Below the pieces are notes generated by a model, which saw only the letters and a program-made list of their open reading frames with translations, was not told where the DNA came from and did no database searches. The translations under genes were made by a program, and so were the position numbers. A stretch of 59,227 nt of DNA from an uncultured delta proteobacterium (GTDB taxonomy: Bacteria; Desulfobacterota; Desulfovibrionia; Desulfovibrionales; Desulfovibrionaceae): positions 1 to 59,227 of the forward strand of contig CAIMRY010000042.1 of assembly GCA_903843965.1 (NCBI GenBank), given 5' to 3'. Positions 1-59,227 of this stretch are shown here, in pieces (position 1 is the first letter of the stretch; every line of letters starts with the position of its first letter).

Positions 1-240
1 ATGGAGGCAGATGAAGCAAAGTCCTTACGAGGAAATCTTTCTGGGCTGATTGTATGCAAACCAAAGTACGACAGCAAATCTCAAAAGTTCGCGTATTCCA
101 CTTATGAAATTGATAGGGCTACATTCTCAGACCCATTCGAAGAAAAGAAAAATATCAACGTTATTAACGTTGAATTGCTTGGCCTAATTTTCTACAATGA
201 AAAAAGCAAAATAATCATACTCAGCATATATTCAGAGTAG
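1..240 (+). CDS. unknown protein, probably the 3' part of a gene cut by the window edge
   Basis: An open frame runs from the first base of the window to a TAG at 238. The first codon is ATG, but with no upstream sequence it cannot be decided whether this is the real start or an internal methionine. The 79 residues are mixed polar and hydrophobic and the C-terminus is Ile/Leu-rich; I recognise no family. Base composition is clearly AT-rich compared with the genes after 1.3 kb, which suggests foreign origin together with the next gene. A strong promoter-like sequence follows it directly, so the downstream gene is probably transcribed separately. Confidence 0.5.
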   Translation: MEADEAKSLRGNLSGLIVCKPKYDSKSQKFAYSTYEIDRATFSDPFEEKKNINVINVELLGLIFYNEKSKIIILSIYSE

Positions 241-250
241 CCCTAGACCT

Positions 251-278
251 TTGACAATTAGGAATAGCTCTTTACAAT
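251..278 (+). promoter_or_regulatory. sigma-70 type promoter for the HEPN-like gene
   Basis: A perfect TTGACA (251-256) is followed after 16 bp by TACAAT (273-278). The surrounding DNA contains a near-direct repeat (CTTTGACAATTA, then CTTTACAATTA). A purine-rich ribosome binding stretch (GGAG near 284, GAGGGG near 292) follows before the TTG start at 304. Confidence 0.6.
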
Positions 279-303
279 TAATAGGAGAAAAGAGGGGCAA
301 GCA

Positions 304-1035
304 TTGAAATTAGACCCACAATTCTACCACTTAAATACCCCTGGACATTTATTTAAAACCAAGTTTGCGCCAGAGCTACAGCGTTTAGTCGATGTGCTTG
401 AACAGCGCCTCTTGCCTGTCCTTAACAACGATGCAATCTGTGAAGAAGCCAAGGACCTTTCCGAGGCCGAGTGGGAAAGGTGCATGGCCCTCCCAGGCAC
501 TGGTGACGGTTGCCCCTCAGACTTTGTCGGTCAGGCGGAGGATGTCGGGGCATCGCATTGGGAGGCCATGAACAACGTTCGCCAGTCACTATTAAACCTC
601 TATGCCCCCGTCCTCCTTCACGCTTGGGAGCAACAGTTATCTCATTTCTGGAAAGGCTTCCTCCAGCCTTCTGGCAAGCCAATCCAGCCCCAGGATTTGA
701 ACCAAAGCTATATTAACGGATATCTGGCCGCATCAGGAATTGACTTGACCGCCTTTTCCTCATGGCAAAAAATTTATGAACTTCGACTCGTCGCCAATAC
801 GGTCAAGCACGCGGCTGGGCGTTCCTGTGATAAGCTCAAGAGGCAGCGTCCTGAGCTCTTCACCCCCCCCTGCTTCAAGGGAACAGGGCTCGAAGGCAAC
901 CCTTTTACCTGTCACGGGAACGCTCCCCTCACTGACGCTGACTTTTACCTCACCCTTGACGACCTTAAAGCCTACCTTGATGCGCTCCTGCTCTTCTGGA
1001 AAGAGCTGGAAAAGGCCCTGCCAACCGGGAATTAG
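304..1035 (+). CDS. uncharacterised protein with a HEPN-like motif
   Basis: 243 residues beginning at TTG, chosen because GAGGGG lies 6 bases upstream and no ATG is better placed. The protein is mostly helical. Near residues 160-185 it contains LRLVANTVKHAAG followed by Ser, Lys-Leu and a RPELF motif. This Arg/Asn...Lys-His pattern resembles the conserved polar centre of HEPN-type helical proteins found in toxin-antitoxin and abortive-infection systems; the resemblance is a motif-level impression, not a proven homology. It lies beside a low-GC ORF and a tRNA gene, so a defence or island role is possible. No signal peptide or membrane segment is visible. Confidence 0.6.
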   Translation: MKLDPQFYHLNTPGHLFKTKFAPELQRLVDVLEQRLLPVLNNDAICEEAKDLSEAEWERCMALPGTGDGCPSDFVGQAEDVGASHWEAMNNVRQSLLNLYAPVLLHAWEQQLSHFWKGFLQPSGKPIQPQDLNQSYINGYLAASGIDLTAFSSWQKIYELRLVANTVKHAAGRSCDKLKRQRPELFTPPCFKGTGLEGNPFTCHGNAPLTDADFYLTLDDLKAYLDALLLFWKELEKALPTGN

Positions 1036-1122
1036 ATTCCTAAACATACCCTCCCAACAGAAATTTCGTTTACCGAGATTAACGGATGTGAGCAAAGTTA
1101 GTAGCAATACGGTAGCAAAACG

Positions 1123-1160
1123 AAAAAAGCCCCTCACGAAACATTTCGTAAGGGGCTGTT
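1123..1160. terminator. bidirectional Rho-independent terminator
   Basis: A 14-bp stem with one mismatch (AGCCCCTCACGAAA at 1128-1141 and TTTCGTAAGGGGCT at 1144-1157) is flanked by six A on the left and TGTTTTCTTT on the right. It can end the tRNA-Ala transcript on the minus strand and the gene ending at 1035 on the plus strand. Confidence 0.8.
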
Positions 1161-1165
1161 TTCTT

Positions 1166-1241
1166 TGGTGGAGACGAGGGGGATTGAACCCCTGGCCTAT
1201 GCGTTGCGAACGCATCGCTCTCCCAGCTGAGCTACGTCCCC
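1166..1241 (-). tRNA. tRNA-Ala (anticodon CGC)
   Basis: On the minus strand the 76 bases fold as a full cloverleaf. The 7-bp acceptor stem is GGGGACG with CGTCTCC (one G-U pair), the D arm contains AGCTGGGAGA, the anticodon stem ATGCG/CGCAT closes loop TTCGCAA with anticodon CGC, and the T arm is AGGGG-TTCAATC-CCCCT. The 3' CCA is encoded. The 3' end faces the low-GC patch at 1-1120, the usual geometry for an island integrated at a tRNA gene. Confidence 0.95.
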
Positions 1242-1272
1242 GATTCTGGCCCGTTGCCGAGCGCGGAACAGT

Positions 1273-1301
1273 CGTTTAGCGCGTTTGCGTCCGGTCGACA
1301 A
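1273..1301 (-). promoter_or_regulatory. possible promoter of tRNA-Ala
   Basis: On the minus strand TTGTCG (1296-1301) is followed after 17 bp by TAAACG (1273-1278), placing transcription start about 25 bases before the tRNA. The hexamers are only partial matches. Confidence 0.35.
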
Positions 1302-1330
1302 GACTTTTCTGCGCAGGGCGAAGGGTTGAA

Positions 1331-1996
1331 TCACCGTTTTGGCAGCCGGATCACCATGTGCGGCGCAGGACCAGGCACCCCCTCGATGCGCCAGCGGTAC
1401 GCCCCGCCCGGCCCCGTGGGCGTCCTGTCGGCGTTGTGCTCCAGCACCTCGATGCCCTCGGCCAGCGTGATCACCACGTTGCCCATGACCTTGAGCCCCA
1501 GGGCCTGCGCATCGCGGCCGACCACCGCATCCTTGAGGCGGATGCTCAAGGCCCCGCCAGGCGCCTGCGCATAGCTCAGCGGAACATCGCGCTCCTGGAA
1601 GATGATCTCGCCGCCGCTGATGCTGCCCTTGCCCGAGGCCATGAAGCGCACGCGCCCGCCGCCGATGGACATGATGTCCTGCACGCGCTTGTCCTTGCGC
1701 GCCAGCTCCAGATCCCTGGCCAGGTTCGCATCGGCCTCGTTCACCATCTTCTTGATGTCCTCGGGCTTGGTCTTGCCGGTTTTGGCCTCGTAGTCGGCCC
1801 GGCGCAGGGCGAAGACCGTCTCCGAGTGCACGGCCGTGCCCTCAAGGAAGTACTTGTAGCCGCCATCGGGCTCGATGCGCACGCGCGCGCTGAAATGATC
1901 CAAAGTCCAGCAGCCCTGCGCCAGCAAGGGCAGGAGCAGGACCAGGGCCAGCAGGGGCAGGCGGCGCGGCAGGCTGCGGGTTTTCACAGGGCGCAT
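1331..1996 (-). CDS. outer-membrane-type lipoprotein of unknown function
   Basis: 221 residues. The N-terminus has basic residues, a Leu-rich hydrophobic core and a lipobox LAQGC, so it should be exported, lipid-modified at the Cys (about residue 29) and anchored in the envelope. The mature part contains predicted beta-rich segments and a charged helical stretch (about residues 65-105); I recognise no catalytic motif. The start is supported by AGGAAGG four bases upstream. Its end lies about 90 bases from the tRNA gene. It is divergent from the small protein at 2102. Confidence 0.8.
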   Translation of the reverse strand: MRPVKTRSLPRRLPLLALVLLLPLLAQGCWTLDHFSARVRIEPDGGYKYFLEGTAVHSETVFALRRADYEAKTGKTKPEDIKKMVNEADANLARDLELARKDKRVQDIMSIGGGRVRFMASGKGSISGGEIIFQERDVPLSYAQAPGGALSIRLKDAVVGRDAQALGLKVMGNVVITLAEGIEVLEHNADRTPTGPGGAYRWRIEGVPGPAPHMVIRLPKR

Positions 1997-2101
1997 CCGC
2001 CTTCCTACCCCGCGACCACGCCGCCTGGCAAGGGCGCGTCACTTGACAGGGCAGGCCCGAGCCCCTACCTTCCGCCTCACCAAAACCAAGGAGTCATACC
2101 T

Positions 2102-2416
2102 ATGCCCTACGATATCCGGCTCGTGAAGCTCATCAACGGCGAGTCCGTCATCGGCAAGTGGAGCGCCGACGGCAAGACCATCTCCGACCCTGCCGTGCTC
2201 CAGACCGTGCCCAGCCAGCAGGGCGTGCAGATGATGCTTTTGCCCTTCGGCTACCCCTTTGAGCAGGACATCACCGGCGAGATCTCCACGGCCCACGTGC
2301 TCTACGAGTACAAGAAGGCCCCGGAGGAGCTGAAGACCAAGTACCTGGAGGCCGCCAGCAACCTGACCCTAAGCGCCCCCGGCGGCGGCAACATCTCCCA
2401 GCTGCTCAAGAAATAG
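2102..2416 (+). CDS. small conserved protein with an Sm-like N-terminal motif
   Basis: 104 residues from ATG, preceded by AAGGAG at a good distance. The beginning, with IRLVKLINGESVIGKW, resembles the first strands of Sm/LSm-like folds (a hydrophobic strand, then NGE, then G-K/T-W), and similar short proteins occur in Desulfovibrio relatives. RNA binding is only a suggestion. It is cytoplasmic, with no signal or membrane segment, and lies 115 bp before the radical SAM gene on the same strand, so the two could share a transcript. Confidence 0.75.
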   Translation: MPYDIRLVKLINGESVIGKWSADGKTISDPAVLQTVPSQQGVQMMLLPFGYPFEQDITGEISTAHVLYEYKKAPEELKTKYLEAASNLTLSAPGGGNISQLLKK

Positions 2417-2531
2417 CGGGCGCCCTCCGCCCGCAGCTCTTCTCATCGACGACCGGGGCGGTGGGCCAGTTGGTCCTGCCGCCCCGTTTCCCGTTTTCCC
2501 GCACCACCATCCACCTTTCAAGGAGCCCCGC

Positions 2532-5243
2532 GTGAAGGAACTCTTGCCTCTGCTGCCCCGCCCCAGCCGCTACCTCGGCAACGAGTGGGGAACCGTGCGC
2601 AAGGACCCGGCCACCCTGCGCGTGCGCGTGGCCCTGGCCTTCCCGGACCTCTACGAGGTCGGCATGAGCTACCTGGGACAGAAGATCCTGACCCAGGCCG
2701 TGAACGAGCGCGCGGGCATGCAGGCCGAGCGCGTGTACGCCCCCTGCATGGACACCGCCGCCATCCTGCGCGAGCACAATGCGCCGCTGTGCACCATGGA
2801 GACCGACACCCCGCTGGCCCGGATGGACGCCGTGGCCTTCAGCCTGACCCACGAGTTGTGCTACACCAACATCCTGTACATGCTCGACCTGGCGCAGATT
2901 CCGCTGCACGCCTCGGAAAGACTTGACGCCAAGGAAGATGGCGGCGCATGGCCGCTCATCATGGCTGGCGGCGGGGCCTGCTTCGATCCCGAGCCCATCG
3001 CCGCGTTCATGGACCTCATGGTCCTGGGCGACGGCGAGGTGGTGCTGCCGGAAATTTTGGACCGCGTGGCCCAGGCCCGCGAGGCGGGAACGCCCAAAGC
3101 CGAGCTGCTGCGCCAGCTTACCGCCCTGCCCGGCGTGTATGTGCCGAGCCTGTTCGCGTGGTCCAGGCCAGGCACGCCCATGCGCCCGCTGCTGCCGGGG
3201 TATGAGCGCGTGGAAAAGGCCCTGGTGCCCGACATCGCGCTCGCGCCCTTCCCCACCTCCCCGGCTGTGCCCTTTGGCCAGGCCATCCACGACCGCTACA
3301 CCTTGGAGCTGGCGCGCGGCTGCACGCGCGGCTGCCGCTTCTGCCACGCGGGCATGGTCTACCGCCCGGTGCGCGAGAAGAGCCCGGAACAGCTGGACGC
3401 CCAGTTGATCGAGGCCATCAGCGCCACGGGGTTCGAGGAAGTGTCCATGCTCTCGCTGTCCACGGGCGACTACTCGGCCCTGGAGTCGCTGTTCGAGACC
3501 ACCTTTTCCCGCTGCGCGGCGGAGCAGGTCACCATCTCCCTGCCATCCCTGCGCGTGGGCTCCCTGTCCGAGCGCATCATGGGCCGCATGGCCAGCATCC
3601 GCCGCACCGGGGTCACCCTCGCGCCAGAGGCGGGCAGCCAGCGCCTGCGCGACGTCATCAACAAGGGCGTGACCGAAGAAGCGCTCATCGAGCACGTGCG
3701 CATCCTCTTTGAGCACGGCTGGCAGCAGGTGAAGCTCTATTTCATGATCGGCCTGCCCACCGAGACCGACGCGGACCTGGACGCCATTGCCGAGCTTTGC
3801 GTCAAGGTGCGCGACGCCGCCGGACGCCATGTCAAGCGCCTGCAGGTCACGGCCGCGGTGTCGCCTTTTGTGCCCAAGACGCACACGCCCTTCCAGTGGG
3901 AGGGCCAGATCGGCATGGACGAGATACGCCGCCGCATCTACCGCATCAAGGACGCGCTCAAGGGCGTCAAGCGCATCACCCTGAAGTACCACCAGCCCGA
4001 GATGAGCCACCTCGAAGGCGTGTTTGCGCGCGGGGACCGCCGCCTCGGCCCGGTCATCGAGAGCGCCTTTCGCAAGGGCGCGCTGTTCTCCAGCTGGCGC
4101 GACCATCTGCGGCTGGAGCCGTACCTGGAGGCGCTGACCGAGCACGGGCTCACTGCGGAGGAGTTCCAGGCCCCGCGCGACGTGAACGCGCCCCTGCCCT
4201 GGGACCACCTGGACTGCGGCGTGTCCAAGGCCTTTCTGCTGACCGAGCGCAGCCGCGCCCTGGACGCCAAACTCACCGAGGACTGCCGCTACGGGGCCTG
4301 CCGCAACTGCGGGGTGTGCGGGCACGAGGGCCGCGTGTCGCGCCTGTCAAAACAAGCCAAGAAGCAGGCCGGTGGGCTGGCGGAAGCTGGCGGGGACGAC
4401 ATCCGCCCGCGCCTGGTCTTTGCCCAGCGCGACCAGGAAGAGGCCGCGCCCGCCCAGCCGGACAACCGGAACAACACGCCGGAAGAGATCCAGGCGGCAG
4501 AGGTCAAGGCCGTTGAAGCCGCCGCCGAAACCGCAGCAGCCACCGTTGCAGACAATGCGGCCAGGGCCGCAGCCGGTGCGGCCACCAAGCTGCACCTGTC
4601 CGAGCGCCAGGCCCAGTACCGCATCTGGTACGAGAAGCTGAACGAGGCCGCGTATCTGAGCCAACTGGAATTGCAGAGCATTCTGGAGCGCGCCCTGCGG
4701 CGCACCCGCTTCCCGCTGTCCTTCAGCGCCGGGTTCCACCCCATGCCGCGCATCTCCTTTGGCCGCGCGCTGCCGGTTGGCGTGGAGAGCATGGCCGAGT
4801 GGTTCACCCTGACCCTGCGCGAGAACCTGTCCCCGGAGTTCGTGCTCGACACCCTGGCCGCGCAGATGCCCAATGGCCTGACGCCCATCCGCATCGAGCC
4901 CATGGGCCTGCTGGAGCGCACGAAGCAGGCCGTGCGCGAGAAGTTTCTGGTGCGCTACAGCGGCGGGGCCGAGGACAACGCCCGCTGGCTGGGCCACTGG
5001 GCCGAGCTGCTGACGAAGGAGAGCCACGTGGTGGAGCGCAAAAGCAAGAACGGGCCCAAGCCCACGGACGTGCGCGCCCTGTTGGCCGAGGTGAGCCCGG
5101 AAGGCCAAAACGCCGTGCGCCTAACCTTTGACTGGTCGCGCGAGTACATGAGCCCGGTGAACCTGGTGCACGCGGTGAACGCGCCCATCTCGCCCCTGGC
5201 CGCGCACCTGGTCAAGGTCGGGCAGGAGTTTCCGGCGGGCTGA
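2532..5243 (+). CDS. TIGR03960-family B12-binding radical SAM protein fused to DUF2344
   Basis: 903 residues from GTG, with AAGGAG ideally spaced. The first about 230 residues resemble the cobalamin-binding-like domain of this family. The radical SAM core carries the 4Fe-4S motif C264-x3-C268-x2-C271 (CTRGCRFC). A Cys group near residue 584 (CRYGACRNCGVCG) may bind a second cluster. An Ala/Glu-rich linker (about 640-685) leads to a C-terminal DUF2344/TIGR03936 domain beginning near residue 686, which in other bacteria can be a separate protein. The family often lies near ribosome or RNase E/G genes, which suggests RNA or protein modification, but I know of no established reaction. Fusion of the two parts is normal for many members. 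Confidence 0.9.
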   Translation: MKELLPLLPRPSRYLGNEWGTVRKDPATLRVRVALAFPDLYEVGMSYLGQKILTQAVNERAGMQAERVYAPCMDTAAILREHNAPLCTMETDTPLARMDAVAFSLTHELCYTNILYMLDLAQIPLHASERLDAKEDGGAWPLIMAGGGACFDPEPIAAFMDLMVLGDGEVVLPEILDRVAQAREAGTPKAELLRQLTALPGVYVPSLFAWSRPGTPMRPLLPGYERVEKALVPDIALAPFPTSPAVPFGQAIHDRYTLELARGCTRGCRFCHAGMVYRPVREKSPEQLDAQLIEAISATGFEEVSMLSLSTGDYSALESLFETTFSRCAAEQVTISLPSLRVGSLSERIMGRMASIRRTGVTLAPEAGSQRLRDVINKGVTEEALIEHVRILFEHGWQQVKLYFMIGLPTETDADLDAIAELCVKVRDAAGRHVKRLQVTAAVSPFVPKTHTPFQWEGQIGMDEIRRRIYRIKDALKGVKRITLKYHQPEMSHLEGVFARGDRRLGPVIESAFRKGALFSSWRDHLRLEPYLEALTEHGLTAEEFQAPRDVNAPLPWDHLDCGVSKAFLLTERSRALDAKLTEDCRYGACRNCGVCGHEGRVSRLSKQAKKQAGGLAEAGGDDIRPRLVFAQRDQEEAAPAQPDNRNNTPEEIQAAEVKAVEAAAETAAATVADNAARAAAGAATKLHLSERQAQYRIWYEKLNEAAYLSQLELQSILERALRRTRFPLSFSAGFHPMPRISFGRALPVGVESMAEWFTLTLRENLSPEFVLDTLAAQMPNGLTPIRIEPMGLLERTKQAVREKFLVRYSGGAEDNARWLGHWAELLTKESHVVERKSKNGPKPTDVRALLAEVSPEGQNAVRLTFDWSREYMSPVNLVHAVNAPISPLAAHLVKVGQEFPAG

Positions 5244-5265
5244 GTCCTCTTCTCCTCAAGGATGA

Positions 5266-6357
5266 TCAGGGCACCGGAACGGTCGTGTATGGCCGTGTCG
5301 GATCGGGCTTCAGCGTGCCCTTGCCCGGAAAAATCGCGTCGTACTGCAGGTTGTCCCCCGGCTCGCTGAAATACCCGTCCGCCACGGCCTCGGGCCTGCC
5401 CAGCCGCAGCAGCTCGCCCACGGTCACCAGCTCATAGCCGCGCCTCTGCAGGCCGCTGAGCACCCGCGTGAGCACCTCGAAGGTCTTCTCCGGCACGGCG
5501 TTGGCGTGCATCAGTACGATGGACCCCGGCCGGATGAGCGCCAAGTCGGTGCGCGCAATGCTCGCCGGGGAATGCACCTCCTCGTCGCGCTCCCCCTCCA
5601 CATCCCACTGGATGGCCGGATACCCGGACTGCGCCAGCTCCTCAAGCGCCAGCGCCGAGCTGCGGCCATAGGGCAGGCGCATGAAGGGCAGCGCACGCGG
5701 CACCTGGGCCATCTGCGCGCCCAGGCCGCGCTGTTCGGCCCGGCGGGCCAGCTCCTGGCGCAAGAGCGCGTACTGGACCTGGGTCGGCTGCATCTGGGCG
5801 CGTATCTCGGCTGCGTCCATGAGCGCCAGGTTGCCGTGGGTCCAGGTGTGGCTGCCCAGCTCGAAGCGCAGGTCGGCCATGAGCTGCATGGCCTTTTCCG
5901 GGTGCGAGCGCATCCACTTGCCGCCCGCGAAGAACGTGGCCTTGACCCCGCGCGCGCGCAGCAGGTTGATGATCCGGTTGTCGTACCCGGCCACGTTGTT
6001 GGCGCGCTCGCAGAGGTCGAAGGTCAGGGCCGCCACCTTGCGGCCACCCCGGACATGAATCCGGCGGATGACCCCGCGCAATTCGGGCGGCACCGGCGGC
6101 AGGGTGAGCGAGGCGAGCAGGTCCGGCGACAGGTCTGCCGGAAAATCTGGCGGCAGGGAGAGGTCAGGGGCAGTCACCGGCCCGATGACGCGGTCGGCCT
6201 CGGTACCGACAAGCTCGGCGGGCGTCCAGAGGCCGTGGAGCAGCGCGGCGGAGCCGAAGCCCGGGCCGGGTTCCGCAGCGCTGCCAAGGCCTGCGGGCAG
6301 CGCCACGCACAGCAAAAGGAGCAGGAGAAGCTTCCGGGCAAGGGCGGGCGTCTTCAT
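5266..6357 (-). CDS. exported polysaccharide deacetylase (NodB-type, TFDLCE variant)
   Basis: 363 residues from the ATG at 6357, chosen because a signal peptide follows at once (MKTPALARK, then seven Leu, ending near ALPAGLGSAAE) and AGGAG lies 9 bases upstream; longer in-frame starts add an unlikely N-terminus. The NodB domain covers about residues 125-340. Motif 1 is TFDLCE rather than the usual TFDDG, motif 2 is HTWTH (metal-binding His pair), motif 3 is RLPYG, and IVLMHAN is the final His motif. The TFDLCE form is known in a subgroup of exported deacetylases. It probably removes acetyl groups from a cell-wall or capsular polysaccharide in the periplasm; the substrate is unknown. Confidence 0.85.
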   Translation of the reverse strand: MKTPALARKLLLLLLLCVALPAGLGSAAEPGPGFGSAALLHGLWTPAELVGTEADRVIGPVTAPDLSLPPDFPADLSPDLLASLTLPPVPPELRGVIRRIHVRGGRKVAALTFDLCERANNVAGYDNRIINLLRARGVKATFFAGGKWMRSHPEKAMQLMADLRFELGSHTWTHGNLALMDAAEIRAQMQPTQVQYALLRQELARRAEQRGLGAQMAQVPRALPFMRLPYGRSSALALEELAQSGYPAIQWDVEGERDEEVHSPASIARTDLALIRPGSIVLMHANAVPEKTFEVLTRVLSGLQRRGYELVTVGELLRLGRPEAVADGYFSEPGDNLQYDAIFPGKGTLKPDPTRPYTTVPVP

Positions 6358-6539
6358 GTGCCAAGGCTCCTGCATGATTCGGGACCGGGTGGAGGTGGCC
6401 GCAGCCTCAGCGCCGACCTCGAATGCGTTCGATTCGTCCACGCGCACACACGTAGAGTAGACGGGAGCGCCAGAACAGGCCCGGCTCGCAAGGCGGTCCG
6501 CCGCCCTTTCGCGGCGCGGCGCGCTCAAACGGGGGGGGC

Positions 6540-7247
6540 TCAGGCTGTGCGGGGTTCGGTGCAGATGTTTTCGCTCAGGGGGTCCACACGCTCCGGGGGC
6601 GTAATGTAGCGGGTCATGAGTTCGTCCAGCTGGCCGGGGCGGATGTCCACAAAAAGCAGGCCCAGGCCCGGCAGGATGTCCGGGCTGCCCCAGGGCTTGC
6701 GCCAGCGGATGTGCGCCAGAATGGGCGCGGGATCGCTCAGCTCCAGGATGCGCAGGCGCACCAGCTCCTGCCCGGCAAAGTCATCCAGGCCGTAAGCAAA
6801 GCCGCCGTTGACGGAGATGTCCAGCAGGTTGGTCTTGAGGGCGTGTTCAAAGTCCAGGTCGTCCTCCGAGGCGATGAGCACGTTCAGGCGCACGGGCACC
6901 CGCGTGTGGCAGCGCACCCGGCGCGGGCTGAAGGCCTTGACGTTGGAGGCGAAGCAGGCCAGGTCGTCCAGGTAGGACAGGACGCAGTCCTCGCCCTTGC
7001 GCATGGTCCGCAAAAGCGGGAAGGAGCCGATGACCTTGAGCAGGTGGTCGCGCTCCAGGCGTTTGGTGCGCATGACCCGGTCGATCTCAAGCACGAAGCC
7101 GCAGGCCGCAACGTCCTGCAATTTGTCCAGCAGGCCGGACACCTTGGGCGTGAAGTGCGGTGCCAGACCCAGGCGACCGAGATCCCGGCTGTAGTCGTCG
7201 GGGCGCTCGGTCAGCACCAGGACTATCCGGTTGTTCTCCCCGCTCAT
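6540..7247 (-). CDS. PilZ-domain protein, probable c-di-GMP receptor
   Basis: 235 residues from the ATG at 7247, preceded by GGGAGGGG. The N-terminal about 125 residues form an uncharacterised domain. The PilZ domain follows, with its arginine region (RRVRCHTR) and the NLLDISVNGG element that corresponds to D/N-x-S-x-x-G; both are the c-di-GMP contact motifs. There is no membrane segment. The next upstream gene on the same strand (84 bp away) is an HD-GYP protein, so the two may be part of one c-di-GMP circuit. Confidence 0.85.
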   Translation of the reverse strand: MSGENNRIVLVLTERPDDYSRDLGRLGLAPHFTPKVSGLLDKLQDVAACGFVLEIDRVMRTKRLERDHLLKVIGSFPLLRTMRKGEDCVLSYLDDLACFASNVKAFSPRRVRCHTRVPVRLNVLIASEDDLDFEHALKTNLLDISVNGGFAYGLDDFAGQELVRLRILELSDPAPILAHIRWRKPWGSPDILPGLGLLFVDIRPGQLDELMTRYITPPERVDPLSENICTEPRTA

Positions 7248-7331
7248 GGACCCCTCCCAAACACCACAGACATCAAGAGGACGTATAACACGTATCCTTG
7301 CCGATTGGAACAAAAAACTGCCAAGACTGCA

Positions 7332-8375
7332 TTATTTTGGCGGATTTTCCGTTGTTTGCTTGTGCTTGCCGGTCATAACCAGCAGGGCCTGGAGGTGGCG
7401 CGAGAGCTCCGCGTCGTAGCCGGGGTCCTGGACCAGGGCGGCAGCGGCCTTCATGGGCTCCATGGCCTCGGCGTAGACCCGCTTGACGGTCATGGCGCAA
7501 TAGGAATCGGCCAGGGCGCAGACCCTGCCCACCTCGCCCACGGCGCCGCCCATTTTCCGCTGCGGGTAGCCCGTGCCGGTGATGCGCTCATGGTGGTCGG
7601 TCACGCATTCCTCGACCTCCAGGAACTTCAGGTCGAGCTTGGCCAGCATCTCGTACCCGATCTGGGTGTGGCGCTGGAGCTTGCCGCGCTCGTCCTGGGT
7701 GAGCCCCTTGTCCTTCACGCGGATGAAGTTCGGGACCTTGCTCATGCCCAGGTCGTGCAGGAAAAGGCCCACGGCCAGGTGGTCGAAGAACTTGCGTTTG
7801 ATGTCTCCGGCTTCGTACTGCTGGGCCTTGAACTTGGTGTGGATGGCCAGGCCCATGATGCCCGAGTTGAAGGAGTGGTTCTCCAGGCTGTGCACCGTGT
7901 GCAGACGCCGGGTCAGGGCGCGGATGCGGTGGATGTCCTTGAACAGGTACTCGGTCAGGACCATGATGTCGGTCCAGAGCCGGACGAGCACCAACGGCAC
8001 GGGCTGGTCGAAGAACTCGGCCAGGCGCCGGGTCAGGGCCTGGGTGAAGATGTCGGCGACCTCGGTCTCGTGCAGGTTTTTGTCCACCAGCACCAGGTCC
8101 AGCTGGTAGCTGATGTGCTTGACGTAGATCGGATGGTCGGCGCGGGAGACGAAGATCAGCCCCTCCTCCACCAGCTGGGCCAGGCTCTCCACCTGCTCGT
8201 TGGTCAGCCGCTCCCCGCCGCGGCAAAAGGACACGATCCGCGCCACGTCCTCCATGAAGCGGAACAGATCCAGCGGCGGCCGGTACTTGCTGAAGCTTTC
8301 CAGGATGTCCATATTGATCTGGTAATATTCTTCGTCCAGGGCATCCGGAATGTCGACTTTCTTTTTTTCTGTCAT
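7332..8375 (-). CDS. HD-GYP domain protein, putative c-di-GMP phosphodiesterase
   Basis: 347 residues from the ATG at 8375 (MTEKKKVD). The N-terminal half is helical and of unknown role. The C-terminal half contains HDLGMSKVP, which gives the HD metal pair, and the GYP signature HHERITGTGYP, both intact, so hydrolysis of c-di-GMP is plausible. No receiver, membrane or signal sequence is seen, so the input is unclear. It lies upstream of and in line with the PilZ gene and is divergent from mraZ. Confidence 0.85.
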   Translation of the reverse strand: MTEKKKVDIPDALDEEYYQINMDILESFSKYRPPLDLFRFMEDVARIVSFCRGGERLTNEQVESLAQLVEEGLIFVSRADHPIYVKHISYQLDLVLVDKNLHETEVADIFTQALTRRLAEFFDQPVPLVLVRLWTDIMVLTEYLFKDIHRIRALTRRLHTVHSLENHSFNSGIMGLAIHTKFKAQQYEAGDIKRKFFDHLAVGLFLHDLGMSKVPNFIRVKDKGLTQDERGKLQRHTQIGYEMLAKLDLKFLEVEECVTDHHERITGTGYPQRKMGGAVGEVGRVCALADSYCAMTVKRVYAEAMEPMKAAAALVQDPGYDAELSRHLQALLVMTGKHKQTTENPPK

Positions 8376-8619
8376 GCCTGCTTTTTGCCCACCTTGAGGC
8401 CCGTGCGGGCGCGCACCGCCCTTTGTCCAGGCCGACTCGCCATGCCCGCCCAGGCCAAGCCGAGCGCCTTGTTTTTTCGTGCCGGGCCCAAGCGCCCAGC
8501 CCCCTAGACCCGCAGTGTAACCACCACGCATCGCTCACTGTTCCAAGTGAACCGATGAACGCCAGTAAATCTGGGTTGATGAGTACCCTCATTTGCAGCA
8601 GATGAAAATCTTTTTTGTG

Positions 8620-8648
8620 TTGACTTTCCCCTGGAATTCATCAAAAAG
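8620..8648 (+). promoter_or_regulatory. candidate promoter of the dcw operon
   Basis: TTGACT at 8620-8625 is a good -35 element. The -10 region is an A-rich stretch (TCAAAA/AAAAAG, about 8641-8648), a poor match. The region 8376-8698 contains no gene besides this promoter and the MraZ boxes. Confidence 0.45.
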
Positions 8649-8683
8649 TGGGCCCAGGTGGAAATACGTGGGAATTAGTGGTA
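8649..8683 (+). promoter_or_regulatory. MraZ operator: four TGG boxes spaced 10 bp
   Basis: TGGGC (8649), TGGAA (8659), TGGGA (8669) and TGGTA (8679) begin exactly 10 bp apart, directly before the mraZ ribosome binding site. MraZ proteins bind tandem TGGGN boxes separated by 5 bp upstream of mraZ and repress the cluster, so this is the expected autoregulatory site. A further weaker AGGGG occurs at 8689. Confidence 0.85.
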
Positions 8684-8698
8684 GGGATAGGGGGAAAA

Positions 8699-9148
8699 GT
8701 GCGTCTACTTGGTCATGCCCACCGCAGTCTGGACCCGAAGGGTCGGCTCATGCTGACCCCGGAGTTCCGCGACCAGCTCCTGGCGGAATCGCCGGGAGGC
8801 ACTGTGGTGCTGACCATGTTCGACGGCCAGATCATCGGCATCACCCCCGGCCAGTGGGACACCTTCCTGGCCGAGCTGGACAAGGTCAACGTGCCCTCGG
8901 CCACGCTCCAGAACGTGCGCCGCAAGGCCCTGTTCTGCTACGCCGAGGTGGTGCTGGACAAACAGGGCCGCATCCAGCTGCCCGCGCACCTGCGCAAGAG
9001 CGGCCGCATCGACCGGGACATCGTTCTGGCCGGCGTGGGCGACCGTTTTGAGATCTGGGACAAGGACCGCTTCGAGTCCCTGCTTGAGCAGAGCGATGCG
9101 GATGTCTCCGAAGAGATGGCCAGGGCGAACATCGCTCTGCCTTTCTAG
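8699..9148 (+). CDS. mraZ: transcriptional regulator MraZ
   Basis: 149 residues from the GTG at 8699, chosen because AGGGGGAAAA precedes it and because the alignment to the family starts here (RLLGHAHRSLDPKGRL). An earlier in-frame GTG at 8648 would place the coding region over the operator. Two AbrB-like swapped-hairpin halves are visible: LDPKGRL near residue 10 and LDKQGRIQLP near residue 85. MraZ forms a ring and binds tandem TGGGN boxes, here four of them just upstream. It is the first gene of the dcw cluster, with rsmH 15 bp downstream. Confidence 0.95.
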   Translation: MRLLGHAHRSLDPKGRLMLTPEFRDQLLAESPGGTVVLTMFDGQIIGITPGQWDTFLAELDKVNVPSATLQNVRRKALFCYAEVVLDKQGRIQLPAHLRKSGRIDRDIVLAGVGDRFEIWDKDRFESLLEQSDADVSEEMARANIALPF

Positions 9149-9163
9149 TCGGCGGGAGCGACC

Positions 9164-10141
9164 ATGAGCGATGCGCAGGAGGTCCCCCACATCCCGGTGA
9201 TGCTTGAGGAAGTGGTGGAGTATCTCGGCCCCAGGCCGGGCGGCCGCTACCTCGACGGCACCCTGGGCCTGGCCGGGCACAGCCTTGGCCTTTTGCGGGC
9301 CTCTGGCGGCCGGGCCGAGCTGGTGTGCCTGGACCGCGACGAGCAGGCGCTGGCCCTGGCGCGGGAGCGCCTGAAGGAATTTCCGGGCCAGGCCAAAACC
9401 TTCCACCTGGCCTTCAGCGAATTCGAAACGGCCCTGGACCAGGCCGGGTGGGACAAGCTCGACGGCGCGGTGCTCGACCTGGGCGTGTCCTCGCTCCAGC
9501 TGGACGAGGCCGGGCGCGGGTTCAGCTTCATGGCCGACGGACCGCTGGACATGCGCATGGACCCGGGCGGCGGCATGCCCCCGGCGCGCACCCTGGTGAA
9601 CAAGGCCCACTACGAGGAGCTGCGCAGCATCATCCGCGACCTGGGCGACGAGCCCCTGGGCGGAAAAATTGCGCGCGCCATCGTGCGCATACGCGAGCAG
9701 GAGGAAATTCGGACCACGGCGAGGCTTGCGGAGATCGTGGCCAAGGCGTATCCACCCGACCGCCGCCGCGAGGCCCGCAATCACCCGGCCACGCGCACGT
9801 TCATGGCCCTGCGCATGGCCGTGAACAACGAGATCGGCGAGGTCCGGGAATTTTTGGAGCGCATCGTGCGCCGCCTGAACCCCGGGGCGCGGCTGGCCAT
9901 CATCTCCTTTCACTCCGCAGAGGACCGCGAGGTGAAGGGGGCCTTTCGCCACTGGGCCCTGGGCTGCCGCTGCCCCATTGAGCAGCAGATCTGCACCTGC
10001 GACCGCACCCCGCTGGCCCGCGTGCTGACAAAAAAGCCGCAGTTGCCCACGCAGCTGGAGATGGACCGCAACCCGCGCAGCCGCAGCGCCAAACTGCGCG
10101 TGGCCGAACGCCTGGGACCGGATGCAGGAGGTCGGCCATGA
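9164..10141 (+). CDS. rsmH: 16S rRNA (cytosine-1402-N4)-methyltransferase RsmH
   Basis: 325 residues, the usual family length. The N-terminus has HIPVM and the SAM-binding loop LDGTLGLAGHS (about residues 30-40). DLGVSSLQLDE lies near residue 105, and a typical end contains NPRSRSAKLRVAE. It methylates C1402 of 16S rRNA in the ribosomal P site. The gene follows mraZ as in nearly all dcw clusters, and its stop overlaps the ftsL start (ATGA), implying translational coupling. Confidence 0.97.
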   Translation: MSDAQEVPHIPVMLEEVVEYLGPRPGGRYLDGTLGLAGHSLGLLRASGGRAELVCLDRDEQALALARERLKEFPGQAKTFHLAFSEFETALDQAGWDKLDGAVLDLGVSSLQLDEAGRGFSFMADGPLDMRMDPGGGMPPARTLVNKAHYEELRSIIRDLGDEPLGGKIARAIVRIREQEEIRTTARLAEIVAKAYPPDRRREARNHPATRTFMALRMAVNNEIGEVREFLERIVRRLNPGARLAIISFHSAEDREVKGAFRHWALGCRCPIEQQICTCDRTPLARVLTKKPQLPTQLEMDRNPRSRSAKLRVAERLGPDAGGRP

Positions 10142-10428
10142 GCAGTTTCAAGGGGTCGCTGCTGTCATTTTTTGGGGCCGTCAGCATTATTCTGCTGCTG
10201 AGCCTGTCCTCGGTGTGGCTGAACATCGAGCGCATGGACCTGGCGTATGACTTGAACAAGATGGAGAAGGACCTGGCCAGCCGCAACGCACTGGCCTCCA
10301 AGCTCGAACTGGAGCGCAACAACCTGATCTCGCCATACCGGCTCAAACGCCTGGCGGCCACGTATGGGCTGGGGCCCGTGGGGCCGGGGCAGATGCGCCT
10401 GATGACCGGGCAGGATCAGGGGAAATAG
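10138..10428 (+). CDS. ftsL: cell division protein FtsL
   Basis: 96 residues: a short cytoplasmic start, one membrane helix (about residues 7-28) and a coiled-coil-like stretch (about 30-65) with RLKRLAATYGL near the C-terminus, the layout of FtsL. FtsL bridges FtsQ/FtsB and FtsW/FtsI at the divisome. Sequence conservation is low in this family, so the name rests on size, topology and position between rsmH and ftsI. It starts inside the rsmH stop. Confidence 0.85.
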   Translation: MSSFKGSLLSFFGAVSIILLLSLSSVWLNIERMDLAYDLNKMEKDLASRNALASKLELERNNLISPYRLKRLAATYGLGPVGPGQMRLMTGQDQGK

Positions 10429-10443
10429 ACGGCAGAGGCAGCC

Positions 10444-12426
10444 ATGATCAAGCGAGTTCCGCGCAGCCGCGAGGGTGCGCCGACCAGATCAAAGACGGAC
10501 ACCGGCAAGCTCAAGCTCTTGCTGGTGGGCCTGTTTTTCGCCGCGATCTGGCTGACTCTCTGGGGCCGGGCGGCCTACGTGCAGCTCTACCTCGGGCCGG
10601 AGCTCAAGAAGGGGGCCGAGAAGCAGAGCCTGGCCACCGGGTTTGAACTGGGCGAGCGGGGCCGCATCTACGACAGGAACGGGGCCATATTGGCCACCAG
10701 CGTGGAGAGCAAGTCCGTGTACATCTCGCCCATCAAGGTCGAACGCGCGGCCCAAACCGCCCAGACCCTGTCCCAGATTCTGGATGTTCCCAAAAAGGAC
10801 ATTGAGCGCGATCTGGCCTCGAAGATGGGCTTCGTCTGGATCAAGCGCCAGATAGGCGACCGCGAGGCCAAGGCCCTGGAGGCCGCGAAGCTGCCGGGCG
10901 TGTTTTTGACCAGCGAGTACCGCCGCATGTTCCCCAACCACCAATCCGCCGGGCAGGTGCTCGGCTTTGTCGGCGTGGACGGCATCGGGCTGGAGGGCCT
11001 GGAGAAGCATTTCGAGGAGCGCATGGTGGGCCGCCAGGCCAAGTACGTGGTCCAGCGCGACGCCACCGGGCGCAGGCTGTACCTGGACGACCAGGGCCGC
11101 GAGATGGACATCCGCGGGGCCGACGTGCGCCTGACGCTGGACACCGTGATCCAGGACGCCGCCGAGCAGTCCCTGGCCGAGGCCGTGACCCGCTACAACG
11201 GCCGCTCCGGCATGGCCCTGGTGGTCAAGGTGGACAGCGGCGAGATACTGGCCCTGGCCCACTTCCCCTTCCTGAACCCCAACGCCGCCAACCTGTCCAA
11301 GCCCGCCGCCCGCCGCAACCGCGCCGCGCTCGACATGTTCGAGCCGGGCTCCACCCTGAAGCCCTTTGTCTTTGCCGCCGCCCTGGAGCAGAAGGTCATC
11401 GACCCAAGCAAGATCTTCGACTGCGAAAACGGCAAGTGGGTGCTGCGCGGCAAGACCATCCGCGACACCCACCCCTACCACTGGCTCTCGGCCAACCGCA
11501 TCCTGCGCTACTCCAGCAACATCGGAACGGCCAAGATCGGCCTGGCCCTGGGCGCGCAGAACTATTACAGCACCCTGCGCAAGCTGGGCTTTGGCGAGCG
11601 CACCGACCTGGACATCCCCGGCGAGTCTCCGGGCAAGCTGCGCCCGCCCAAGGAATGGAGCGAGATCGACCTGGCCTCCATCTCCTTTGGCCAGGGCATC
11701 GGCGTCACCGCCCTGCAAATGGCCCGGGCCTACCTGGTCCTGGCCAACATGGGGGCGCCCAAACCGCTCAAGCTGGTGCTTGAGCCGGAATCCCCGCCCC
11801 CGCCCCAGGCCGAGCGCGTGTTCAGCCCCGGCACCGCCGAGACCGTGCTCTCCATGATGCGCGAAGTGGTGGACGAGGACGGCACCGGCAAGCTGGCGCG
11901 CATTCCCGGAATGGTGGTGGCGGGCAAGACCGGCACTGCGCAGAAGGCCGGCGCCGTGGGCAAGGGCTACGGCGACGGCATCGTGGCCTCCTTCGTGGGC
12001 CTGTTTCCCGGCGACAAGCCAGAGTACCTGATCATGGTCTTCGTGGACGAGCCCTCGCCCGTGGACCTGGGCGGCGTGGTCTGCGCGCCCGCCGTGCGCG
12101 AAATCGCCATCAAGACCCTGTCGTACTACAACCGCCTGCCCGAGGCCAAGCTGCTGACCCAGCCCGAGCCCTCGGAGTCGTCCATGCAGGAAAAGGCCAC
12201 CCGCGCGCCCCAGGCCGCAGCTGGGGCCGCCGTGCCCGACCTCACCGGCCTGCCCGTGCGCCGGGCCCTGGAGGCCCTGGGTAAGCGCGGCATCGTGCCC
12301 ACCATCAAGGGTGCGGGCATGGTCATAGGGCGCCAGAAACCCCTGCCAGGCGAGCCCTGGCCTGAAACCAAAAGCGGCAGCAAGGATGGCGGCTTCATCC
12401 TCTGGCTGCAGGAAGGGTCGAAATAA
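10444..12426 (+). CDS. ftsI: penicillin-binding protein FtsI (PBP3) with C-terminal PASTA domain
   Basis: 660 residues. A membrane anchor lies near residues 22-42, followed by the PBP dimer domain and the transpeptidase domain with all three motifs: S303-T-L-K306, S357-S-N359 and K495-T-G-T. A PASTA domain occupies about residues 594-650 (VPDLTGLPVRRALEAL), an addition found in several deltaproteobacterial FtsI proteins and in Gram-positives. It cross-links septal peptidoglycan with FtsW. The TAA stop shares a base with the ATG of murE. Confidence 0.96.
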   Translation: MIKRVPRSREGAPTRSKTDTGKLKLLLVGLFFAAIWLTLWGRAAYVQLYLGPELKKGAEKQSLATGFELGERGRIYDRNGAILATSVESKSVYISPIKVERAAQTAQTLSQILDVPKKDIERDLASKMGFVWIKRQIGDREAKALEAAKLPGVFLTSEYRRMFPNHQSAGQVLGFVGVDGIGLEGLEKHFEERMVGRQAKYVVQRDATGRRLYLDDQGREMDIRGADVRLTLDTVIQDAAEQSLAEAVTRYNGRSGMALVVKVDSGEILALAHFPFLNPNAANLSKPAARRNRAALDMFEPGSTLKPFVFAAALEQKVIDPSKIFDCENGKWVLRGKTIRDTHPYHWLSANRILRYSSNIGTAKIGLALGAQNYYSTLRKLGFGERTDLDIPGESPGKLRPPKEWSEIDLASISFGQGIGVTALQMARAYLVLANMGAPKPLKLVLEPESPPPPQAERVFSPGTAETVLSMMREVVDEDGTGKLARIPGMVVAGKTGTAQKAGAVGKGYGDGIVASFVGLFPGDKPEYLIMVFVDEPSPVDLGGVVCAPAVREIAIKTLSYYNRLPEAKLLTQPEPSESSMQEKATRAPQAAAGAAVPDLTGLPVRRALEALGKRGIVPTIKGAGMVIGRQKPLPGEPWPETKSGSKDGGFILWLQEGSK

Positions 12427-13937
12427 TGCCCGCCGCAAGCAAGGCACGCTGGAACGAGCTGCTGGCCCTGGTGGGCCGCGGCCTCATGGTCCGCACGGAC
12501 TCGCGCGAGGTGCGCCCCGGCGAGGTCTTTGTCCTGATGCCCACGGCCGGGGCCCGCAGCGAGGCCTTCCTGGCCCAGGCCCTGGCCAATGGCGCGGCCT
12601 GGATCGTGGCCGGACCGGGCGTGGCCTTGCCCCAGGGGCCGTCGCACGAGCCGTCGCAAGAGCCGGGGGCCAGGCTCATGGCCGTGCCCGACGCAGCCGA
12701 CGCACTGGGGCAGCTGGCCGCCAAATATTTCCGCACCCACAGGCAGGCCATGCAGGTGGTGGCCGTCACCGGCACCAACGGCAAGACCACCATCACCTAT
12801 CTGCTGGAGGGGCTGCTCGCCGCCGCAGGCCGCAAGGTCGGCGCGCTGGGCACTGTGAGCTACCGCTGGCCCGGCGCCTGCATCGAGGCCAGCCTGACCA
12901 CGCCCGGCTGCTGGCGCCTGCACGAGCTGTTCGCCCGGATGTCCGCCGACGGGGTCGACACCGTGGTCATGGAGACCAGCTCCCACGCCCTGCACCAGAA
13001 GCGCGTGGCCGGGCTGGAGTTCGACGCAGCCGTGCTCATCAACCTGACCCAGGACCACCTGGACTACCACGGCGGCTTCGAGGACTACTACCAGGCCAAG
13101 AAGCTTTTGTTCACCAGCTATCCGTGCGCGGACAAGTTCAAGGCCGCCAACGCCGACGACCCCTACGGCCTGCGCCTGCTCTCCGAGCTGCCCGACGCCG
13201 TGGGCTTCACCCTGGCTAACGCCGCCGCCCCGGCAGGCAACCGCATGCTGTGCGGGACCATGACCGCCTGCACCGGCAAGGGCGTGTCCCTGCGCATGGA
13301 GTTCGAGGGCAAGTGCTGGACGCTCGACTCCGGGCTGGTGGGCGCGCACAACGCCTCCAACCTCATGGCCGCGCAGGCCGTGGGCCTGGGCCTGGGCCTG
13401 AACCCCGGCGACATGCAGGCGCTCTCGCCCTTCACCGGCGTGCCCGGCCGCCTGGAGCGCGTGCCAAACGACCACGGCCTGGACATCTTCGTGGACTACG
13501 CCCACACCCCGGACGCGCTCAAAAACGTGCTGCGCGCCCTGCGCGCCCTGGACTTTTCCCGCGTGCTGACCGTGTTCGGCTGCGGCGGCGACCGCGACCG
13601 CACCAAGCGCCCGCTCATGGGCCAGGCCGTGGCCGCGCTTTCGGACGTGGCCATCCTGACCAGCGACAACCCGCGCCACGAGGACCCGCTCGGCATCATG
13701 GCCGATGTGCGCCCCGGCCTGCACAACGGCCTTGCCGCCGGCACCACGAACCTTACGATCATCGAAGAGCCGGACCGCTACACGGCCCTGCGCCTGGCCA
13801 TTTCCCAGCTGCGCCCCGGCGACGTCCTGCTCGTGGCGGGCAAAGGCCACGAGAGCTATCAGCAGATCGGCGATGTGAAGCACCCATTTTCCGATGTCGA
13901 GGCCGTGGGCCGCGCCATCCGCGAGGTCAGGGCATGA
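12426..13937 (+). CDS. murE: UDP-MurNAc-tripeptide synthetase MurE (meso-DAP adding)
   Basis: 503 residues. The ATP loop is GTNGKTT (from residue 116) and the amino-acid specificity motif D414-N-P-R is the one that marks meso-diaminopimelate ligases, so this organism should have DAP-type peptidoglycan. Three Mur ligase domains are present. A 12-bp duplication at 12639-12662 adds SHEPSQEP in the N-terminal domain. The stop overlaps an ATG at 13934 exactly where murF would be expected to begin. Confidence 0.97.
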   Translation: MPAASKARWNELLALVGRGLMVRTDSREVRPGEVFVLMPTAGARSEAFLAQALANGAAWIVAGPGVALPQGPSHEPSQEPGARLMAVPDAADALGQLAAKYFRTHRQAMQVVAVTGTNGKTTITYLLEGLLAAAGRKVGALGTVSYRWPGACIEASLTTPGCWRLHELFARMSADGVDTVVMETSSHALHQKRVAGLEFDAAVLINLTQDHLDYHGGFEDYYQAKKLLFTSYPCADKFKAANADDPYGLRLLSELPDAVGFTLANAAAPAGNRMLCGTMTACTGKGVSLRMEFEGKCWTLDSGLVGAHNASNLMAAQAVGLGLGLNPGDMQALSPFTGVPGRLERVPNDHGLDIFVDYAHTPDALKNVLRALRALDFSRVLTVFGCGGDRDRTKRPLMGQAVAALSDVAILTSDNPRHEDPLGIMADVRPGLHNGLAAGTTNLTIIEEPDRYTALRLAISQLRPGDVLLVAGKGHESYQQIGDVKHPFSDVEAVGRAIREVRA

Positions 13938-14065
13938 ACAGGACCCAAGGCGCCGACGCGCGTTGCCCGGCCCCGGCACAGCCCTGCGTCCAGATGCGCC
14001 TGGCCGGGCTTTGGCCAGCGCGCACGACCCATGACCCTGACACCGCGAAAGGAGGCCGCGCTTGA
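13934..14065 (+). pseudogene. 43-codon ORF in the place of murF; possible deletion scar
   Basis: In related bacteria murF stands between murE and mraY. Here the ATG overlaps the murE stop (ATGA), as a coupled murF start would, but the frame ends after 43 codons, inside the mraY start. The peptide has two Cys and many Pro and shows no Mur ligase motif, so it is probably not functional as MurF. The end of the ORF carries the AAAGGAGG ribosome binding site for mraY. I interpret it as the scar of a murF deletion; it could also be a neutral leader ORF. Confidence 0.5.
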
Positions 14066-15138
14066 TCTATCATCTGCTCTACCCGCTTGCGGCCAAATTC
14101 TCACCGTTCAACGTCCTGCGCTACATCACCTTCCGCAGCGTGTACGCGCTGTTGACCGCGCTGGTGATCTCCATCCTCCTAGGACCCAGGCTCATCGAGT
14201 GGCTGAAGGCCCTGCGCTGCCGCCAGCACATCCTGGAGGAGGTGGCCTGCCACCAGGCCAAGGAAGGCACCCCGACCATGGGCGGCCTGCTCATCGCCGT
14301 GTCGCTGGTCACCAGCGTGCTGCTCTGGGGCGATTTGACCAACGTCTACATCTGGCTCACGCTGTTCGTCTTTGTGGGCTTCGGCTTCGTGGGCTTCCGC
14401 GACGACTACATCAAGGTGGTCAAGAAGCAGAACAAGGGCATCTCGCCGAAGGCCAAGCTGGCCGGGCAGATCTTTGTGGCCGGGTCGGCCATTGCGTTCC
14501 TGATCTTCCAGCCGGCCTACTCCACGCAGCTGGCCGTGCCCTTTTTCAAGCACATCCACCCGGACCTGGGCCTGTTCTACCTGCCCTTCGCCGTGCTTGT
14601 GCTGGTGGGCTCCAGCAACTCCGTGAACCTCACCGACGGGCTGGACGGACTGGCCATAGGCCCCACGGTGGTGGCTGCGGCCTGCTTCGCCATCTTCATC
14701 TACGCCGCAGGCAATGCGGTGATTTCCCAGTACCTGAACATCACGCCCGTGCCCGGCGTGGGCGAGGTCACGGTGTTCTGCGGGGCGCTGGTGGGCGCGG
14801 GCCTGGGCTTCCTCTGGTTCAACGCCTACCCGGCCCAGGTGTTCATGGGCGACGTCGGTTCTCTCTCGTTGGGTGGAACGCTCGGGTTCATCGCCGTTTT
14901 GGCCAAGCAGGAGCTGGTGCTGACCCTGGTCGGCGGGGTGTTCGTGTTCGAAACCCTTTCGGTGATCCTGCAGGTGGGCTACTTCAAGATGAGCGGCGGC
15001 AAGCGCTTTTTCCGCATGGCCCCGCTGCACCACCACTTCGAGCTCAAGGGCATCCCCGAGTCCAAGATCATCATCCGGTTCTGGATCCTTTCCATTCTCA
15101 TGGCCCTCATGGCCTTGAGCACCCTGAAGCTGCGCTAG
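14062..15138 (+). CDS. mraY: phospho-MurNAc-pentapeptide translocase MraY
   Basis: 358 residues beginning at TTG, chosen because AAAGGAGG lies 6-8 bases upstream. About ten membrane helices are visible, with the conserved cytoplasmic motifs TDGLDGLA and HHHFE. The enzyme transfers phospho-MurNAc-pentapeptide from UDP to undecaprenyl phosphate to form lipid I, so it needs the product of MurF, whose gene is missing just upstream. Confidence 0.97.
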
Positions 15139-15147
15139 GTGGTGGGC

Positions 15148-16506
15148 ATGAACAGAAAACGTGACCCCCTGAAAAGTCTAAAGATTTTCGAGAACCGCCT
15201 TGTCGTGGTGGTCGGCGCGGGCGTTTCCGGGCTGGCCGCGTGCCGTTTCCTGCTCACCCTGGGGGCGCGCGTGCGCCTGGTGGACGCCAAGGCCGACCTG
15301 CCCAAGGACGTGCTGCTGAAAATAGCGCCGGACCCGGCGACCGCAGGCCTGACGCTGGAGGCCGGGCCGCACAGGCCGGAGCAGTTCGCCGATGCGGACC
15401 TGGTGGTGCTGTCCCCCGGCGTGCCGGTGAAGAAGCTCTCCGCCGTGCTGGCCGGGGTGGACCCTTGGCGCGTGGTGGCCGAGATGGAGTTCGCCTCCTG
15501 GTTCTTGAGCGAGCCGGTCATCGCCATCACCGGCACCAACGGCAAGACCACCACCACGACCCTGGTGGGCCACATCCTGGCCTTTGCTGGCCTGAAGCCC
15601 TTTCTGGGCGGCAACATCGGCACCCCGCTCTGCGACTACCTCATGTCCGACTCCCCGGCGGATGTGCTGGTCATCGAAATTTCGAGCTTCCAGCTCCAGA
15701 ACTGCCGCACCTTTGCCCCGAGGGTCGCCGCCCTGCTTAATTTCTCGGCCAACCACCTGGACTACCACCTGGACATGGAGGAGTACCTTTCGGCCAAGCT
15801 GAACCTCTTCGCCCGCCAGGACCACGGCTGCATCGCCATCGCGCCCGAGAGCATGCGCACGGAACTGGAGGCCAGGAATTTCACCCGCGCCCGTCGCGAC
15901 TACTTCATGGCGGACACGGATTTTGACTGCCCGGGCCTGCCCGGCGCGCACAACCGCGAGAACATCGCCGCCGCCTGGCGCATGGTGCGGCCCTTCGGAG
16001 TCACCGAGTCCCAGGCCCGCGCCGCCATCGCCGGGTTCAAGGCCCTGCCGCACCGCATCGAGCCCGTGGCCGAGGCGCGCGGCGTGCTCTTCGTCAACGA
16101 CTCCAAGGCCACCACGCTCGACAGCGTGGCTGCGGCGGTGAAAAGCTTCGACCGGCCCGTGCGCCTGCTCATGGGCGGGGTGTTCAAGGGCGGCGTGGTG
16201 GAGGACATCCTGCCGGTGCTGAAGGAGCGCGTGGTTTCCGTGGGGCTGTTCGGCGCCGGGCGCGAGGTATTTGAGCCCGCGCTGGCCCCGCACTTCCCCG
16301 TGGCCTGGGACCAGACCCTGGAGGCAGCCGTGCGCCGCCAGTTCGCCCTGGCCCACGCGGGCGAGGTGATCCTGCTCTCCCCGGCCACGGCCAGCTTCGA
16401 CGCCTATTCCGGCTACACCGAGCGCGGGCGGGACTTTGCGCGGGCGGCAGAGGCGCTGCAGGCGGAAACGCCAGTCGGCGGCCAGAACGCGGGGGGGCGC
16501 ACATGA
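15148..16506 (+). CDS. murD: UDP-MurNAc-L-Ala:D-Glu ligase MurD
   Basis: About 452 residues from the ATG at 15148; a GTG at 15139 right after the mraY stop is an alternative start. AGGTGG lies upstream of the ATG. An N-terminal Rossmann-like UDP domain (VVVVGAGVSGLAACRF) is followed by the ATP loop GTNGKTT (residue 129) and the C-terminal ligase domain (FVNDSKATTLDS). It adds D-Glu to UDP-MurNAc-L-Ala in the cytoplasm. The stop overlaps the ftsW start by 4 bp. Confidence 0.96.
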   Translation: MNRKRDPLKSLKIFENRLVVVVGAGVSGLAACRFLLTLGARVRLVDAKADLPKDVLLKIAPDPATAGLTLEAGPHRPEQFADADLVVLSPGVPVKKLSAVLAGVDPWRVVAEMEFASWFLSEPVIAITGTNGKTTTTTLVGHILAFAGLKPFLGGNIGTPLCDYLMSDSPADVLVIEISSFQLQNCRTFAPRVAALLNFSANHLDYHLDMEEYLSAKLNLFARQDHGCIAIAPESMRTELEARNFTRARRDYFMADTDFDCPGLPGAHNRENIAAAWRMVRPFGVTESQARAAIAGFKALPHRIEPVAEARGVLFVNDSKATTLDSVAAAVKSFDRPVRLLMGGVFKGGVVEDILPVLKERVVSVGLFGAGREVFEPALAPHFPVAWDQTLEAAVRRQFALAHAGEVILLSPATASFDAYSGYTERGRDFARAAEALQAETPVGGQNAGGRT

Positions 16507-17612
16507 TCCGCCGTCGGGGCACGCAGTACTACTCCATGGACTACTGGCTCCTGTTCGCCGCGATTTTGCTGGCGGGCATCGGCCTGATCATGGTCTTCTC
16601 CAGCTCGGGCATGATGGCCGAGCGCTTCTACCACGACAAGTACCTGTTCTTCAAAAAGCAGGCGGTCTTCTTCGTCATCGGCACCGCCATGATGATCTTC
16701 TGCGCGCGGGTGAACCGCAAGTTCTTCTACGACCTGACCTACGTCTGGATGTTCGGGGCCATCCTACTGCTGGCCGTGTGCCTGGTCATCGGCACCTCTG
16801 CCGGCGGGGCCAAGCGCTGGATCCACCTGGGGCCCATCTCGCTGCAGCCGCTGGAGTTCGCCAAGCCCGCCCTGGTGCTCTACCTGGCCTATTTCTTCGC
16901 CAAAAAACAGGCGCTCATCCAGGTCAAGACCTTCAGCGTGGGCTTCATCCCGCCCTTTGCGGCCACGGGCGTCATGAGCCTGCTTTTGCTGCTCCAGCCG
17001 GACTTCGGCGGGGCCATGCTGCTGGCCATCCTGCTCATGTTCATGTGTCTGGCCGGGGGCACGCGGGTCATCTACCTCCTGGGCGCGTTCCTCGCGGGCA
17101 GCTGGGGCGGCTGGCTGCTCATCGCCTACTCGCCGTATCGCCTGAAGCGCTGGACCGCGTTCCTGGACCCCTTCGCCACGGCCAAGACCACGGGCTACCA
17201 GCTGGTGCAGTCGCTGTACGCCTTCGGCTCCGGCCAGTTCTTCGGCGCGGGCTTAGGCGCGGGCAAGCAGAAGCTGCTCTTCCTGCCCGAGGCCCACAAC
17301 GACTTCATCATGGCCGTGGTGGGCGAGGAGCTGGGCTTCCTCGGCCTGTCGCTGGTGCTCCTGCTCATGGGCTTTTTGTTCCTGCGGGCCTTCCGCGTGG
17401 CCTTTTTGCAGGATGACCTGCTGGACCGCCTCACGGCCTTCGGCATGACCATCGTGCTGGCCCTGGGCGCGTGCATGAACCTGGCCGTGGTGCTGGGCAC
17501 CGTGCCGCCCAAGGGCGTGCCCATGCCTTTCATCAGCTACGGCGGCAGCTCGCTCATCGTGTCCTTCATCTGCGTGGGCGTTCTGCTCAACCTTTCGAGG
17601 AACCGCACATGA
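16503..17612 (+). CDS. ftsW: septal peptidoglycan glycosyltransferase FtsW
   Basis: 369 residues with about ten membrane helices. The SEDS signature near the C-terminus (PPKGVPMPFISYGGSS) is intact, as is the region LQPLEFAKPALVLYLA. FtsW polymerises lipid II with FtsI at the septum. It overlaps murD upstream and murG downstream (ATGA), typical of tight dcw coupling. Confidence 0.97.
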   Translation: MIRRRGTQYYSMDYWLLFAAILLAGIGLIMVFSSSGMMAERFYHDKYLFFKKQAVFFVIGTAMMIFCARVNRKFFYDLTYVWMFGAILLLAVCLVIGTSAGGAKRWIHLGPISLQPLEFAKPALVLYLAYFFAKKQALIQVKTFSVGFIPPFAATGVMSLLLLLQPDFGGAMLLAILLMFMCLAGGTRVIYLLGAFLAGSWGGWLLIAYSPYRLKRWTAFLDPFATAKTTGYQLVQSLYAFGSGQFFGAGLGAGKQKLLFLPEAHNDFIMAVVGEELGFLGLSLVLLLMGFLFLRAFRVAFLQDDLLDRLTAFGMTIVLALGACMNLAVVLGTVPPKGVPMPFISYGGSSLIVSFICVGVLLNLSRNRT

Positions 17613-18730
17613 CCGCCGTTGACAGCAACGCCACCGGCGCCGCCGGCGCCGCCGGCACCATCGACCGCCTTGTGGTCACCACCGGGGGCACCGGGGGGCA
17701 CATCTTCCCGGCCCTGGCCGTGGCTGCGGAGGTGCGCCGCCGCAGGCCCGGGGCCCAGGTGCTCTTCCTGGGCGGCAGCGGGCCCGAGGGCGACCTGGCG
17801 CGCAAGGCCGGGCTGGAGTTCCTTGCCCTGCCCGCCAGCGGCGTGCTGGGCAAAGGCGTGCAGAGCCTGCTGGCCGTGGCCTGGGTCAGCCGGGGCGTGA
17901 TTCTCTCCACGCGCGCGCTGCGGCGCTTCCAGCCCCAGGCGGTCATCGGCTTCGGCGGGTACGCGGGCTTCTGCCCGGTGCTGGCCGCCGCGCTGCTCGG
18001 CCTGCCCACGGCGGTGCACGAACAGAACTCCGTGCCCGGCGTGACCAACCGCACCCTGGGCAGGCTGGTCCGACGGGTCTTCGTGTCCTTTGACGACCGC
18101 CAGAAACTCTTTCCCCCTGCCAAGGTGCTGCACACCGGCAACCCCGTGCGCGCGGAGATCGCAAACGTGGACCGCACGCCCGGCAATGGCCGCAACCTGC
18201 TGGTGCTGGGCGGCAGCCAGGGCGCCAAGGCCCTGAGCGACCTGGTGGTCGCCGCCCTGCCGCAGCTTTTGGCCGCGCGGGTGAACATCCTGCACCAGGC
18301 GGGCCGGGCCGACGTGGAGCGCATCAAGGCCGCCTACCGCGCAGCCGGGGCCGATGACTCCTGCGTCCGGGGCTTTGTGGAGGACATGGCCGGGGCATAT
18401 GCCTGGGCCGATCTGGCCCTGTGCCGGGCCGGGGCCTCGACAATTTTCGAGCTGGCGGCCACAGGCACCCCTTCGGTGCTGGTGCCCTTCCCCTTTGCCG
18501 CGCACGACCACCAGCGCGTCAACGCCCGGTACCTGGAGTCCCTGGGCGGGGCCGTGCTGGCCGACCAGAAGGACCTGAGCGCAACACTGCTGGCGGACCT
18601 TGTGCTGGGGCTCCTGGGCGACGCCGCCCGGCTGGGCTCCATGGGCCGCGCGGCCAAAGACTTTGCCCGGCCCGACGCCGCCGCGCGGATCGCCGACGGC
18701 CTGGAAGAGCTCTGCCGCCAGGCGGCCTAG
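17609..18730 (+). CDS. murG: lipid II synthase MurG
   Basis: 373 residues from the ATG at 17609, which overlaps the ftsW stop. A short Ala/Gly-rich leader precedes the glycine loop TTGGTGGHIFPALAVA. The second glycine-rich element HEQNSVPG and the UDP-GlcNAc site (CRAGASTIFELAATGTP) are present. It transfers GlcNAc to lipid I on the inner face of the membrane. Confidence 0.96.
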   Translation: MTAVDSNATGAAGAAGTIDRLVVTTGGTGGHIFPALAVAAEVRRRRPGAQVLFLGGSGPEGDLARKAGLEFLALPASGVLGKGVQSLLAVAWVSRGVILSTRALRRFQPQAVIGFGGYAGFCPVLAAALLGLPTAVHEQNSVPGVTNRTLGRLVRRVFVSFDDRQKLFPPAKVLHTGNPVRAEIANVDRTPGNGRNLLVLGGSQGAKALSDLVVAALPQLLAARVNILHQAGRADVERIKAAYRAAGADDSCVRGFVEDMAGAYAWADLALCRAGASTIFELAATGTPSVLVPFPFAAHDHQRVNARYLESLGGAVLADQKDLSATLLADLVLGLLGDAARLGSMGRAAKDFARPDAAARIADGLEELCRQAA

Positions 18731-18733
18731 AGA

Positions 18734-18780
18734 ATGATGACAAGAGGATGAGGACACAAGGATGAGGACAAGAGGATGAC
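18734..18780 (+). repeat. short tandem repeats with Shine-Dalgarno-like cores before murC
   Basis: The murG-murC spacer is made of imperfect 11-15 bp copies of GATGACAAGAG / GATGAGGACAAGAG. Several copies contain an AAGAGG or AAGGATG core and an ATG, so ribosomes meet a run of near-initiation signals. The murC start at 18776 lies in the last copy. Confidence 0.6.
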
Positions 18781-20221
18781 AGAGACAACCAAGATCGCAG
18801 TCCCCGGCCGCAGCGCAAGCCCGGCCATGTACAGCCGCGTGTCCACCGTGCACATGGTGGGCATCGGCGGCGCGGGCATGAGCGGCATCGCCGAGGTGCT
18901 TTTGAACATGGGCTTCACCGTCACCGGCTCGGACATGGCCGCAGGCAGCGTGGTGCACCGCCTGAAAAAGCTCGGCGCGCAGGTGTTCATCGGCCACGGG
19001 GCCGAGAACGTGGGCAAGGCCGACGTGGTGGTCAAGTCCACGGCCATCCAGGACCAGAACCCGGAGCTGGTGCGCGCGCGCGAGCTGTCCATCCCCATCA
19101 TCCCCCGTGCGGAGATGCTGGCCGAGCTGATGCGCATGCGCACGGGCATCGCCGTGGCCGGAACCCACGGCAAGACCACCACCACCTCGCTTCTGGCGAC
19201 CATCTTCACCGAGGCGGGCCTGGACCCCACGGTGATCATCGGCGGGCGGCTGAACACATACGGCTCCAACGCGCGCCTGGGCGAAGGCGAGTTTTTGATC
19301 GCCGAGGCCGACGAGAGCGACGGCTCGTTTCTCTGCCTCGCGCCCATCATGACCGTGGTCACCAATGTGGACCGCGACCACATGGACTTTTACCCGAACA
19401 TGGAGGCCATCGACCGCGCCTTCACCACCTTCATGAACTCCATCCCCTTCTACGGGGTCAACGTGGTCTGCGGCGACGACCCGGGCGTGCAGCGCCTGCT
19501 GCCGCAGATCAAGCGCCCCTGCCTGACCTACGGCCTGGGGCCGAAGAACCGCCTACGCGGAACAATCATCGCCACCAGCCTGCGCAGCATCTTCGAGGTG
19601 AGCCTGGACAACGAGCCCTGGGGCCAGGTGACACTGGCGCACCCGGGCCTGCACAACGTGCTCAACTCGCTGGGGGCCATCGGCGTGGCCATTGAGGCCG
19701 GGCTGCCCAAGGACGCCATCCTGCAGGGCCTGGCCAACTTCGGAGGCGTGGGCCGCAGGTTCGAGCGCAAGGGCGAGCGCGGCGGCGTGCTCGTGGTCGA
19801 CGACTACGGCCACCACCCGGCGGAGATCAAGGCCACGCTGGAGACGGCCAAGGCCTGCTACCCGGACCGCAGGCTCGTGGTGGCCTTCCAGCCGCACCGC
19901 TTTTCCCGCACGCAGGCCCTGTTCGGCGAATTCTGCACCGTGTTCACCCAGGCCGACCTGCTGCTGTTGACCGAGATCTACCCGGCCAGCGAGGCCCCGA
20001 TCCCCGGCGTCAACGGCCTGTCCCTGGCCCAGGGCATCAAGCAGGTCAGCCAGACCAAGGTGCGCTTCTTCCCGGACTTTGCGGGCATGGAGCGCCAGTT
20101 GAAGGAGATTTTGCGCCCCGGCGACCTGTTCCTGACCCTGGGGGCCGGGAGCATCTGGAAGGTCGGCGAGGCCTGGCTGAACGAACCGGGAGACGGCGCA
20201 ACCATTTCAACCGAGGCGTAA
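18776..20221 (+). CDS. murC: UDP-MurNAc:L-alanine ligase MurC
   Basis: 481 residues. A short N-terminal tail precedes the UDP domain with [15 protein letters not shown]. The ATP loop GTHGKTT begins at residue 129, and EADESDGSF and VDDYGHHP are typical of MurC. It starts peptide-stem synthesis. The start ATG follows AAGAGG in a repeated spacer; murB begins 6 bp after the stop. Confidence 0.97.
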
Positions 20222-20227
20222 ACGCAG

Positions 20228-21184
20228 ATGCCCCTGACCCTGACGCACGACGTGCTCCTGAAGGAGCGCACCACCCTCCGGCTGGGCGGCCCTGCCCTGG
20301 CCGAGGCCGTGGTCTCGTGCGAGGCCGGGCTGGACGAGCTGGCGAAGCTCTTGCACGGCCTGGGCGGACGGCCCCTGGCGCTGGGCGCGGGCAGCAACAT
20401 CCTGGCGACGGATGGGCCCCACGCCCTGGTGCTTGTGCGCGCGGCCAATAACGCCGCCCCGAGCTTCCACGCGCAGCCAAACGCAATGTCGCCCGAAGCG
20501 ACGCCCGGAGCGACGCCCGGAGCGACGCCCGACACGGTCATCGTCCGCGCGGGCGCGGGAATGGGCCTGCCCAGGCTGCTGGGCCATTGCCAGCGGGCTG
20601 GGCTGACCGGGCTGGAGGGCCTGACCGGCGTTCCGGGACGCGTCGGCGGCGGGGTGGCCATGAACGCGGGCTCGTACGGCGTGGAGCTGTGCCGGCTGCT
20701 CTCCCGGGTGCGCCTGTGGACCCCGGAGAGCGGGCTCGTCTGGCGCGATGCCCATGACTGCGCCTTCGGCTACCGGCGTTTCGACCCCCAACTCGGATCA
20801 GGCCTGGGCGCAGGCTTCTGGGTCGTCTGGGAGGCGGAGTTCGCCCTGCGCGCAGACGAAAGCCCTGCCGTGCGCAGGCGCATGGAGACGGCCTACGCCC
20901 GCAAGAAGGCCACCCAGCCCGTGACGGCCAGGAGCGCGGGCTGCGTGTTCAAGAACCCGGCGGGGCTGACCGCAGGGATGAGCGCCGGGCGGCTGCTGGA
21001 CGAGGTCGGCCTCAAGGGCAGACGCCTGGGCGGCATGTCTTTCTCGCCCCTGCACGCCAATTTTCTGATCAACGAGGGCGGCGGCACAGCGGCCGAGGCC
21101 TTGGAGCTTATGGAATATGGCCGGGCCATGGTCTTTGACCGCTTCAGCCTGAACCTCGAAACCGAAGTGAAGGTGCTCTCATGA
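20228..21184 (+). CDS. murB: UDP-N-acetylenolpyruvoylglucosamine reductase MurB
   Basis: 318 residues. The FAD domain begins with TLRLGGPALAEAVV and includes the loop TGVPGRVGGGVAMNAGSYG. ARSAGCVFKNP precedes the C-terminal part containing LHANFLINEGG. It makes UDP-MurNAc from the enolpyruvyl form with NADPH. A 12-bp unit repeated three times (20497-20532) inserts an (ATPG)n stretch near residue 92. The stop overlaps the ftsQ start. Confidence 0.95.
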   Translation: MPLTLTHDVLLKERTTLRLGGPALAEAVVSCEAGLDELAKLLHGLGGRPLALGAGSNILATDGPHALVLVRAANNAAPSFHAQPNAMSPEATPGATPGATPDTVIVRAGAGMGLPRLLGHCQRAGLTGLEGLTGVPGRVGGGVAMNAGSYGVELCRLLSRVRLWTPESGLVWRDAHDCAFGYRRFDPQLGSGLGAGFWVVWEAEFALRADESPAVRRRMETAYARKKATQPVTARSAGCVFKNPAGLTAGMSAGRLLDEVGLKGRRLGGMSFSPLHANFLINEGGGTAAEALELMEYGRAMVFDRFSLNLETEVKVLS

Positions 21185-22032
21185 TGCGTTCCAGCGGACT
21201 GCCGCGCAAGCCGCACGATGCGCGCAAGCCCACGGTGCGGCTGAACAGGCCGCGCAAGGACTTCGGCGGCGGGTTGGTCGGCATGGATACGGCCCTGGCC
21301 ATGAAAAACGCCATGGTCTTCTTCTTCGGCATCCTGGTGCTGGGCAGTCTCGGGGCCGCGCTGGTCTTCGGCTACCGCTACGTGACCACCACCCCGGCCC
21401 TGGGGCTGACCGAGATCACCATCACCGGGAACATGCGCCTGGCCTACGGGCAGGTGCTGGAGATAGCGGGCCTGCGCCTGGGTCAGAACAGCCTGGGCGT
21501 CAACGTGAGCCAGGTCGAGACCGCGCTGTCGCACAACCCCTGGGTGCAGTTCGTCACCGTGCGGCGCGAGCTGCCGGACAAGCTCTTCATCAACATGGTC
21601 GAGCGCCAGCCCTCGTTCTGGGTGCGCCAGGAAGGGCAGCTCTACTTCGCCGACGCCAAGGGCGCGATCATCACGCAGCTTGCCCCCGGCGACTCGGCCT
21701 CGCTGCCGCTTCTGGACATCGCGCCGGAGCTGGCCGACCAGCAGCCGGTGCTGGAGGCCATGGTGGCGCGCATGAATCAGCAGGACCTGCCCTTCGCCCT
21801 GGGGCAGATGGCCTGGGTGAAGTTCACGGACACAGGCCAGGTGGAGATCTACCTGGACGCCCTGCGCATCCGTGTGCGGGCGGATATTTCGAACTGGGAG
21901 ACGCACTTCAGACGCATCGAGACCGTCTGGCGCGACCTCAAGCTGCGCGGCGAGACCGGGCAGGTTGCGGCCATCGAGGCCAGCGGCGGCAAGGTGTGGG
22001 TGGAAAAGAGGCAGAAGCGCGGGGCTTCCTGA
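21181..22032 (+). CDS. ftsQ: cell division protein FtsQ
   Basis: 283 residues: a basic cytoplasmic tail (about 40 residues), one membrane helix (about 42-65), a POTRA domain (about 75-145, with ITITGNMRLAYGQVLEIAGL and NPWVQFVTVRRELPDKLFI) and an FtsQ-type periplasmic domain. FtsQ recruits FtsL/FtsB to the divisome. It lies between murB and ftsA as usual; no ddl gene is present here. Confidence 0.95.
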   Translation: MMRSSGLPRKPHDARKPTVRLNRPRKDFGGGLVGMDTALAMKNAMVFFFGILVLGSLGAALVFGYRYVTTTPALGLTEITITGNMRLAYGQVLEIAGLRLGQNSLGVNVSQVETALSHNPWVQFVTVRRELPDKLFINMVERQPSFWVRQEGQLYFADAKGAIITQLAPGDSASLPLLDIAPELADQQPVLEAMVARMNQQDLPFALGQMAWVKFTDTGQVEIYLDALRIRVRADISNWETHFRRIETVWRDLKLRGETGQVAAIEASGGKVWVEKRQKRGAS

Positions 22033-22086
22033 CAGAGAAGAAGAGGGAAGATCCGGCCCTTTGGCAGTTTGACACGGGAGGAATAC

Positions 22087-23325
22087 ATGGCCAAGAGCGA
22101 TATCATCGTCGGCCTGGACATTGGCACCACCAAGATTTGCGCCGTGGTGGGCGAGGCCAAGGACGACGGCGTGGTGGACATCATCGGCATCGGCACCAGC
22201 CCATCCACGGGCCTGCGCCGGGGCGTGGTGGTGAACATCGAACAGACAGTGCAATCCATCAAAAAAGCCCTGGAAGAGGCCGAGCTGATGGCCGGGTGCG
22301 AGATCCACTCGGTCTACGCGGGCATCGCGGGCAGCCACATCAAGGGCTTCAACAGCCACGGGGTCATCGCCGTCAAGGGCGGCGAGGTGACCCAGAAGGA
22401 TGTGGACCGCGTCATCGAGGCCGCCAAGGCCGTGGCCATTCCGTTGGACCGCGAGGTCATCCACACCCTGCCCCAGGAGTTCATCGTCGACGACCAGCGC
22501 GGCATAGCCGATCCATTGGGCATGGCCGGGGTGCGCCTGGAGGTGAAGGTGCACATCGTCACCGGCGCTGTCACCTCGGCCCAGAACATCGTGCGCTCGT
22601 GCCACCGCTCCGGGCTCGACGTGGCCGACATCGTGCTCGAATCGCTGGCCTCCAGCAAGGCCGTGCTCAGCGCCGAGGAGCGCGAGATCGGCGTGTGCCT
22701 GGTGGACCTGGGCGGCGGCACGACCGACATCGCCATCTTCTCCAAGGACTCCATCAAGCACACCGCCGTGCTGGCCCTGGGCGGAAACAACCTGACCAAC
22801 GACATCGCCTTTGGCCTGCGCACGCCCATGACCGCCGCCGAGAAGATCAAGATCGACCACGGCTGCGCCCTGGCCGAGCTGGTCACCATGGATGAGGCCA
22901 TCGAGGTGCCCAGCGTGGGCGGGCGCGAGTCCCGCGCCATGAGCAAACGCGTGCTGGCCGAGATCTGCGAGCCGAGGTGCGAGGAGATCCTGGCCCTGGT
23001 GGACCAGGAGCTCATCAAGAGCGGCTACAAGAACCAGATCGCCGCAGGCGTGGTTTTGACCGGCGGAACCTCGCTCATCTACGGCATGCAGGACCTGGCC
23101 GAGCAGGTTTTCGATCTGCCCGTGCGCATCGGCTACCCGGAGTTCGTGGGCGGCCTGCACGACATGGTCAACAGCCCCAAGTACGCAACCGCCGTGGGCC
23201 TTTTGCTCTTCGGGGCGGAAAACCGCGTGGTCAAAAGCGGCGGCGGGGATTTCCGCATCCGCGACGAGAACGTGTTCAACCGCATCCTCGGACGGATGAA
23301 GAAGTGGTTCGTGGACATCGCCTAG
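22087..23325 (+). CDS. ftsA: cell division protein FtsA
   Basis: 412 residues from the ATG at 22087, preceded by GGGAGG; a further upstream in-frame start at 22069 is less well placed. It is an actin-like ATPase with the phosphate 1 motif (VGLDIGTTKICAVVG), phosphate 2 (VDLGGGTTDIAIF) and adenosine motif (GVVLTGGTSLIYG). The C-terminus ends with RMKKWFVDIA, the amphipathic membrane-targeting helix that tethers FtsZ to the membrane. Confidence 0.96.
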   Translation: MAKSDIIVGLDIGTTKICAVVGEAKDDGVVDIIGIGTSPSTGLRRGVVVNIEQTVQSIKKALEEAELMAGCEIHSVYAGIAGSHIKGFNSHGVIAVKGGEVTQKDVDRVIEAAKAVAIPLDREVIHTLPQEFIVDDQRGIADPLGMAGVRLEVKVHIVTGAVTSAQNIVRSCHRSGLDVADIVLESLASSKAVLSAEEREIGVCLVDLGGGTTDIAIFSKDSIKHTAVLALGGNNLTNDIAFGLRTPMTAAEKIKIDHGCALAELVTMDEAIEVPSVGGRESRAMSKRVLAEICEPRCEEILALVDQELIKSGYKNQIAAGVVLTGGTSLIYGMQDLAEQVFDLPVRIGYPEFVGGLHDMVNSPKYATAVGLLLFGAENRVVKSGGGDFRIRDENVFNRILGRMKKWFVDIA

Positions 23326-23386
23326 GCGCGGTGTGCTCATAGGGGAAGGCTCAAGCATCCAGCACAGAGTGAGGGAGGAGGACATC

Positions 23387-24643
23387 ATGGCACATTTTCA
23401 GTTCGACAGCGACATGAGCGCTAAAATCAAGGTCATCGGCTGCGGCGGCGGCGGCGGCAACGCCATCAACAACATGATCCGGTCAAAGCTCACCGGCGTG
23501 AGCTTCATCGCCGCCAACACCGACGCCCAGGACATCGGAAAGTCCCTGGCCGACCACACCATCCAGCTGGGCGGCAAGCTGACCAAGGGCCTGGGCGCCG
23601 GGGCCAACCCCGAGGTGGGCCGCAACGCCGCCCTGGAAAGCATCGACCAGATCCGCGAGCTCTTGGCCAATACCGACATGGTCTTCATCACCGCAGGCAT
23701 GGGCGGCGGCACCGGCACCGGCGCAGCCCCGGTCATCGCCCAGGCCGCGCGCGAGGCCGGGTCCTTGACCGTGGCCGTGGTCACCAAGCCCTTCTACTTT
23801 GAGGGCAAGCGCCGCATGGACCAGGCCGAGAAGGGCATAGCCGAGCTCAAGCAGGTGGTGGACTCCATCATCACCATCCCCAACGACCGCCTGCTGCAGA
23901 TGGCGGCCAAGAAAACCTGCTTCGCCGACATGCTGCAAAAGGCCGACGATGTGCTGTTCTACGCGGTCAAGGGCATTTCCGACCTGATCACCGTGCACGG
24001 CCTGATCAACCTGGACTTCGCGGACGTGAAGGCCATCATGACCGGCTCGGGCATGGCGCTCATGGGCACCGGCATCGCCTCCGGCGAGAGCCGCGCCACC
24101 GAGGCCGCGCTCAAGGCCATCTCCAGCCCGCTGCTGGAGGGGGTGTCCATCTCCGGGGCGCGCGGGGTTTTGTACAACATCACCGCCGGACCTGACCTGG
24201 GCGCGGAGGAGATCAAGGACGTCTCCGACCTGATCCACAAGGAGGCGCACGAGCAGGCCAACATCGTCTTCGGCGTGGTGGCCGACGACACCCTGGGCGA
24301 CGAGCTCTGCGTCACGGTCATCGCCACCAGCATCGAGCCGCGCGAAACCGCGCCCAAGCAGGACACCCTGGGCGGCAGGCCCATCTTGACCCCGATGCAG
24401 GCCTCGCTGCGTCCTGGCCGACGCAACGCCGTGAGCAACGTCATCGCCGGAAACAACCGCGATGTCCCGGCCTTTGTGCGCTTCAGCGCAGCCAACCCGG
24501 CCAACCCGGCCAGCCCGGTCGACGGCCAGGCCAAGCACCCCCGCGCGGCCCTGCGGGCCATGGGCGCGCCCGGCGAAGAGGACTACGTGTACGAGGACGA
24601 GGAAATGGACACCCCGGCCTACATCCGCAAGAACGCGGACTAG
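23387..24643 (+). CDS. ftsZ: cell division GTPase FtsZ
   Basis: 418 residues from the ATG at 23387, with GGGAGGAGG upstream; an in-frame start at 23333 would add an unconserved leader. The tubulin signature GGGTGTGAAP lies near residues 105-114. A linker with NPANPASP-type repeats (24495-24520) leads to the C-terminal peptide DTPAYIRK, which binds FtsA. The next gene starts 8 bp later. Confidence 0.97.
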   Translation: MAHFQFDSDMSAKIKVIGCGGGGGNAINNMIRSKLTGVSFIAANTDAQDIGKSLADHTIQLGGKLTKGLGAGANPEVGRNAALESIDQIRELLANTDMVFITAGMGGGTGTGAAPVIAQAAREAGSLTVAVVTKPFYFEGKRRMDQAEKGIAELKQVVDSIITIPNDRLLQMAAKKTCFADMLQKADDVLFYAVKGISDLITVHGLINLDFADVKAIMTGSGMALMGTGIASGESRATEAALKAISSPLLEGVSISGARGVLYNITAGPDLGAEEIKDVSDLIHKEAHEQANIVFGVVADDTLGDELCVTVIATSIEPRETAPKQDTLGGRPILTPMQASLRPGRRNAVSNVIAGNNRDVPAFVRFSAANPANPASPVDGQAKHPRAALRAMGAPGEEDYVYEDEEMDTPAYIRKNAD

Positions 24644-24651
24644 GAGCGCCC

Positions 24652-26355
24652 ATGGGACGCGGTTCCGGGACGCGGGAGCCCCGCCAGCGCAGGCGCGGAC
24701 CCGAAGACCGTCCCGGAAGGCCCGCGCCCGCGCCCCCGGACCACGGCGGCCGTCTCCCCGCGGCCCTGGTGATCCCCGGCGACGAGGGCATGGGCCTCTC
24801 GGCCCTGGGCTGGCAGGCGGTGTACCGGCTGCTGGCCGACAGGGCGGAGTTCGCGGTGGAGCGCTTCTTCCTGGGCAAGGGTTTTGCCGCGCCCATCTCG
24901 GCGGACAGCCGGAAGGACTTGAGCTTCTTCCCCTTGCTGGCGGCAAGCGTCTCCTTTGAGGAGGACTTCCTCCCCTTCCTCAGGGCGCTTGCCGCTGCGG
25001 GCGTTCCACCAACCCGGGCGCAGCGCCCGGACTATCCGCTGGTGCTCGTGGGCGGGCCCATCGCCTTTCTCAATCCCGCACCGCTGGCCCCCCTGGCCGA
25101 CGCCTTTTTCGTGGGCGAGGCCGAGGCCGGGCTGGTGGACTTCTGCCTGAGGCTCAAGCAGGCCGTGTTCGACGGCGTGGGCAAGCAGGATTTCCTTCAT
25201 TCCGTCAAGGACATGCCCGGCATCTACGTGCCGGGACTGAGCGCAACCCCGGTGCGCCGCGTGGTGGACATAAGCCCGGAGGGCTGCGGCCTGCTGTGCG
25301 CCCCGGCTTGGTCCTGCTTCACCGGGGCGCAGGCGGCCTTCCCGGACTCGCTTTTGCTGGAGGTGAACCGGGGCTGCCCCCACGCCTGCCGCTTCTGCGC
25401 CGCCGGGTTCGTGTACCGGCCGCCGCGCCACGCGCGCATCGAAGCCCTGCAGGCAATTGTGGAGCGCGAAGCGCCGCCCAAGGTGGGCCTGGTGGGCACG
25501 GCGCTGACCGACTGGCCGGATCTCTTGCCCTTTCTGCGCTGGCTGGCCGCGCGCAAGACCAAGTTCTCCCTGTCGTCGCTGAGGGCCGACGGGCTGACCG
25601 AGGAGCTGCTCGGCTTCCTGCGCGAGTGTGGCATCCGCACCGTGACCCTGGCCCTGGAGGGCGCAAGCGAGCGCCTGCGCCAGGCGGCCAACAAGAAGCT
25701 CGACGCCGAGGTCTTCCTGGCCGCCGTGGAGCGCGCCGCGCGCCTGGGGGTCAACCACCTGCGGGTCTACCTGATCCTGGGCTGGCCCTGGGAGGGCCCA
25801 CAGGACTACGACGAGCTGGAGGGCTTCCTGGGCCGCATCTGCGCCGCCCGCGACCAGGGCCACGGCAAGAAGACAAGCGAGTTCATGCGCATCACCCTGG
25901 GCGCAAGCTCGCTGGTGCCCAAGCCCTGGACCCCCATGCAGTGGGCGCCCATGGCCTCGGAGCAGGCGCTTTTGGCCGGGCAGAAACGCCTGCGCGACAT
26001 GACCAAACACCTGCGCGGCGTGGCCCTGCAGGTGGATGCGCCGTTCCAGGCCCGGCTCCAGGGCGTGCTCTCGCGCGGGGGGGAGGAGGCCTTTGAGCTG
26101 GTGCGGCTGGCCGCAGAGCACGGCGGCTGGAAAAAGGCCATGGCCCTCTGGGCCGACCAGGCCAGCGCCATCCTGGACCGCCAGCGCGACGAGCACGAAG
26201 TTTTCCCCTGGGAGGTCATCGACACCGGCGTGTCCCGCGCCAGCCTGTGGCGTGAGTGGACCAGGGCCGCGCGCGCGCTGCCCACCCAGAGCTGCCCCAA
26301 GGGCGGCTGCGAGGGTTGCGGCCTGTGCGGCATGGACGCCTGGCTGAAGCCGTAG
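24652..26355 (+). CDS. B12-binding-type radical SAM protein downstream of ftsZ
   Basis: 567 residues. An Arg/Pro-rich leader of about 35 residues comes before a cobalamin-binding-like domain. The radical SAM motif is C242-x3-C246-x2-C249 (CPHACRFC), followed by a typical core. The last 25 residues hold a Cys group (CPKGGCEGCGLCG) closely resembling that of the TIGR03960 protein at 2532, but no DUF2344 follows. The reaction is unknown. AGGAG overlaps the ftsZ stop, so the gene is probably co-transcribed and coupled with ftsZ. Confidence 0.85.
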   Translation: MGRGSGTREPRQRRRGPEDRPGRPAPAPPDHGGRLPAALVIPGDEGMGLSALGWQAVYRLLADRAEFAVERFFLGKGFAAPISADSRKDLSFFPLLAASVSFEEDFLPFLRALAAAGVPPTRAQRPDYPLVLVGGPIAFLNPAPLAPLADAFFVGEAEAGLVDFCLRLKQAVFDGVGKQDFLHSVKDMPGIYVPGLSATPVRRVVDISPEGCGLLCAPAWSCFTGAQAAFPDSLLLEVNRGCPHACRFCAAGFVYRPPRHARIEALQAIVEREAPPKVGLVGTALTDWPDLLPFLRWLAARKTKFSLSSLRADGLTEELLGFLRECGIRTVTLALEGASERLRQAANKKLDAEVFLAAVERAARLGVNHLRVYLILGWPWEGPQDYDELEGFLGRICAARDQGHGKKTSEFMRITLGASSLVPKPWTPMQWAPMASEQALLAGQKRLRDMTKHLRGVALQVDAPFQARLQGVLSRGGEEAFELVRLAAEHGGWKKAMALWADQASAILDRQRDEHEVFPWEVIDTGVSRASLWREWTRAARALPTQSCPKGGCEGCGLCGMDAWLKP

Positions 26356-26438
26356 CGCACGGTCTCGCGGCTGCGGACCGGAGCGGTCTGTACGCCCCTC
26401 AGCTGAATTCCCACCTCAGCCGAAACCACTCGGCGCGT

Positions 26439-26819
26439 TCAAAGCGAATGGCGCGTGTGAAACACCCGGCGCGCCCGATGCGGACGACCCGCAGCCCTTT
26501 GCGGCAGCCGAGACATGCGCACGGCGCAACCGCTTCCTCCGGTCATGACCGCAGCACTGGCCGACAGACGGCGCTCCGCCCCGGCTGCGCCGCAGGCCGG
26601 GCAGGCCATCCGGGCTTCGTCCGCTGGGGTGAACGCACGCTCTTCGAACACTCTTCCGCACTTTCCGCAAGCGTGCTCGTTGGTGGACAGGGCTGGCTTC
26701 CTTGGTTGATCCTCAGCGCGGAGGGGTATCAAACCGGACGGGCTGGCGCGGTGGCGGCCCCCTTCTTGTGCAGGCCCTGCGCACAAACATATGTGCAACG
26801 TGTGTGCAGCTCCATGCAC
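26439..26819 (-). CDS. possible FmdB-like zinc-ribbon ORF or remnant
   Basis: A 126-residue frame with two CxxC knuckles (CGKCGRVFEE and CPACGAAG, about 20 residues apart), resembling the FmdB zinc-ribbon family. The normal short N-terminus (M-P-x-Y-E-Y) is missing and the remaining frame looks unconserved, so this may be a decayed gene or one using a non-standard start near the first knuckle. Confidence is low. Confidence 0.35.
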   Translation of the reverse strand: MHGAAHTLHICLCAGPAQEGGRHRASPSGLIPLRAEDQPRKPALSTNEHACGKCGRVFEERAFTPADEARMACPACGAAGAERRLSASAAVMTGGSGCAVRMSRLPQRAAGRPHRARRVFHTRHSL

Positions 26820-26821
26820 AA
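26766..26821. promoter_or_regulatory. two inverted repeats upstream of the sigma-54 promoter, candidate activator sites
   Basis: TTGTGC-N9-GCACAA (26766-26786) and TGTGC-N8-GCACA (26803-26820) share the same half-site. They lie about 50-105 bp before the -24 element, the correct range for an enhancer-binding activator such as the ZraR-like regulator encoded at 29831. Confidence 0.55.
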
Positions 26822-26872
26822 GGCATACGCACCAGTTGACTCAACATGCTGAAATCACAATGTTTCAAACTT

Positions 26873-26886
26873 GGCACGGCGCATGC
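26873..26886 (+). promoter_or_regulatory. sigma-54 promoter of the zraP-like gene
   Basis: TGGCACG begins at 26872 with GG at 26873-26874, and GC follows at 26885-26886 after exactly 10 bp, the invariant -24/-12 spacing. A ribosome binding site (GAGGAG) and the start codon lie about 85 bp downstream. E. coli zraP is also sigma-54 dependent and activated by ZraR. Confidence 0.75.
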
Positions 26887-26972
26887 TTATTAGGGAACAA
26901 CACCGCGCGAAACACCGCCCGGAAAGGTTCGCTCACCTCCAGTAGAGCACAACACACATTGAGGAGATTCCC

Positions 26973-27443
26973 ATGAAGAAGCGCATCGTCATCACCATCA
27001 CGGTCCTGGCCCTGATTTCCATGTCCGCCCTGGCCATGGCCGCCGGAAAGGGCATTCGCGGCCGCAACGCCGAGAACCTGACCCCGGAGAAGCAGGCCGC
27101 CGTCGAGAAGATCGTGGACAAGCACCACGTGAAGCTCGTCGAGCTGCGCGAACAGATCTGGGCCAAGCAGACCGAGCTGCAGGCCCTGAGCCGCTCCGGC
27201 AAGGCTGAGCGGTCCGACATCCAGTCCCTCATCGCCGACATCTCCAAGCTGCGCAGCGCCATGAATGCTGAGCGCGACACCATGCGCGCCGAGATCGAGA
27301 AGGAAACCGGCATCAAGGCCTTCGGGCGCGGCTACCATGGTGGCGGCATGGGCGGCGGCATGGGCGGCGGCGAAGGCTGCCCCGGCTCTGGCTCCGGCGG
27401 CTACGGCCAGCACGGCGGCGGCATGATGGGCGGCGGCTACTAA
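26973..27443 (+). CDS. zraP: ZraP/Spy-like periplasmic metal or stress protein
   Basis: 156 residues. A signal peptide (MKKRIVITITVLALISMSALAMA) is followed by a helical hairpin region with LTPEKQAAVEKIV and many charged residues (about 35-105), typical of the ZraP/CpxP/Spy group, and a C-terminal tail (about 112-156) of Gly, Met and His with one Cys. ZraP-type proteins bind zinc and act as periplasmic chaperones or as feedback on the sensor kinase. The gene has its own sigma-54 promoter and is followed by a sensor kinase and an activator. Confidence 0.8.
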   Translation: MKKRIVITITVLALISMSALAMAAGKGIRGRNAENLTPEKQAAVEKIVDKHHVKLVELREQIWAKQTELQALSRSGKAERSDIQSLIADISKLRSAMNAERDTMRAEIEKETGIKAFGRGYHGGGMGGGMGGGEGCPGSGSGGYGQHGGGMMGGGY

Positions 27444-27468
27444 CCCCTCATCGTCCTCCCTCGCATCA

Positions 27469-27504
27469 GGCGGTCCGGTTGGCTTCCCCTCCAGCCGGGC
27501 CGCC
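27469..27504 (+). terminator. hairpin after the zraP-like gene
   Basis: GGCGGTCCGGTTGG (27469-27482) pairs with CCAGCCGGGCCGCC (27491-27504) with two G-U pairs; CTTTCC follows. It probably ends or attenuates the zraP transcript before the kinase gene. Confidence 0.6.
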
Positions 27505-27629
27505 CTTTCCGTGAAAGGGCCAGCTTTGTTGACAGCCGCGCTTGAAGCGGCCATGCAGTGCGGACCGGACAGGACCAGACAGGGCGCAGGCCCGCAACCC
27601 CCAAACATCAGTGCAACGGGAACACGACC

Positions 27630-29830
27630 ATGGAACGACGCTCCCCCCACAGAGACAAAGGCCCGGTGCTGGCGGCGGTCATCGCGCTGCTGATCCTGGG
27701 CGCGGGCAGCGTGTTCCTCACCTGGCAGAACATCCGCCGCCAGCGCGAACTGGTGGACCAGCACCTGCTGCTCTCCGCCGGGGCCGTGCTGCACGGGGTC
27801 GAGGCCAACCTGATGCGCGTCATGCACACCCTGGGCCGCTCGCCAGACCTTGCCCAGCGCCTGTTCCCGACCATCAAGGAAATTTTTCAGGAGATCACCG
27901 CCTCGGGCGACATCGTGTTCCTCGGCGTGTTCGGCGAGGACGGAACCCTGCTCGTGTCCTCGGCCAAGCAGGACACTCCGGGGTCCATCGCCCTGCCCGA
28001 GGAGATCCTGGCCGAGCTGGAGGTCAAGGGACACTGGGAAGGCCCCCTGACATATCAGGGCAAGACCGCCATGTTCGCCGCCCTGCGCGCCCGGCCCAGC
28101 CTTTCGCGCCTGTGTTCGGACGTGGTCCAGGGCGTGCCCATCCTGCCGCCGGAGCTGCGCCCCCGCAGATACGGCCTTGACCGCAGCCAGGGACGTGGCC
28201 AGGACCAGGGCCAGGGGCGCGGCCCGCGCGCAGGCCAGGGTCCTGGAATGGGCGCTGGCCAGGGTTCTGGAATGGGCCCCGGCCAGGGTTCTGGCATGGG
28301 GCCTGGCATGGGTTCTGGAATGGGCCCTGGCATGGGCCCCGGCATGGGGCCTGGCGACGACGGACCGCCGCCCGACAGGTTCGGCCCGGCGAACCTGCCC
28401 GAAGTGCCCTCCATGTTCCTGGTGGCGGCCCTGAGCCCGGACCGGCACCTGGCCCAGTTCAACGCCTACCGCCGCGTGGCCCTGCTCCAGACCGGCTACG
28501 TGCTGGGCGCAGCCGCCGTGCTCTGGATCCTCGCCCTGGCCTACTTGAGCCGCCGCAACCAGGCGCTGAAGGCCGAACGGCTGGAGCGCTTCCACTCCAA
28601 GCTGCTGGACAACATGCCCGACGGCCTGCTGACCCTGGGCCCCGGCGACGTGATCCTCGCGGCCAACGGCTCCGCCGCGCGCCTGCTGCTGGGCGAGAAG
28701 AACGGCGAAGCCGACGCCAAGCCCGGCGCCGGAGCCGAGCTCACCGGGCGCAGCTTCCTGGACTTCCCTTTTGCCGAGCAGGCCGCCACGGACGGCTCGC
28801 GCCCGGACGAATGGCGGCAGTACGCCCACGACGGACGCATCCTGGAGGTGCTCTGCCTGCCCCTGCAGACCGAGGACGGCGAGGACGAGCACCCGCTCAA
28901 GACCGAGGAGAAGCTGGTGCTCCTGCGCGACCGCACGCGCATGAAGAGCCTGGAGGACGACCTGGCCGAGGCCAAGCGTCTGGCGGCCATCGGCTCGCTG
29001 GCTGCGGGCGTGGCCCACGAGATCAGAAACCCGCTGTCCTCCCTGCGCGGCTTCGCCCAGCTCTTCGCCACCAAGCTGAAAGGCCAGGAGCCCCTGAGCT
29101 CCTATGCCTGCACCATGGTCCAGGAGGCCGACCGCCTGAACCGCGTGGTCACGGACCTCTTGTACCTGGCCCGCCCGCGCGAGCTGACCCCGGGCCCGGT
29201 GGATCTGAACCAGGTGGCCCAGAGCCTGCACGGCCTGCTGCGCTTCGACCTGGAGGCCAAGGGCGTGACGCCCGTCCTCGACCTGGCCGAGACGCACCTC
29301 TGCGCCGACGAGGACGCCCTGCGCCAGGCCCTGTTGAATCTCGTGGTCAACGCGCTGGACGCCCTGCCCGAGGAGGGCGGCCAGATCACCCTGTCCTCCC
29401 GCGCCGCCACCACCCTCGATGGCAACGGTGGCGGCGGCGGCGACGGGCCCGGGGTCTGGGTCAGCGTGGCCGACACCGGCCAGGGCATGGACGAGACCGT
29501 GCGCAGCCAGGCCTTCGAGCCCTTCTTCACGGCCAAGCGCCAGGGCACGGGCCTGGGTCTGGCCATTGTCCAGGGCATCATGCGCGCCCACAAGGGCCGC
29601 GCGCTCATCGACTCCGCACCGGGCGAGGGCACCACGGTGCGCCTGTTTTTCCCGGACTGCCCGGAAAGCGGCCTTGCCTCTGACAACATCGCTGGCAACA
29701 ATGCTGGCGACAATGCTGGCGACGACGCTGGCGACGACGCTGTCGCCGAAGCTGGAGACGACGCCAACGACACGACCATGCCCACAGCACGCAACGAGAC
29801 AATCCCCCCTGACGACGGAGGTGGCGCAGC

Positions 29831-29834
<4 letters not shown>
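27630..29834 (+). CDS. ZraS-like membrane sensor histidine kinase with Gly/Met-rich insert
   Basis: 734 residues from the ATG at 27630. A first membrane helix (about 12-31) and a second (about 286-305) enclose a periplasmic sensor domain. This domain holds a Gly/Met/Gln/Arg-rich tract (about 185-245) made of 12-bp DNA repeats. A PAS-like domain (about 320-435) is followed by the HisKA domain with H463 in VAHEIRNP, the N box (NLVVNALDAL), DTGQGMD and GTGLGLAIV. The last about 40 residues are a repetitive Asn/Asp/Ala/Gly tail from another 12-bp array. The stop overlaps the regulator start. The input is probably periplasmic metal or envelope stress, inferred from the zraP neighbour. Confidence 0.85.
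28239..28358 (+). repeat. 12-bp tandem array coding a Gly/Met-rich tract
   Basis: Ten 12-bp units related to GGCATGGGCCCT or GGTTCTGGAATG follow each other in frame inside the sensor domain of the kinase, giving alternating GMGP, GSGM and GAGQ tetrapeptides. Confidence 0.85.
29685..29744 (+). repeat. 12-bp tandem array at the kinase C-terminus
   Basis: Five units of GACAATGCTGGC type (29685, 29697, 29709, 29721, 29733) code for N/D-(N/I/D)-A-G repeats beyond the ATPase domain. Confidence 0.85.
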
Positions 29835-31252
<1,418 letters not shown>

Positions 31253-31354
31253 CGCCACCCCCGGCCCGGAACCGCACAGCAAAACCCGCGCAAGGGTAAC
31301 CGCCCGCCGCTCTGCCACAACCAAGCTCAACGCCTGACACAAACGGAGACAATC

Positions 31355-31735
31355 ATGCTCAAGATCGCCATTCCCACCCGCAACGGCGCAGTGGACGAGC
31401 ACTTCGGCCACTGCGAGTCCTTCACCATCTACAGCCTGGACGCAAACAAGGCCGTGGCCCAAAGCGAAAGCTTCACCCCGCCCCCGGCCTGCGGCTGCAA
31501 GTCGAACCTCATCCCCACCCTGGTCGACATGGGCGTGAGCCTGCTCATCGCCGGGAACATGGGCGAGGGCGCTGTGGCGCGCCTGGGCCAGGCAGGCATC
31601 AAGGTCATCCGCGGCGCCTCCGGCCCCGTGGACGCGGCCCTCTCGGCCTGGGTGGACGGAAAACTCGCGGACAAGCAGATTTTGTGCATGGAGCACGGAG
31701 CAGGCCACGAATGCCACCACGGCGAAGGACACTAA
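31355..31735 (+). CDS. NifX/NifB-type dinitrogenase iron-molybdenum cofactor family protein
   Basis: 126 residues starting MLKIAIPTRNGAVDEHFGHCESF, the typical beginning of this family of small metal-cluster carrier proteins. A CGC motif lies near residue 48 and the C-terminus is His/Cys/Glu-rich (HGAGHECHHGEGH), which suggests metal binding. Such genes are frequent in sulfate reducers outside nitrogen-fixation loci and their role there is unclear. It follows the two-component genes by about 100 bp. Confidence 0.85.
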   Translation: MLKIAIPTRNGAVDEHFGHCESFTIYSLDANKAVAQSESFTPPPACGCKSNLIPTLVDMGVSLLIAGNMGEGAVARLGQAGIKVIRGASGPVDAALSAWVDGKLADKQILCMEHGAGHECHHGEGH

Positions 31736-31764
31736 AGACGGGATCGGGATCGGAAGCTTGCCTC

Positions 31765-32065
31765 CGTCGGCCAAAGGGCCTGAGGCCCTCTGGACTCCCC
31801 ATTGGGCCTGGGCCGGGGCGGCGGAGGCAAAAGCCCCGGTTGGCCCCCCTTCGAAGGTTTCAAGGGTGTTGTGCGGTCAGGTTTCAGGCCGCGTCACGGC
31901 CTCTTCAGCCTCCCTGCTGCGTTGCCAAAATTTCCCAAAACGTCTCCCGTGATCTCCCCAAAGCCGAGCGGACTGTTTCAGGTCTTTCCTAAAACAGCCC
32001 GCTCGGCGTACTGGGGGGTCCGGGGGCCTCAGGCCCCCGGCTCCATCGGAGAAACCGGGGGCGGA
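31765..32065. repeat. inverted pair of palindromic intergenic repeats
   Basis: The 366-bp gap 31736-32101 contains no gene. On its left side is the palindrome AGGGCCTGAGGCCCT followed by CTGGACTCCCC; on its right is CCGGGGGCCTCAGGCCCCCGG preceded by GGGGGGTC. The right copy is the reverse complement of the left one with a few changes, so the two form an inverted pair about 230 bp apart. This is the layout of REP/BIME-like elements. Confidence 0.6.
31963..32007 (-). terminator. long hairpin, possible terminator of the chemoreceptor gene
   Basis: GCCGAGCGGACTGTTT (31963-31978) pairs with AAACAGCCCGCTCGGC (31992-32007) with one mismatch. On the minus strand it is followed by TTTGGGG, a weak T run, 95 bp after the chemoreceptor stop. 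Confidence 0.5.
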
Positions 32066-32101
32066 GCCCCTGGCACTATTGGCCGCGCTGGCCGCTGGCC
32101 G

Positions 32102-33880
32102 CTACCCGCCGCTCTTCATCTTCTCGATGAGCGCGCGCAGGGACTGGGTCTGACGGGCCAGCTCACCGATGGCCTGGGCCGACTGGTTCATGGCGCTGGC
32201 CGTTTCGCTGGCGATGTGGCTGACGTCCTCAATGCTGCGGTTGATCTCCTCGCTGGCGGCGGACTGCTCCTCGCTGGCGGTGGCGATGCTGCGCACCTGG
32301 TCTGTGGAGACCTCGACCAGGCGGACGATCTCCTGCAGGGCCTCGCCGCTCTTGCTGGCCAGACCCGTGGCCTGCTCAATGCTGACCACCGCATGTTCAA
32401 CGTTCTCCAGATTTTTCTTGGCGCCGTGCTGGATGCCGCTGATGGCGTCGCCCACCTCCTTGGTGGCGGTCATGGTCTTTTCGGCCAGCTTGCGCACCTC
32501 GTCGGCCACCACGGCGAAGCCGCGTCCGGCGTCGCCCGCCCGCGCAGCCTCGATGGCGGCATTGAGCGCCAGCAGGTTGGTCTGGTCGGCGATGTCGGAG
32601 ATGACGTTCATGATTTGGCCTATGCCCTCGGCCTGCCTGCCCAGCTCGCCCATGTCCTCGCGCATGGTCACGGACACGGCCTGGACGGAATTGATGCCGG
32701 CCACCACCTGACCCACGATCTTCGAGCCCTCCAGGGCCTTGGCTCTGGCCTCGCCAGAGGAATCCGCCGCCTGGGAGGCGTTCTTGGCCACCTCAAGCAC
32801 TGTGGCGTTCATCTCCTCCATGGCCGTGGCGGTTTCGGCGATGCGCTGGGACTCCACCTCGGTGCCCCGGCTGGACTGCTCCACCTGGGCCGAGAGCTCC
32901 TCCGAGGCCGAGCTGATGACCTCCACGACCTTTTCCAGCTGGCTGGCGGCGGCGATCATGCCCTCGGCCTTGGCGCGTTCTGCCTGGGCCTTGGCCGCGT
33001 TGGCCTCGTCCGTGGCGATGCCTGCGCGGCGGGCCTGTTCGGCGGCCTCGGCGGACTTGGCGTCGGCCTCGGCGATCTTGGCCTTCAGGCTTTCCACCAT
33101 GTTCCGCAGGCACTCGGCCAGGATGCCGATTTCGTCCTTCTGCTGCACGCCGAGCTTTTCATCCAGCCTGCCGTCGCGCACGGCCTCGGCAAAGGCCACC
33201 GTGCCCGCCAGTGGCGTGGTGATGCCTCGGGTCAGCAGCCAGCCCAGAGCCACGGCGAGAAAGACTCCGAATATTCCCAAATACATGGTCAATCTCTTAC
33301 TGGAATTGCCTAGCTGGGTAGCATTATCAACCCCAACATTGGCGATATCAACGTTGAATTTGACGAGCTTGAGCAGCGCTTCCTCGGCCTTGCCAAAGGT
33401 CTCGCCGTTTGTCGTGATGGCTTGGTAGGCCATGGTCTTGTACAGGGCGTCCGATGGCGCGGCCCAGTACTGCTTGGCCATCTCCGTGTAACGCTCGTGG
33501 CTCTTCCACCAGGCGCCCCAGGCCGCTTCAAACTGCTTGGACAGCTCGGCCTCTTCCTTATCCTTCGGCTGAGCCGCATAGGCCTTCCAGGCCTCGTCCG
33601 CGCGCTGCTTGGCCTTGTCAAACCGCTCGTATTGGTCGTTGACATCCTTCTTGCTCGACGTGGTGCCCAACAGCGCGTTCTCCGCGCTGTCCACCTCAGT
33701 CTGCGCCTGGTAGATTTGGTACAGGCTGATGACCGTGGGCAAGTCGTCCTTCCCGGTCTGCGCGACGGCGGCACTCAGCGAACTCGAAGCCCAATAGCCA
33801 ACACCGCCGACGATGGCCAGGATAAGCGCGACAAGAAGGAACCCGCCAATCAGCTTGACGCCCAACTGGATGTTTTTCAT
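32102..33880 (-). CDS. methyl-accepting chemotaxis protein
   Basis: 592 residues from the ATG at 33880, preceded by AGGAG. The first membrane helix is at about 10-30, followed by a helical-bundle periplasmic domain and a second helix near 200. A HAMP region and the highly conserved signalling tip ([19 protein letters not shown]) follow. The ligand cannot be deduced. The C-terminus ends without the pentapeptide that tethers CheR/CheB in enterobacteria. The protein signals to CheA at the receptor array. Confidence 0.93.
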
Positions 33881-33933
33881 AGTATATCTCCTGGGGATGG
33901 AACATGCTTGCCTATGCAACAATTACTATAGGT

Positions 33934-33952
33934 ATGGCGGCAAAATAATCCG
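33934..33952. promoter_or_regulatory. dyad in the chemoreceptor-nifU spacer
   Basis: GGCGG-N9-CCGCC lies about 55 bp upstream of the minus-strand chemoreceptor start. The 318-bp spacer 33881-34198 holds no gene; this dyad and the promoter at 34141 are the only elements I can point to. Confidence 0.3.
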
Positions 33953-34140
33953 CCAAGGAGTTTGCTTCGCACCCTCAGAGTATTGATCTTCATGTAGGTC
34001 CCCTTGCGTGTGAATACTACTGCATTTGAGACTCTAGCCCATTTTTTCAGGTATTGTAAAGACTCGATTAACAAACTGTGCAGCTATTGGTCGCCAGGGC
34101 CCGATGCCACAGCGCTCCCGCCGCCAGCCCGCCCCTTTCG

Positions 34141-34169
34141 TTGACAGCGTAGTGCAAAGCCCGTACTTC
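34141..34169 (+). promoter_or_regulatory. candidate promoter of the NifU-like gene
   Basis: A perfect TTGACA (34141-34146) is followed after 17 bp by TACTTC (34164-34169), a weak -10. The start codon is at 34199 after AAGGGGGAG. Confidence 0.45.
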
Positions 34170-34198
34170 TGCGCGCATCAATCAAGGGGGAGACGCCC

Positions 34199-34420
34199 AT
34201 GCGCGAGAAGGTCGAAGCCGCCCTGGCCAAGGTGCGGCCCATGCTCCAGGCCGACGGCGGCGATGTCGAGCTGGTGGAGATCACCGACAGGGGCATCGTG
34301 AAGGTGCGGCTGACAGGCCGCGGCAAGACCTGCCCCATGGCCCAACAGACCCTGACGAACAGCGTGGAGCGCATCGTCCTGCGTGAGGTGCGCGGCATCA
34401 AGGCCGTCGAAGCCGTTTAA
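34199..34420 (+). CDS. NifU C-terminal-domain protein lacking one cluster cysteine
   Basis: 73 residues covering a single NifU C-terminal (Nfu) domain: VRPMLQADGGDVELVEI is typical. Nfu domains carry C-x-x-C to hold a 4Fe-4S cluster between two subunits. Here the segment is GRGKTCPMA, so the first Cys position is Gly and only one Cys remains (about residue 48). It may be unable to carry the usual cluster, or may have another role. An AAGGGGGAG site precedes the ATG. It lies 93 bp before gltX. Confidence 0.85.
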   Translation: MREKVEAALAKVRPMLQADGGDVELVEITDRGIVKVRLTGRGKTCPMAQQTLTNSVERIVLREVRGIKAVEAV

Positions 34421-34513
34421 GCCCTTAAGCCCTGGAAGAAACTGAGCCGCGCACCATCCCCGCAGAGCCCTACCCTGACTCCCCCAGCCAAAATCCACCA
34501 GGAGACACTGTCC

Positions 34514-35941
34514 ATGACCATCGTCACCCGCTTCGCGCCCAGCCCCACGGGCTACCTGCATATCGGCGGCGCGCGCACCGCGCTGTTCAGCTGGCTTTTG
34601 GCCAAGAGCCAGGGCGGAACCTTCCGCCTGCGCGTGGAGGACACCGACCGCGAGCGCAGCACCAAGGAAGCCACCGACGCCATCATCGAGGCCATGGCCT
34701 GGCTCGACCTAGCCGCAGAGGGCAGCGCCGTGTTCCAGAGCGAGCGCTTCGACCTTTACAACAGCTTCATCGACCAGCTGCTGGCAACGGGCCGCGCCTA
34801 CTGGTGCCGGTGCACCCCGGACGAGGTGGAGGCCATGCGCGAGAAGGCCCGGGCCGAGGGCAGAAAGCCCAAGTACGATGGACGCTGCCGCGAGCTGGGC
34901 CTGGAGCCCGGTGCGGGCCGCCCTGATGGTCGGCCTGATGGGTGGGTCGTCCGGTTCAAGGGACCCCAGGACGGGGTCACGGCCTTTGACGACATGGTCA
35001 AAGGCCCCACCGCAGTGCAGAACGCCGAGCTGGACGACATGATCCTGCGCCGCAGCGACGGCGCGCCCACTTACAACCTGGCCGTGGTGGTGGACGACCA
35101 CGCCATGGGCGTGACCCACGTTCTGCGCGGCGACGACCACGTGGCCAACACCCCGCGCCAGATCCTGCTGTACCAGGCCCTGGGCTGGGACGTGCCGCGC
35201 TTCGGCCACGTGCCCATGATCCTGGGCCCGGACAAGGCCAAGCTGTCCAAGCGCCACGGCGCGCTCTCGGTGATGGAGTACAAAAAGCTGGGCTACCTGC
35301 CCGAGGCCCTGGTCAACTACCTGGTGCGGCTGGGCTGGAGCCACGGCGACCAGGAGATCTTCAGCCGCGAGGAGCTCATCCGCCTGTTCAGCACGGACAA
35401 CCTGGGCAACTCGCCCTCGGTCTTTGACCTGAAGAAGCTGGAGTGGCTCAACGCCCACTACATCAAGGAATCCACGCCCCAGCGCCTGGCCGCGCTGTTG
35501 CCGGAGTTCCTCGGGGAGGCCGGTTCTCTTGACGGGCTCAACCTCGACCCGGCCTACCTGGCGGGCATCATGCCCCTGCTCCAACCCCGCGCCAAAACCC
35601 TCGTCGAGATGGCCGACATGGCCCGCTTCTTCCTCCTGCCCACGGCGGCCCTGGTGTACGATGACAAGGCCGTGGCCGACCAGCTGAAACCCGAGGCGCG
35701 CGCGCTCTTGGCCGAGCTGCTGCCGATCTACGAGAGCGCGACCGACTACGGCGACCACACGGCCCTGGAGGCAGCCACCCAGGCCTTCCTGGACGAGCGC
35801 GGGCTGAAGTTCAAGGCCGTGGCCCAGCCCCTGCGCGTGGCCCTGACCGGCAAGACCGCCAGCCCCGGCCTGTTCGAGACCATGGGCGTGCTGGGCAAGA
35901 ACGAGAGCTTGGCGCGCATCAAGCGGGCGCTGGCGCTTTAG
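34514..35941 (+). CDS. gltX: glutamyl-tRNA synthetase
   Basis: 475 residues, the normal length. The class I signature is RFAPSPTGYLHIGG and the KMSKS-like loop is KLSKRHG. A Cys-rich insertion (CRCTPDEVEAM with a later Cys) fits the zinc-binding part found in many GluRS. A 12-bp duplication (34916-34939) codes for GRPDGRPDG. The product Glu-tRNA is used for translation and as the start of tetrapyrrole synthesis, to which hemL at 39501 belongs. Confidence 0.96.
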   Translation: MTIVTRFAPSPTGYLHIGGARTALFSWLLAKSQGGTFRLRVEDTDRERSTKEATDAIIEAMAWLDLAAEGSAVFQSERFDLYNSFIDQLLATGRAYWCRCTPDEVEAMREKARAEGRKPKYDGRCRELGLEPGAGRPDGRPDGWVVRFKGPQDGVTAFDDMVKGPTAVQNAELDDMILRRSDGAPTYNLAVVVDDHAMGVTHVLRGDDHVANTPRQILLYQALGWDVPRFGHVPMILGPDKAKLSKRHGALSVMEYKKLGYLPEALVNYLVRLGWSHGDQEIFSREELIRLFSTDNLGNSPSVFDLKKLEWLNAHYIKESTPQRLAALLPEFLGEAGSLDGLNLDPAYLAGIMPLLQPRAKTLVEMADMARFFLLPTAALVYDDKAVADQLKPEARALLAELLPIYESATDYGDHTALEAATQAFLDERGLKFKAVAQPLRVALTGKTASPGLFETMGVLGKNESLARIKRALAL

Positions 35942-35959
35942 CCGGAAACCGGGAGTCCC

Positions 35960-36994
35960 ATGCAGCCCTGTTTCGCCAGCGACAACTACGCGGGCGTGCA
36001 TCCGCGCGTCCTGGCCGCCCTTGCTGCAGCCAACGACGGCCCGGCCCCGGCCTACGGGGCCGACGAGCTGACCGGGGCCGCCCGCCAGCGCTTCAAGGAC
36101 ATCCTGGGCTCCGAGGCCGAGGTCTTCTTCGTGTTCCTGGGCACCGCAGCCAACGTGCTGGCGCTTTCGGCCATGACCAGGCCGCACCACGCCGTGCTCG
36201 CCGCCGCCACCGCGCACATCAACGTGGACGAGTGCGGCGCGCCGGAGCGCCACCTGGGCTGCAAGCTGATGTGCGTGGACACGCCGGACGGCAAGCTCAC
36301 GCCGGAGCTGCTGCAGCCCTTTTTGCTGCACCTGGGCAACGAGCACCACAACCAGCCGCGCGTGGTCTCCATCACCCAGGCCACGGAGCTCGGCACGGTC
36401 TACACCCCGGACGAGATCCGCTCCCTGGCCGGGTTCGCCCACGACCACGGCCTGCTGCTGCACATGGACGGCGCGCGCCTGGGCAACGCCGCAGCGGCCC
36501 TGGGCTGCGGCCTGCGCGAGCTGACCAGCGGCGCGGGCGTGGATGCGCTGTCCTTTGGCGGCACCAAGAACGGGCTCATGTTCGGCGAGGCGGTGGTCTT
36601 CTTCCGGCCCGAGCTGGCGCAGGACTTCGCCTTCATCCGCAAGCAGGGCATGCAGCTGTGCTCCAAGATGCGCTTCATCGCCGCGCAGTTCCTGGCCCTG
36701 CTGGAGCATGACCTCTGGCGCGCCAACGCCAGCCAGGCCAACGCCATGGCCCGGCTGCTGGCCGAACGCGTGGCGGGCGTCCCCGGCGTTCAGATCACCC
36801 AGGCGGTGCAGACCAACGCCGTGTTCGCCAGCCTCGCGCCAGGCGTCATCGCGCGCCTGCAACGACGCTTCGCCTTCTACGTCTGGAACCACGAGCAAAA
36901 CGTCGTCCGCTGGATGACCTCCTTCGCCACCACCGGGGCCGAGGTCGAGGCCTTTGCTGCGGCGGTGCGCCAGGAGGCGCTGGCTGACAAATAA
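35960..36994 (+). CDS. ltaE: low-specificity L-threonine aldolase
   Basis: 344 residues, a PLP fold type I enzyme. The PLP lysine is K203 in SFGGTKNG; HMDGARLGNA gives the Asp that contacts the pyridine nitrogen, and ATAHINVDECGAPE is the usual substrate-side region. It cleaves threonine or allo-threonine to glycine and acetaldehyde. It begins 18 bp after gltX and is probably in the same transcript. Confidence 0.9.
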   Translation: MQPCFASDNYAGVHPRVLAALAAANDGPAPAYGADELTGAARQRFKDILGSEAEVFFVFLGTAANVLALSAMTRPHHAVLAAATAHINVDECGAPERHLGCKLMCVDTPDGKLTPELLQPFLLHLGNEHHNQPRVVSITQATELGTVYTPDEIRSLAGFAHDHGLLLHMDGARLGNAAAALGCGLRELTSGAGVDALSFGGTKNGLMFGEAVVFFRPELAQDFAFIRKQGMQLCSKMRFIAAQFLALLEHDLWRANASQANAMARLLAERVAGVPGVQITQAVQTNAVFASLAPGVIARLQRRFAFYVWNHEQNVVRWMTSFATTGAEVEAFAAAVRQEALADK

Positions 36995-37111
36995 GCCGGG
37001 CCAGGCCGGGCTGACCGGGCCGGACTGACCGCCAATCAAGCCGGGCCGGGCTTGCGATTTCGGGCCTCCTGGGCGTAGAGGGGATGCAAGACCCCCACGC
37101 AACGAGGCGCC

Positions 37112-38116
37112 ATGGCACTGCCCGTCCCTGATCCAGACACCTGCACCACCGCCGACACGCGCGGAGAGCACGACGCACCCGGCTCCGCCCCGCGCTTCGT
37201 GGAACTGGGCGAGGTGGTGCAGGATGCCAGCACCGGGCTTATCTGGACGCGCTCGGCCAACCCGCTAGGCGCGGCGCTGACCTGGCCCGAGGCCCTGGCC
37301 GCCGTGGCCGGGTTCAACCGGGACGGCTTCCTGGGCGCGCGAGACTGGCGGCTGCCCAACCGCCGCGAGCTGTGCTCGCTCATCTGCCACGCCGAAAAGC
37401 TGCCCGCCCTGCCCCGTGGCCACCCCTTTTGCGACGTGTTCCTGGGCTGGGTCTGGAGCTCCACCACCAAGGCCGGGCAGACGGCCTACGCCTGGAATGT
37501 CCACCTTGAGGGCGGACGGCTGTTCTACAGCCGCAAGGACGAGTTCCGCCTGCTCTGGCCCGTGCGCGGGCACAGCGCGGTGCTGGCGCAAACCGGGCAG
37601 CGCGGCTGCTACGACGCCACGGGCGGGGCCATCCCCTGCCCCGGCAGCGGCCAGGACGCCGACCTCCAGAGCGGCCAGCCCTGGCCCGAGCCGCGCTTCG
37701 AGCGCAGCAACCTGGGCGTCCTGGACCGCCTCACGGACCTGTGCTGGCTGGAGCCTGGGCGTCTGTCCAGCCACACCGCCACCTGGGCCGAGGCCTGGGA
37801 CTTCGCCGCCTCCTTCGAGACCGGATCAGGCGCCGGATCAGGTGCCGGATCAGGCCCGCCCTGGCGGCTGCCAAACATCAACGAGCTGGAGTCCCTGGTG
37901 GACGCGGACCGCGCCAACCCGGCCCTGCCCCTGGAGCTTTCCGCCGCGCTGGCCCTGCCCGTGGCCCTCTCGGCAGAGGGCTTGTGGTCCGCCACCACCA
38001 GCGGCTTCGACCCGGACTGGGCCTTTGTGCTCTATGTGCAGAAGGGCGCGCTGGGCGTGGGCTTCAAGCCGGGCGCAAAGTTCCATGTCTGGCCGGTGCG
38101 CAGGCTGGAGCCGTAG
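37112..38116 (+). CDS. DUF1566 (Lcl-type) domain protein with two repeats
   Basis: 334 residues. Two DUF1566-type repeats are visible: the first around DASTGLIWTR...DWRLPNRRELCSLI (about 30-150) and the second around DLCWLE...WRLPNINELESLVD (about 205-330). Each ends with an Arg-Leu-Pro-Asn motif and a W-S-(S/A)-T-T motif. No signal peptide is seen. DUF1566 domains occur in surface or phage-related proteins; function here is unknown. A 12-bp unit repeated three times (37823-37858) separates the halves. Confidence 0.75.
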   Translation: MALPVPDPDTCTTADTRGEHDAPGSAPRFVELGEVVQDASTGLIWTRSANPLGAALTWPEALAAVAGFNRDGFLGARDWRLPNRRELCSLICHAEKLPALPRGHPFCDVFLGWVWSSTTKAGQTAYAWNVHLEGGRLFYSRKDEFRLLWPVRGHSAVLAQTGQRGCYDATGGAIPCPGSGQDADLQSGQPWPEPRFERSNLGVLDRLTDLCWLEPGRLSSHTATWAEAWDFAASFETGSGAGSGAGSGPPWRLPNINELESLVDADRANPALPLELSAALALPVALSAEGLWSATTSGFDPDWAFVLYVQKGALGVGFKPGAKFHVWPVRRLEP

Positions 38117-38560
38117 CGGCAGGCATGCCCGCCGCGTGGCATCCTTCGCTGCTGCCCTGCGGCAAGCGCAGAGACGAGCAGGCTTCCACTGATACGTTTC
38201 AAGAACAGACACGGGGCAGAGCTCGTCAACGAAGAGTGCGCACCAATTGATCCGCCACGCCCAGATTCCTGGACGACGGCCCAGGATGGCCCCAGGGCCC
38301 GGCGGAAGAAGATTCCGGAGGGTTTCGAGCCGCTCGCGGCGCTCTGAGCGGCCTATTCCACCACCACCCGAGTCGCGGCGGGGGAGTCGCTCCCTCAGGG
38401 CTGGCCATGCTCTCCACCAGGAGGGATGCCAGACGCGATCCCGCAGCGTGTCCTGCATGGGACGCCTGCCTGCAGCAGTGGACGCCGTCTTGACATTTGC
38501 TTGAGCGGCTGCCATTCTTTTGGAATAACAATACCGCTTTAATACGCTGGAGGGTTGTGC
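38117..38560. other. 444-bp intergenic region
   Basis: High-GC DNA after the DUF1566 gene changes to AT-rich DNA near 38500. The only elements I see are the promoter-like TTGACA at 38490 and the ribosome binding site GGAGGG at 38549. No supported gene is present; open frames here have no family signal. Confidence 0.5.
38490..38518 (+). promoter_or_regulatory. candidate promoter of the orphan membrane protein gene
   Basis: Perfect TTGACA (38490-38495) with CATTCT at 38513-38518 after 17 bp. The -10 is poor; the AT-rich context supports it. Confidence 0.4.
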
Positions 38561-39331
38561 ATGAAACGGAAGATTATGATAGGGCTTCTTGCAGTGCTGG
38601 CAGTCGTCGCCTTTGCTTTGTACATGCAGTACAGAAGTGCTGTACATGATGCGGCTGTGGCTTCTGCAAATGTATACAATGCAATGCACAAATGCTCAGA
38701 GTGGAAGGACAAGGAACTGTATTCTGAAATATCAGCAAGCATCGACGACAAGATCAAAGAAGTTGACAACCTTGAAGCGCCACTTGGAAGTATTTTTGAC
38801 CGCTATCCACTAACAATTACAGAGAACGGATACAATTACATATTGCAATCAAAATACTTTTTGCGCAACATGAAAGCTTATGTTGACGCTTGTGGAACAA
38901 GGAACGAGGCACTGCTGGCAATTTTCACCATGCAAAAGAATCAAGACATTACCGTCGCCTGGGGGGGCATACTCGCCAAAAACGAGACCTCGCGCGCTAA
39001 GGCCGACAGCCTGGTCCAAACGGCCACCAAGGCCTGCACAGACTGCGCAGAAAAGTATGCGAAGTTTGCGAGTTCGAAAGAAAGGTACAGCGAGTGGATG
39101 AAGAAAGCCAGCGACTCTCTCAGCGGACAGGAGATGCCCGCATTCCTGCCAGAAGAGGCCGACAACCTGTTCACTGGCATTGTCCATGGCCAAGCCGCCC
39201 ATTTTTCAGAGGTCTTGGCTCAAGTGCTTTTCGGGGTCAAGGTTGGCGATGTCGATGACGACACGCGGAATCTGAAGCTCAAGGAACTGATGTGGAAGCG
39301 TGTTGTCGTGGAGGGGTCCTTCGTCGAGTAG
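38561..39331 (+). CDS. orphan membrane-anchored protein of unknown function
   Basis: 256 residues from the ATG at 38561 after GGAGGG. One N-terminal hydrophobic helix (about 5-24) acts as anchor or uncleaved signal; the rest is mainly helical and presumably periplasmic, with Cys at about residues 45, 111 and a CTDC pair near 159-162. I recognise no family. Composition is AT-rich in its first half and closer to the host in the second, which suggests acquired DNA. Confidence 0.65.
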   Translation: MKRKIMIGLLAVLAVVAFALYMQYRSAVHDAAVASANVYNAMHKCSEWKDKELYSEISASIDDKIKEVDNLEAPLGSIFDRYPLTITENGYNYILQSKYFLRNMKAYVDACGTRNEALLAIFTMQKNQDITVAWGGILAKNETSRAKADSLVQTATKACTDCAEKYAKFASSKERYSEWMKKASDSLSGQEMPAFLPEEADNLFTGIVHGQAAHFSEVLAQVLFGVKVGDVDDDTRNLKLKELMWKRVVVEGSFVE

Positions 39332-39392
39332 GCGCTTCCCCTGCGCGCATGGCCACAGGCCGTACGCGCGGCTTCCCCCCCGCACTCCCATC

Positions 39393-39444
39393 GCAAATGA
39401 AACGGCCAGGCCGAGCATTGCTCGAACCTGGCCGTTTCATTTGC
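39393..39444. terminator. long bidirectional hairpin
   Basis: An 18-bp perfect stem (GCAAATGAAACGGCCAGG and its complement) encloses an inner CGAGCA/TGCTCG stem. Each side of the GC-rich core is followed by TTTCATTT when read outward. It sits between the converging genes 38561 (+) and hemL (-) and can end both. Confidence 0.8.
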
Positions 39445-39500
39445 AGGAGGGGGTCTGGAGGACACCAGGCCCCCGGCCTGCGGAGCAACGTCTTTTTCGC

Positions 39501-40772
39501 CTACAGCTTCACCTGGCGCACGGCGTCCAGGGTCTTCTGCAGGTCCGCGTCGCTGTGGGCAAAGGACGTGAACGCGCACTCGAAGCCGGACGGCGCGAGG
39601 TTCACGCCAAGCTGCCGCATCTGGCGGTAGAACTCGCCGTAGGTGGCGCTGTTGCTGGTCTTGGCGGTCTCGTAGTCCGTCACCGGGGTGGCCGTGAAAA
39701 AGACGGTGAAGATGCTGGCCAGGTGGTTCAGGGTCACGGCCTGGCCCTTGGCGCGCAGAATCTCGGCCATTTCCAGCGCGAAGGAAAGGGTGCGCGCCTC
39801 CAGGGCGGCGTAGTCGCTGGCCATGAGGCGCTTGAGGGTGGCGATGCCCGCAGCCATGGCCACCGGATTCCCGGACAGCGTGCCCGCCTGGTACACCGGC
39901 CCGCTGGGCGCGATGTGCTCCATGATTTCGCGCTTGCCGCCGTAGCAGCCCACGGGGAAGCCGCCGCCGATGATCTTGCCCAGCGTGGTCAGGTCGGGCG
40001 TCACGCCGTAGCGCGCCTGCGCACCGCCCAGGGCCACGCGGAAGCCGGAGATGACCTCGTCGAAAATGAGCAACGCGCCAAAGCGGGTGCAGATCTCGCG
40101 CAGGCCCGCAAGGAACCCCGGCGCGGGCGTGATCAGGCCGACATTGCCCGCCACGGGCTCCACGATGACGCAGGCGATGTCCGCGCCATGGGCCGCAAAC
40201 TGGGCCTCCACGGCCCCCAGGTCGTTGTACGGGGCCAGCAGGGTCAGGTTGGCGATGGCCTCTGGAACTCCAGGGGTCCCGGGAATGCACAGGGTGGCCA
40301 CGCCGGAGCCCGCGCTGACCAGAAAGCCGTCGCTGTGGCCGTGGTAGCAGCCGTCGAACTTGAGGATCTTGTCGCGCTTGGTGTAGCCGCGCGCCAGGCG
40401 CACGGCGCTCATGGTGGCCTCGGTGCCGCTGGAGACCATGCGCAGCATCTCCAGGGCGGGCATGATGGAGCGGATCAATTCGCCCAGCTCGACCTCGGCC
40501 GGGCAGGGCGCGCCGAAGCTGGCGCCGTTGTCCAGGGCCCGCACAGCGGCCTCGCGCACGCTCGTGTCGGCGTGGCCCAGGAGCATGGGCCCCCAGCTCA
40601 TGACGTAGTCGATGAGCTCCAGCCCGTCCACGGTCCACATGCGGCTGCCCGCTGCCCGCTCGATGAACACGGGCTCGCAGCCCACGCTCTTGCAGGCGCG
40701 CACAGGGCTGTTGACGCCGCCGGGCAGGATGTTTGCGGCGCGCTGGAACAGGGCTTCGGATGTGCTGGGCAT
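39501..40772 (-). CDS. hemL: glutamate-1-semialdehyde 2,1-aminomutase
   Basis: 423 residues from the ATG at 40772 (MPSTSEALF), preferred to the ATG at 40778 because GGAG lies 7 bases upstream. Motifs: [10 protein letters not shown] at the start, SGTEATMSA, and the PLP lysine in [11 protein letters not shown]. It makes 5-aminolevulinate from glutamate semialdehyde, the entry to siroheme, heme and cobalamin. It lies 23 bp after the siroheme decarboxylase gene on the same strand. Confidence 0.95.
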
Positions 40773-40795
40773 ATGCATTCTCCGTCGTTTGGCGG

Positions 40796-41296
40796 TTAGA
40801 AGTAGCGCATGGAGATCTTCTTGAGCTCCCGCACGCTTTGCAGAATCTGGTGGTCCGTGACCCCTGTGGACTCGGAGATGGCGCGGACCACCTCCAGGCA
40901 GTCGCCGGGGTTCTTGCCGTGGATCATGGTGTAGAGGTTGTACCGCCACTGCGGGTAGGTGCGGCGGATGTAGCAGTGGCTGATCTCCGGCCGCTCGGCC
41001 ATGATCTTGCCCACGCGCTTGGCCTCGGCTTCGTCGTCCACGCGCCAGGCGACCATGGCGTTGTGCCCGTACCCGGCCTTCTGGTGGCGCAGGGTGGCCC
41101 CGAAGCGGCGGATGACGCCCTCGTCCTTCAGCCGGGAGAGCAGCGCCAGCACCTCGTCCTCGCCGCAGCCGACCTGCGCGGCGATGGAGGCAAAAGGCGC
41201 GGGCCCGTCGGGCAGGTCGGCCCCGGCCAGGGCCAGGATGCGCTGTTCAGTGTCCGTGAAGCTTGGCGCGGCTTTCTTGCTGGCGGTGTGGCTCAT
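40796..41296 (-). CDS. siroheme decarboxylase subunit (AhbA/AhbB family, Lrp-like)
   Basis: 166 residues. An AsnC/Lrp-like winged helix (about 12-65) is followed by a ferredoxin-like domain with the family motif [14 protein letters not shown]. AhbA and AhbB together convert siroheme to didecarboxysiroheme in the alternative heme pathway of sulfate reducers and archaea. Only one of the pair is in this window and I cannot say which, so no symbol is given. The pairing with hemL supports the function. Confidence 0.85.
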
Positions 41297-41351
41297 ATGC
41301 TGTTGCGCTCGCAGGTTCGAATCGTTTCAGGACAGGCATTCTGCAAATGTG

Positions 41352-41472
41352 GCCAGCTTGGGCCAGGCATGAAGCCGAAAACGGCTCGTCCTGAACCAGG
41401 CGTCAGGCCAAAAACGGCCAGCTCACAGCCAGGCATCAGCCAAATGTCAGCCAAGCGTCAGGCAAAGACGGG
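41352..41472. repeat. 11-bp periodic repeat array upstream of gpsA
   Basis: About ten imperfect 11-bp units such as CCAGGCGTCAG and GCCAAAAACGG follow in register. A higher-order 33-bp period is seen: CCAGGC begins at 41363, 41396 and 41429, and CCAAGC at 41451. The array lies in the 349-bp divergent spacer between the ahb gene and gpsA, which holds no gene. Confidence 0.8.
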
Positions 41473-41645
41473 TTCTTGTACCCGCAAGCGCGCGCGCTTG
41501 CAACTCGCCGTGCGCGCCTGGCCGGGACTGGGCCGGGTACGTATTTCCAGGGGCTTGCGCCCCAGGGCCCGGAGGGGGTATACACACGCATCCGTCCGCG
41601 CGCTTGGCGCAACCAGGACGGCAAACCAGCCGAGGAGCAACCCGA

Positions 41646-42638
41646 ATGAAGATCGCCGTCGTCGGCGCCGGAGCCTGGGGCACCACCCTGGCCGACCTGC
41701 TGGCCCGCAAGGGCGTGGCCACCACGCTTTGGGTGCGCGAGCCCGAGCTGCTTGCCGAGATGAAGGACAAGGGCCGCAACACCTGGTTTCTGCCCGACCA
41801 CGCCCTGTCCCCGGACTTGGCCCTGCACGCCAATCCGGCCCGGGCCTTTGCCGGGGCCAAGGTGTTTTTGCTGGTGGTTCCCAGCCAGTTTCTGCGCTCC
41901 ACCCTGGAGAGCTTCCGCGACATCCTGCCCAAAAAGCCCATCGTGGTCTGCGCCAGCAAGGGCATCGAGAACGTCACCCTGGCCCCCATGTCCCAGGTGG
42001 TGGCCGAGGCGCTGGAGCCGCTATCGCCCCGCTTCGCCGTGCTCTCCGGCCCCAGCTTCGCGCACGAGGTGGCGCTCGGCATGCCCACCACCGTGAGCCT
42101 GGGCTGCGCCGACAAGAAGCTCGGCAAGGAGCTGCAGGCGCTGTTCTCCACCGACTCCTTCCGGGTCTACACCAACGAGGACTACCTGGGCGTGGAGCTG
42201 GGCGGGGCGCTGAAGAACGTCATGGCCATCGCCGCCGGCATCTGCGACGGCCTGGGCTTCGGCCACGATGCGCGCGCCGCGCTCATCACTCGCGGCCTGG
42301 CCGAGATGAGCCGCCTGGGCAAGGTCATGGGCGCCAAGCCCAAGACCTTCATGGGCCTGTCCGGCATGGGCGACCTGGTGCTGACCTGCACCGGCGACCT
42401 CTCGCGCAACCGCCAGGTGGGCATGAAGCTGGGCCAGGGCCGCAAGCTGGCGGACATCCTGGCCGAGACCAAGACCGTGGCCGAGGGCGTGCGCACCACG
42501 GAATCCGTCCACTTTTTGGCGCGCAAGCTGGGCGTGGAGCTGCCCTTGACCGAGCAGGTCTACCGCATCCTGTACGAGGACAAGGACCCGTCCCAGGCCG
42601 TGCGCGACCTGATGAGCCGCGAACTCAAGGGCGAATAG
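41646..42638 (+). CDS. gpsA: glycerol-3-phosphate dehydrogenase (NAD(P)+)
   Basis: 330 residues from the ATG at 41646 after GAGGAG. The N-terminal nucleotide site is VVGAGAWGTTLA; GPSFAHEVA, the catalytic Lys region (ELGGALKNVMAIAAG) and GLSGMGDLVLTC are typical. It reduces dihydroxyacetone phosphate for phospholipid synthesis. Confidence 0.96.
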   Translation: MKIAVVGAGAWGTTLADLLARKGVATTLWVREPELLAEMKDKGRNTWFLPDHALSPDLALHANPARAFAGAKVFLLVVPSQFLRSTLESFRDILPKKPIVVCASKGIENVTLAPMSQVVAEALEPLSPRFAVLSGPSFAHEVALGMPTTVSLGCADKKLGKELQALFSTDSFRVYTNEDYLGVELGGALKNVMAIAAGICDGLGFGHDARAALITRGLAEMSRLGKVMGAKPKTFMGLSGMGDLVLTCTGDLSRNRQVGMKLGQGRKLADILAETKTVAEGVRTTESVHFLARKLGVELPLTEQVYRILYEDKDPSQAVRDLMSRELKGE

Positions 42639-42906
42639 CCGCACTTTCGGTCCGGGCCAGGACCGGGCCGCCCGCGCCTCAACGCGGCCTGCGGCCCGGC
42701 CTCCCCCTCCCGCCTTCTCCGCACCCTTCTGCCTCTTCCATTATGGCCGGGTCATTGGGCCTGAGTCGTTTTGCCGGGCCGTCATTCCGGGCCGTCGCAC
42801 CCGGAGCATCACGCCCGGAGATGCCTGGTCCTGCCATTTTGACTGCGGCCCGCTTTGTGCATGTGTTTTCCTGGTCCCCTAGGCCCACATCAAGAAGGAA
42901 AACCAC

Positions 42907-44004
42907 ATGGACAACTTCGCGGCGCGCAAAGACGACAACATGCAGAACCTGCTGCTCGACGCCCTGATGAACAAGGGCCGGGTCGAGTCCTATCCCGCGC
43001 TGGTCGCCATCACCGCGCTGGAGAAGTGCAACTACCGCTGCGTCATGTGCACGCACCAGAACCACGCCTCCAAGGACCAGATCAGCGCTGCGGCCCTGGC
43101 GCAGATCGAACCCGTGCTGCCGTATGTGCAGGAGGTCTGCATCACCGGCGGCGAGCCCTTCCTCTACGACCACATCGAGGACTTCTTCCGCATCTGCCAC
43201 GCCGGGCAGTGCGCGCCCATGGTCCAGACCAACGGCTCCCTGCTCCGGGAGCGGCAGAGCCGCATGCTGCTCAAAAGCGGCGTGGCCGTGCTCAAGGTCA
43301 GCGTGGACGGGGCCACGCCGGAGACGTACAACCGCATCCGCCGGGGCGGAGACTTCATGAACATCTTCAGGAACCTCATGCGGCTCAAGGAGCTGAAGAC
43401 CGCCCGGGGCCGCCGCCTGCCCCTGGTGGAGTTCAACTTCGTGGCCATGCGCTCGAACATCGAGGAGCTGGTCAAGCTGACCCTTCTGGCCAGCAAGGTC
43501 GGCGTCGTGGCCATCAACGTCTTTCTGCTCCTGGCCGAAAACGAGGACATGGCCCGCGAGTCGCTCTATTTCTTCCCGGACCTGGCCGACAGGGAATTCA
43601 TGCGCGCCGTGAACGCGGGCGTGCAGTTCGGCGTGGAGGTGCGCACGCCGCCCCTGTTCTCCGAAAAGCCCCAGTTCGGGCAGCAGGTGGCCACCAGCCG
43701 CCGCTGCGTGGAGCCCTGGCGCGCCCTGACCGTGAACGTCAACGGTTCGGCGGCCATCTGCTGCGGCGGCGCGGGCCAGGCCGGAAACCTGAACACCGAG
43801 AGCTTCGACGAGGTCTGGAACCATCCGCGCCGGGTTTTGGTGCGCGAGACCGTGAACACCGCCGACGAGCTGCCCTGCTGCCGCAACTGCCGCCAGGGCC
43901 GCCCGGTGACGGACGGAATCTCCTCCCACATCCCCAATCCCGAGCTGGCGCAACAGACCCTGGCCTACTTCGGCAAAAGCGCAGAGGTCCAGCCCGGCCT
44001 GTAA
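42907..44004 (+). CDS. radical SAM/SPASM domain protein
   Basis: 365 residues. The radical SAM motif is CNYRCVMC (about residues 39-46) and GGEP lies near residue 80. A SPASM-type Cys group near the C-terminus (CVEPW, ICCGG, CCRNCRQG) should hold one or two additional clusters. Such proteins modify peptides or other substrates, but no substrate peptide gene is seen next to it, and the substrate is unknown. Confidence 0.88.
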   Translation: MDNFAARKDDNMQNLLLDALMNKGRVESYPALVAITALEKCNYRCVMCTHQNHASKDQISAAALAQIEPVLPYVQEVCITGGEPFLYDHIEDFFRICHAGQCAPMVQTNGSLLRERQSRMLLKSGVAVLKVSVDGATPETYNRIRRGGDFMNIFRNLMRLKELKTARGRRLPLVEFNFVAMRSNIEELVKLTLLASKVGVVAINVFLLLAENEDMARESLYFFPDLADREFMRAVNAGVQFGVEVRTPPLFSEKPQFGQQVATSRRCVEPWRALTVNVNGSAAICCGGAGQAGNLNTESFDEVWNHPRRVLVRETVNTADELPCCRNCRQGRPVTDGISSHIPNPELAQQTLAYFGKSAEVQPGL

Positions 44005-44054
44005 CCGGCTAGGGTCGACGCTCCGGGCCTGCGCGGCCATCTGTCGCCCTGCCC

Positions 44055-44117
44055 CGCCCTCCTCCGCGCCGCCCTGCTTCACGCCGCCCTCCTTAGCGCC
44101 GCACTCCTCCGCGCCGC
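44055..44117. repeat. 15-bp tandem repeat in an intergenic region
   Basis: Four units of CGCCCTCCTCCGCGC type begin at 44055, 44070, 44085 and 44100. They lie between the SPASM gene and the diguanylate cyclase in a gap with no gene. Confidence 0.75.
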
Positions 44118-44242
44118 TGGTCGGCCCACACGGCCACGCATGCCGTGACAAATCATCCAAGTCTGGGTATATGCTCAACATGGGCAGCCGCAGGCTTTGG
44201 CTGCCGCGCTTCATCACCTTGCAATATTTGTAGAGCAGGTGC

Positions 44243-45430
44243 ATGTTCAGGCTGAAAATCGACCGGCAATCCCGGATCATCATCATCGCCTACCTCATCT
44301 TTTGCGCCGGGCTCATCGTCACCAGCCTGGTCGTGCTGCGCAAGGCCAGGCTTATTCTCGCCTCGGCGCAAAGCATCTACGTCCACCCCTTCACGGTGAG
44401 CAACAACGCCCTGGACGCCAAGCTCACGCTCATGGCCATCCGGCGCGACATTCTGTTCGCCGTGCTCTCCCACGACGTGCAGGAGAGCCGCCAGGTGCAG
44501 GAGCGCGTGGCCGAACAGGACGCCAAATTCACAGAAGCCATGGGCCGGGTGCGCCAGTTCTACCTGGGCGACAGGGCCGAGGTGGACCGGGCCAAGGCGC
44601 TTTTCACCGCCTGGAAGCCGGTGCGCGACAAGATCCTGGCCACCTCCCGGCGCGGGGAGTTCAGCCGGGCCCAGGCCCTGGTGCTCTCCTCCGGCACCCC
44701 GCTCTACAACGAGATCGACGCCGACCTGGACCTGATCGTGCGCTTCGCCCGCAACAAGGCCGTGGAGCTCATCACCCAGGCCCGAGCCCAGCGCGACGAG
44801 GCCGAGCGCATCATCTACCTGGTCCTTTTCGGCGGGTTCGCCGCAAGCTTTTCGTGCAGCGCCGTCCTCATCCGCCACGTGCGCGGCATCGTGCGCAGCA
44901 ACGAGCTCATCATGGAGCGCATGGCCCACCACGACCCCCTCACCGGCCTGCCCAACCGCCAGCTCTTCAACGACCGCTTCGGCCAAGCCCTGCGCCAGGC
45001 CGAGCGCGACAAGACCACCCTGGCCCTGATGTACGTCGACCTGGACCGCTTCAAGCCCGTGAACGACACCTACGGCCACGAGGCCGGGGACCAGCTCCTG
45101 ATCCACGTGTCCACAGGCCTGCTCGCGGCCGTGCGCCGCAGCGACACCGTGGCCCGCATGGGCGGCGACGAGTTCGTCATCCTGCTCCTGGCCCCGAACG
45201 ACAAGGCCGCCCTGGGCGAACTGGCCGGGAAGATCCTGCGCGTGGCCGCAAGCCCGTTCGTCTTCCAGGGCCGCACCCTGCAGGTGGGCGCCAGCGTGGG
45301 CATCGCCCTGTTCCCGGCGGACAGCCTGGACGCCGAGACCCTGCTGGGCTATGCGGACAAGGCCATGTACCAGGCCAAGATGGCCGGGGGCGGCCGGTTC
45401 CGGTTCCATGCCGGGAAAAATCCGGCCTGA
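44243..45430 (+). CDS. membrane-bound diguanylate cyclase (GGDEF)
   Basis: 395 residues. Two membrane helices (about 11-32 and 194-212) enclose a helical periplasmic sensor. The GGDEF domain has an intact active site at residue 307 (GGDEF) and a product-inhibition site R298-x-x-D301 five residues before it, so it should make c-di-GMP with feedback control. With the HD-GYP and PilZ genes at 6.5-8.4 kb it adds to a c-di-GMP network. Confidence 0.93.
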   Translation: MFRLKIDRQSRIIIIAYLIFCAGLIVTSLVVLRKARLILASAQSIYVHPFTVSNNALDAKLTLMAIRRDILFAVLSHDVQESRQVQERVAEQDAKFTEAMGRVRQFYLGDRAEVDRAKALFTAWKPVRDKILATSRRGEFSRAQALVLSSGTPLYNEIDADLDLIVRFARNKAVELITQARAQRDEAERIIYLVLFGGFAASFSCSAVLIRHVRGIVRSNELIMERMAHHDPLTGLPNRQLFNDRFGQALRQAERDKTTLALMYVDLDRFKPVNDTYGHEAGDQLLIHVSTGLLAAVRRSDTVARMGGDEFVILLLAPNDKAALGELAGKILRVAASPFVFQGRTLQVGASVGIALFPADSLDAETLLGYADKAMYQAKMAGGGRFRFHAGKNPA

Positions 45431-45607
45431 CGCCCAGCCCCGGCCCGCCTTCTTCATCCGGGCTGCGCAGGCGCGCCCGGCGCACCGGGCCAGTCCCGGC
45501 GCAGCCACGGCATCTCCGCCCGCCCATCGCCCGCCCGCCGCCCGTTTGAGCCCGTCCGGCGCTGTTGTTCTCCGCTGCCAAACTGTGCTACCATTGCGTC
45601 AGCGTCG

Positions 45608-45623
45608 CCAGACCCTGGTCTGG
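45608..45623. promoter_or_regulatory. perfect dyad upstream of the PhnD-like gene
   Basis: CCAGAC-N4-GTCTGG lies 50 bp before the first gene of the five-gene operon. TTGACC occurs 12 bp later. It could be an operator, but no DNA-binding protein is encoded in the operon itself. Confidence 0.35.
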
Positions 45624-45672
45624 CTGTAAACGGTTGTTGACCTGTTCTGTGGCGTTCCGCCGTGGAGGGATC

Positions 45673-46632
45673 ATGGCTCTGGCGGCCAAGGGAACATCCG
45701 CCCGCCCGGTCGGGCTGGGACTGCTATGCCGTTGCGCGGCCATGTGCGTTGTGCTGCTCGTGTGCGCGTCCTGCTCCGAGCAGGAGCCCGCCGTGCGCGT
45801 GGACCTGTCCAAGCGCCAAGAGACCGCAGCGCCCGCCCCGGCCGTCGGCATCACCTACGCCTACCTGCCGCAATACTCGCACACCACCTCCTACCAGCGC
45901 CACCACCTGCTGGTGGAGTACCTGGCCAAGGCCACGGGCCTGCCCATCCGCCAGGTCTTCCCGAACACCTTTGACGAGCACATGAAGATGGTGGCCCAGG
46001 GGCAGATCGACATCTCCTTCACCAACCCCTTCGTCTACATCCGGCTGGCCAAGCAGGGCGCACGCTGCTTCGCGCGCACCATCAAGTCCTCGGGCCGGGG
46101 CGAGTTCCACAGCGAAATCATCTGCCGCAGCGACAACCGCGCCCTCAAGACCCTGGCCGACTGCCGGGGCAGGCGCTGGATCGCCGTGGACCCGCTCTCG
46201 GCGGGCGGCTATCTGTTCGCCCTGGCGCACTTCCACGACCTCGGCATCGAGCGACGGGACTTCGCGGAGATCGCCTTTGCGCCCGGTCCGGGCGGCAAGC
46301 AGGAAAACGTGGTGCTGGCCGTGCTGGCTGGCAAGTACGACTTCGGCACCATCCGCGAGGGCACCCTCGACCTGCTGAAAGACCGCATCGACCTGGACCA
46401 GATCCGCATCCTGGCGCGCACCAAGGCCTACCCGGAGTGGCTCTTTGCCGCGCGCAAGGGCCTGGACGAGCGCATCGTGACCAAGATCGCCCAGGCCATG
46501 TTCGCCCTGGACGCGGCCAACCCGGAACACGCGGCCATCCTGGAAGCGGCGGGGCTAAAGAGCATCATCCCGGCCCAGGACCAGGACTTCGACCCGGTGC
46601 GCCAGCTGGTGCACAAGCTTGAGCTGGACTAG
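45673..46632 (+). CDS. PhnD-like phosphate/phosphonate-type periplasmic binding lipoprotein
   Basis: 319 residues from the ATG at 45673 after GGAGGG. The hydrophobic leader ends at CASC, an imperfect lipobox. The mature part matches the PhnD group: GITYAYLPQYS, LVEYLAKATGLPIRQVFP, GQIDISFTNPFVYI and DFGTIREGTLDLL. No permease or ATPase gene is nearby, so it probably serves as the sensing subunit for the kinase that begins 13 bp later rather than as a transport protein. Confidence 0.85.
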   Translation: MALAAKGTSARPVGLGLLCRCAAMCVVLLVCASCSEQEPAVRVDLSKRQETAAPAPAVGITYAYLPQYSHTTSYQRHHLLVEYLAKATGLPIRQVFPNTFDEHMKMVAQGQIDISFTNPFVYIRLAKQGARCFARTIKSSGRGEFHSEIICRSDNRALKTLADCRGRRWIAVDPLSAGGYLFALAHFHDLGIERRDFAEIAFAPGPGGKQENVVLAVLAGKYDFGTIREGTLDLLKDRIDLDQIRILARTKAYPEWLFAARKGLDERIVTKIAQAMFALDAANPEHAAILEAAGLKSIIPAQDQDFDPVRQLVHKLELD

Positions 46633-46645
46633 CCCGGCGGCCTGT

Positions 46646-48736
46646 ATGCGGCTCATCTCCCGGCTCAAATTCCAGACCAAGATCAGCGTCGGCACCTTCC
46701 TCATCGTGGTGGCCGTGGCCCTGATGACCGCGGTTCCGGTGAGCCGCATGGCCTCGCGGGCCATCATCGCGGAGTCGCGCGGGCGCGGCCTGGCCCTGGC
46801 CGAGAACCTCTCCCTGCGCCTGGCCGACGCCATGCTGACCCAGGACCTCTTGCGCATGAAGACCATGGTCGACGAGCTGACGGCCGTGGGCGACGACACC
46901 GTGTACGCCTTTGTGCTCGACGATACCGGCGCGGTGCTGGCGCACACCTTCAAGAAGGGCTTCCCGGTGCAGCTCAAGGCGGCCAATGCCGCCGACGGCA
47001 AGGGCGCGAGCGTCCGGCTGCTGGATACCGGCGCGGAGCTGGTCTACGACTTCGCGGTGCCGGTGGTCATCTCGGGCCGGCGCTTCGGCACGGCGCGCCT
47101 CGGGCTCTCGCGCTCCCGGGCCGAGGCCGAGGTCAACAGCCTGCTGTTCACCTTCGGCGGGCTCTCCGTGGCGGCCATGGCTGCGGCGCTGCTGCTCAGC
47201 TCAATGTTCGCCCGGCGGGTGGCGCGGCGCATCAACCTGCTCAAGGAATACGCCCAGGAGGTCGTGCGCGGCAACCTGGACATCGAGACCACCTCGACAC
47301 TCAAGCGCAACTGCTGGGAGATCATGCAATGCGGGCGCAGCCAGTGCCCGGCCTACGCCATGCCCCGGCACCGCTGCTGGCACATGCACGGCACCCTGTG
47401 CCCGGACTGCGCCCCGGCCGACGGCCAGGTCCGCAAATCCTGCGTGCGCTGCCCGGTGTTCCGCGCCAACGCTGGCGACGAGATCCAGGACCTGTCCGAG
47501 ACCTTCGGCATCATGGCCTCGACCCTGAAACGGCAGATCGGCGCGCTGGGCCAGCAGCAGCAGCTCATGCGGACCATCCTCGACGCCACGCCGGACCTGG
47601 TCTGCCTGCTCGACGCACAGGGCCGCTTCCTGGCCGTGAACCGGGCCTATGCCGCCTTCCTGGGCCGGGGCGAAGCCGAGATCATCGGCCGCACCGAGGC
47701 CGACTTCTTTTCCCCGGACGAGAGCGCCGAACGCGCGGCCAAGAACCGGGCAGTGCTCTGCTCCGGCATGGGGAAGCAGGCCGAGATACGCGTCCACACC
47801 GCGCGCGGGGAGCAGTGGTTCCACGAGGTCAACGTGCCCGTGCGCGACGCCGCAGGCCAGGCCATGGGCGTGCTCAAGACCGCCCGCGACGTCACCGAGG
47901 TCAAGAGCATCGAGGAAAAGCTCCTGCAATCGCAGAAGATGGAGTCTCTGGGCAAGCTGGCCGGGGGCGTGGCGCACGAGATCAACACCCCGCTGGGCAT
48001 CATCCTGGGCTATGCCCAGCTTTTGCAGGACGACGTGCCCGAGGGCGGCCAGATCAGCGAGGACCTCAGGATCATCGAGCGCCAGGCCAAGGTCTGCCGC
48101 AAGATCGTGGCCGATCTGCTCGGCTTCTCCCGCCAGCACGAGTCGAGCATGGTGCCCATGGATGTCAACGAATCCGTAAGCGACGTGGTGTCCCTGGTGC
48201 GGCACACCTTCGGCCTGGAGAAGGTCGCCCTGGAGCTGGACCTGGACGAGGCCCTGCCCGCCATCATCGGCGACCGGGAAAAAATGGGCCAGGTCTGGAT
48301 GAACCTCTTGAACAACGCCCGCGACGCCATGCCCGGCGGCGGGGCCATCCGCATCCGCACCCGCAGGCGCGAGGCCGAGGGCGTGCTGGCCGTGTCCGTG
48401 GCCGACAGCGGCACGGGCATCAGCCCCGCGCATCTGGATAAGGTCTTTGATCCGTTCTTCAGCACCAAGGGCGTGGGCGAGGGCACGGGGCTCGGCCTGT
48501 CCGTGTCCTTCGGCATCGTGCAGAACCACGGCGGCACCATCGAGGTGCAGAGCCCGGCCCCGGCGGAGTTTCGGCCCGGCAGCGCAGATGGTTTGGACAG
48601 TGGAAAAAGGCCGGACGGCGGAAACGGCCCGGACGGCGGAAACGGGCCGGGCCGCGCGGGCACGGTGTTCCACGTGCTGCTGCCGCTGTCCTGCCCTGCC
48701 CCGGCCCCGGCAGCAGCGCCAATCTTCCCCGTGTAA
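46646..48736 (+). CDS. membrane histidine kinase with 8-Cys cytoplasmic module
   Basis: 696 residues from the ATG at 46646. Helix 1 (about 11-30), a periplasmic Cache-like domain (31-165) and helix 2 (166-187) are followed by HAMP. A Cys-rich segment (222-271) holds eight Cys, starting NCWEIMQCGRSQCPAY and ending KSCVRCPVF; similar CW-type segments occur in sensor proteins and probably bind metal or an Fe-S cluster. A PAS domain (about 305-425) comes before HisKA (VAHEINTPLG) and the ATPase domain (GEGTGLGLS). An 18-bp duplication makes a PDGGNG repeat near the end. Confidence 0.88.
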   Translation: MRLISRLKFQTKISVGTFLIVVAVALMTAVPVSRMASRAIIAESRGRGLALAENLSLRLADAMLTQDLLRMKTMVDELTAVGDDTVYAFVLDDTGAVLAHTFKKGFPVQLKAANAADGKGASVRLLDTGAELVYDFAVPVVISGRRFGTARLGLSRSRAEAEVNSLLFTFGGLSVAAMAAALLLSSMFARRVARRINLLKEYAQEVVRGNLDIETTSTLKRNCWEIMQCGRSQCPAYAMPRHRCWHMHGTLCPDCAPADGQVRKSCVRCPVFRANAGDEIQDLSETFGIMASTLKRQIGALGQQQQLMRTILDATPDLVCLLDAQGRFLAVNRAYAAFLGRGEAEIIGRTEADFFSPDESAERAAKNRAVLCSGMGKQAEIRVHTARGEQWFHEVNVPVRDAAGQAMGVLKTARDVTEVKSIEEKLLQSQKMESLGKLAGGVAHEINTPLGIILGYAQLLQDDVPEGGQISEDLRIIERQAKVCRKIVADLLGFSRQHESSMVPMDVNESVSDVVSLVRHTFGLEKVALELDLDEALPAIIGDREKMGQVWMNLLNNARDAMPGGGAIRIRTRRREAEGVLAVSVADSGTGISPAHLDKVFDPFFSTKGVGEGTGLGLSVSFGIVQNHGGTIEVQSPAPAEFRPGSADGLDSGKRPDGGNGPDGGNGPGRAGTVFHVLLPLSCPAPAPAAAPIFPV

Positions 48737-48755
48737 CCTGGAAAAGGAGCTGGCC

Positions 48756-49115
48756 ATGGCCTCCATCATCGTCCTGGACGACGTCGCCGACGCGGCCATC
48801 ATGATCAAGCGCATCCTGTCCCGCCAGGGCCACGCGGTGGAGGCCTTCACCGAGGAGCAGCAGGCCCTCGACTTCGCCCGCGAGAACCCGGTGGACCTGG
48901 CCATTCTGGACATCAAGCTGCTCAAGATGACCGGAGTCGAGGTGCTGGAGGAGCTGAAGAAGATCGCGCCCACGGTGAGGGCCATCATGCTCACCGGCTA
49001 CCCCACCCTGGAGACGGCCAGGCAGGCCCTGGAGCTGGGGGCCAACGCCTACTGCGTCAAGCCCATCGACCGAAGCGAGCTGGAGTCCACTGTGGCGGCG
49101 GTCCTCAAAGCCTGA
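48756..49115 (+). CDS. stand-alone response-regulator receiver protein
   Basis: 119 residues from the ATG at 48756 after AAGGAG. It is only a receiver: acidic pair LDD (residues 7-9), phospho-acceptor D52, Thr in MLTGY and Lys in CVKPID. With no output domain it must act by protein contact, possibly on the phosphotransferase-like enzyme that starts 11 bp downstream. Confidence 0.92.
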   Translation: MASIIVLDDVADAAIMIKRILSRQGHAVEAFTEEQQALDFARENPVDLAILDIKLLKMTGVEVLEELKKIAPTVRAIMLTGYPTLETARQALELGANAYCVKPIDRSELESTVAAVLKA

Positions 49116-49126
49116 CGGAGGCGGCC

Positions 49127-51739
49127 ATGGGCCGATTGACGCAGACCCTCGCGCGCATCGGACAAAGGCTTTTCGCTCCGGGGGAGGCCCTGCGCCTGCG
49201 CTACGAGGCCTTCAAGGCCCTGCTGGCGGCGGACGAGAAGAGCCTGCTCCTGGTGGCCGAGCTGGAGGAGATCTTTGCCGGGGCGCGCCAGGTGGACCCG
49301 GCCAGGACGCGCTGGCTGTGCGGCCAGCTGTCCGGGGCCGTGGGCGAGGTGGTGGCGCGGCTGCTGGCCATGCGTCCCGGCGGACACGCTGGCCTGGCCG
49401 AGGCCCTGGCCAAGGTCCGCGCCGGGCTGGCCCAGCTGCTCCCGCCGCCAATGTCCATTGGCCCTGCCCAGCCCGAGGCGACGCCCCCCGGCCCCTTTGT
49501 GCTGCCCCTGGCCCAGGCCCTGGGCAGGCCCGAGGCCGCCGGGGGCAAGGCCGCCAACCTGGCCGCCGCGCACAGGGCCGGGCTCCGCGTGCCGCCGGGC
49601 CTGTTCGTCAGCACGGACGCCTTCCGGCATCTGCTGGCCTGCGGGAGCCTGCGGCCCCGCCTGGACCGCCTGCTGCGCCAGGTGGACCTTGCGCGGCCCG
49701 AGCGCATCGGTCCGTTGTGCGCCGGGCTGCAGGCCCTGGTGCTCGGGACCGCCGTGCCGGACGACCTGGCCCAGGCCCTGCGCGAGGCTGCGGCCAGCCC
49801 GGAGTTGGGCGGGGCGCGGCTGGCCGTGCGCAGCTCCGCCGTGGCCGAGGACGGGGTTTTCTCCTTTGCCGGGCAGTACGTGAGCGAGCTCAATGTCGAG
49901 CCCGCAGACATCGTGGACGCATACCGCCGCGTTGTGGCGGCCAAATATCGGCCCAGGGCCGTGACCTACCGCGTGCGCTGCGGCCTGCCCGACGAATCCG
50001 CGCCCATGGCCGTGCTCCTGCTGCCCATGATCGACGCCGTGGCCGCCGGGGTGCTGCACACCAGCGACAGCCGCGCTAGACAGCCCCAAAACCAGCCCCT
50101 GGGCCAGCCCGAAAAATGCCTGTCCGTCTATGCCCTGCCCGGCCTGGGCGACGCTCTGGTCTCCGGCGGGGCCCAGCCCCGCGTGGTGCGGCTGGCCCGG
50201 CGGCTGCCCGCGCAGATCCTGGAGCAGTCCGGCCCGGCGGACGTGCAGCTCGGCCTTTCCGCCCTGTCCGAACTCCTGCTGACCGGCCTGGTGCTGGAGT
50301 CCGTCTTTGGCCGCCCCCAGGAGGTGGAGTGGGCCCTGGACCGCGCGGACCGCATCTTTGTTCTGCAATCCCGCGCGTACAGCGAGACGTCAGAGCAGTC
50401 GGCCGGGCAGGAAGTGGTCTGGCCCGACGGATTGGGCGGACAGGGCGGGCTGGGCGGGCCGGGCGCAGCGGGCGAAACGGCTGGGGCTGGCGCGCTGCCG
50501 CTGGCCCAGGGCCTGGACCTCGTGGCTCCTGGCGTGGGCTGCGGGCCGGTCTTTCACCTCAAGGACGCGGCGGATGTTTTCCGCGTGCCCGCCGGGTGCG
50601 TGCTGGCCGTGGACAGCCTGACCCCGGCCCTGGCCCGTTGCGCCGACCGGGTTGCTGCGGTGGCCGCGCGCCTGGGCAGCCGGGCCAGCCACTTCGCCTC
50701 GGTGGCGCGGGAGTCCGGCCTGCCTGTGGTCTCCGGCCTGGCGCAGGGCCGCGCGCAGCTGCCCGAGGGCCTGCTCGTCACCGTGGACGCGGGCGCAGGA
50801 ACAATCCTCGCCGGGTGCGCGGAGGCCCTGCTGGACGGCCCCCGGCGCAGGCAGACAGAGGAGCGCCAGCGCCTGGCCGAGCGCTTTGCGGCCCTGGCCC
50901 GGCAGACCTGCCACCTCTCGCTCACCAACCCCGAGGCCCCGGAGTTCGCCCCTGGGGGCTGCCTCTCGCTGCACGACCTGGTGCGCTACTGCCATGAAAA
51001 GGCCGTGGCCGAGATGGTCGGGCCCGTGGAGACCGGGGGCCCGGACACGCCAGGCCGGGGCCTGGGCCAGACCCGGCGGCTCGCCACGGACCTGCCGCTG
51101 GCGCTCTACCTGCTGGACCTGGGCGGCGGGCTGGAGATCCCGGCCAAGACCGGTCGCCAAGACGATATCCGGGCCGATATCCGGACAGATATCCGGGCAG
51201 ACGCCATCGCCAGCGCGCCCATGCAGGCCCTGTGGCAGGGGCTGGCCTGCGCGGGCGAGGTCTGGCACGACCGGGGCTTCTGCTGCGACTGGCACGAGTT
51301 CGACCGCATCAGCGCCGGAATCTTCCGCAAGGACTCCCGCCTGCTGGCCAGCTACGCCCTCGTCTCCGCCGACTACCTGCACCTTCTGGTGCGCTTCGGC
51401 TATCACTTCGCCGTGCTGGACAGCCTGTGCGGCCCAAGGCCGGAGGCCAACTACGTCCACTTCCGCTTCAAGGGCGGCGGCGGCCTGCCGGAGCAGCGGC
51501 TGCTGCGCATCGGGTTCCTGTCCCGGGTGCTTTCCGGCAGCGGCTTTGTCCTGCGGGTCCGGGGCGACATGCTCGACGCCCGCCTGGCCCGGGCCGAGGC
51601 GGCGGAGGTCCGGCGCGTGCTGGTCCTGCTGGGCCGCCTGCTGGTGCGCACCCAGCGCATGGACATGGGCCTGGCCGACGAGGCCCAGGCCGAGGCCCTG
51701 GCCCAGGAATTTCTGGCCGTCTGCGGGGCTGCGTCGTGA
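49127..51739 (+). CDS. PEP-synthase-like phosphotransferase with unknown C-terminal domain
   Basis: 870 residues. After about 130 helical residues comes the ATP-grasp nucleotide domain of the PPDK/PEP synthase family (GGKAANLAAAHRAGL, RVPPGLFVST, AVRSSAVAEDG). The swivelling domain has the phospho-His H522 in SRASHFASVARESGLPVVSG. The TIM barrel that binds pyruvate or PEP is missing; instead about 290 unrecognised residues follow, so the phosphate acceptor is probably not pyruvate. A 12-bp unit repeated three times (51164-51199) gives DIRADIRTDIRA. The stop overlaps the phosphatase start. Confidence 0.85.
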   Translation: MGRLTQTLARIGQRLFAPGEALRLRYEAFKALLAADEKSLLLVAELEEIFAGARQVDPARTRWLCGQLSGAVGEVVARLLAMRPGGHAGLAEALAKVRAGLAQLLPPPMSIGPAQPEATPPGPFVLPLAQALGRPEAAGGKAANLAAAHRAGLRVPPGLFVSTDAFRHLLACGSLRPRLDRLLRQVDLARPERIGPLCAGLQALVLGTAVPDDLAQALREAAASPELGGARLAVRSSAVAEDGVFSFAGQYVSELNVEPADIVDAYRRVVAAKYRPRAVTYRVRCGLPDESAPMAVLLLPMIDAVAAGVLHTSDSRARQPQNQPLGQPEKCLSVYALPGLGDALVSGGAQPRVVRLARRLPAQILEQSGPADVQLGLSALSELLLTGLVLESVFGRPQEVEWALDRADRIFVLQSRAYSETSEQSAGQEVVWPDGLGGQGGLGGPGAAGETAGAGALPLAQGLDLVAPGVGCGPVFHLKDAADVFRVPAGCVLAVDSLTPALARCADRVAAVAARLGSRASHFASVARESGLPVVSGLAQGRAQLPEGLLVTVDAGAGTILAGCAEALLDGPRRRQTEERQRLAERFAALARQTCHLSLTNPEAPEFAPGGCLSLHDLVRYCHEKAVAEMVGPVETGGPDTPGRGLGQTRRLATDLPLALYLLDLGGGLEIPAKTGRQDDIRADIRTDIRADAIASAPMQALWQGLACAGEVWHDRGFCCDWHEFDRISAGIFRKDSRLLASYALVSADYLHLLVRFGYHFAVLDSLCGPRPEANYVHFRFKGGGGLPEQRLLRIGFLSRVLSGSGFVLRVRGDMLDARLARAEAAEVRRVLVLLGRLLVRTQRMDMGLADEAQAEALAQEFLAVCGAAS
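51164..51199 (+). repeat. 12-bp tandem repeat in the phosphotransferase gene
   Basis: GATATCCGGGCC, GATATCCGGACA and GATATCCGGGCA follow directly and in frame. Confidence 0.9.
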
Positions 51740-52725
51740 GCGCGACCACGCACGGACATCCCGTGACCTGGGTCACGGACCACCTGGCCGTGGGGCCCGC
51801 GCCCATGTCCTTTGCCGCATTGGACGACCTGCGCGGCCAGGGCGTGCGGGCCATCCTGAACCTCTGCGCGGAGTTCACGGACCTGCACAGCATCGAGGCC
51901 AAGCACGGCTTCGAGGTCTACCACCTGCCCATCGAGGACGAGGAGGCCCCGGACCTGGCCGAGCTGGACAAGGCCCTGGACTGGCTGGACGAGGCCATCT
52001 ACCTGGGCAAGAAGGTCTTCATCCACTGCCGCCACGGCATCGGCCGCACGGGCACGGTGCTCAACGCCTACATCTTGCGCCGAGGGCTGGGGCACCAGCG
52101 GGCCTGGCTCCGCTTGCGGCCCCTACGCGCCCAGCCGGCCAACTTTTGCCAGTGGCGCATGGTGCGGCGCTACGGCAAGGGGGCCGTGCCGCTCACCGTG
52201 CGCACCCCCAGCCTGGAGCACAAGAGCTTCCTGGACCTGGAGCCGTTCTTCAGCGACTACCAGGCCCTGGTCCGCCGGGTCGAGGACGCCTGTGCCGCGC
52301 AGCCTGCGCCCTTCATGCGCTGCGGACGGGAGCACGCGTGCTGCTGCGCCGAGGCCTTTGACCTGGCCCTGGTGGAGGCCGTGCACCTGAACGCGCGGAT
52401 CAACGCCGAGCTGAGCCGGGCCGACAGGCAGGCGGCCATCGAGCGCTCGGCAAAGGGGCCGGGGATCTGTCCGCTGCTTCAGGAGGGGGCCTGCATGGCC
52501 TTTGACTTCCGGCCCCTGCGCTGCCGCCTCCACGATCTGCCCCAGGCCGAGGCCCGGCGACTGGAAGCGGAGCTGGCCCCCGCCCTGGACACGGCCTCGC
52601 GCGCGGTCCACCAGGCTCTGACCGGCCAGTTCCTGCCCGAGGGCTTTCCGCGCTTCAGCGTGGGCGAGGCCGTGTCCGGCCGGTATGTGCAGGTTTTTTT
52701 CAATTGGCAGCGGCAACAACGCTAG
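51736..52725 (+). CDS. dual-specificity phosphatase fused to a YkgJ-type Cys domain
   Basis: 329 residues from the GTG at 51736 overlapping the previous stop. The first about 170 residues are a dual-specificity/tyrosine phosphatase with the loop H-C98-RHGIG-R104-TG. The C-terminal part (about 195-285) holds CGREHACCC and later CPLLQEGACMAF and RPLRCRLH, the pattern of YkgJ (CxxCxxCC) zinc- or iron-binding proteins. The fusion links protein dephosphorylation to a metal centre. It closes the operon, opposite in chemistry to the preceding phosphotransferase. Confidence 0.85.
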   Translation: MSATTHGHPVTWVTDHLAVGPAPMSFAALDDLRGQGVRAILNLCAEFTDLHSIEAKHGFEVYHLPIEDEEAPDLAELDKALDWLDEAIYLGKKVFIHCRHGIGRTGTVLNAYILRRGLGHQRAWLRLRPLRAQPANFCQWRMVRRYGKGAVPLTVRTPSLEHKSFLDLEPFFSDYQALVRRVEDACAAQPAPFMRCGREHACCCAEAFDLALVEAVHLNARINAELSRADRQAAIERSAKGPGICPLLQEGACMAFDFRPLRCRLHDLPQAEARRLEAELAPALDTASRAVHQALTGQFLPEGFPRFSVGEAVSGRYVQVFFNWQRQQR

Positions 52726-52966
52726 AACGTTCCTCTTTCGCGGCCAAACAGGGCCTGGCGGCACGCTCGCAGCACGGTCAGGCCCACTGTTCGCTTGGCA
52801 GATCGGCCCCAGGGGGGTACGGATAGGCCATGGATGTGGAAAATTAAGGCCCCAGGCGCCAAAACCTGCGGCTGGCATAGACGCGGCGGGACCTGCGATA
52901 CCCGCCTTGGCCCGCCCCAACGGGCTGGCGCATTGCACAGCATCGCAAAGCATCGAAGGACGTGAC

Positions 52967-53866
52967 ATGAGCGAAAGCAATCTTGAGGTCGGATCGTATG
53001 TCCAGAACGTGAAAGCCCCGGACTGGGGCATCGGCAAGATTCTGGAACTGGGCAATGAGGGCAAGCGACGCGTGCTCTTTGAGTACGCCGGGCTGAAAAA
53101 CATGCAGCCCCTGAACCTCAGCCCGTTCGATCCACCAGAAAACCATCCGCTGCTGCGCAGCATTTCCGCCGCCACGGACCTCACCGGGGTCAAGTCCTTC
53201 GTCGCCATGGAGGAGGAATTTACACGGCAATTCAAAAATGGCGGCTTTGAGGACCCGGAGTACATCAAGGAGGAGCGTTCCTACAAGCTCGAAGCGGCTG
53301 AGCAAATGCGCACCCAGTGCTCCAAGGAGAACCTGGAGGCGCTGCTCAAGGCTGGCGACTACGCGGAGATCTGCGAACGGGCGACGCGGCCGGTGGTGAA
53401 AACGAACCTCGTTTTTCTCATCGAAAAATTCACCCTGGCCGACGGCCTGAAGCGCGGACCCAAAAAACAGGAGCTTTTTGCCACCAGCTTTTATGCGCTG
53501 CTGCATGGCCCGGGCGAGATATCCGGGCGGTTCGACGCCTTTGTCGGAGCGCTGGAGGAACTGGGCGCCTGCAAGTGGCCCATCGCGACCTACCCCCTGT
53601 TTCTGATGGAGCCGGACCGCTATCCGTTCGTCAAGCCGCGCTACATCAAGGCGGCCGCCAAGGCCTACGCCTTTGACGTCCGGTACGACGTGCACCCCAG
53701 CTGGCAGAGCTACTCCAGCATCATGAACTTTGTGCACTATGTCGCTGGCGTGCTGGAGAACAGGGCCAAGCTCAAGCCGCGTGACCTCATCGATGTCCAG
53801 GGCTTCATCTGGTGTTCGCTGCAAGCAGCCATTGCGCCAAAGAAGAAGGCCGCGCCCGCCCCGTAA
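52967..53866 (+). CDS. DUF3553-type N-terminal domain protein of unknown function
   Basis: 299 residues from the ATG at 52967 after AAGGA. Residues about 5-50 (VGSYVQNVKAPDWGIGKILEL) resemble DUF3553, a small beta-barrel-like unit. The remainder is helical and unrecognised and ends with Lys/Ala/Pro. It is cytoplasmic. It is separated from the phosphatase by 241 bp, so it is probably a separate transcript. Confidence 0.7.
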   Translation: MSESNLEVGSYVQNVKAPDWGIGKILELGNEGKRRVLFEYAGLKNMQPLNLSPFDPPENHPLLRSISAATDLTGVKSFVAMEEEFTRQFKNGGFEDPEYIKEERSYKLEAAEQMRTQCSKENLEALLKAGDYAEICERATRPVVKTNLVFLIEKFTLADGLKRGPKKQELFATSFYALLHGPGEISGRFDAFVGALEELGACKWPIATYPLFLMEPDRYPFVKPRYIKAAAKAYAFDVRYDVHPSWQSYSSIMNFVHYVAGVLENRAKLKPRDLIDVQGFIWCSLQAAIAPKKKAAPAP

Positions 53867-53904
53867 ATAAAGAGCGGTTGTCCGCATGCTCCACGGAGAT
53901 CGCC

Positions 53905-54117
53905 ATGAGCACCTATGTTTACAAGGACCCGAACAAGAAGTTCGAGCTCGACATCACGGAGCTGCGCGGCTGTGTGCGTGTGACCCTGACGGACAAGGGC
54001 GTGACGGCCCAGCTGTGCACGGCGAAGAACCTGGAGGCGGCCTTTGAGTATGTCGCCACCATGTTCGCAACCGGCGGCAAGCCCGCGCCAAGGCGTGACG
54101 AGTGGGTGCAGCTGTAG
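53905..54117 (+). CDS. small conserved hypothetical protein
   Basis: 70 residues from the ATG at 53905 with CGGAGA upstream. It has alternating beta-like and helical segments, one Cys near 23 and one near 38, and no signal or membrane segment. I recognise no family. It follows the DUF3553 gene by 38 bp and is followed by a strong terminator. Confidence 0.6.
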   Translation: MSTYVYKDPNKKFELDITELRGCVRVTLTDKGVTAQLCTAKNLEAAFEYVATMFATGGKPAPRRDEWVQL

Positions 54118-54161
54118 GGGATGATCCGGCGCGGCGCTACGCCTTACCATTTCTGGGCCAA

Positions 54162-54204
54162 AAAGAAGGGACTTCGGCGCGCGCCGGGGTCCCTTCTTTC
54201 TTTA
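54162..54204. terminator. bidirectional terminator
   Basis: AAAGAAGGGAC (54162-54172) pairs perfectly with GTCCCTTCTTT (54189-54199) around a GC-rich loop; CTTTAT follows on the plus strand and TTTTTGG on the minus strand. It ends the plus-strand genes and probably also the minus-strand ddl transcript. Confidence 0.85.
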
Positions 54205-54390
54205 TGGAGCAGTGAACATTGCGTCGGCGCCAACCACCACGCAAATGCAAAATAAATACAACGCGATTACGCCATGCGCCTATGGCATGGTAAAGACAGT
54301 TCACTGAAGCCGCTGCAAGCATCTCGAAATCACACCGGGTTGGCTCTGCAGTGCAATCAAGCAAGAGCAGGACGTGCCAAAGAATGGTGA

Positions 54391-55581
54391 TCATCTTTTA
54401 AGAATACGCGCCTCCAGCGGAACAGGATCTTCATGTGTGCTGGAGCCGTCAAATAACATCACAGCTTCAGTCAGCAAATCATCAAGCAACTGTGTAAAAG
54501 TTGTAAGGGTAGCGGCTTGCTCCCACAAGAAGAAGGCCAACGATCCAGGCGTCGGGTTGACTTCGTTCAACCAGACCTCATTGCTTTGCGCATCTGCAAT
54601 AAAATCAATGCGGGGCGCGCCTGTTCCGTCGACAACATCAAAAACCTGACATGCCCAACTCCGAATCTGTTGCTCAACGTGACTATCGATGGCTGGATTC
54701 ACTTCGCGGGTCAAAGAGATCATTCCTTGACTTGATGCTGTTTTGACACCGTTCTTTCCGTTTTCGGAAAGATATTTTTGCTTAAAATCGAGCAAGTCTG
54801 AATGTCGCAATGGTTTCTCAATGGCAGAGGTCACTATGCCTTCTGGACCATTTCTCACTGAAATGTTCAGCTCATACGCATTGTCAACAAAAGGCTCCAA
54901 AATTACCTTGTTATCATAGGTGAAGATACGTGGCAGAACAGCTATAAGCTCATCGATGTTCGAAATTCGCGACACGCCAATGCTGCTTCCCATATGAGCT
55001 GGTTTAATGCAGACAGGGAATTTGACAGCACTTTTAATTTGTTCAATCTCCCTAGACCTCAGAAGAAGACCCTCAATGGGCTTTTTGACTACGTGACAAC
55101 CCAAATGAGGCACGTTGATAGACTTCAAGAGTGATTTTGTAACGTCCTTGTCCATAAAAATGCTGCTCGCCATAGCTCTCATGCCAGCATAAGGGACACC
55201 TGCGGTTTCGAACACACCCTGGATGCTGCCGTCTTCACCAATCCGACCATGAAAGACCGGGAGCGCGATGTCTACTGTATAGTGTTTAGACGAACCGAAT
55301 ACTGATTTATGGACCGGGAATAATACTCCCTTATCCTTTGGGTCCAGGCTTAAACGTACCGGTGTGAGCTTTTTGCACATGGCCACATCTGGTATGTAGC
55401 AGCTTTTGTCAAACAATTGTTCGCCTACAAACCATGTCCCATCTCGACTGATGTATACAGGGAATGGATTATACTTGACGGTATCAATGGCGTGCAGCGC
55501 TTGCAAACCAGAAATAACGCTTATATCGTGCTCCGGAGATATTCCACCAAAGAACACTGCGACCCGTTTCTTGCTGCTCAT
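54391..55581 (-). CDS. ddl: D-alanine-D-alanine ligase of the island cassette
   Basis: 396 residues, AT-rich. The N-terminal motif VFFGGISPEHDIS carries the catalytic Glu (E17), FHGRIGEDGSIQG and SSIGVS follow, and NEVNPTPGSLAFFLWE ends the ATP-grasp core. The omega loop has Lys-Tyr (QKYLSE), the pair found in D-Ala-D-Ala rather than VanA-type D-Ala-D-Lac enzymes. It would supply D-Ala-D-Ala for the MurF-like ligase encoded just upstream. It is longer than E. coli DdlB (about 306 residues), nearer DdlA-type or Van-type sizes. Confidence 0.92.
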   Translation of the reverse strand: MSSKKRVAVFFGGISPEHDISVISGLQALHAIDTVKYNPFPVYISRDGTWFVGEQLFDKSCYIPDVAMCKKLTPVRLSLDPKDKGVLFPVHKSVFGSSKHYTVDIALPVFHGRIGEDGSIQGVFETAGVPYAGMRAMASSIFMDKDVTKSLLKSINVPHLGCHVVKKPIEGLLLRSREIEQIKSAVKFPVCIKPAHMGSSIGVSRISNIDELIAVLPRIFTYDNKVILEPFVDNAYELNISVRNGPEGIVTSAIEKPLRHSDLLDFKQKYLSENGKNGVKTASSQGMISLTREVNPAIDSHVEQQIRSWACQVFDVVDGTGAPRIDFIADAQSNEVWLNEVNPTPGSLAFFLWEQAATLTTFTQLLDDLLTEAVMLFDGSSTHEDPVPLEARILKR

Positions 55582-55776
55582 ACCTTTTACTCCCCACGGT
55601 ACTTAAATTTCTGAACCTAATGCGAAAATGTTGCGCAGGAAGAAAGGATGCGAGGACGACACGGCAGAAGACATATCGCCAGGAAAATACCCATAAAAAC
55701 TAATCCGATAAAAGCACAATCGAAACCAATATACTTTGACAATAAAAATTAGCACAATCCGAAAGCGAAAAGAACA

Positions 55777-57363
55777 TTACAAAATGAATTTTGACTCATA
55801 GATGTCTGGAAGATCATTTTCCAATAAAACTGCATCACCAAGCGTAACGTTTCTACTAATCCAGGCCTCTGCTTCCTTAAAAGTATTACAAAGTACAACA
55901 TCTTGCTCGGCGGAACGATTACCCTGAAAAGCTTCAATAAATGAGGGAATCCTGCGCGGGCAAACAGCAACCAAAATATCGACGTAATTTACTGAGAGCG
56001 CCCCCAACTGCGCGTGTTCTTCCACATGGGTTTGGCCAAGTTCAACAAGGCCTGGTGTAACTAATATTCGACGGCCCTTTCCATCCGCCATAACATGCAG
56101 CAACTCTAATGCAGAACGAAAGCCGATGGGGTTAGAGTTGTACGCGTCATCAATCAATACAACGCCTGGCGTGTATTGCTTTACCTCAAGTCTGTGCGCA
56201 ATCTGAGGCATACTTGTCAAGGCGTGAATGATGTCGACAGGATTATAGCCCAAAGAACAGGCTGCGCCAAAGGCAATGGCAGCATTCATCGCATGGTGAA
56301 GGCCGAATAGGGAGATATCAAAAGAGTAACGGTTCTTGCCATGCAACAATTCTATTGAAAGTCCTTTGAGCGATTGCGTGACATTCGAAAGCTGAATATC
56401 ACCTCGATCTACTCCGCATACTATTATCTTATCCTTGCAATCCCTTTCTAGCGATGAGAACGGAGGGAGACTCAGAACATCTTCTTGAGTTATAACAATC
56501 CCACCGGTCTTTAAAACAAAATCGACCAATTCATATTTGGCTTTTGCGACAGTATCTATAGATTTGAAACGCTCCAGATGTGCTGAACCAATGTTTGTAA
56601 CAATGGCAAGTTGAGGCGGAGTCAGTTTACAAATCCGCGCAATAGAACCAATGCCATAAGCCCCCATCTCAACGATGAAAAATTTATGCTTCCTTTCAAG
56701 TTTCGTTCTGATCACTCTAGAAATGCCCATTGCCGTATTAACGCTTCCGGGCGTAATCAATGTTGGGGAAAAACAATCGAGCACATGACCGAGAATATGC
56801 TTTACCGATGTTTTTCCATATGAACCCGTTATACCAACAATATGTGGCGAAAGGTTCTTTACTTTCTTAGAGGCTTCAGACCAAAATTTCTTTTGGATGC
56901 GAGACTCCAAAGGAATGAGGAGAGTGTTTCCGACAATAAGCAGCAAGGGCTGAACGTGAATCAGTGCCAATATAGCCAAAGTTGAAAAAGCCCGATATGT
57001 GACAAATATTCCAATTGAAAGTGACACAACGTACGAAATAAGCAGTATTCGTTTGACACGGTCGGTAATTGCAAGCTTCTTTTTCGCAGATACCCTTGGG
57101 TCTTTCTCGTGTATGGATACACCAAGAAGGATCACAGCGTATGCGCTGTATGGAGCGAAGTGGCTGCTCCTCAAGAAAAACAAGACACAAGCTGTAATCA
57201 CCACAAGCGATGTGCCGATCATGTCAATCACAAAGTGGTAGAGTATCCATTTGAAAAATCGGACATTGTCATATTCTTCTTGTTGAAAAATATGAATATA
57301 CGTCAGCGATCGTTTGAACATAAAGAAAAAGAATGCGGCAAGAAACACGATCTTCCAAATCAT
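55777..57363 (-). CDS. membrane-anchored MurF-like Mur ligase
   Basis: 528 residues from the ATG at 57363, which overlaps the hydrolase stop (ATGA). Four or five hydrophobic helices fill residues 1-152 (about 3-17, 38-65, 74-84, 105-125, 128-152). The Mur ligase middle domain then has its ATP loop ITGSYGKTS at 178-186 and a MurF-type stretch (EMGAYGIGSI, NIGSAHLERF). IDDAYNSNPIGF and TPGLVELG match MurF-specific motifs. The usual N-terminal UDP-MurNAc domain is absent. It probably joins D-Ala-D-Ala or a related unit to a peptide, perhaps on a membrane-bound substrate. Strongly AT-rich compared with the genome. Confidence 0.88.
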   Translation of the reverse strand: MIWKIVFLAAFFFFMFKRSLTYIHIFQQEEYDNVRFFKWILYHFVIDMIGTSLVVITACVLFFLRSSHFAPYSAYAVILLGVSIHEKDPRVSAKKKLAITDRVKRILLISYVVSLSIGIFVTYRAFSTLAILALIHVQPLLLIVGNTLLIPLESRIQKKFWSEASKKVKNLSPHIVGITGSYGKTSVKHILGHVLDCFSPTLITPGSVNTAMGISRVIRTKLERKHKFFIVEMGAYGIGSIARICKLTPPQLAIVTNIGSAHLERFKSIDTVAKAKYELVDFVLKTGGIVITQEDVLSLPPFSSLERDCKDKIIVCGVDRGDIQLSNVTQSLKGLSIELLHGKNRYSFDISLFGLHHAMNAAIAFGAACSLGYNPVDIIHALTSMPQIAHRLEVKQYTPGVVLIDDAYNSNPIGFRSALELLHVMADGKGRRILVTPGLVELGQTHVEEHAQLGALSVNYVDILVAVCPRRIPSFIEAFQGNRSAEQDVVLCNTFKEAEAWISRNVTLGDAVLLENDLPDIYESKFIL

Positions 57364-58142
57364 AGCGAACACTCTTTCATAAAATGCAACAGATGATGGC
57401 GAAGTTGGTGCATGCCATCCGACAGAATATCAACGTGGCCAAAATGAGGCAACCGGACAAGTGTTGCTCTTCGGAAGAGCTTTGAAAATGCATCGCCCAT
57501 TGAGACAGGCGTTTCGGTGTCCATTTCACCGTATACCAGGAACACAGGGCATTCCACTGTCTTGGCCACATCAGACAAGTCTTCTCTGATCACTGCTGAA
57601 AATATCGGACGCATGGGGCCAGCTGTCGCGTAATCACGGCTGCCAAAGTATGCTCCGAGCTTTTCACGAAGTGCTGTGGTCGGCACGATCCTTTTCAAAA
57701 GCTTGTACGTGAAGATCTTGCTTTTAATTTTTGCCGATCCAAGGATGCTTCTTTTAATCGGCAATCCTGCTGCACCGATCAGAAACAGCCCATCGATCAA
57801 TTCAGGGTAATGTGCGGCCAGTTGAATGCCTACTCTGCACCCAAAAGAATGCCCTACCCATACTCTTGACTGCTTTGGAACCGTTTGCAGCCAGCTGGCG
57901 ACATGATCAGCGTACTGGCGGGTTCCCCATACTGACGAAGGCATTGGACTGCTTCCAAAACCTGGGAAATCGAGCAATATATTTGAATATTTTCGCGAGA
58001 AAAAATCTGCCAAGGGAGCCAAAGCGCTGTGTGTATGCATCCATCCATGCCCCCACACCAGTTGCGTTGTGTTGTCACTTGAGGGAAGTCCAAGGGATCG
58101 ATAGGACAACGGATGTCCCATAGTGGAAACTTCGTTCATCAT
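57360..58142 (-). CDS. alpha/beta hydrolase of the island cassette
   Basis: 260 residues. The oxyanion region is WGHGWMHTHSA, the nucleophile elbow GHSFG holds the Ser, GEMDTETP gives the Asp and PHFGHVDIL the His, so the triad is intact. No signal peptide is present, so it is cytoplasmic. The substrate is unknown. It is the first gene after the promoter and is translationally coupled to the MurF-like gene, which suggests a role in the same pathway, for example removing or hydrolysing an ester-linked or peptide by-product. Confidence 0.85.
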   Translation of the reverse strand: MMNEVSTMGHPLSYRSLGLPSSDNTTQLVWGHGWMHTHSALAPLADFFSRKYSNILLDFPGFGSSPMPSSVWGTRQYADHVASWLQTVPKQSRVWVGHSFGCRVGIQLAAHYPELIDGLFLIGAAGLPIKRSILGSAKIKSKIFTYKLLKRIVPTTALREKLGAYFGSRDYATAGPMRPIFSAVIREDLSDVAKTVECPVFLVYGEMDTETPVSMGDAFSKLFRRATLVRLPHFGHVDILSDGMHQLRHHLLHFMKECSL

Positions 58143-58167
58143 CTCAGACCGTCAGCCCTAGCTGAGA
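58142..58167. promoter_or_regulatory. nested dyads at the cassette transcription start
   Basis: TCAGC-N4-GCTGA (58152-58165) lies inside the larger TCTCAG-N14-CTGAGA (58142-58167), between the -10 element and the hydrolase start codon. It is placed as an operator would be. Confidence 0.5.
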
Positions 58168-58168
58168 C

Positions 58169-58197
58169 ATTATATCCTCTTCTTTTCGGTGCATCAA
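58169..58197 (-). promoter_or_regulatory. strong sigma-70 type promoter of the cassette
   Basis: On the minus strand TTGATG (58192-58197) is followed after 17 bp by a perfect TATAAT (58169-58174). Transcription should start about 20 bases before the hydrolase ATG. Confidence 0.75.
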
Positions 58198-58833
58198 TCG
58201 CGTGATTAGTGTAATGGCGAGGAAAGCCAGTAACTACGCGCTGCAGTGCACCACAATCGTAATGTGCTGACGCGTTTGCATTGAACAGCCTGGCGGATTC
58301 AAGCTTTTTCCGACAAGTACAGGGCGCATCCTCACTCGACGTTATACCTAGCCTTCCCTTACACACTTCTGCTGCACCTACAGGACAAAGAATCCCGCGA
58401 GCGCAACAGCGCCATCCAATAATTCCATCTCATCGGTCCACTGGCTGGAGCGTCAGGACATCATGACGGATTTGATAAATAATGAGCATCAAGGCAGTTG
58501 CAAAGCAGGTTTCTTTGCACATATTTCTATATTCACTTTCAAATTTCTGGAAAGCTTCTTCCGAAGAACCCCCTTGTGCATCATGACACAGCCTACGCAA
58601 TCCGCAGAGGCATCTCCAACGAATCCTGAATCAGCTCATGCTTTTCCAGGCATGACCGAACAAGCAGTTCTCACAACCCGCTCAGACCGTAACTCACACG
58701 CACGCCAGTATAGGCTGCGGCGGCTCTGCACTTGAAATTTTCTAGCCTCCTCCCTGGCCCCTGTCAACAATGCCATATTGGGCGCATACCCGTTGATGTG
58801 CCACGATACTTAGACTTACCCAGGGGAGAGCCG
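58198..58833. other. gene-free stretch between the cassette and the IS remnant
   Basis: About 640 bp of intermediate composition. Short open frames exist (for example 58463-58735, plus) but none has a ribosome binding site and family signal together. No repeat or RNA gene is recognised. Confidence 0.5.
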
Positions 58834-59227
58834 GTGACCCTACCCCGCCGAGTATACCAACCGTAAGTTTGGGCTCTGGCCGGTCTGGTTTTCCTCATTC
58901 ATGGCTCTTCCGTATTCCTCTGGGGCCAATCCGCCAAGCGATGTGTGGGGTCGGGCAGTGTTGTAGTCCTGCCGCCAGGTTTCGATGATGTCCCTGGCCT
59001 CGGCCATGGACCGGAACGCGTGGGCGTTCAGGCACTCCTCGCGGAACCGGCCGTTGAAGCTCTCCACATGCCCGTTCTCCATGGGCCTGCCGGGCCGGAT
59101 GAACTCCAGATGCACTCCGGCGTTGGACGCCTACTGGTCCAGGGCCTTGCCCGTGAACTCCGGCCCGTTGTCGCTGCGCAGGTGCTTCGGGCATTCGCCG
59201 CGCAGGCAAAGCTGCTCCAGCACCCGC
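58834..59227 (-). pseudogene. IS3-family transposase (OrfB) fragment with an in-frame stop
   Basis: On the minus strand the frame reads RSDNGPEF (second catalytic Asp), then GKALDQ, a TAG at 59131-59133 and ASNAGV, then GHVESFNGRFREECLN (catalytic Glu) and RPHTSLGGLAPEEY near the end. Relatives have Trp (TGG) where TAG stands, so one G-to-A change has inactivated it. The gene runs past the window end. TGACCCTACCCC near 58835 is probably the terminal inverted repeat. Confidence 0.85.

Follow-up and report, generated by a model that had tools for sequence, protein, structure and literature searches.

We have identified, in the genome of an uncultured delta proteobacterium, a three-gene cassette that was very probably acquired as a replacement for the native murF and ddl genes, with a membrane ligase that may act on a lipid-linked tripeptide. 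The cassette encodes an alpha/beta hydrolase, a membrane MurF-type ligase (murX) and a D-Ala-D-Ala ligase (Ddl). The genome is listed as 100% complete, and its sole strong MurF match is murX and its sole strong Ddl match the cassette Ddl. Our best reading is that the cassette is an overlooked alternative MurF/Ddl system.

Organization and context of the cassette

The window analyzed here is a stretch of 59,227 nucleotides (contig CAIMRY010000042.1), and it holds all three of the minus-strand genes that had been predicted from its sequence, at 54391-58142 (Table 1). The predicted coupling of hydrolase and ligase is also there, as the ATG of murX overlaps the hydrolase stop codon in the tetramer ATGA. 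The low G+C content ascribed to the cassette is evident, at 0.44-0.46 over 55-58 kb compared with mostly 0.60-0.74 per kb elsewhere in the window. Other low-G+C spots are the first kb of the window (0.48) and the interval of 38-39 kb (0.56). The IS3 remnant said to lie beside the cassette proved to be the C-terminal end of a transposase, which adjoins the cassette close to the contig end and has an in-frame stop just upstream. The promoter, originally described as clear, is less certain: a sigma-70-like site does lie upstream of the hydrolase gene, but such sites occur in the region at chance level (6 found, 6.7 expected). None of the three cassette proteins hit a PADLOC defence model at E <= 0.001.

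Table 1. Features of the cassette and of the murF locus in the window.
Feature	Position	Strand	Details
Ddl, 396 aa, final gene of the cassette	54391-55581	minus	Pfam Dala_Dala_lig N and C
murX, membrane MurF-type ligase, 528 aa	55777-57363	minus	ATG start at 57363
Longer alternative start of murX	57372	minus	GTG
Alpha/beta hydrolase, cassette gene 1	57360-58142	minus	Pfam Abhydrolase_1, 1.7e-18
Sigma-70-like promoter	58169-58197	minus	TTGATG-17-TATAAT; 10/12 consensus match; 26 nt upstream of hydrolase start
IS3-family transposase, C-terminal fragment	58840-59115	minus	rve_3, 2e-29; NF033516 positions 303-368 of 369
murE, final gene before the missing murF	12426-13937	plus
Scar of the deleted native murF, 43 codons	13934-14065	plus	ATG overlaps murE stop; mraY then begins
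mraY, first gene past the missing murF	14062-15138	plus

Loss of the native murF and ddl genes

The original prediction held that the murF of the dcw cluster had been lost, and the locus bears this out: murE is followed by mraY, with only a short scar between them. The last codons of this scar resemble the murF ends of relatives, and murF is intact in three genomes of the same genus (L022, L030 and L040). The native ddl is absent from a collinear locus with matching neighbours on both sides. A separate insertion of ~1.8 kb lies further upstream in the ddl neighbourhood, between query positions 3727 and 3804. Each deletion is internal to a contig and has matching sequence on either side, and we therefore rejected the idea that murF and ddl are missing because of a gap in the assembly. 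Full-length murF and ddl are kept in 46 of 46 other relatives with a completeness of 90% or more. Normal murF and ddl genes elsewhere in the same genome, together with muropeptides unaffected by deletion of the cassette, had been named beforehand as the outcome that would count against the prediction; no other murF or ddl was seen. Of the two roles originally proposed, these observations favour replacement of murF.

We propose that the cassette arrived horizontally and would have taken over the last cytoplasmic stem-peptide steps of peptidoglycan synthesis. The cassette Ddl would couple two D-alanines, and murX, in which a MurF catalytic core is joined to a set of membrane helices, would use ATP to add the dipeptide to the stem tripeptide. 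With the cassette in place, the native murF and ddl may have become dispensable and been deleted.

The MurF-type ligase and its possible substrate

As predicted, murX has the features of a membrane MurF-like ligase. The Pfam middle and C-terminal Mur domains (Mur_ligase_M and Mur_ligase_C) are both matched, while the Mur ligase N-terminal domain, which binds UDP-MurNAc, has no Pfam match in the protein; in its place are ~170 residues, mostly of hydrophobic helices, that are helical in the structure model. Against TIGR01143 (MurF) murX scores 211.8 bits over positions 65-400 of a model spanning 1-418, below the curated cut-off of 288.6. The core is nevertheless predicted to have the MurF fold, by both fold and profile matches, and it has a MurF-type catalytic center. 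A T-G-S-x-G-K P-loop, K276, R391-L392 (in HRLE) and N411 (in YNSNP) are invariant in 76 aligned sequences, and N409 and P412 are kept in at least 90% of them. We take K276 to be the carbamylated catalytic lysine, and the P-loop, HRLE and YNxNP motifs presumably play the same roles as in MurF. The hydrophobic domain is conserved across the same alignment and has invariant residues of its own. In a tree built by a quick method from 76 murX (one from the window, the others from 75 of 83 loci), 30 ordinary MurF and 8 MurE, murX forms a group separate from the ordinary MurF (SH-aLRT 98); the root is a midpoint, from which the age of murX cannot be read.

From the gene content, murX very probably attaches D-Ala-D-Ala to the stem tripeptide. 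In ordinary Mur ligases it is the N-terminal domain that binds the uridine of UDP-MurNAc. Because this domain is missing from murX, and because of the membrane location, murX most likely works on the tripeptide of lipid I or II, after MraY and not before. MurT offers an analogy: lipid I and II, rather than UDP-linked precursors, are reported as the substrates of this Mur-type ligase (PMC6085368). Taken together, the loss of the domain, the membrane helices and the MurT analogy point tentatively, at close to an even call, to a lipid-linked substrate.

It is possible, although we give it less credence, that the same replacement took place with a murX that is merely membrane-tethered and takes soluble UDP-MurNAc-tripeptide in the textbook order of the pathway. 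A tethered enzyme could still use this substrate, and the catalytic core is plainly that of MurF. Moreover, mraY is matched in 49 of 50 carriers, above the cut-off in 47, and an unchanged substrate would ease acquisition, as the host MraY presumably evolved with the pentapeptide. Both the conserved hydrophobic domain that stands where the Mur N-terminal domain would be expected and the MurT precedent weigh against such a substrate.

An alternative order of assembly, with murX acting on the lipid-linked tripeptide, can be sketched, to which we give somewhat less than even confidence. MraY and MurG would build lipid I and II on the tripeptide, the membrane ligase would finish the pentapeptide on the carrier, its partner Ddl supplying the D-Ala-D-Ala, and the hydrolase would edit or recycle stems. 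Such a module would spread across phyla and displace murF and ddl.

The Ddl and hydrolase proteins

Both Ddl domains of the cassette Ddl score above the Pfam cut-off. Its GSS and K-Y residues, aligned with those of the S. aureus D-Ala-D-Ala ligase (2i80), are kept in 61 of 61 cassette Ddl sequences. We take the Ser and Tyr places to be those numbered Ser150 and Tyr216 in E. coli DdlB. Serine and tyrosine at these places are reported to be conserved in Ddls that make only D-Ala-D-Ala (PMC7691350). The cassette Ddl, judged by its sequence, carries the residues of such D-Ala-D-Ala-only ligases. Its scores against the Van ligase models among the best 25 of 35 families are well short of the cut-offs, the highest being VanG with 179.8 of 495 bits.

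The presumed Ser, Asp and His triad of the hydrolase is invariant in 62 aligned sequences, and its AF2 model has a pLDDT of 96. The hydrolase appears to be part of the unit. It may serve as an esterase or peptidase that edits substrate or product, but we consider an editing role rather doubtful.

Distribution and loss of murF in other lineages

Going by record titles, relatives of murX occur in more than 10 phyla; one culturable carrier is Blastochloris sulfoviridis. In 70 of 83 loci the hydrolase gene immediately precedes murX, and a Ddl is present in 66 of the 83. Random co-occurrence of the three genes, the other outcome named beforehand as contrary, was therefore not seen, and the trio is a conserved module. 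In eight of the 83 loci, murX has neither the hydrolase nor a Ddl beside it, so the three genes do not always form a single unit. Some murX genes adjoin unrelated genes. In the Poribacteria MAG G473 the trio takes the place of murF within the dcw cluster; in other genomes it lies beside murC/murB, or between murC/murB and ftsA.

It had also been asked whether the cassette goes with loss of the dcw murF, and it does so in the host and in other lineages. Ordinary murF was not found in 55 of 80 carrier genomes. The 577 relatives found by pattern, of which the best 80 were examined, are not counted as carriers, since ordinary MurF could match the same patterns. The carriers are for the most part MAGs of unstated completeness, and the collection holds contigs of 3 kb and more, which makes single absences weak. 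On single contigs, murE and mraY are adjacent without an intact murF in 11 of 30 mraY loci, in addition to the window, G543 and G114. The last of these, the other carrier in the phylum sample, lacks ordinary murF and has the dcw order murE-mraY. In an alphaproteobacterial family the two ligases exclude each other: of 61 genomes, three have murX only, 57 murF only, none both and one neither; in a member of this family, G543, murE-mraY are adjacent on a 3.95-Mb contig that carries the trio elsewhere. Exactly one Ddl-type match was found in 43 of 50 carriers, its frame being at least 390 aa.

Second-hit stretches (n=13) were compared with profiles. Those of G486, G491, G492, G495, G566, G567, G568, G572, G577 and G586 are MurE and were rejected as murF. 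In G574, two genes on a single stretch are likewise MurE, and a further stretch holds an ordinary murF that was in the count from the start. A second copy of murX is present in G580, adjacent to a Ddl.

It is very improbable that murX serves some other pathway, on a peptide-bearing lipid or polymer, and that murF was lost by chance or seems lost only through faulty assembly or binning. The unrelated neighbours of some murX genes and the preponderance of MAGs would fit such a view, but the murE-mraY junctions, the trio in the G473 murF slot and the exclusivity in the alphaproteobacterial family speak against it.

Replacement of murF is not universal among carriers, since the remaining 25 of the 80, several of them Bacillota, also hold an ordinary murF. 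In two of the 25 this murF is far diverged; diverged murF genes with a P-loop in G471 and G479 were counted as murF. These hosts leave some room for a form of the second role originally proposed, in which the cassette would be retained because it alters the stem end or provides a bypass insensitive to drugs, with resistance to glycopeptides or D-cycloserine, and such a role is possible where ordinary murF is kept. Mobile Ddl genes can confer D-cycloserine resistance (PMC7691350). As a general explanation we consider it improbable: the D-Ala-D-Ala-only residues are uniformly kept, the Van ligase scores are far too low among the models listed, the trio contains no Van gene, and a resistance add-on would not explain the loss of the native genes here or of murF in many hosts. 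In this genome the reading is unsupported, because those residues are kept and the normal genes are gone.

Searches for the trio on mobile elements gave little. No record in the plasmid collection covers 80% of murX, and the matches listed (40 of 111 rows) take in the ligase core only or little more; next to a Streptomyces plasmid match, no gene is annotated as a Ddl or a hydrolase. Two of 26 records in the phage collection (L065 and L066, faecal and named Bacteriophage sp.) carry the whole trio; they look like bacterial chromosome, and we rejected them as phage carriers. The viral contig collection gave one weak match to the murX core. Text searches of the open literature, covering titles and the opening lines of abstracts, turned up no description of a membrane MurF or of such a trio.

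Implications and comparison with known systems

MurF is generally regarded as conserved, soluble and essential, and as a drug target. If a large and separate MurF lineage, built into the membrane, does take its place in many phyla, assumptions about the order of wall assembly would change. Genomes seemingly without murF would be explained, and drugs directed at MurF or Ddl and tuned to the usual enzymes could miss bacteria that carry the cassette. This genome, with murF and ddl deleted, is a natural double replacement in which the function of the cassette is directly testable.

Compared with MurF, murX differs in its sub-cut-off TIGR01143 score, in its hydrophobic N-terminal block, and in a C-terminal motif, which reads ENDLPD in murX and apparently KGS in ordinary MurF. 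The cassette Ddl shares both domains and the Ser/Tyr pair with ordinary D-Ala-D-Ala-only enzymes, but at 396 aa it is longer than the ordinary Ddl matches in the host's relatives (~295 codons). Glycopeptide-resistance clusters resemble the cassette in that a Ddl-class ligase adjoins a MurF homologue. In those clusters the MurF is soluble and the ligase is of the D-Lac or D-Ser type, accompanied by VanH, VanX or VanT, whereas the trio has no such partner and its Ddl differs in residue pattern. MurT, of the MurT/GatD lipid II amidotransferase, is much the weaker match to murX (66 bits versus 239), and it amidates D-Glu with GatD, whereas the partners of murX are an alpha/beta hydrolase and a Ddl, with no GatD in the trio. 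In architecture, however, the two are alike: the resolved structure of MurT, as described in PMC6085368, comprises the central and C-terminal Mur domains only and, like murX, is without the uridine-binding N-terminal domain.

Loss of murF and ddl from the host genome

A normal murF and ddl in the same genome as the cassette would weigh against the original prediction; by model search, neither was found in the host genome (G000; 3.56 Mb, 46 contigs, listed as 100% complete with 0.06% contamination). The MurF model gave murX, the cassette Mur ligase, as its sole strong match (211.8 bits), the remaining matches (at most 65.5 bits) sitting on murE, murD and murC, and the cassette Ddl was the sole strong match to the Ddl model (225.6 bits; runner-up 45 bits). 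Of 58 relatives compared, 46 are at least 90% complete, and all 46 have a full-length ordinary murF (in G028 as two pieces of one frame) and a full-length ddl. None of the murF matches listed for the 58 relatives combines the murX span (about 58-403) with a frame length of 500-600 aa, some contig-end partials of incomplete genomes being untyped.

The order murE-murF-mraY was seen in the 30 relatives' loci compared. In the window murE is followed directly by mraY, in line with the predicted murF loss. The 43-codon frame between them begins at the murE stop, as the relatives' murF does, and its last codons, KGGRA, are identical to the murF ends of two loci (L022 and L040); because this scar shares both start and end with the relatives' murF, we conclude that a murF body of about 1.3 kb is gone. 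The ddl neighbourhood of a same-genus genome (G002) matches contig G000:C40 on either side of ddl, and query positions 5116-6042, nearly all of ddl (5063-6001), are missing there, with 234 bases instead. Both losses are internal to contigs.

The cassette and its contig

The G+C content at the trio (0.44-0.46) is clearly below that of the G+C-rich host, whose proteins appear Desulfovibrionaceae-like, as originally observed. We took the murX start as ATG 57363, which overlaps the hydrolase stop as ATGA; this overlap (gap -1) is also the most frequent hydrolase/murX junction among relatives. The proposed clear promoter corresponds to a good consensus match 26 bases 5' of the hydrolase, but such matches occur at chance number in the region. 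The window is one entire contig, and the predicted IS3 remnant, an IS3-type transposase fragment, adjoins the cassette close to the contig end, where the assembly probably broke at a repeat. A few kb ahead of the cassette lies a G+C-rich frame of 870 aa that we take to resemble a phosphoenolpyruvate-synthase-type protein.

Pfam, NCBIfam and PADLOC gave no over-cut-off match more specific than Mur ligase, Ddl and alpha/beta hydrolase, and murX scores below the MurF model cut-off. No system of this composition was known at the outset, and none of the open-access papers listed by full-text searches described a membrane MurF or the trio (subscription papers and preprints were outside scope).

Features in the window and in carrier loci
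Feature	Location	Strand	Remark
Alpha/beta hydrolase, Mur ligase (murX), Ddl	54.4-58.1 kb (57360-58142, 55777-57363, 54391-55581)	-	three cassette genes
IS3-type transposase frame	58840-59227		in-frame stop 59131-59133; truncated by contig end
Long frame, 870 aa	49127-51739	+	G+C-rich
Frames of about 150 codons	L199:3440-3950 (G451); L201:3750-4330 (G455); L202:5760-6250 (G456)		murF slot, murE to mraY
Worn or diverged murF	L203:5444-6436 (G457); L205:4170-5168 (G460); L197 (G479); L196 (G471)		
murX without adjoining hydrolase or Ddl	L085, L103, L104, L105, L113, L129, L132, L134		

Spread and probable common history of the three genes

We searched 84,980 species genomes for murX relatives, querying with four aligned murX proteins, and used the best 80 loci listed, which with L060, L065 and L066 make a set of 83. 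In 70 of the 83 the hydrolase lies immediately upstream of murX and shares its strand (71 if L066 is included, where the called start gives a 71-base gene overlap). Ddl is within the locus in 66 and neither partner was found there in 8, some loci being truncated by contig ends. The hydrolase and Ddl counts argue against random co-occurrence; the eight murX genes without adjoining partners count against a fixed trio. Neighbours of these eight include phosphoglycerate kinase (L103) and RNase HII (L134); RNase HII also adjoins murX in L119, a locus with the hydrolase. Ordinary murF was not found in the genomes of the partnerless Balneola, Gracilimonas, Thiomargarita, Bacillales and Rhodothermus murX, and the Bacillales genome has a second murX beside Ddl.

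By record titles as filed, many of them of MAGs, the carriers include Alphaproteobacteria, Cyanobacteria, Melainabacteria, Bacteroidota, Bacillota, Chloroflexota, Bdellovibrionota, Chlamydiota, Omnitrophota, Poribacteria, Balneolota and Rhodothermota. Distance matrices of the three genes are concordant across 61 complete trios (Mantel r 0.91, 0.87 and 0.85; 0 of 2000 permutations reached the observed r), an agreement to which shared species history contributes. In the tree, murX forms a single group separate from 30 ordinary MurF (SH-aLRT 98). The window murX falls in a starred group (n=11), alphaproteobacterial by title except for one Acidobacteriaceae-named MAG and the window, and among the 61 trios the window hydrolase and Ddl are also closest to that mainly alphaproteobacterial set. 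These sequence affinities would fit acquisition from an alphaproteobacterium-like donor.

Two human faecal records titled Bacteriophage sp. (L065, MT835658.1; L066, MT835503.1) each hold a whole trio; the surrounding genes resemble ordinary bacterial genes, and the records look like bacterial chromosome deposited as phage. Two Bacillota MAGs (G567 and G580) have two murX-type matches each, the second G580 copy (L249) adjoining a Ddl.

Ordinary murF in carriers and controls

The proposed correlation of the trio with murF loss was borne out in 55 of the 80 carriers, which lack ordinary murF at E <= 1e-35 (30 of the first 50 searched, 25 of the other 30). Ordinary murF is retained in 25 (20 in the first lot, 18 clear and 2 diverged; 5 in the second), which counts against universal replacement. 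Second matches that might be murF proved on inspection to be MurE or, once, another murX. Synteny weighs more than single absences here because completeness is not stated for the carriers and contigs <3 kb lay outside the collection.

We examined gene order at 30 mraY loci of carriers in the first lot. In 11, murE adjoins mraY with no intact murF between, two of these (G457 and G460) having a worn remnant without the P-loop. The slot holds the trio in one (G473), ordinary murF in 3 and a diverged murF in 2; 5 have the Bacillota murE-mraY order, where murF may be elsewhere (and is in 3), and 8 gave no information. At E <= 1e-35, 43 of the 50 carriers have exactly one Ddl-type match, at least 390 aa long, while 5 have more than one and 2 have none. 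Among the four worn or diverged murF copies the P-loop is missing in two and kept in the two that diverged far, as if murF decays once the cassette has arrived. Three alphaproteobacterial carriers have alike frames of about 150 codons whose terminal PGD stretch recalls, by eye, the MurF end; perhaps these are retained murF remnants with a new use. G485 and G498, both Bacilli carriers with ordinary murF retained, each show a pair of strong mraY matches on separate contigs, a possible sign of a second, parallel wall-precursor route.

As a control we searched 61 genomes of the family of Blastochloris sulfoviridis (G452) at E <= 1e-50. Ordinary-type murF alone occurs in 57 (three as partial matches), murX alone in 3 (G452, G459 and G543), both in none and neither in one (G516). 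The chance of all three murX carriers lacking murF is about 1e-4 by hand arithmetic, uncorrected for kinship. In G543 a single 3.95-Mb contig holds murE adjoining mraY and, at another place, the trio. The only further trio carrier in a 395-genome sample of the host's phylum, G114 (listed contamination 6%), has murX, no ordinary murF found, and murE adjoining mraY.

Place in the wall-synthesis cluster

In a Poribacteria MAG (G473; L092, L212) the trio occupies the murF slot, in the order rsmH-ftsI-murE-hydrolase-murX-ddl-mraY-murD-ftsW-murG. It sits between murC or murB and ftsA-ftsZ in four alphaproteobacterial loci (L072, L073, L074, L117), and murX adjoins murB-murC in one further locus (L068). 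Elsewhere the trio adjoins murC-murB (L087, L096, L097, L136) or ftsW-murG (L100).

Proposed mechanism

All 61 cassette Ddls keep GSS and K-Y, which line up with the D-Ala-D-Ala ligase of S. aureus; we take the Ser and Tyr to correspond to E. coli Ser150 and Tyr216. PMC7691350 reports these positions as conserved in Ddls making only D-Ala-D-Ala, which makes D-Ala-D-Ala the predicted product of the cassette Ddl. With its MurF core, and as the cell's sole MurF, murX should attach D-Ala-D-Ala to the stem. The presumed hydrolase triad (S99, D208, H236) is invariant in 62 sequences, and the nearest solved structures are esterases and lipases (4uhd; 6i8w, a membrane phospholipase A; ABHD6); that it is an editing esterase or peptidase is only a guess.

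Ordinary Mur ligases hold the uridine by the N-domain that murX lacks. Its absence, the membrane helices and the precedent of MurT together point to a lipid-linked tripeptide as the putative murX substrate; alternatively, murX may be membrane-tethered yet use a soluble substrate. For MurT, PMC6085368 describes action on lipid I and II rather than on UDP-linked precursors, and a resolved structure showing central and C-terminal Mur domains only. Like that MurT structure, murX is without the uridine-holding N-domain.
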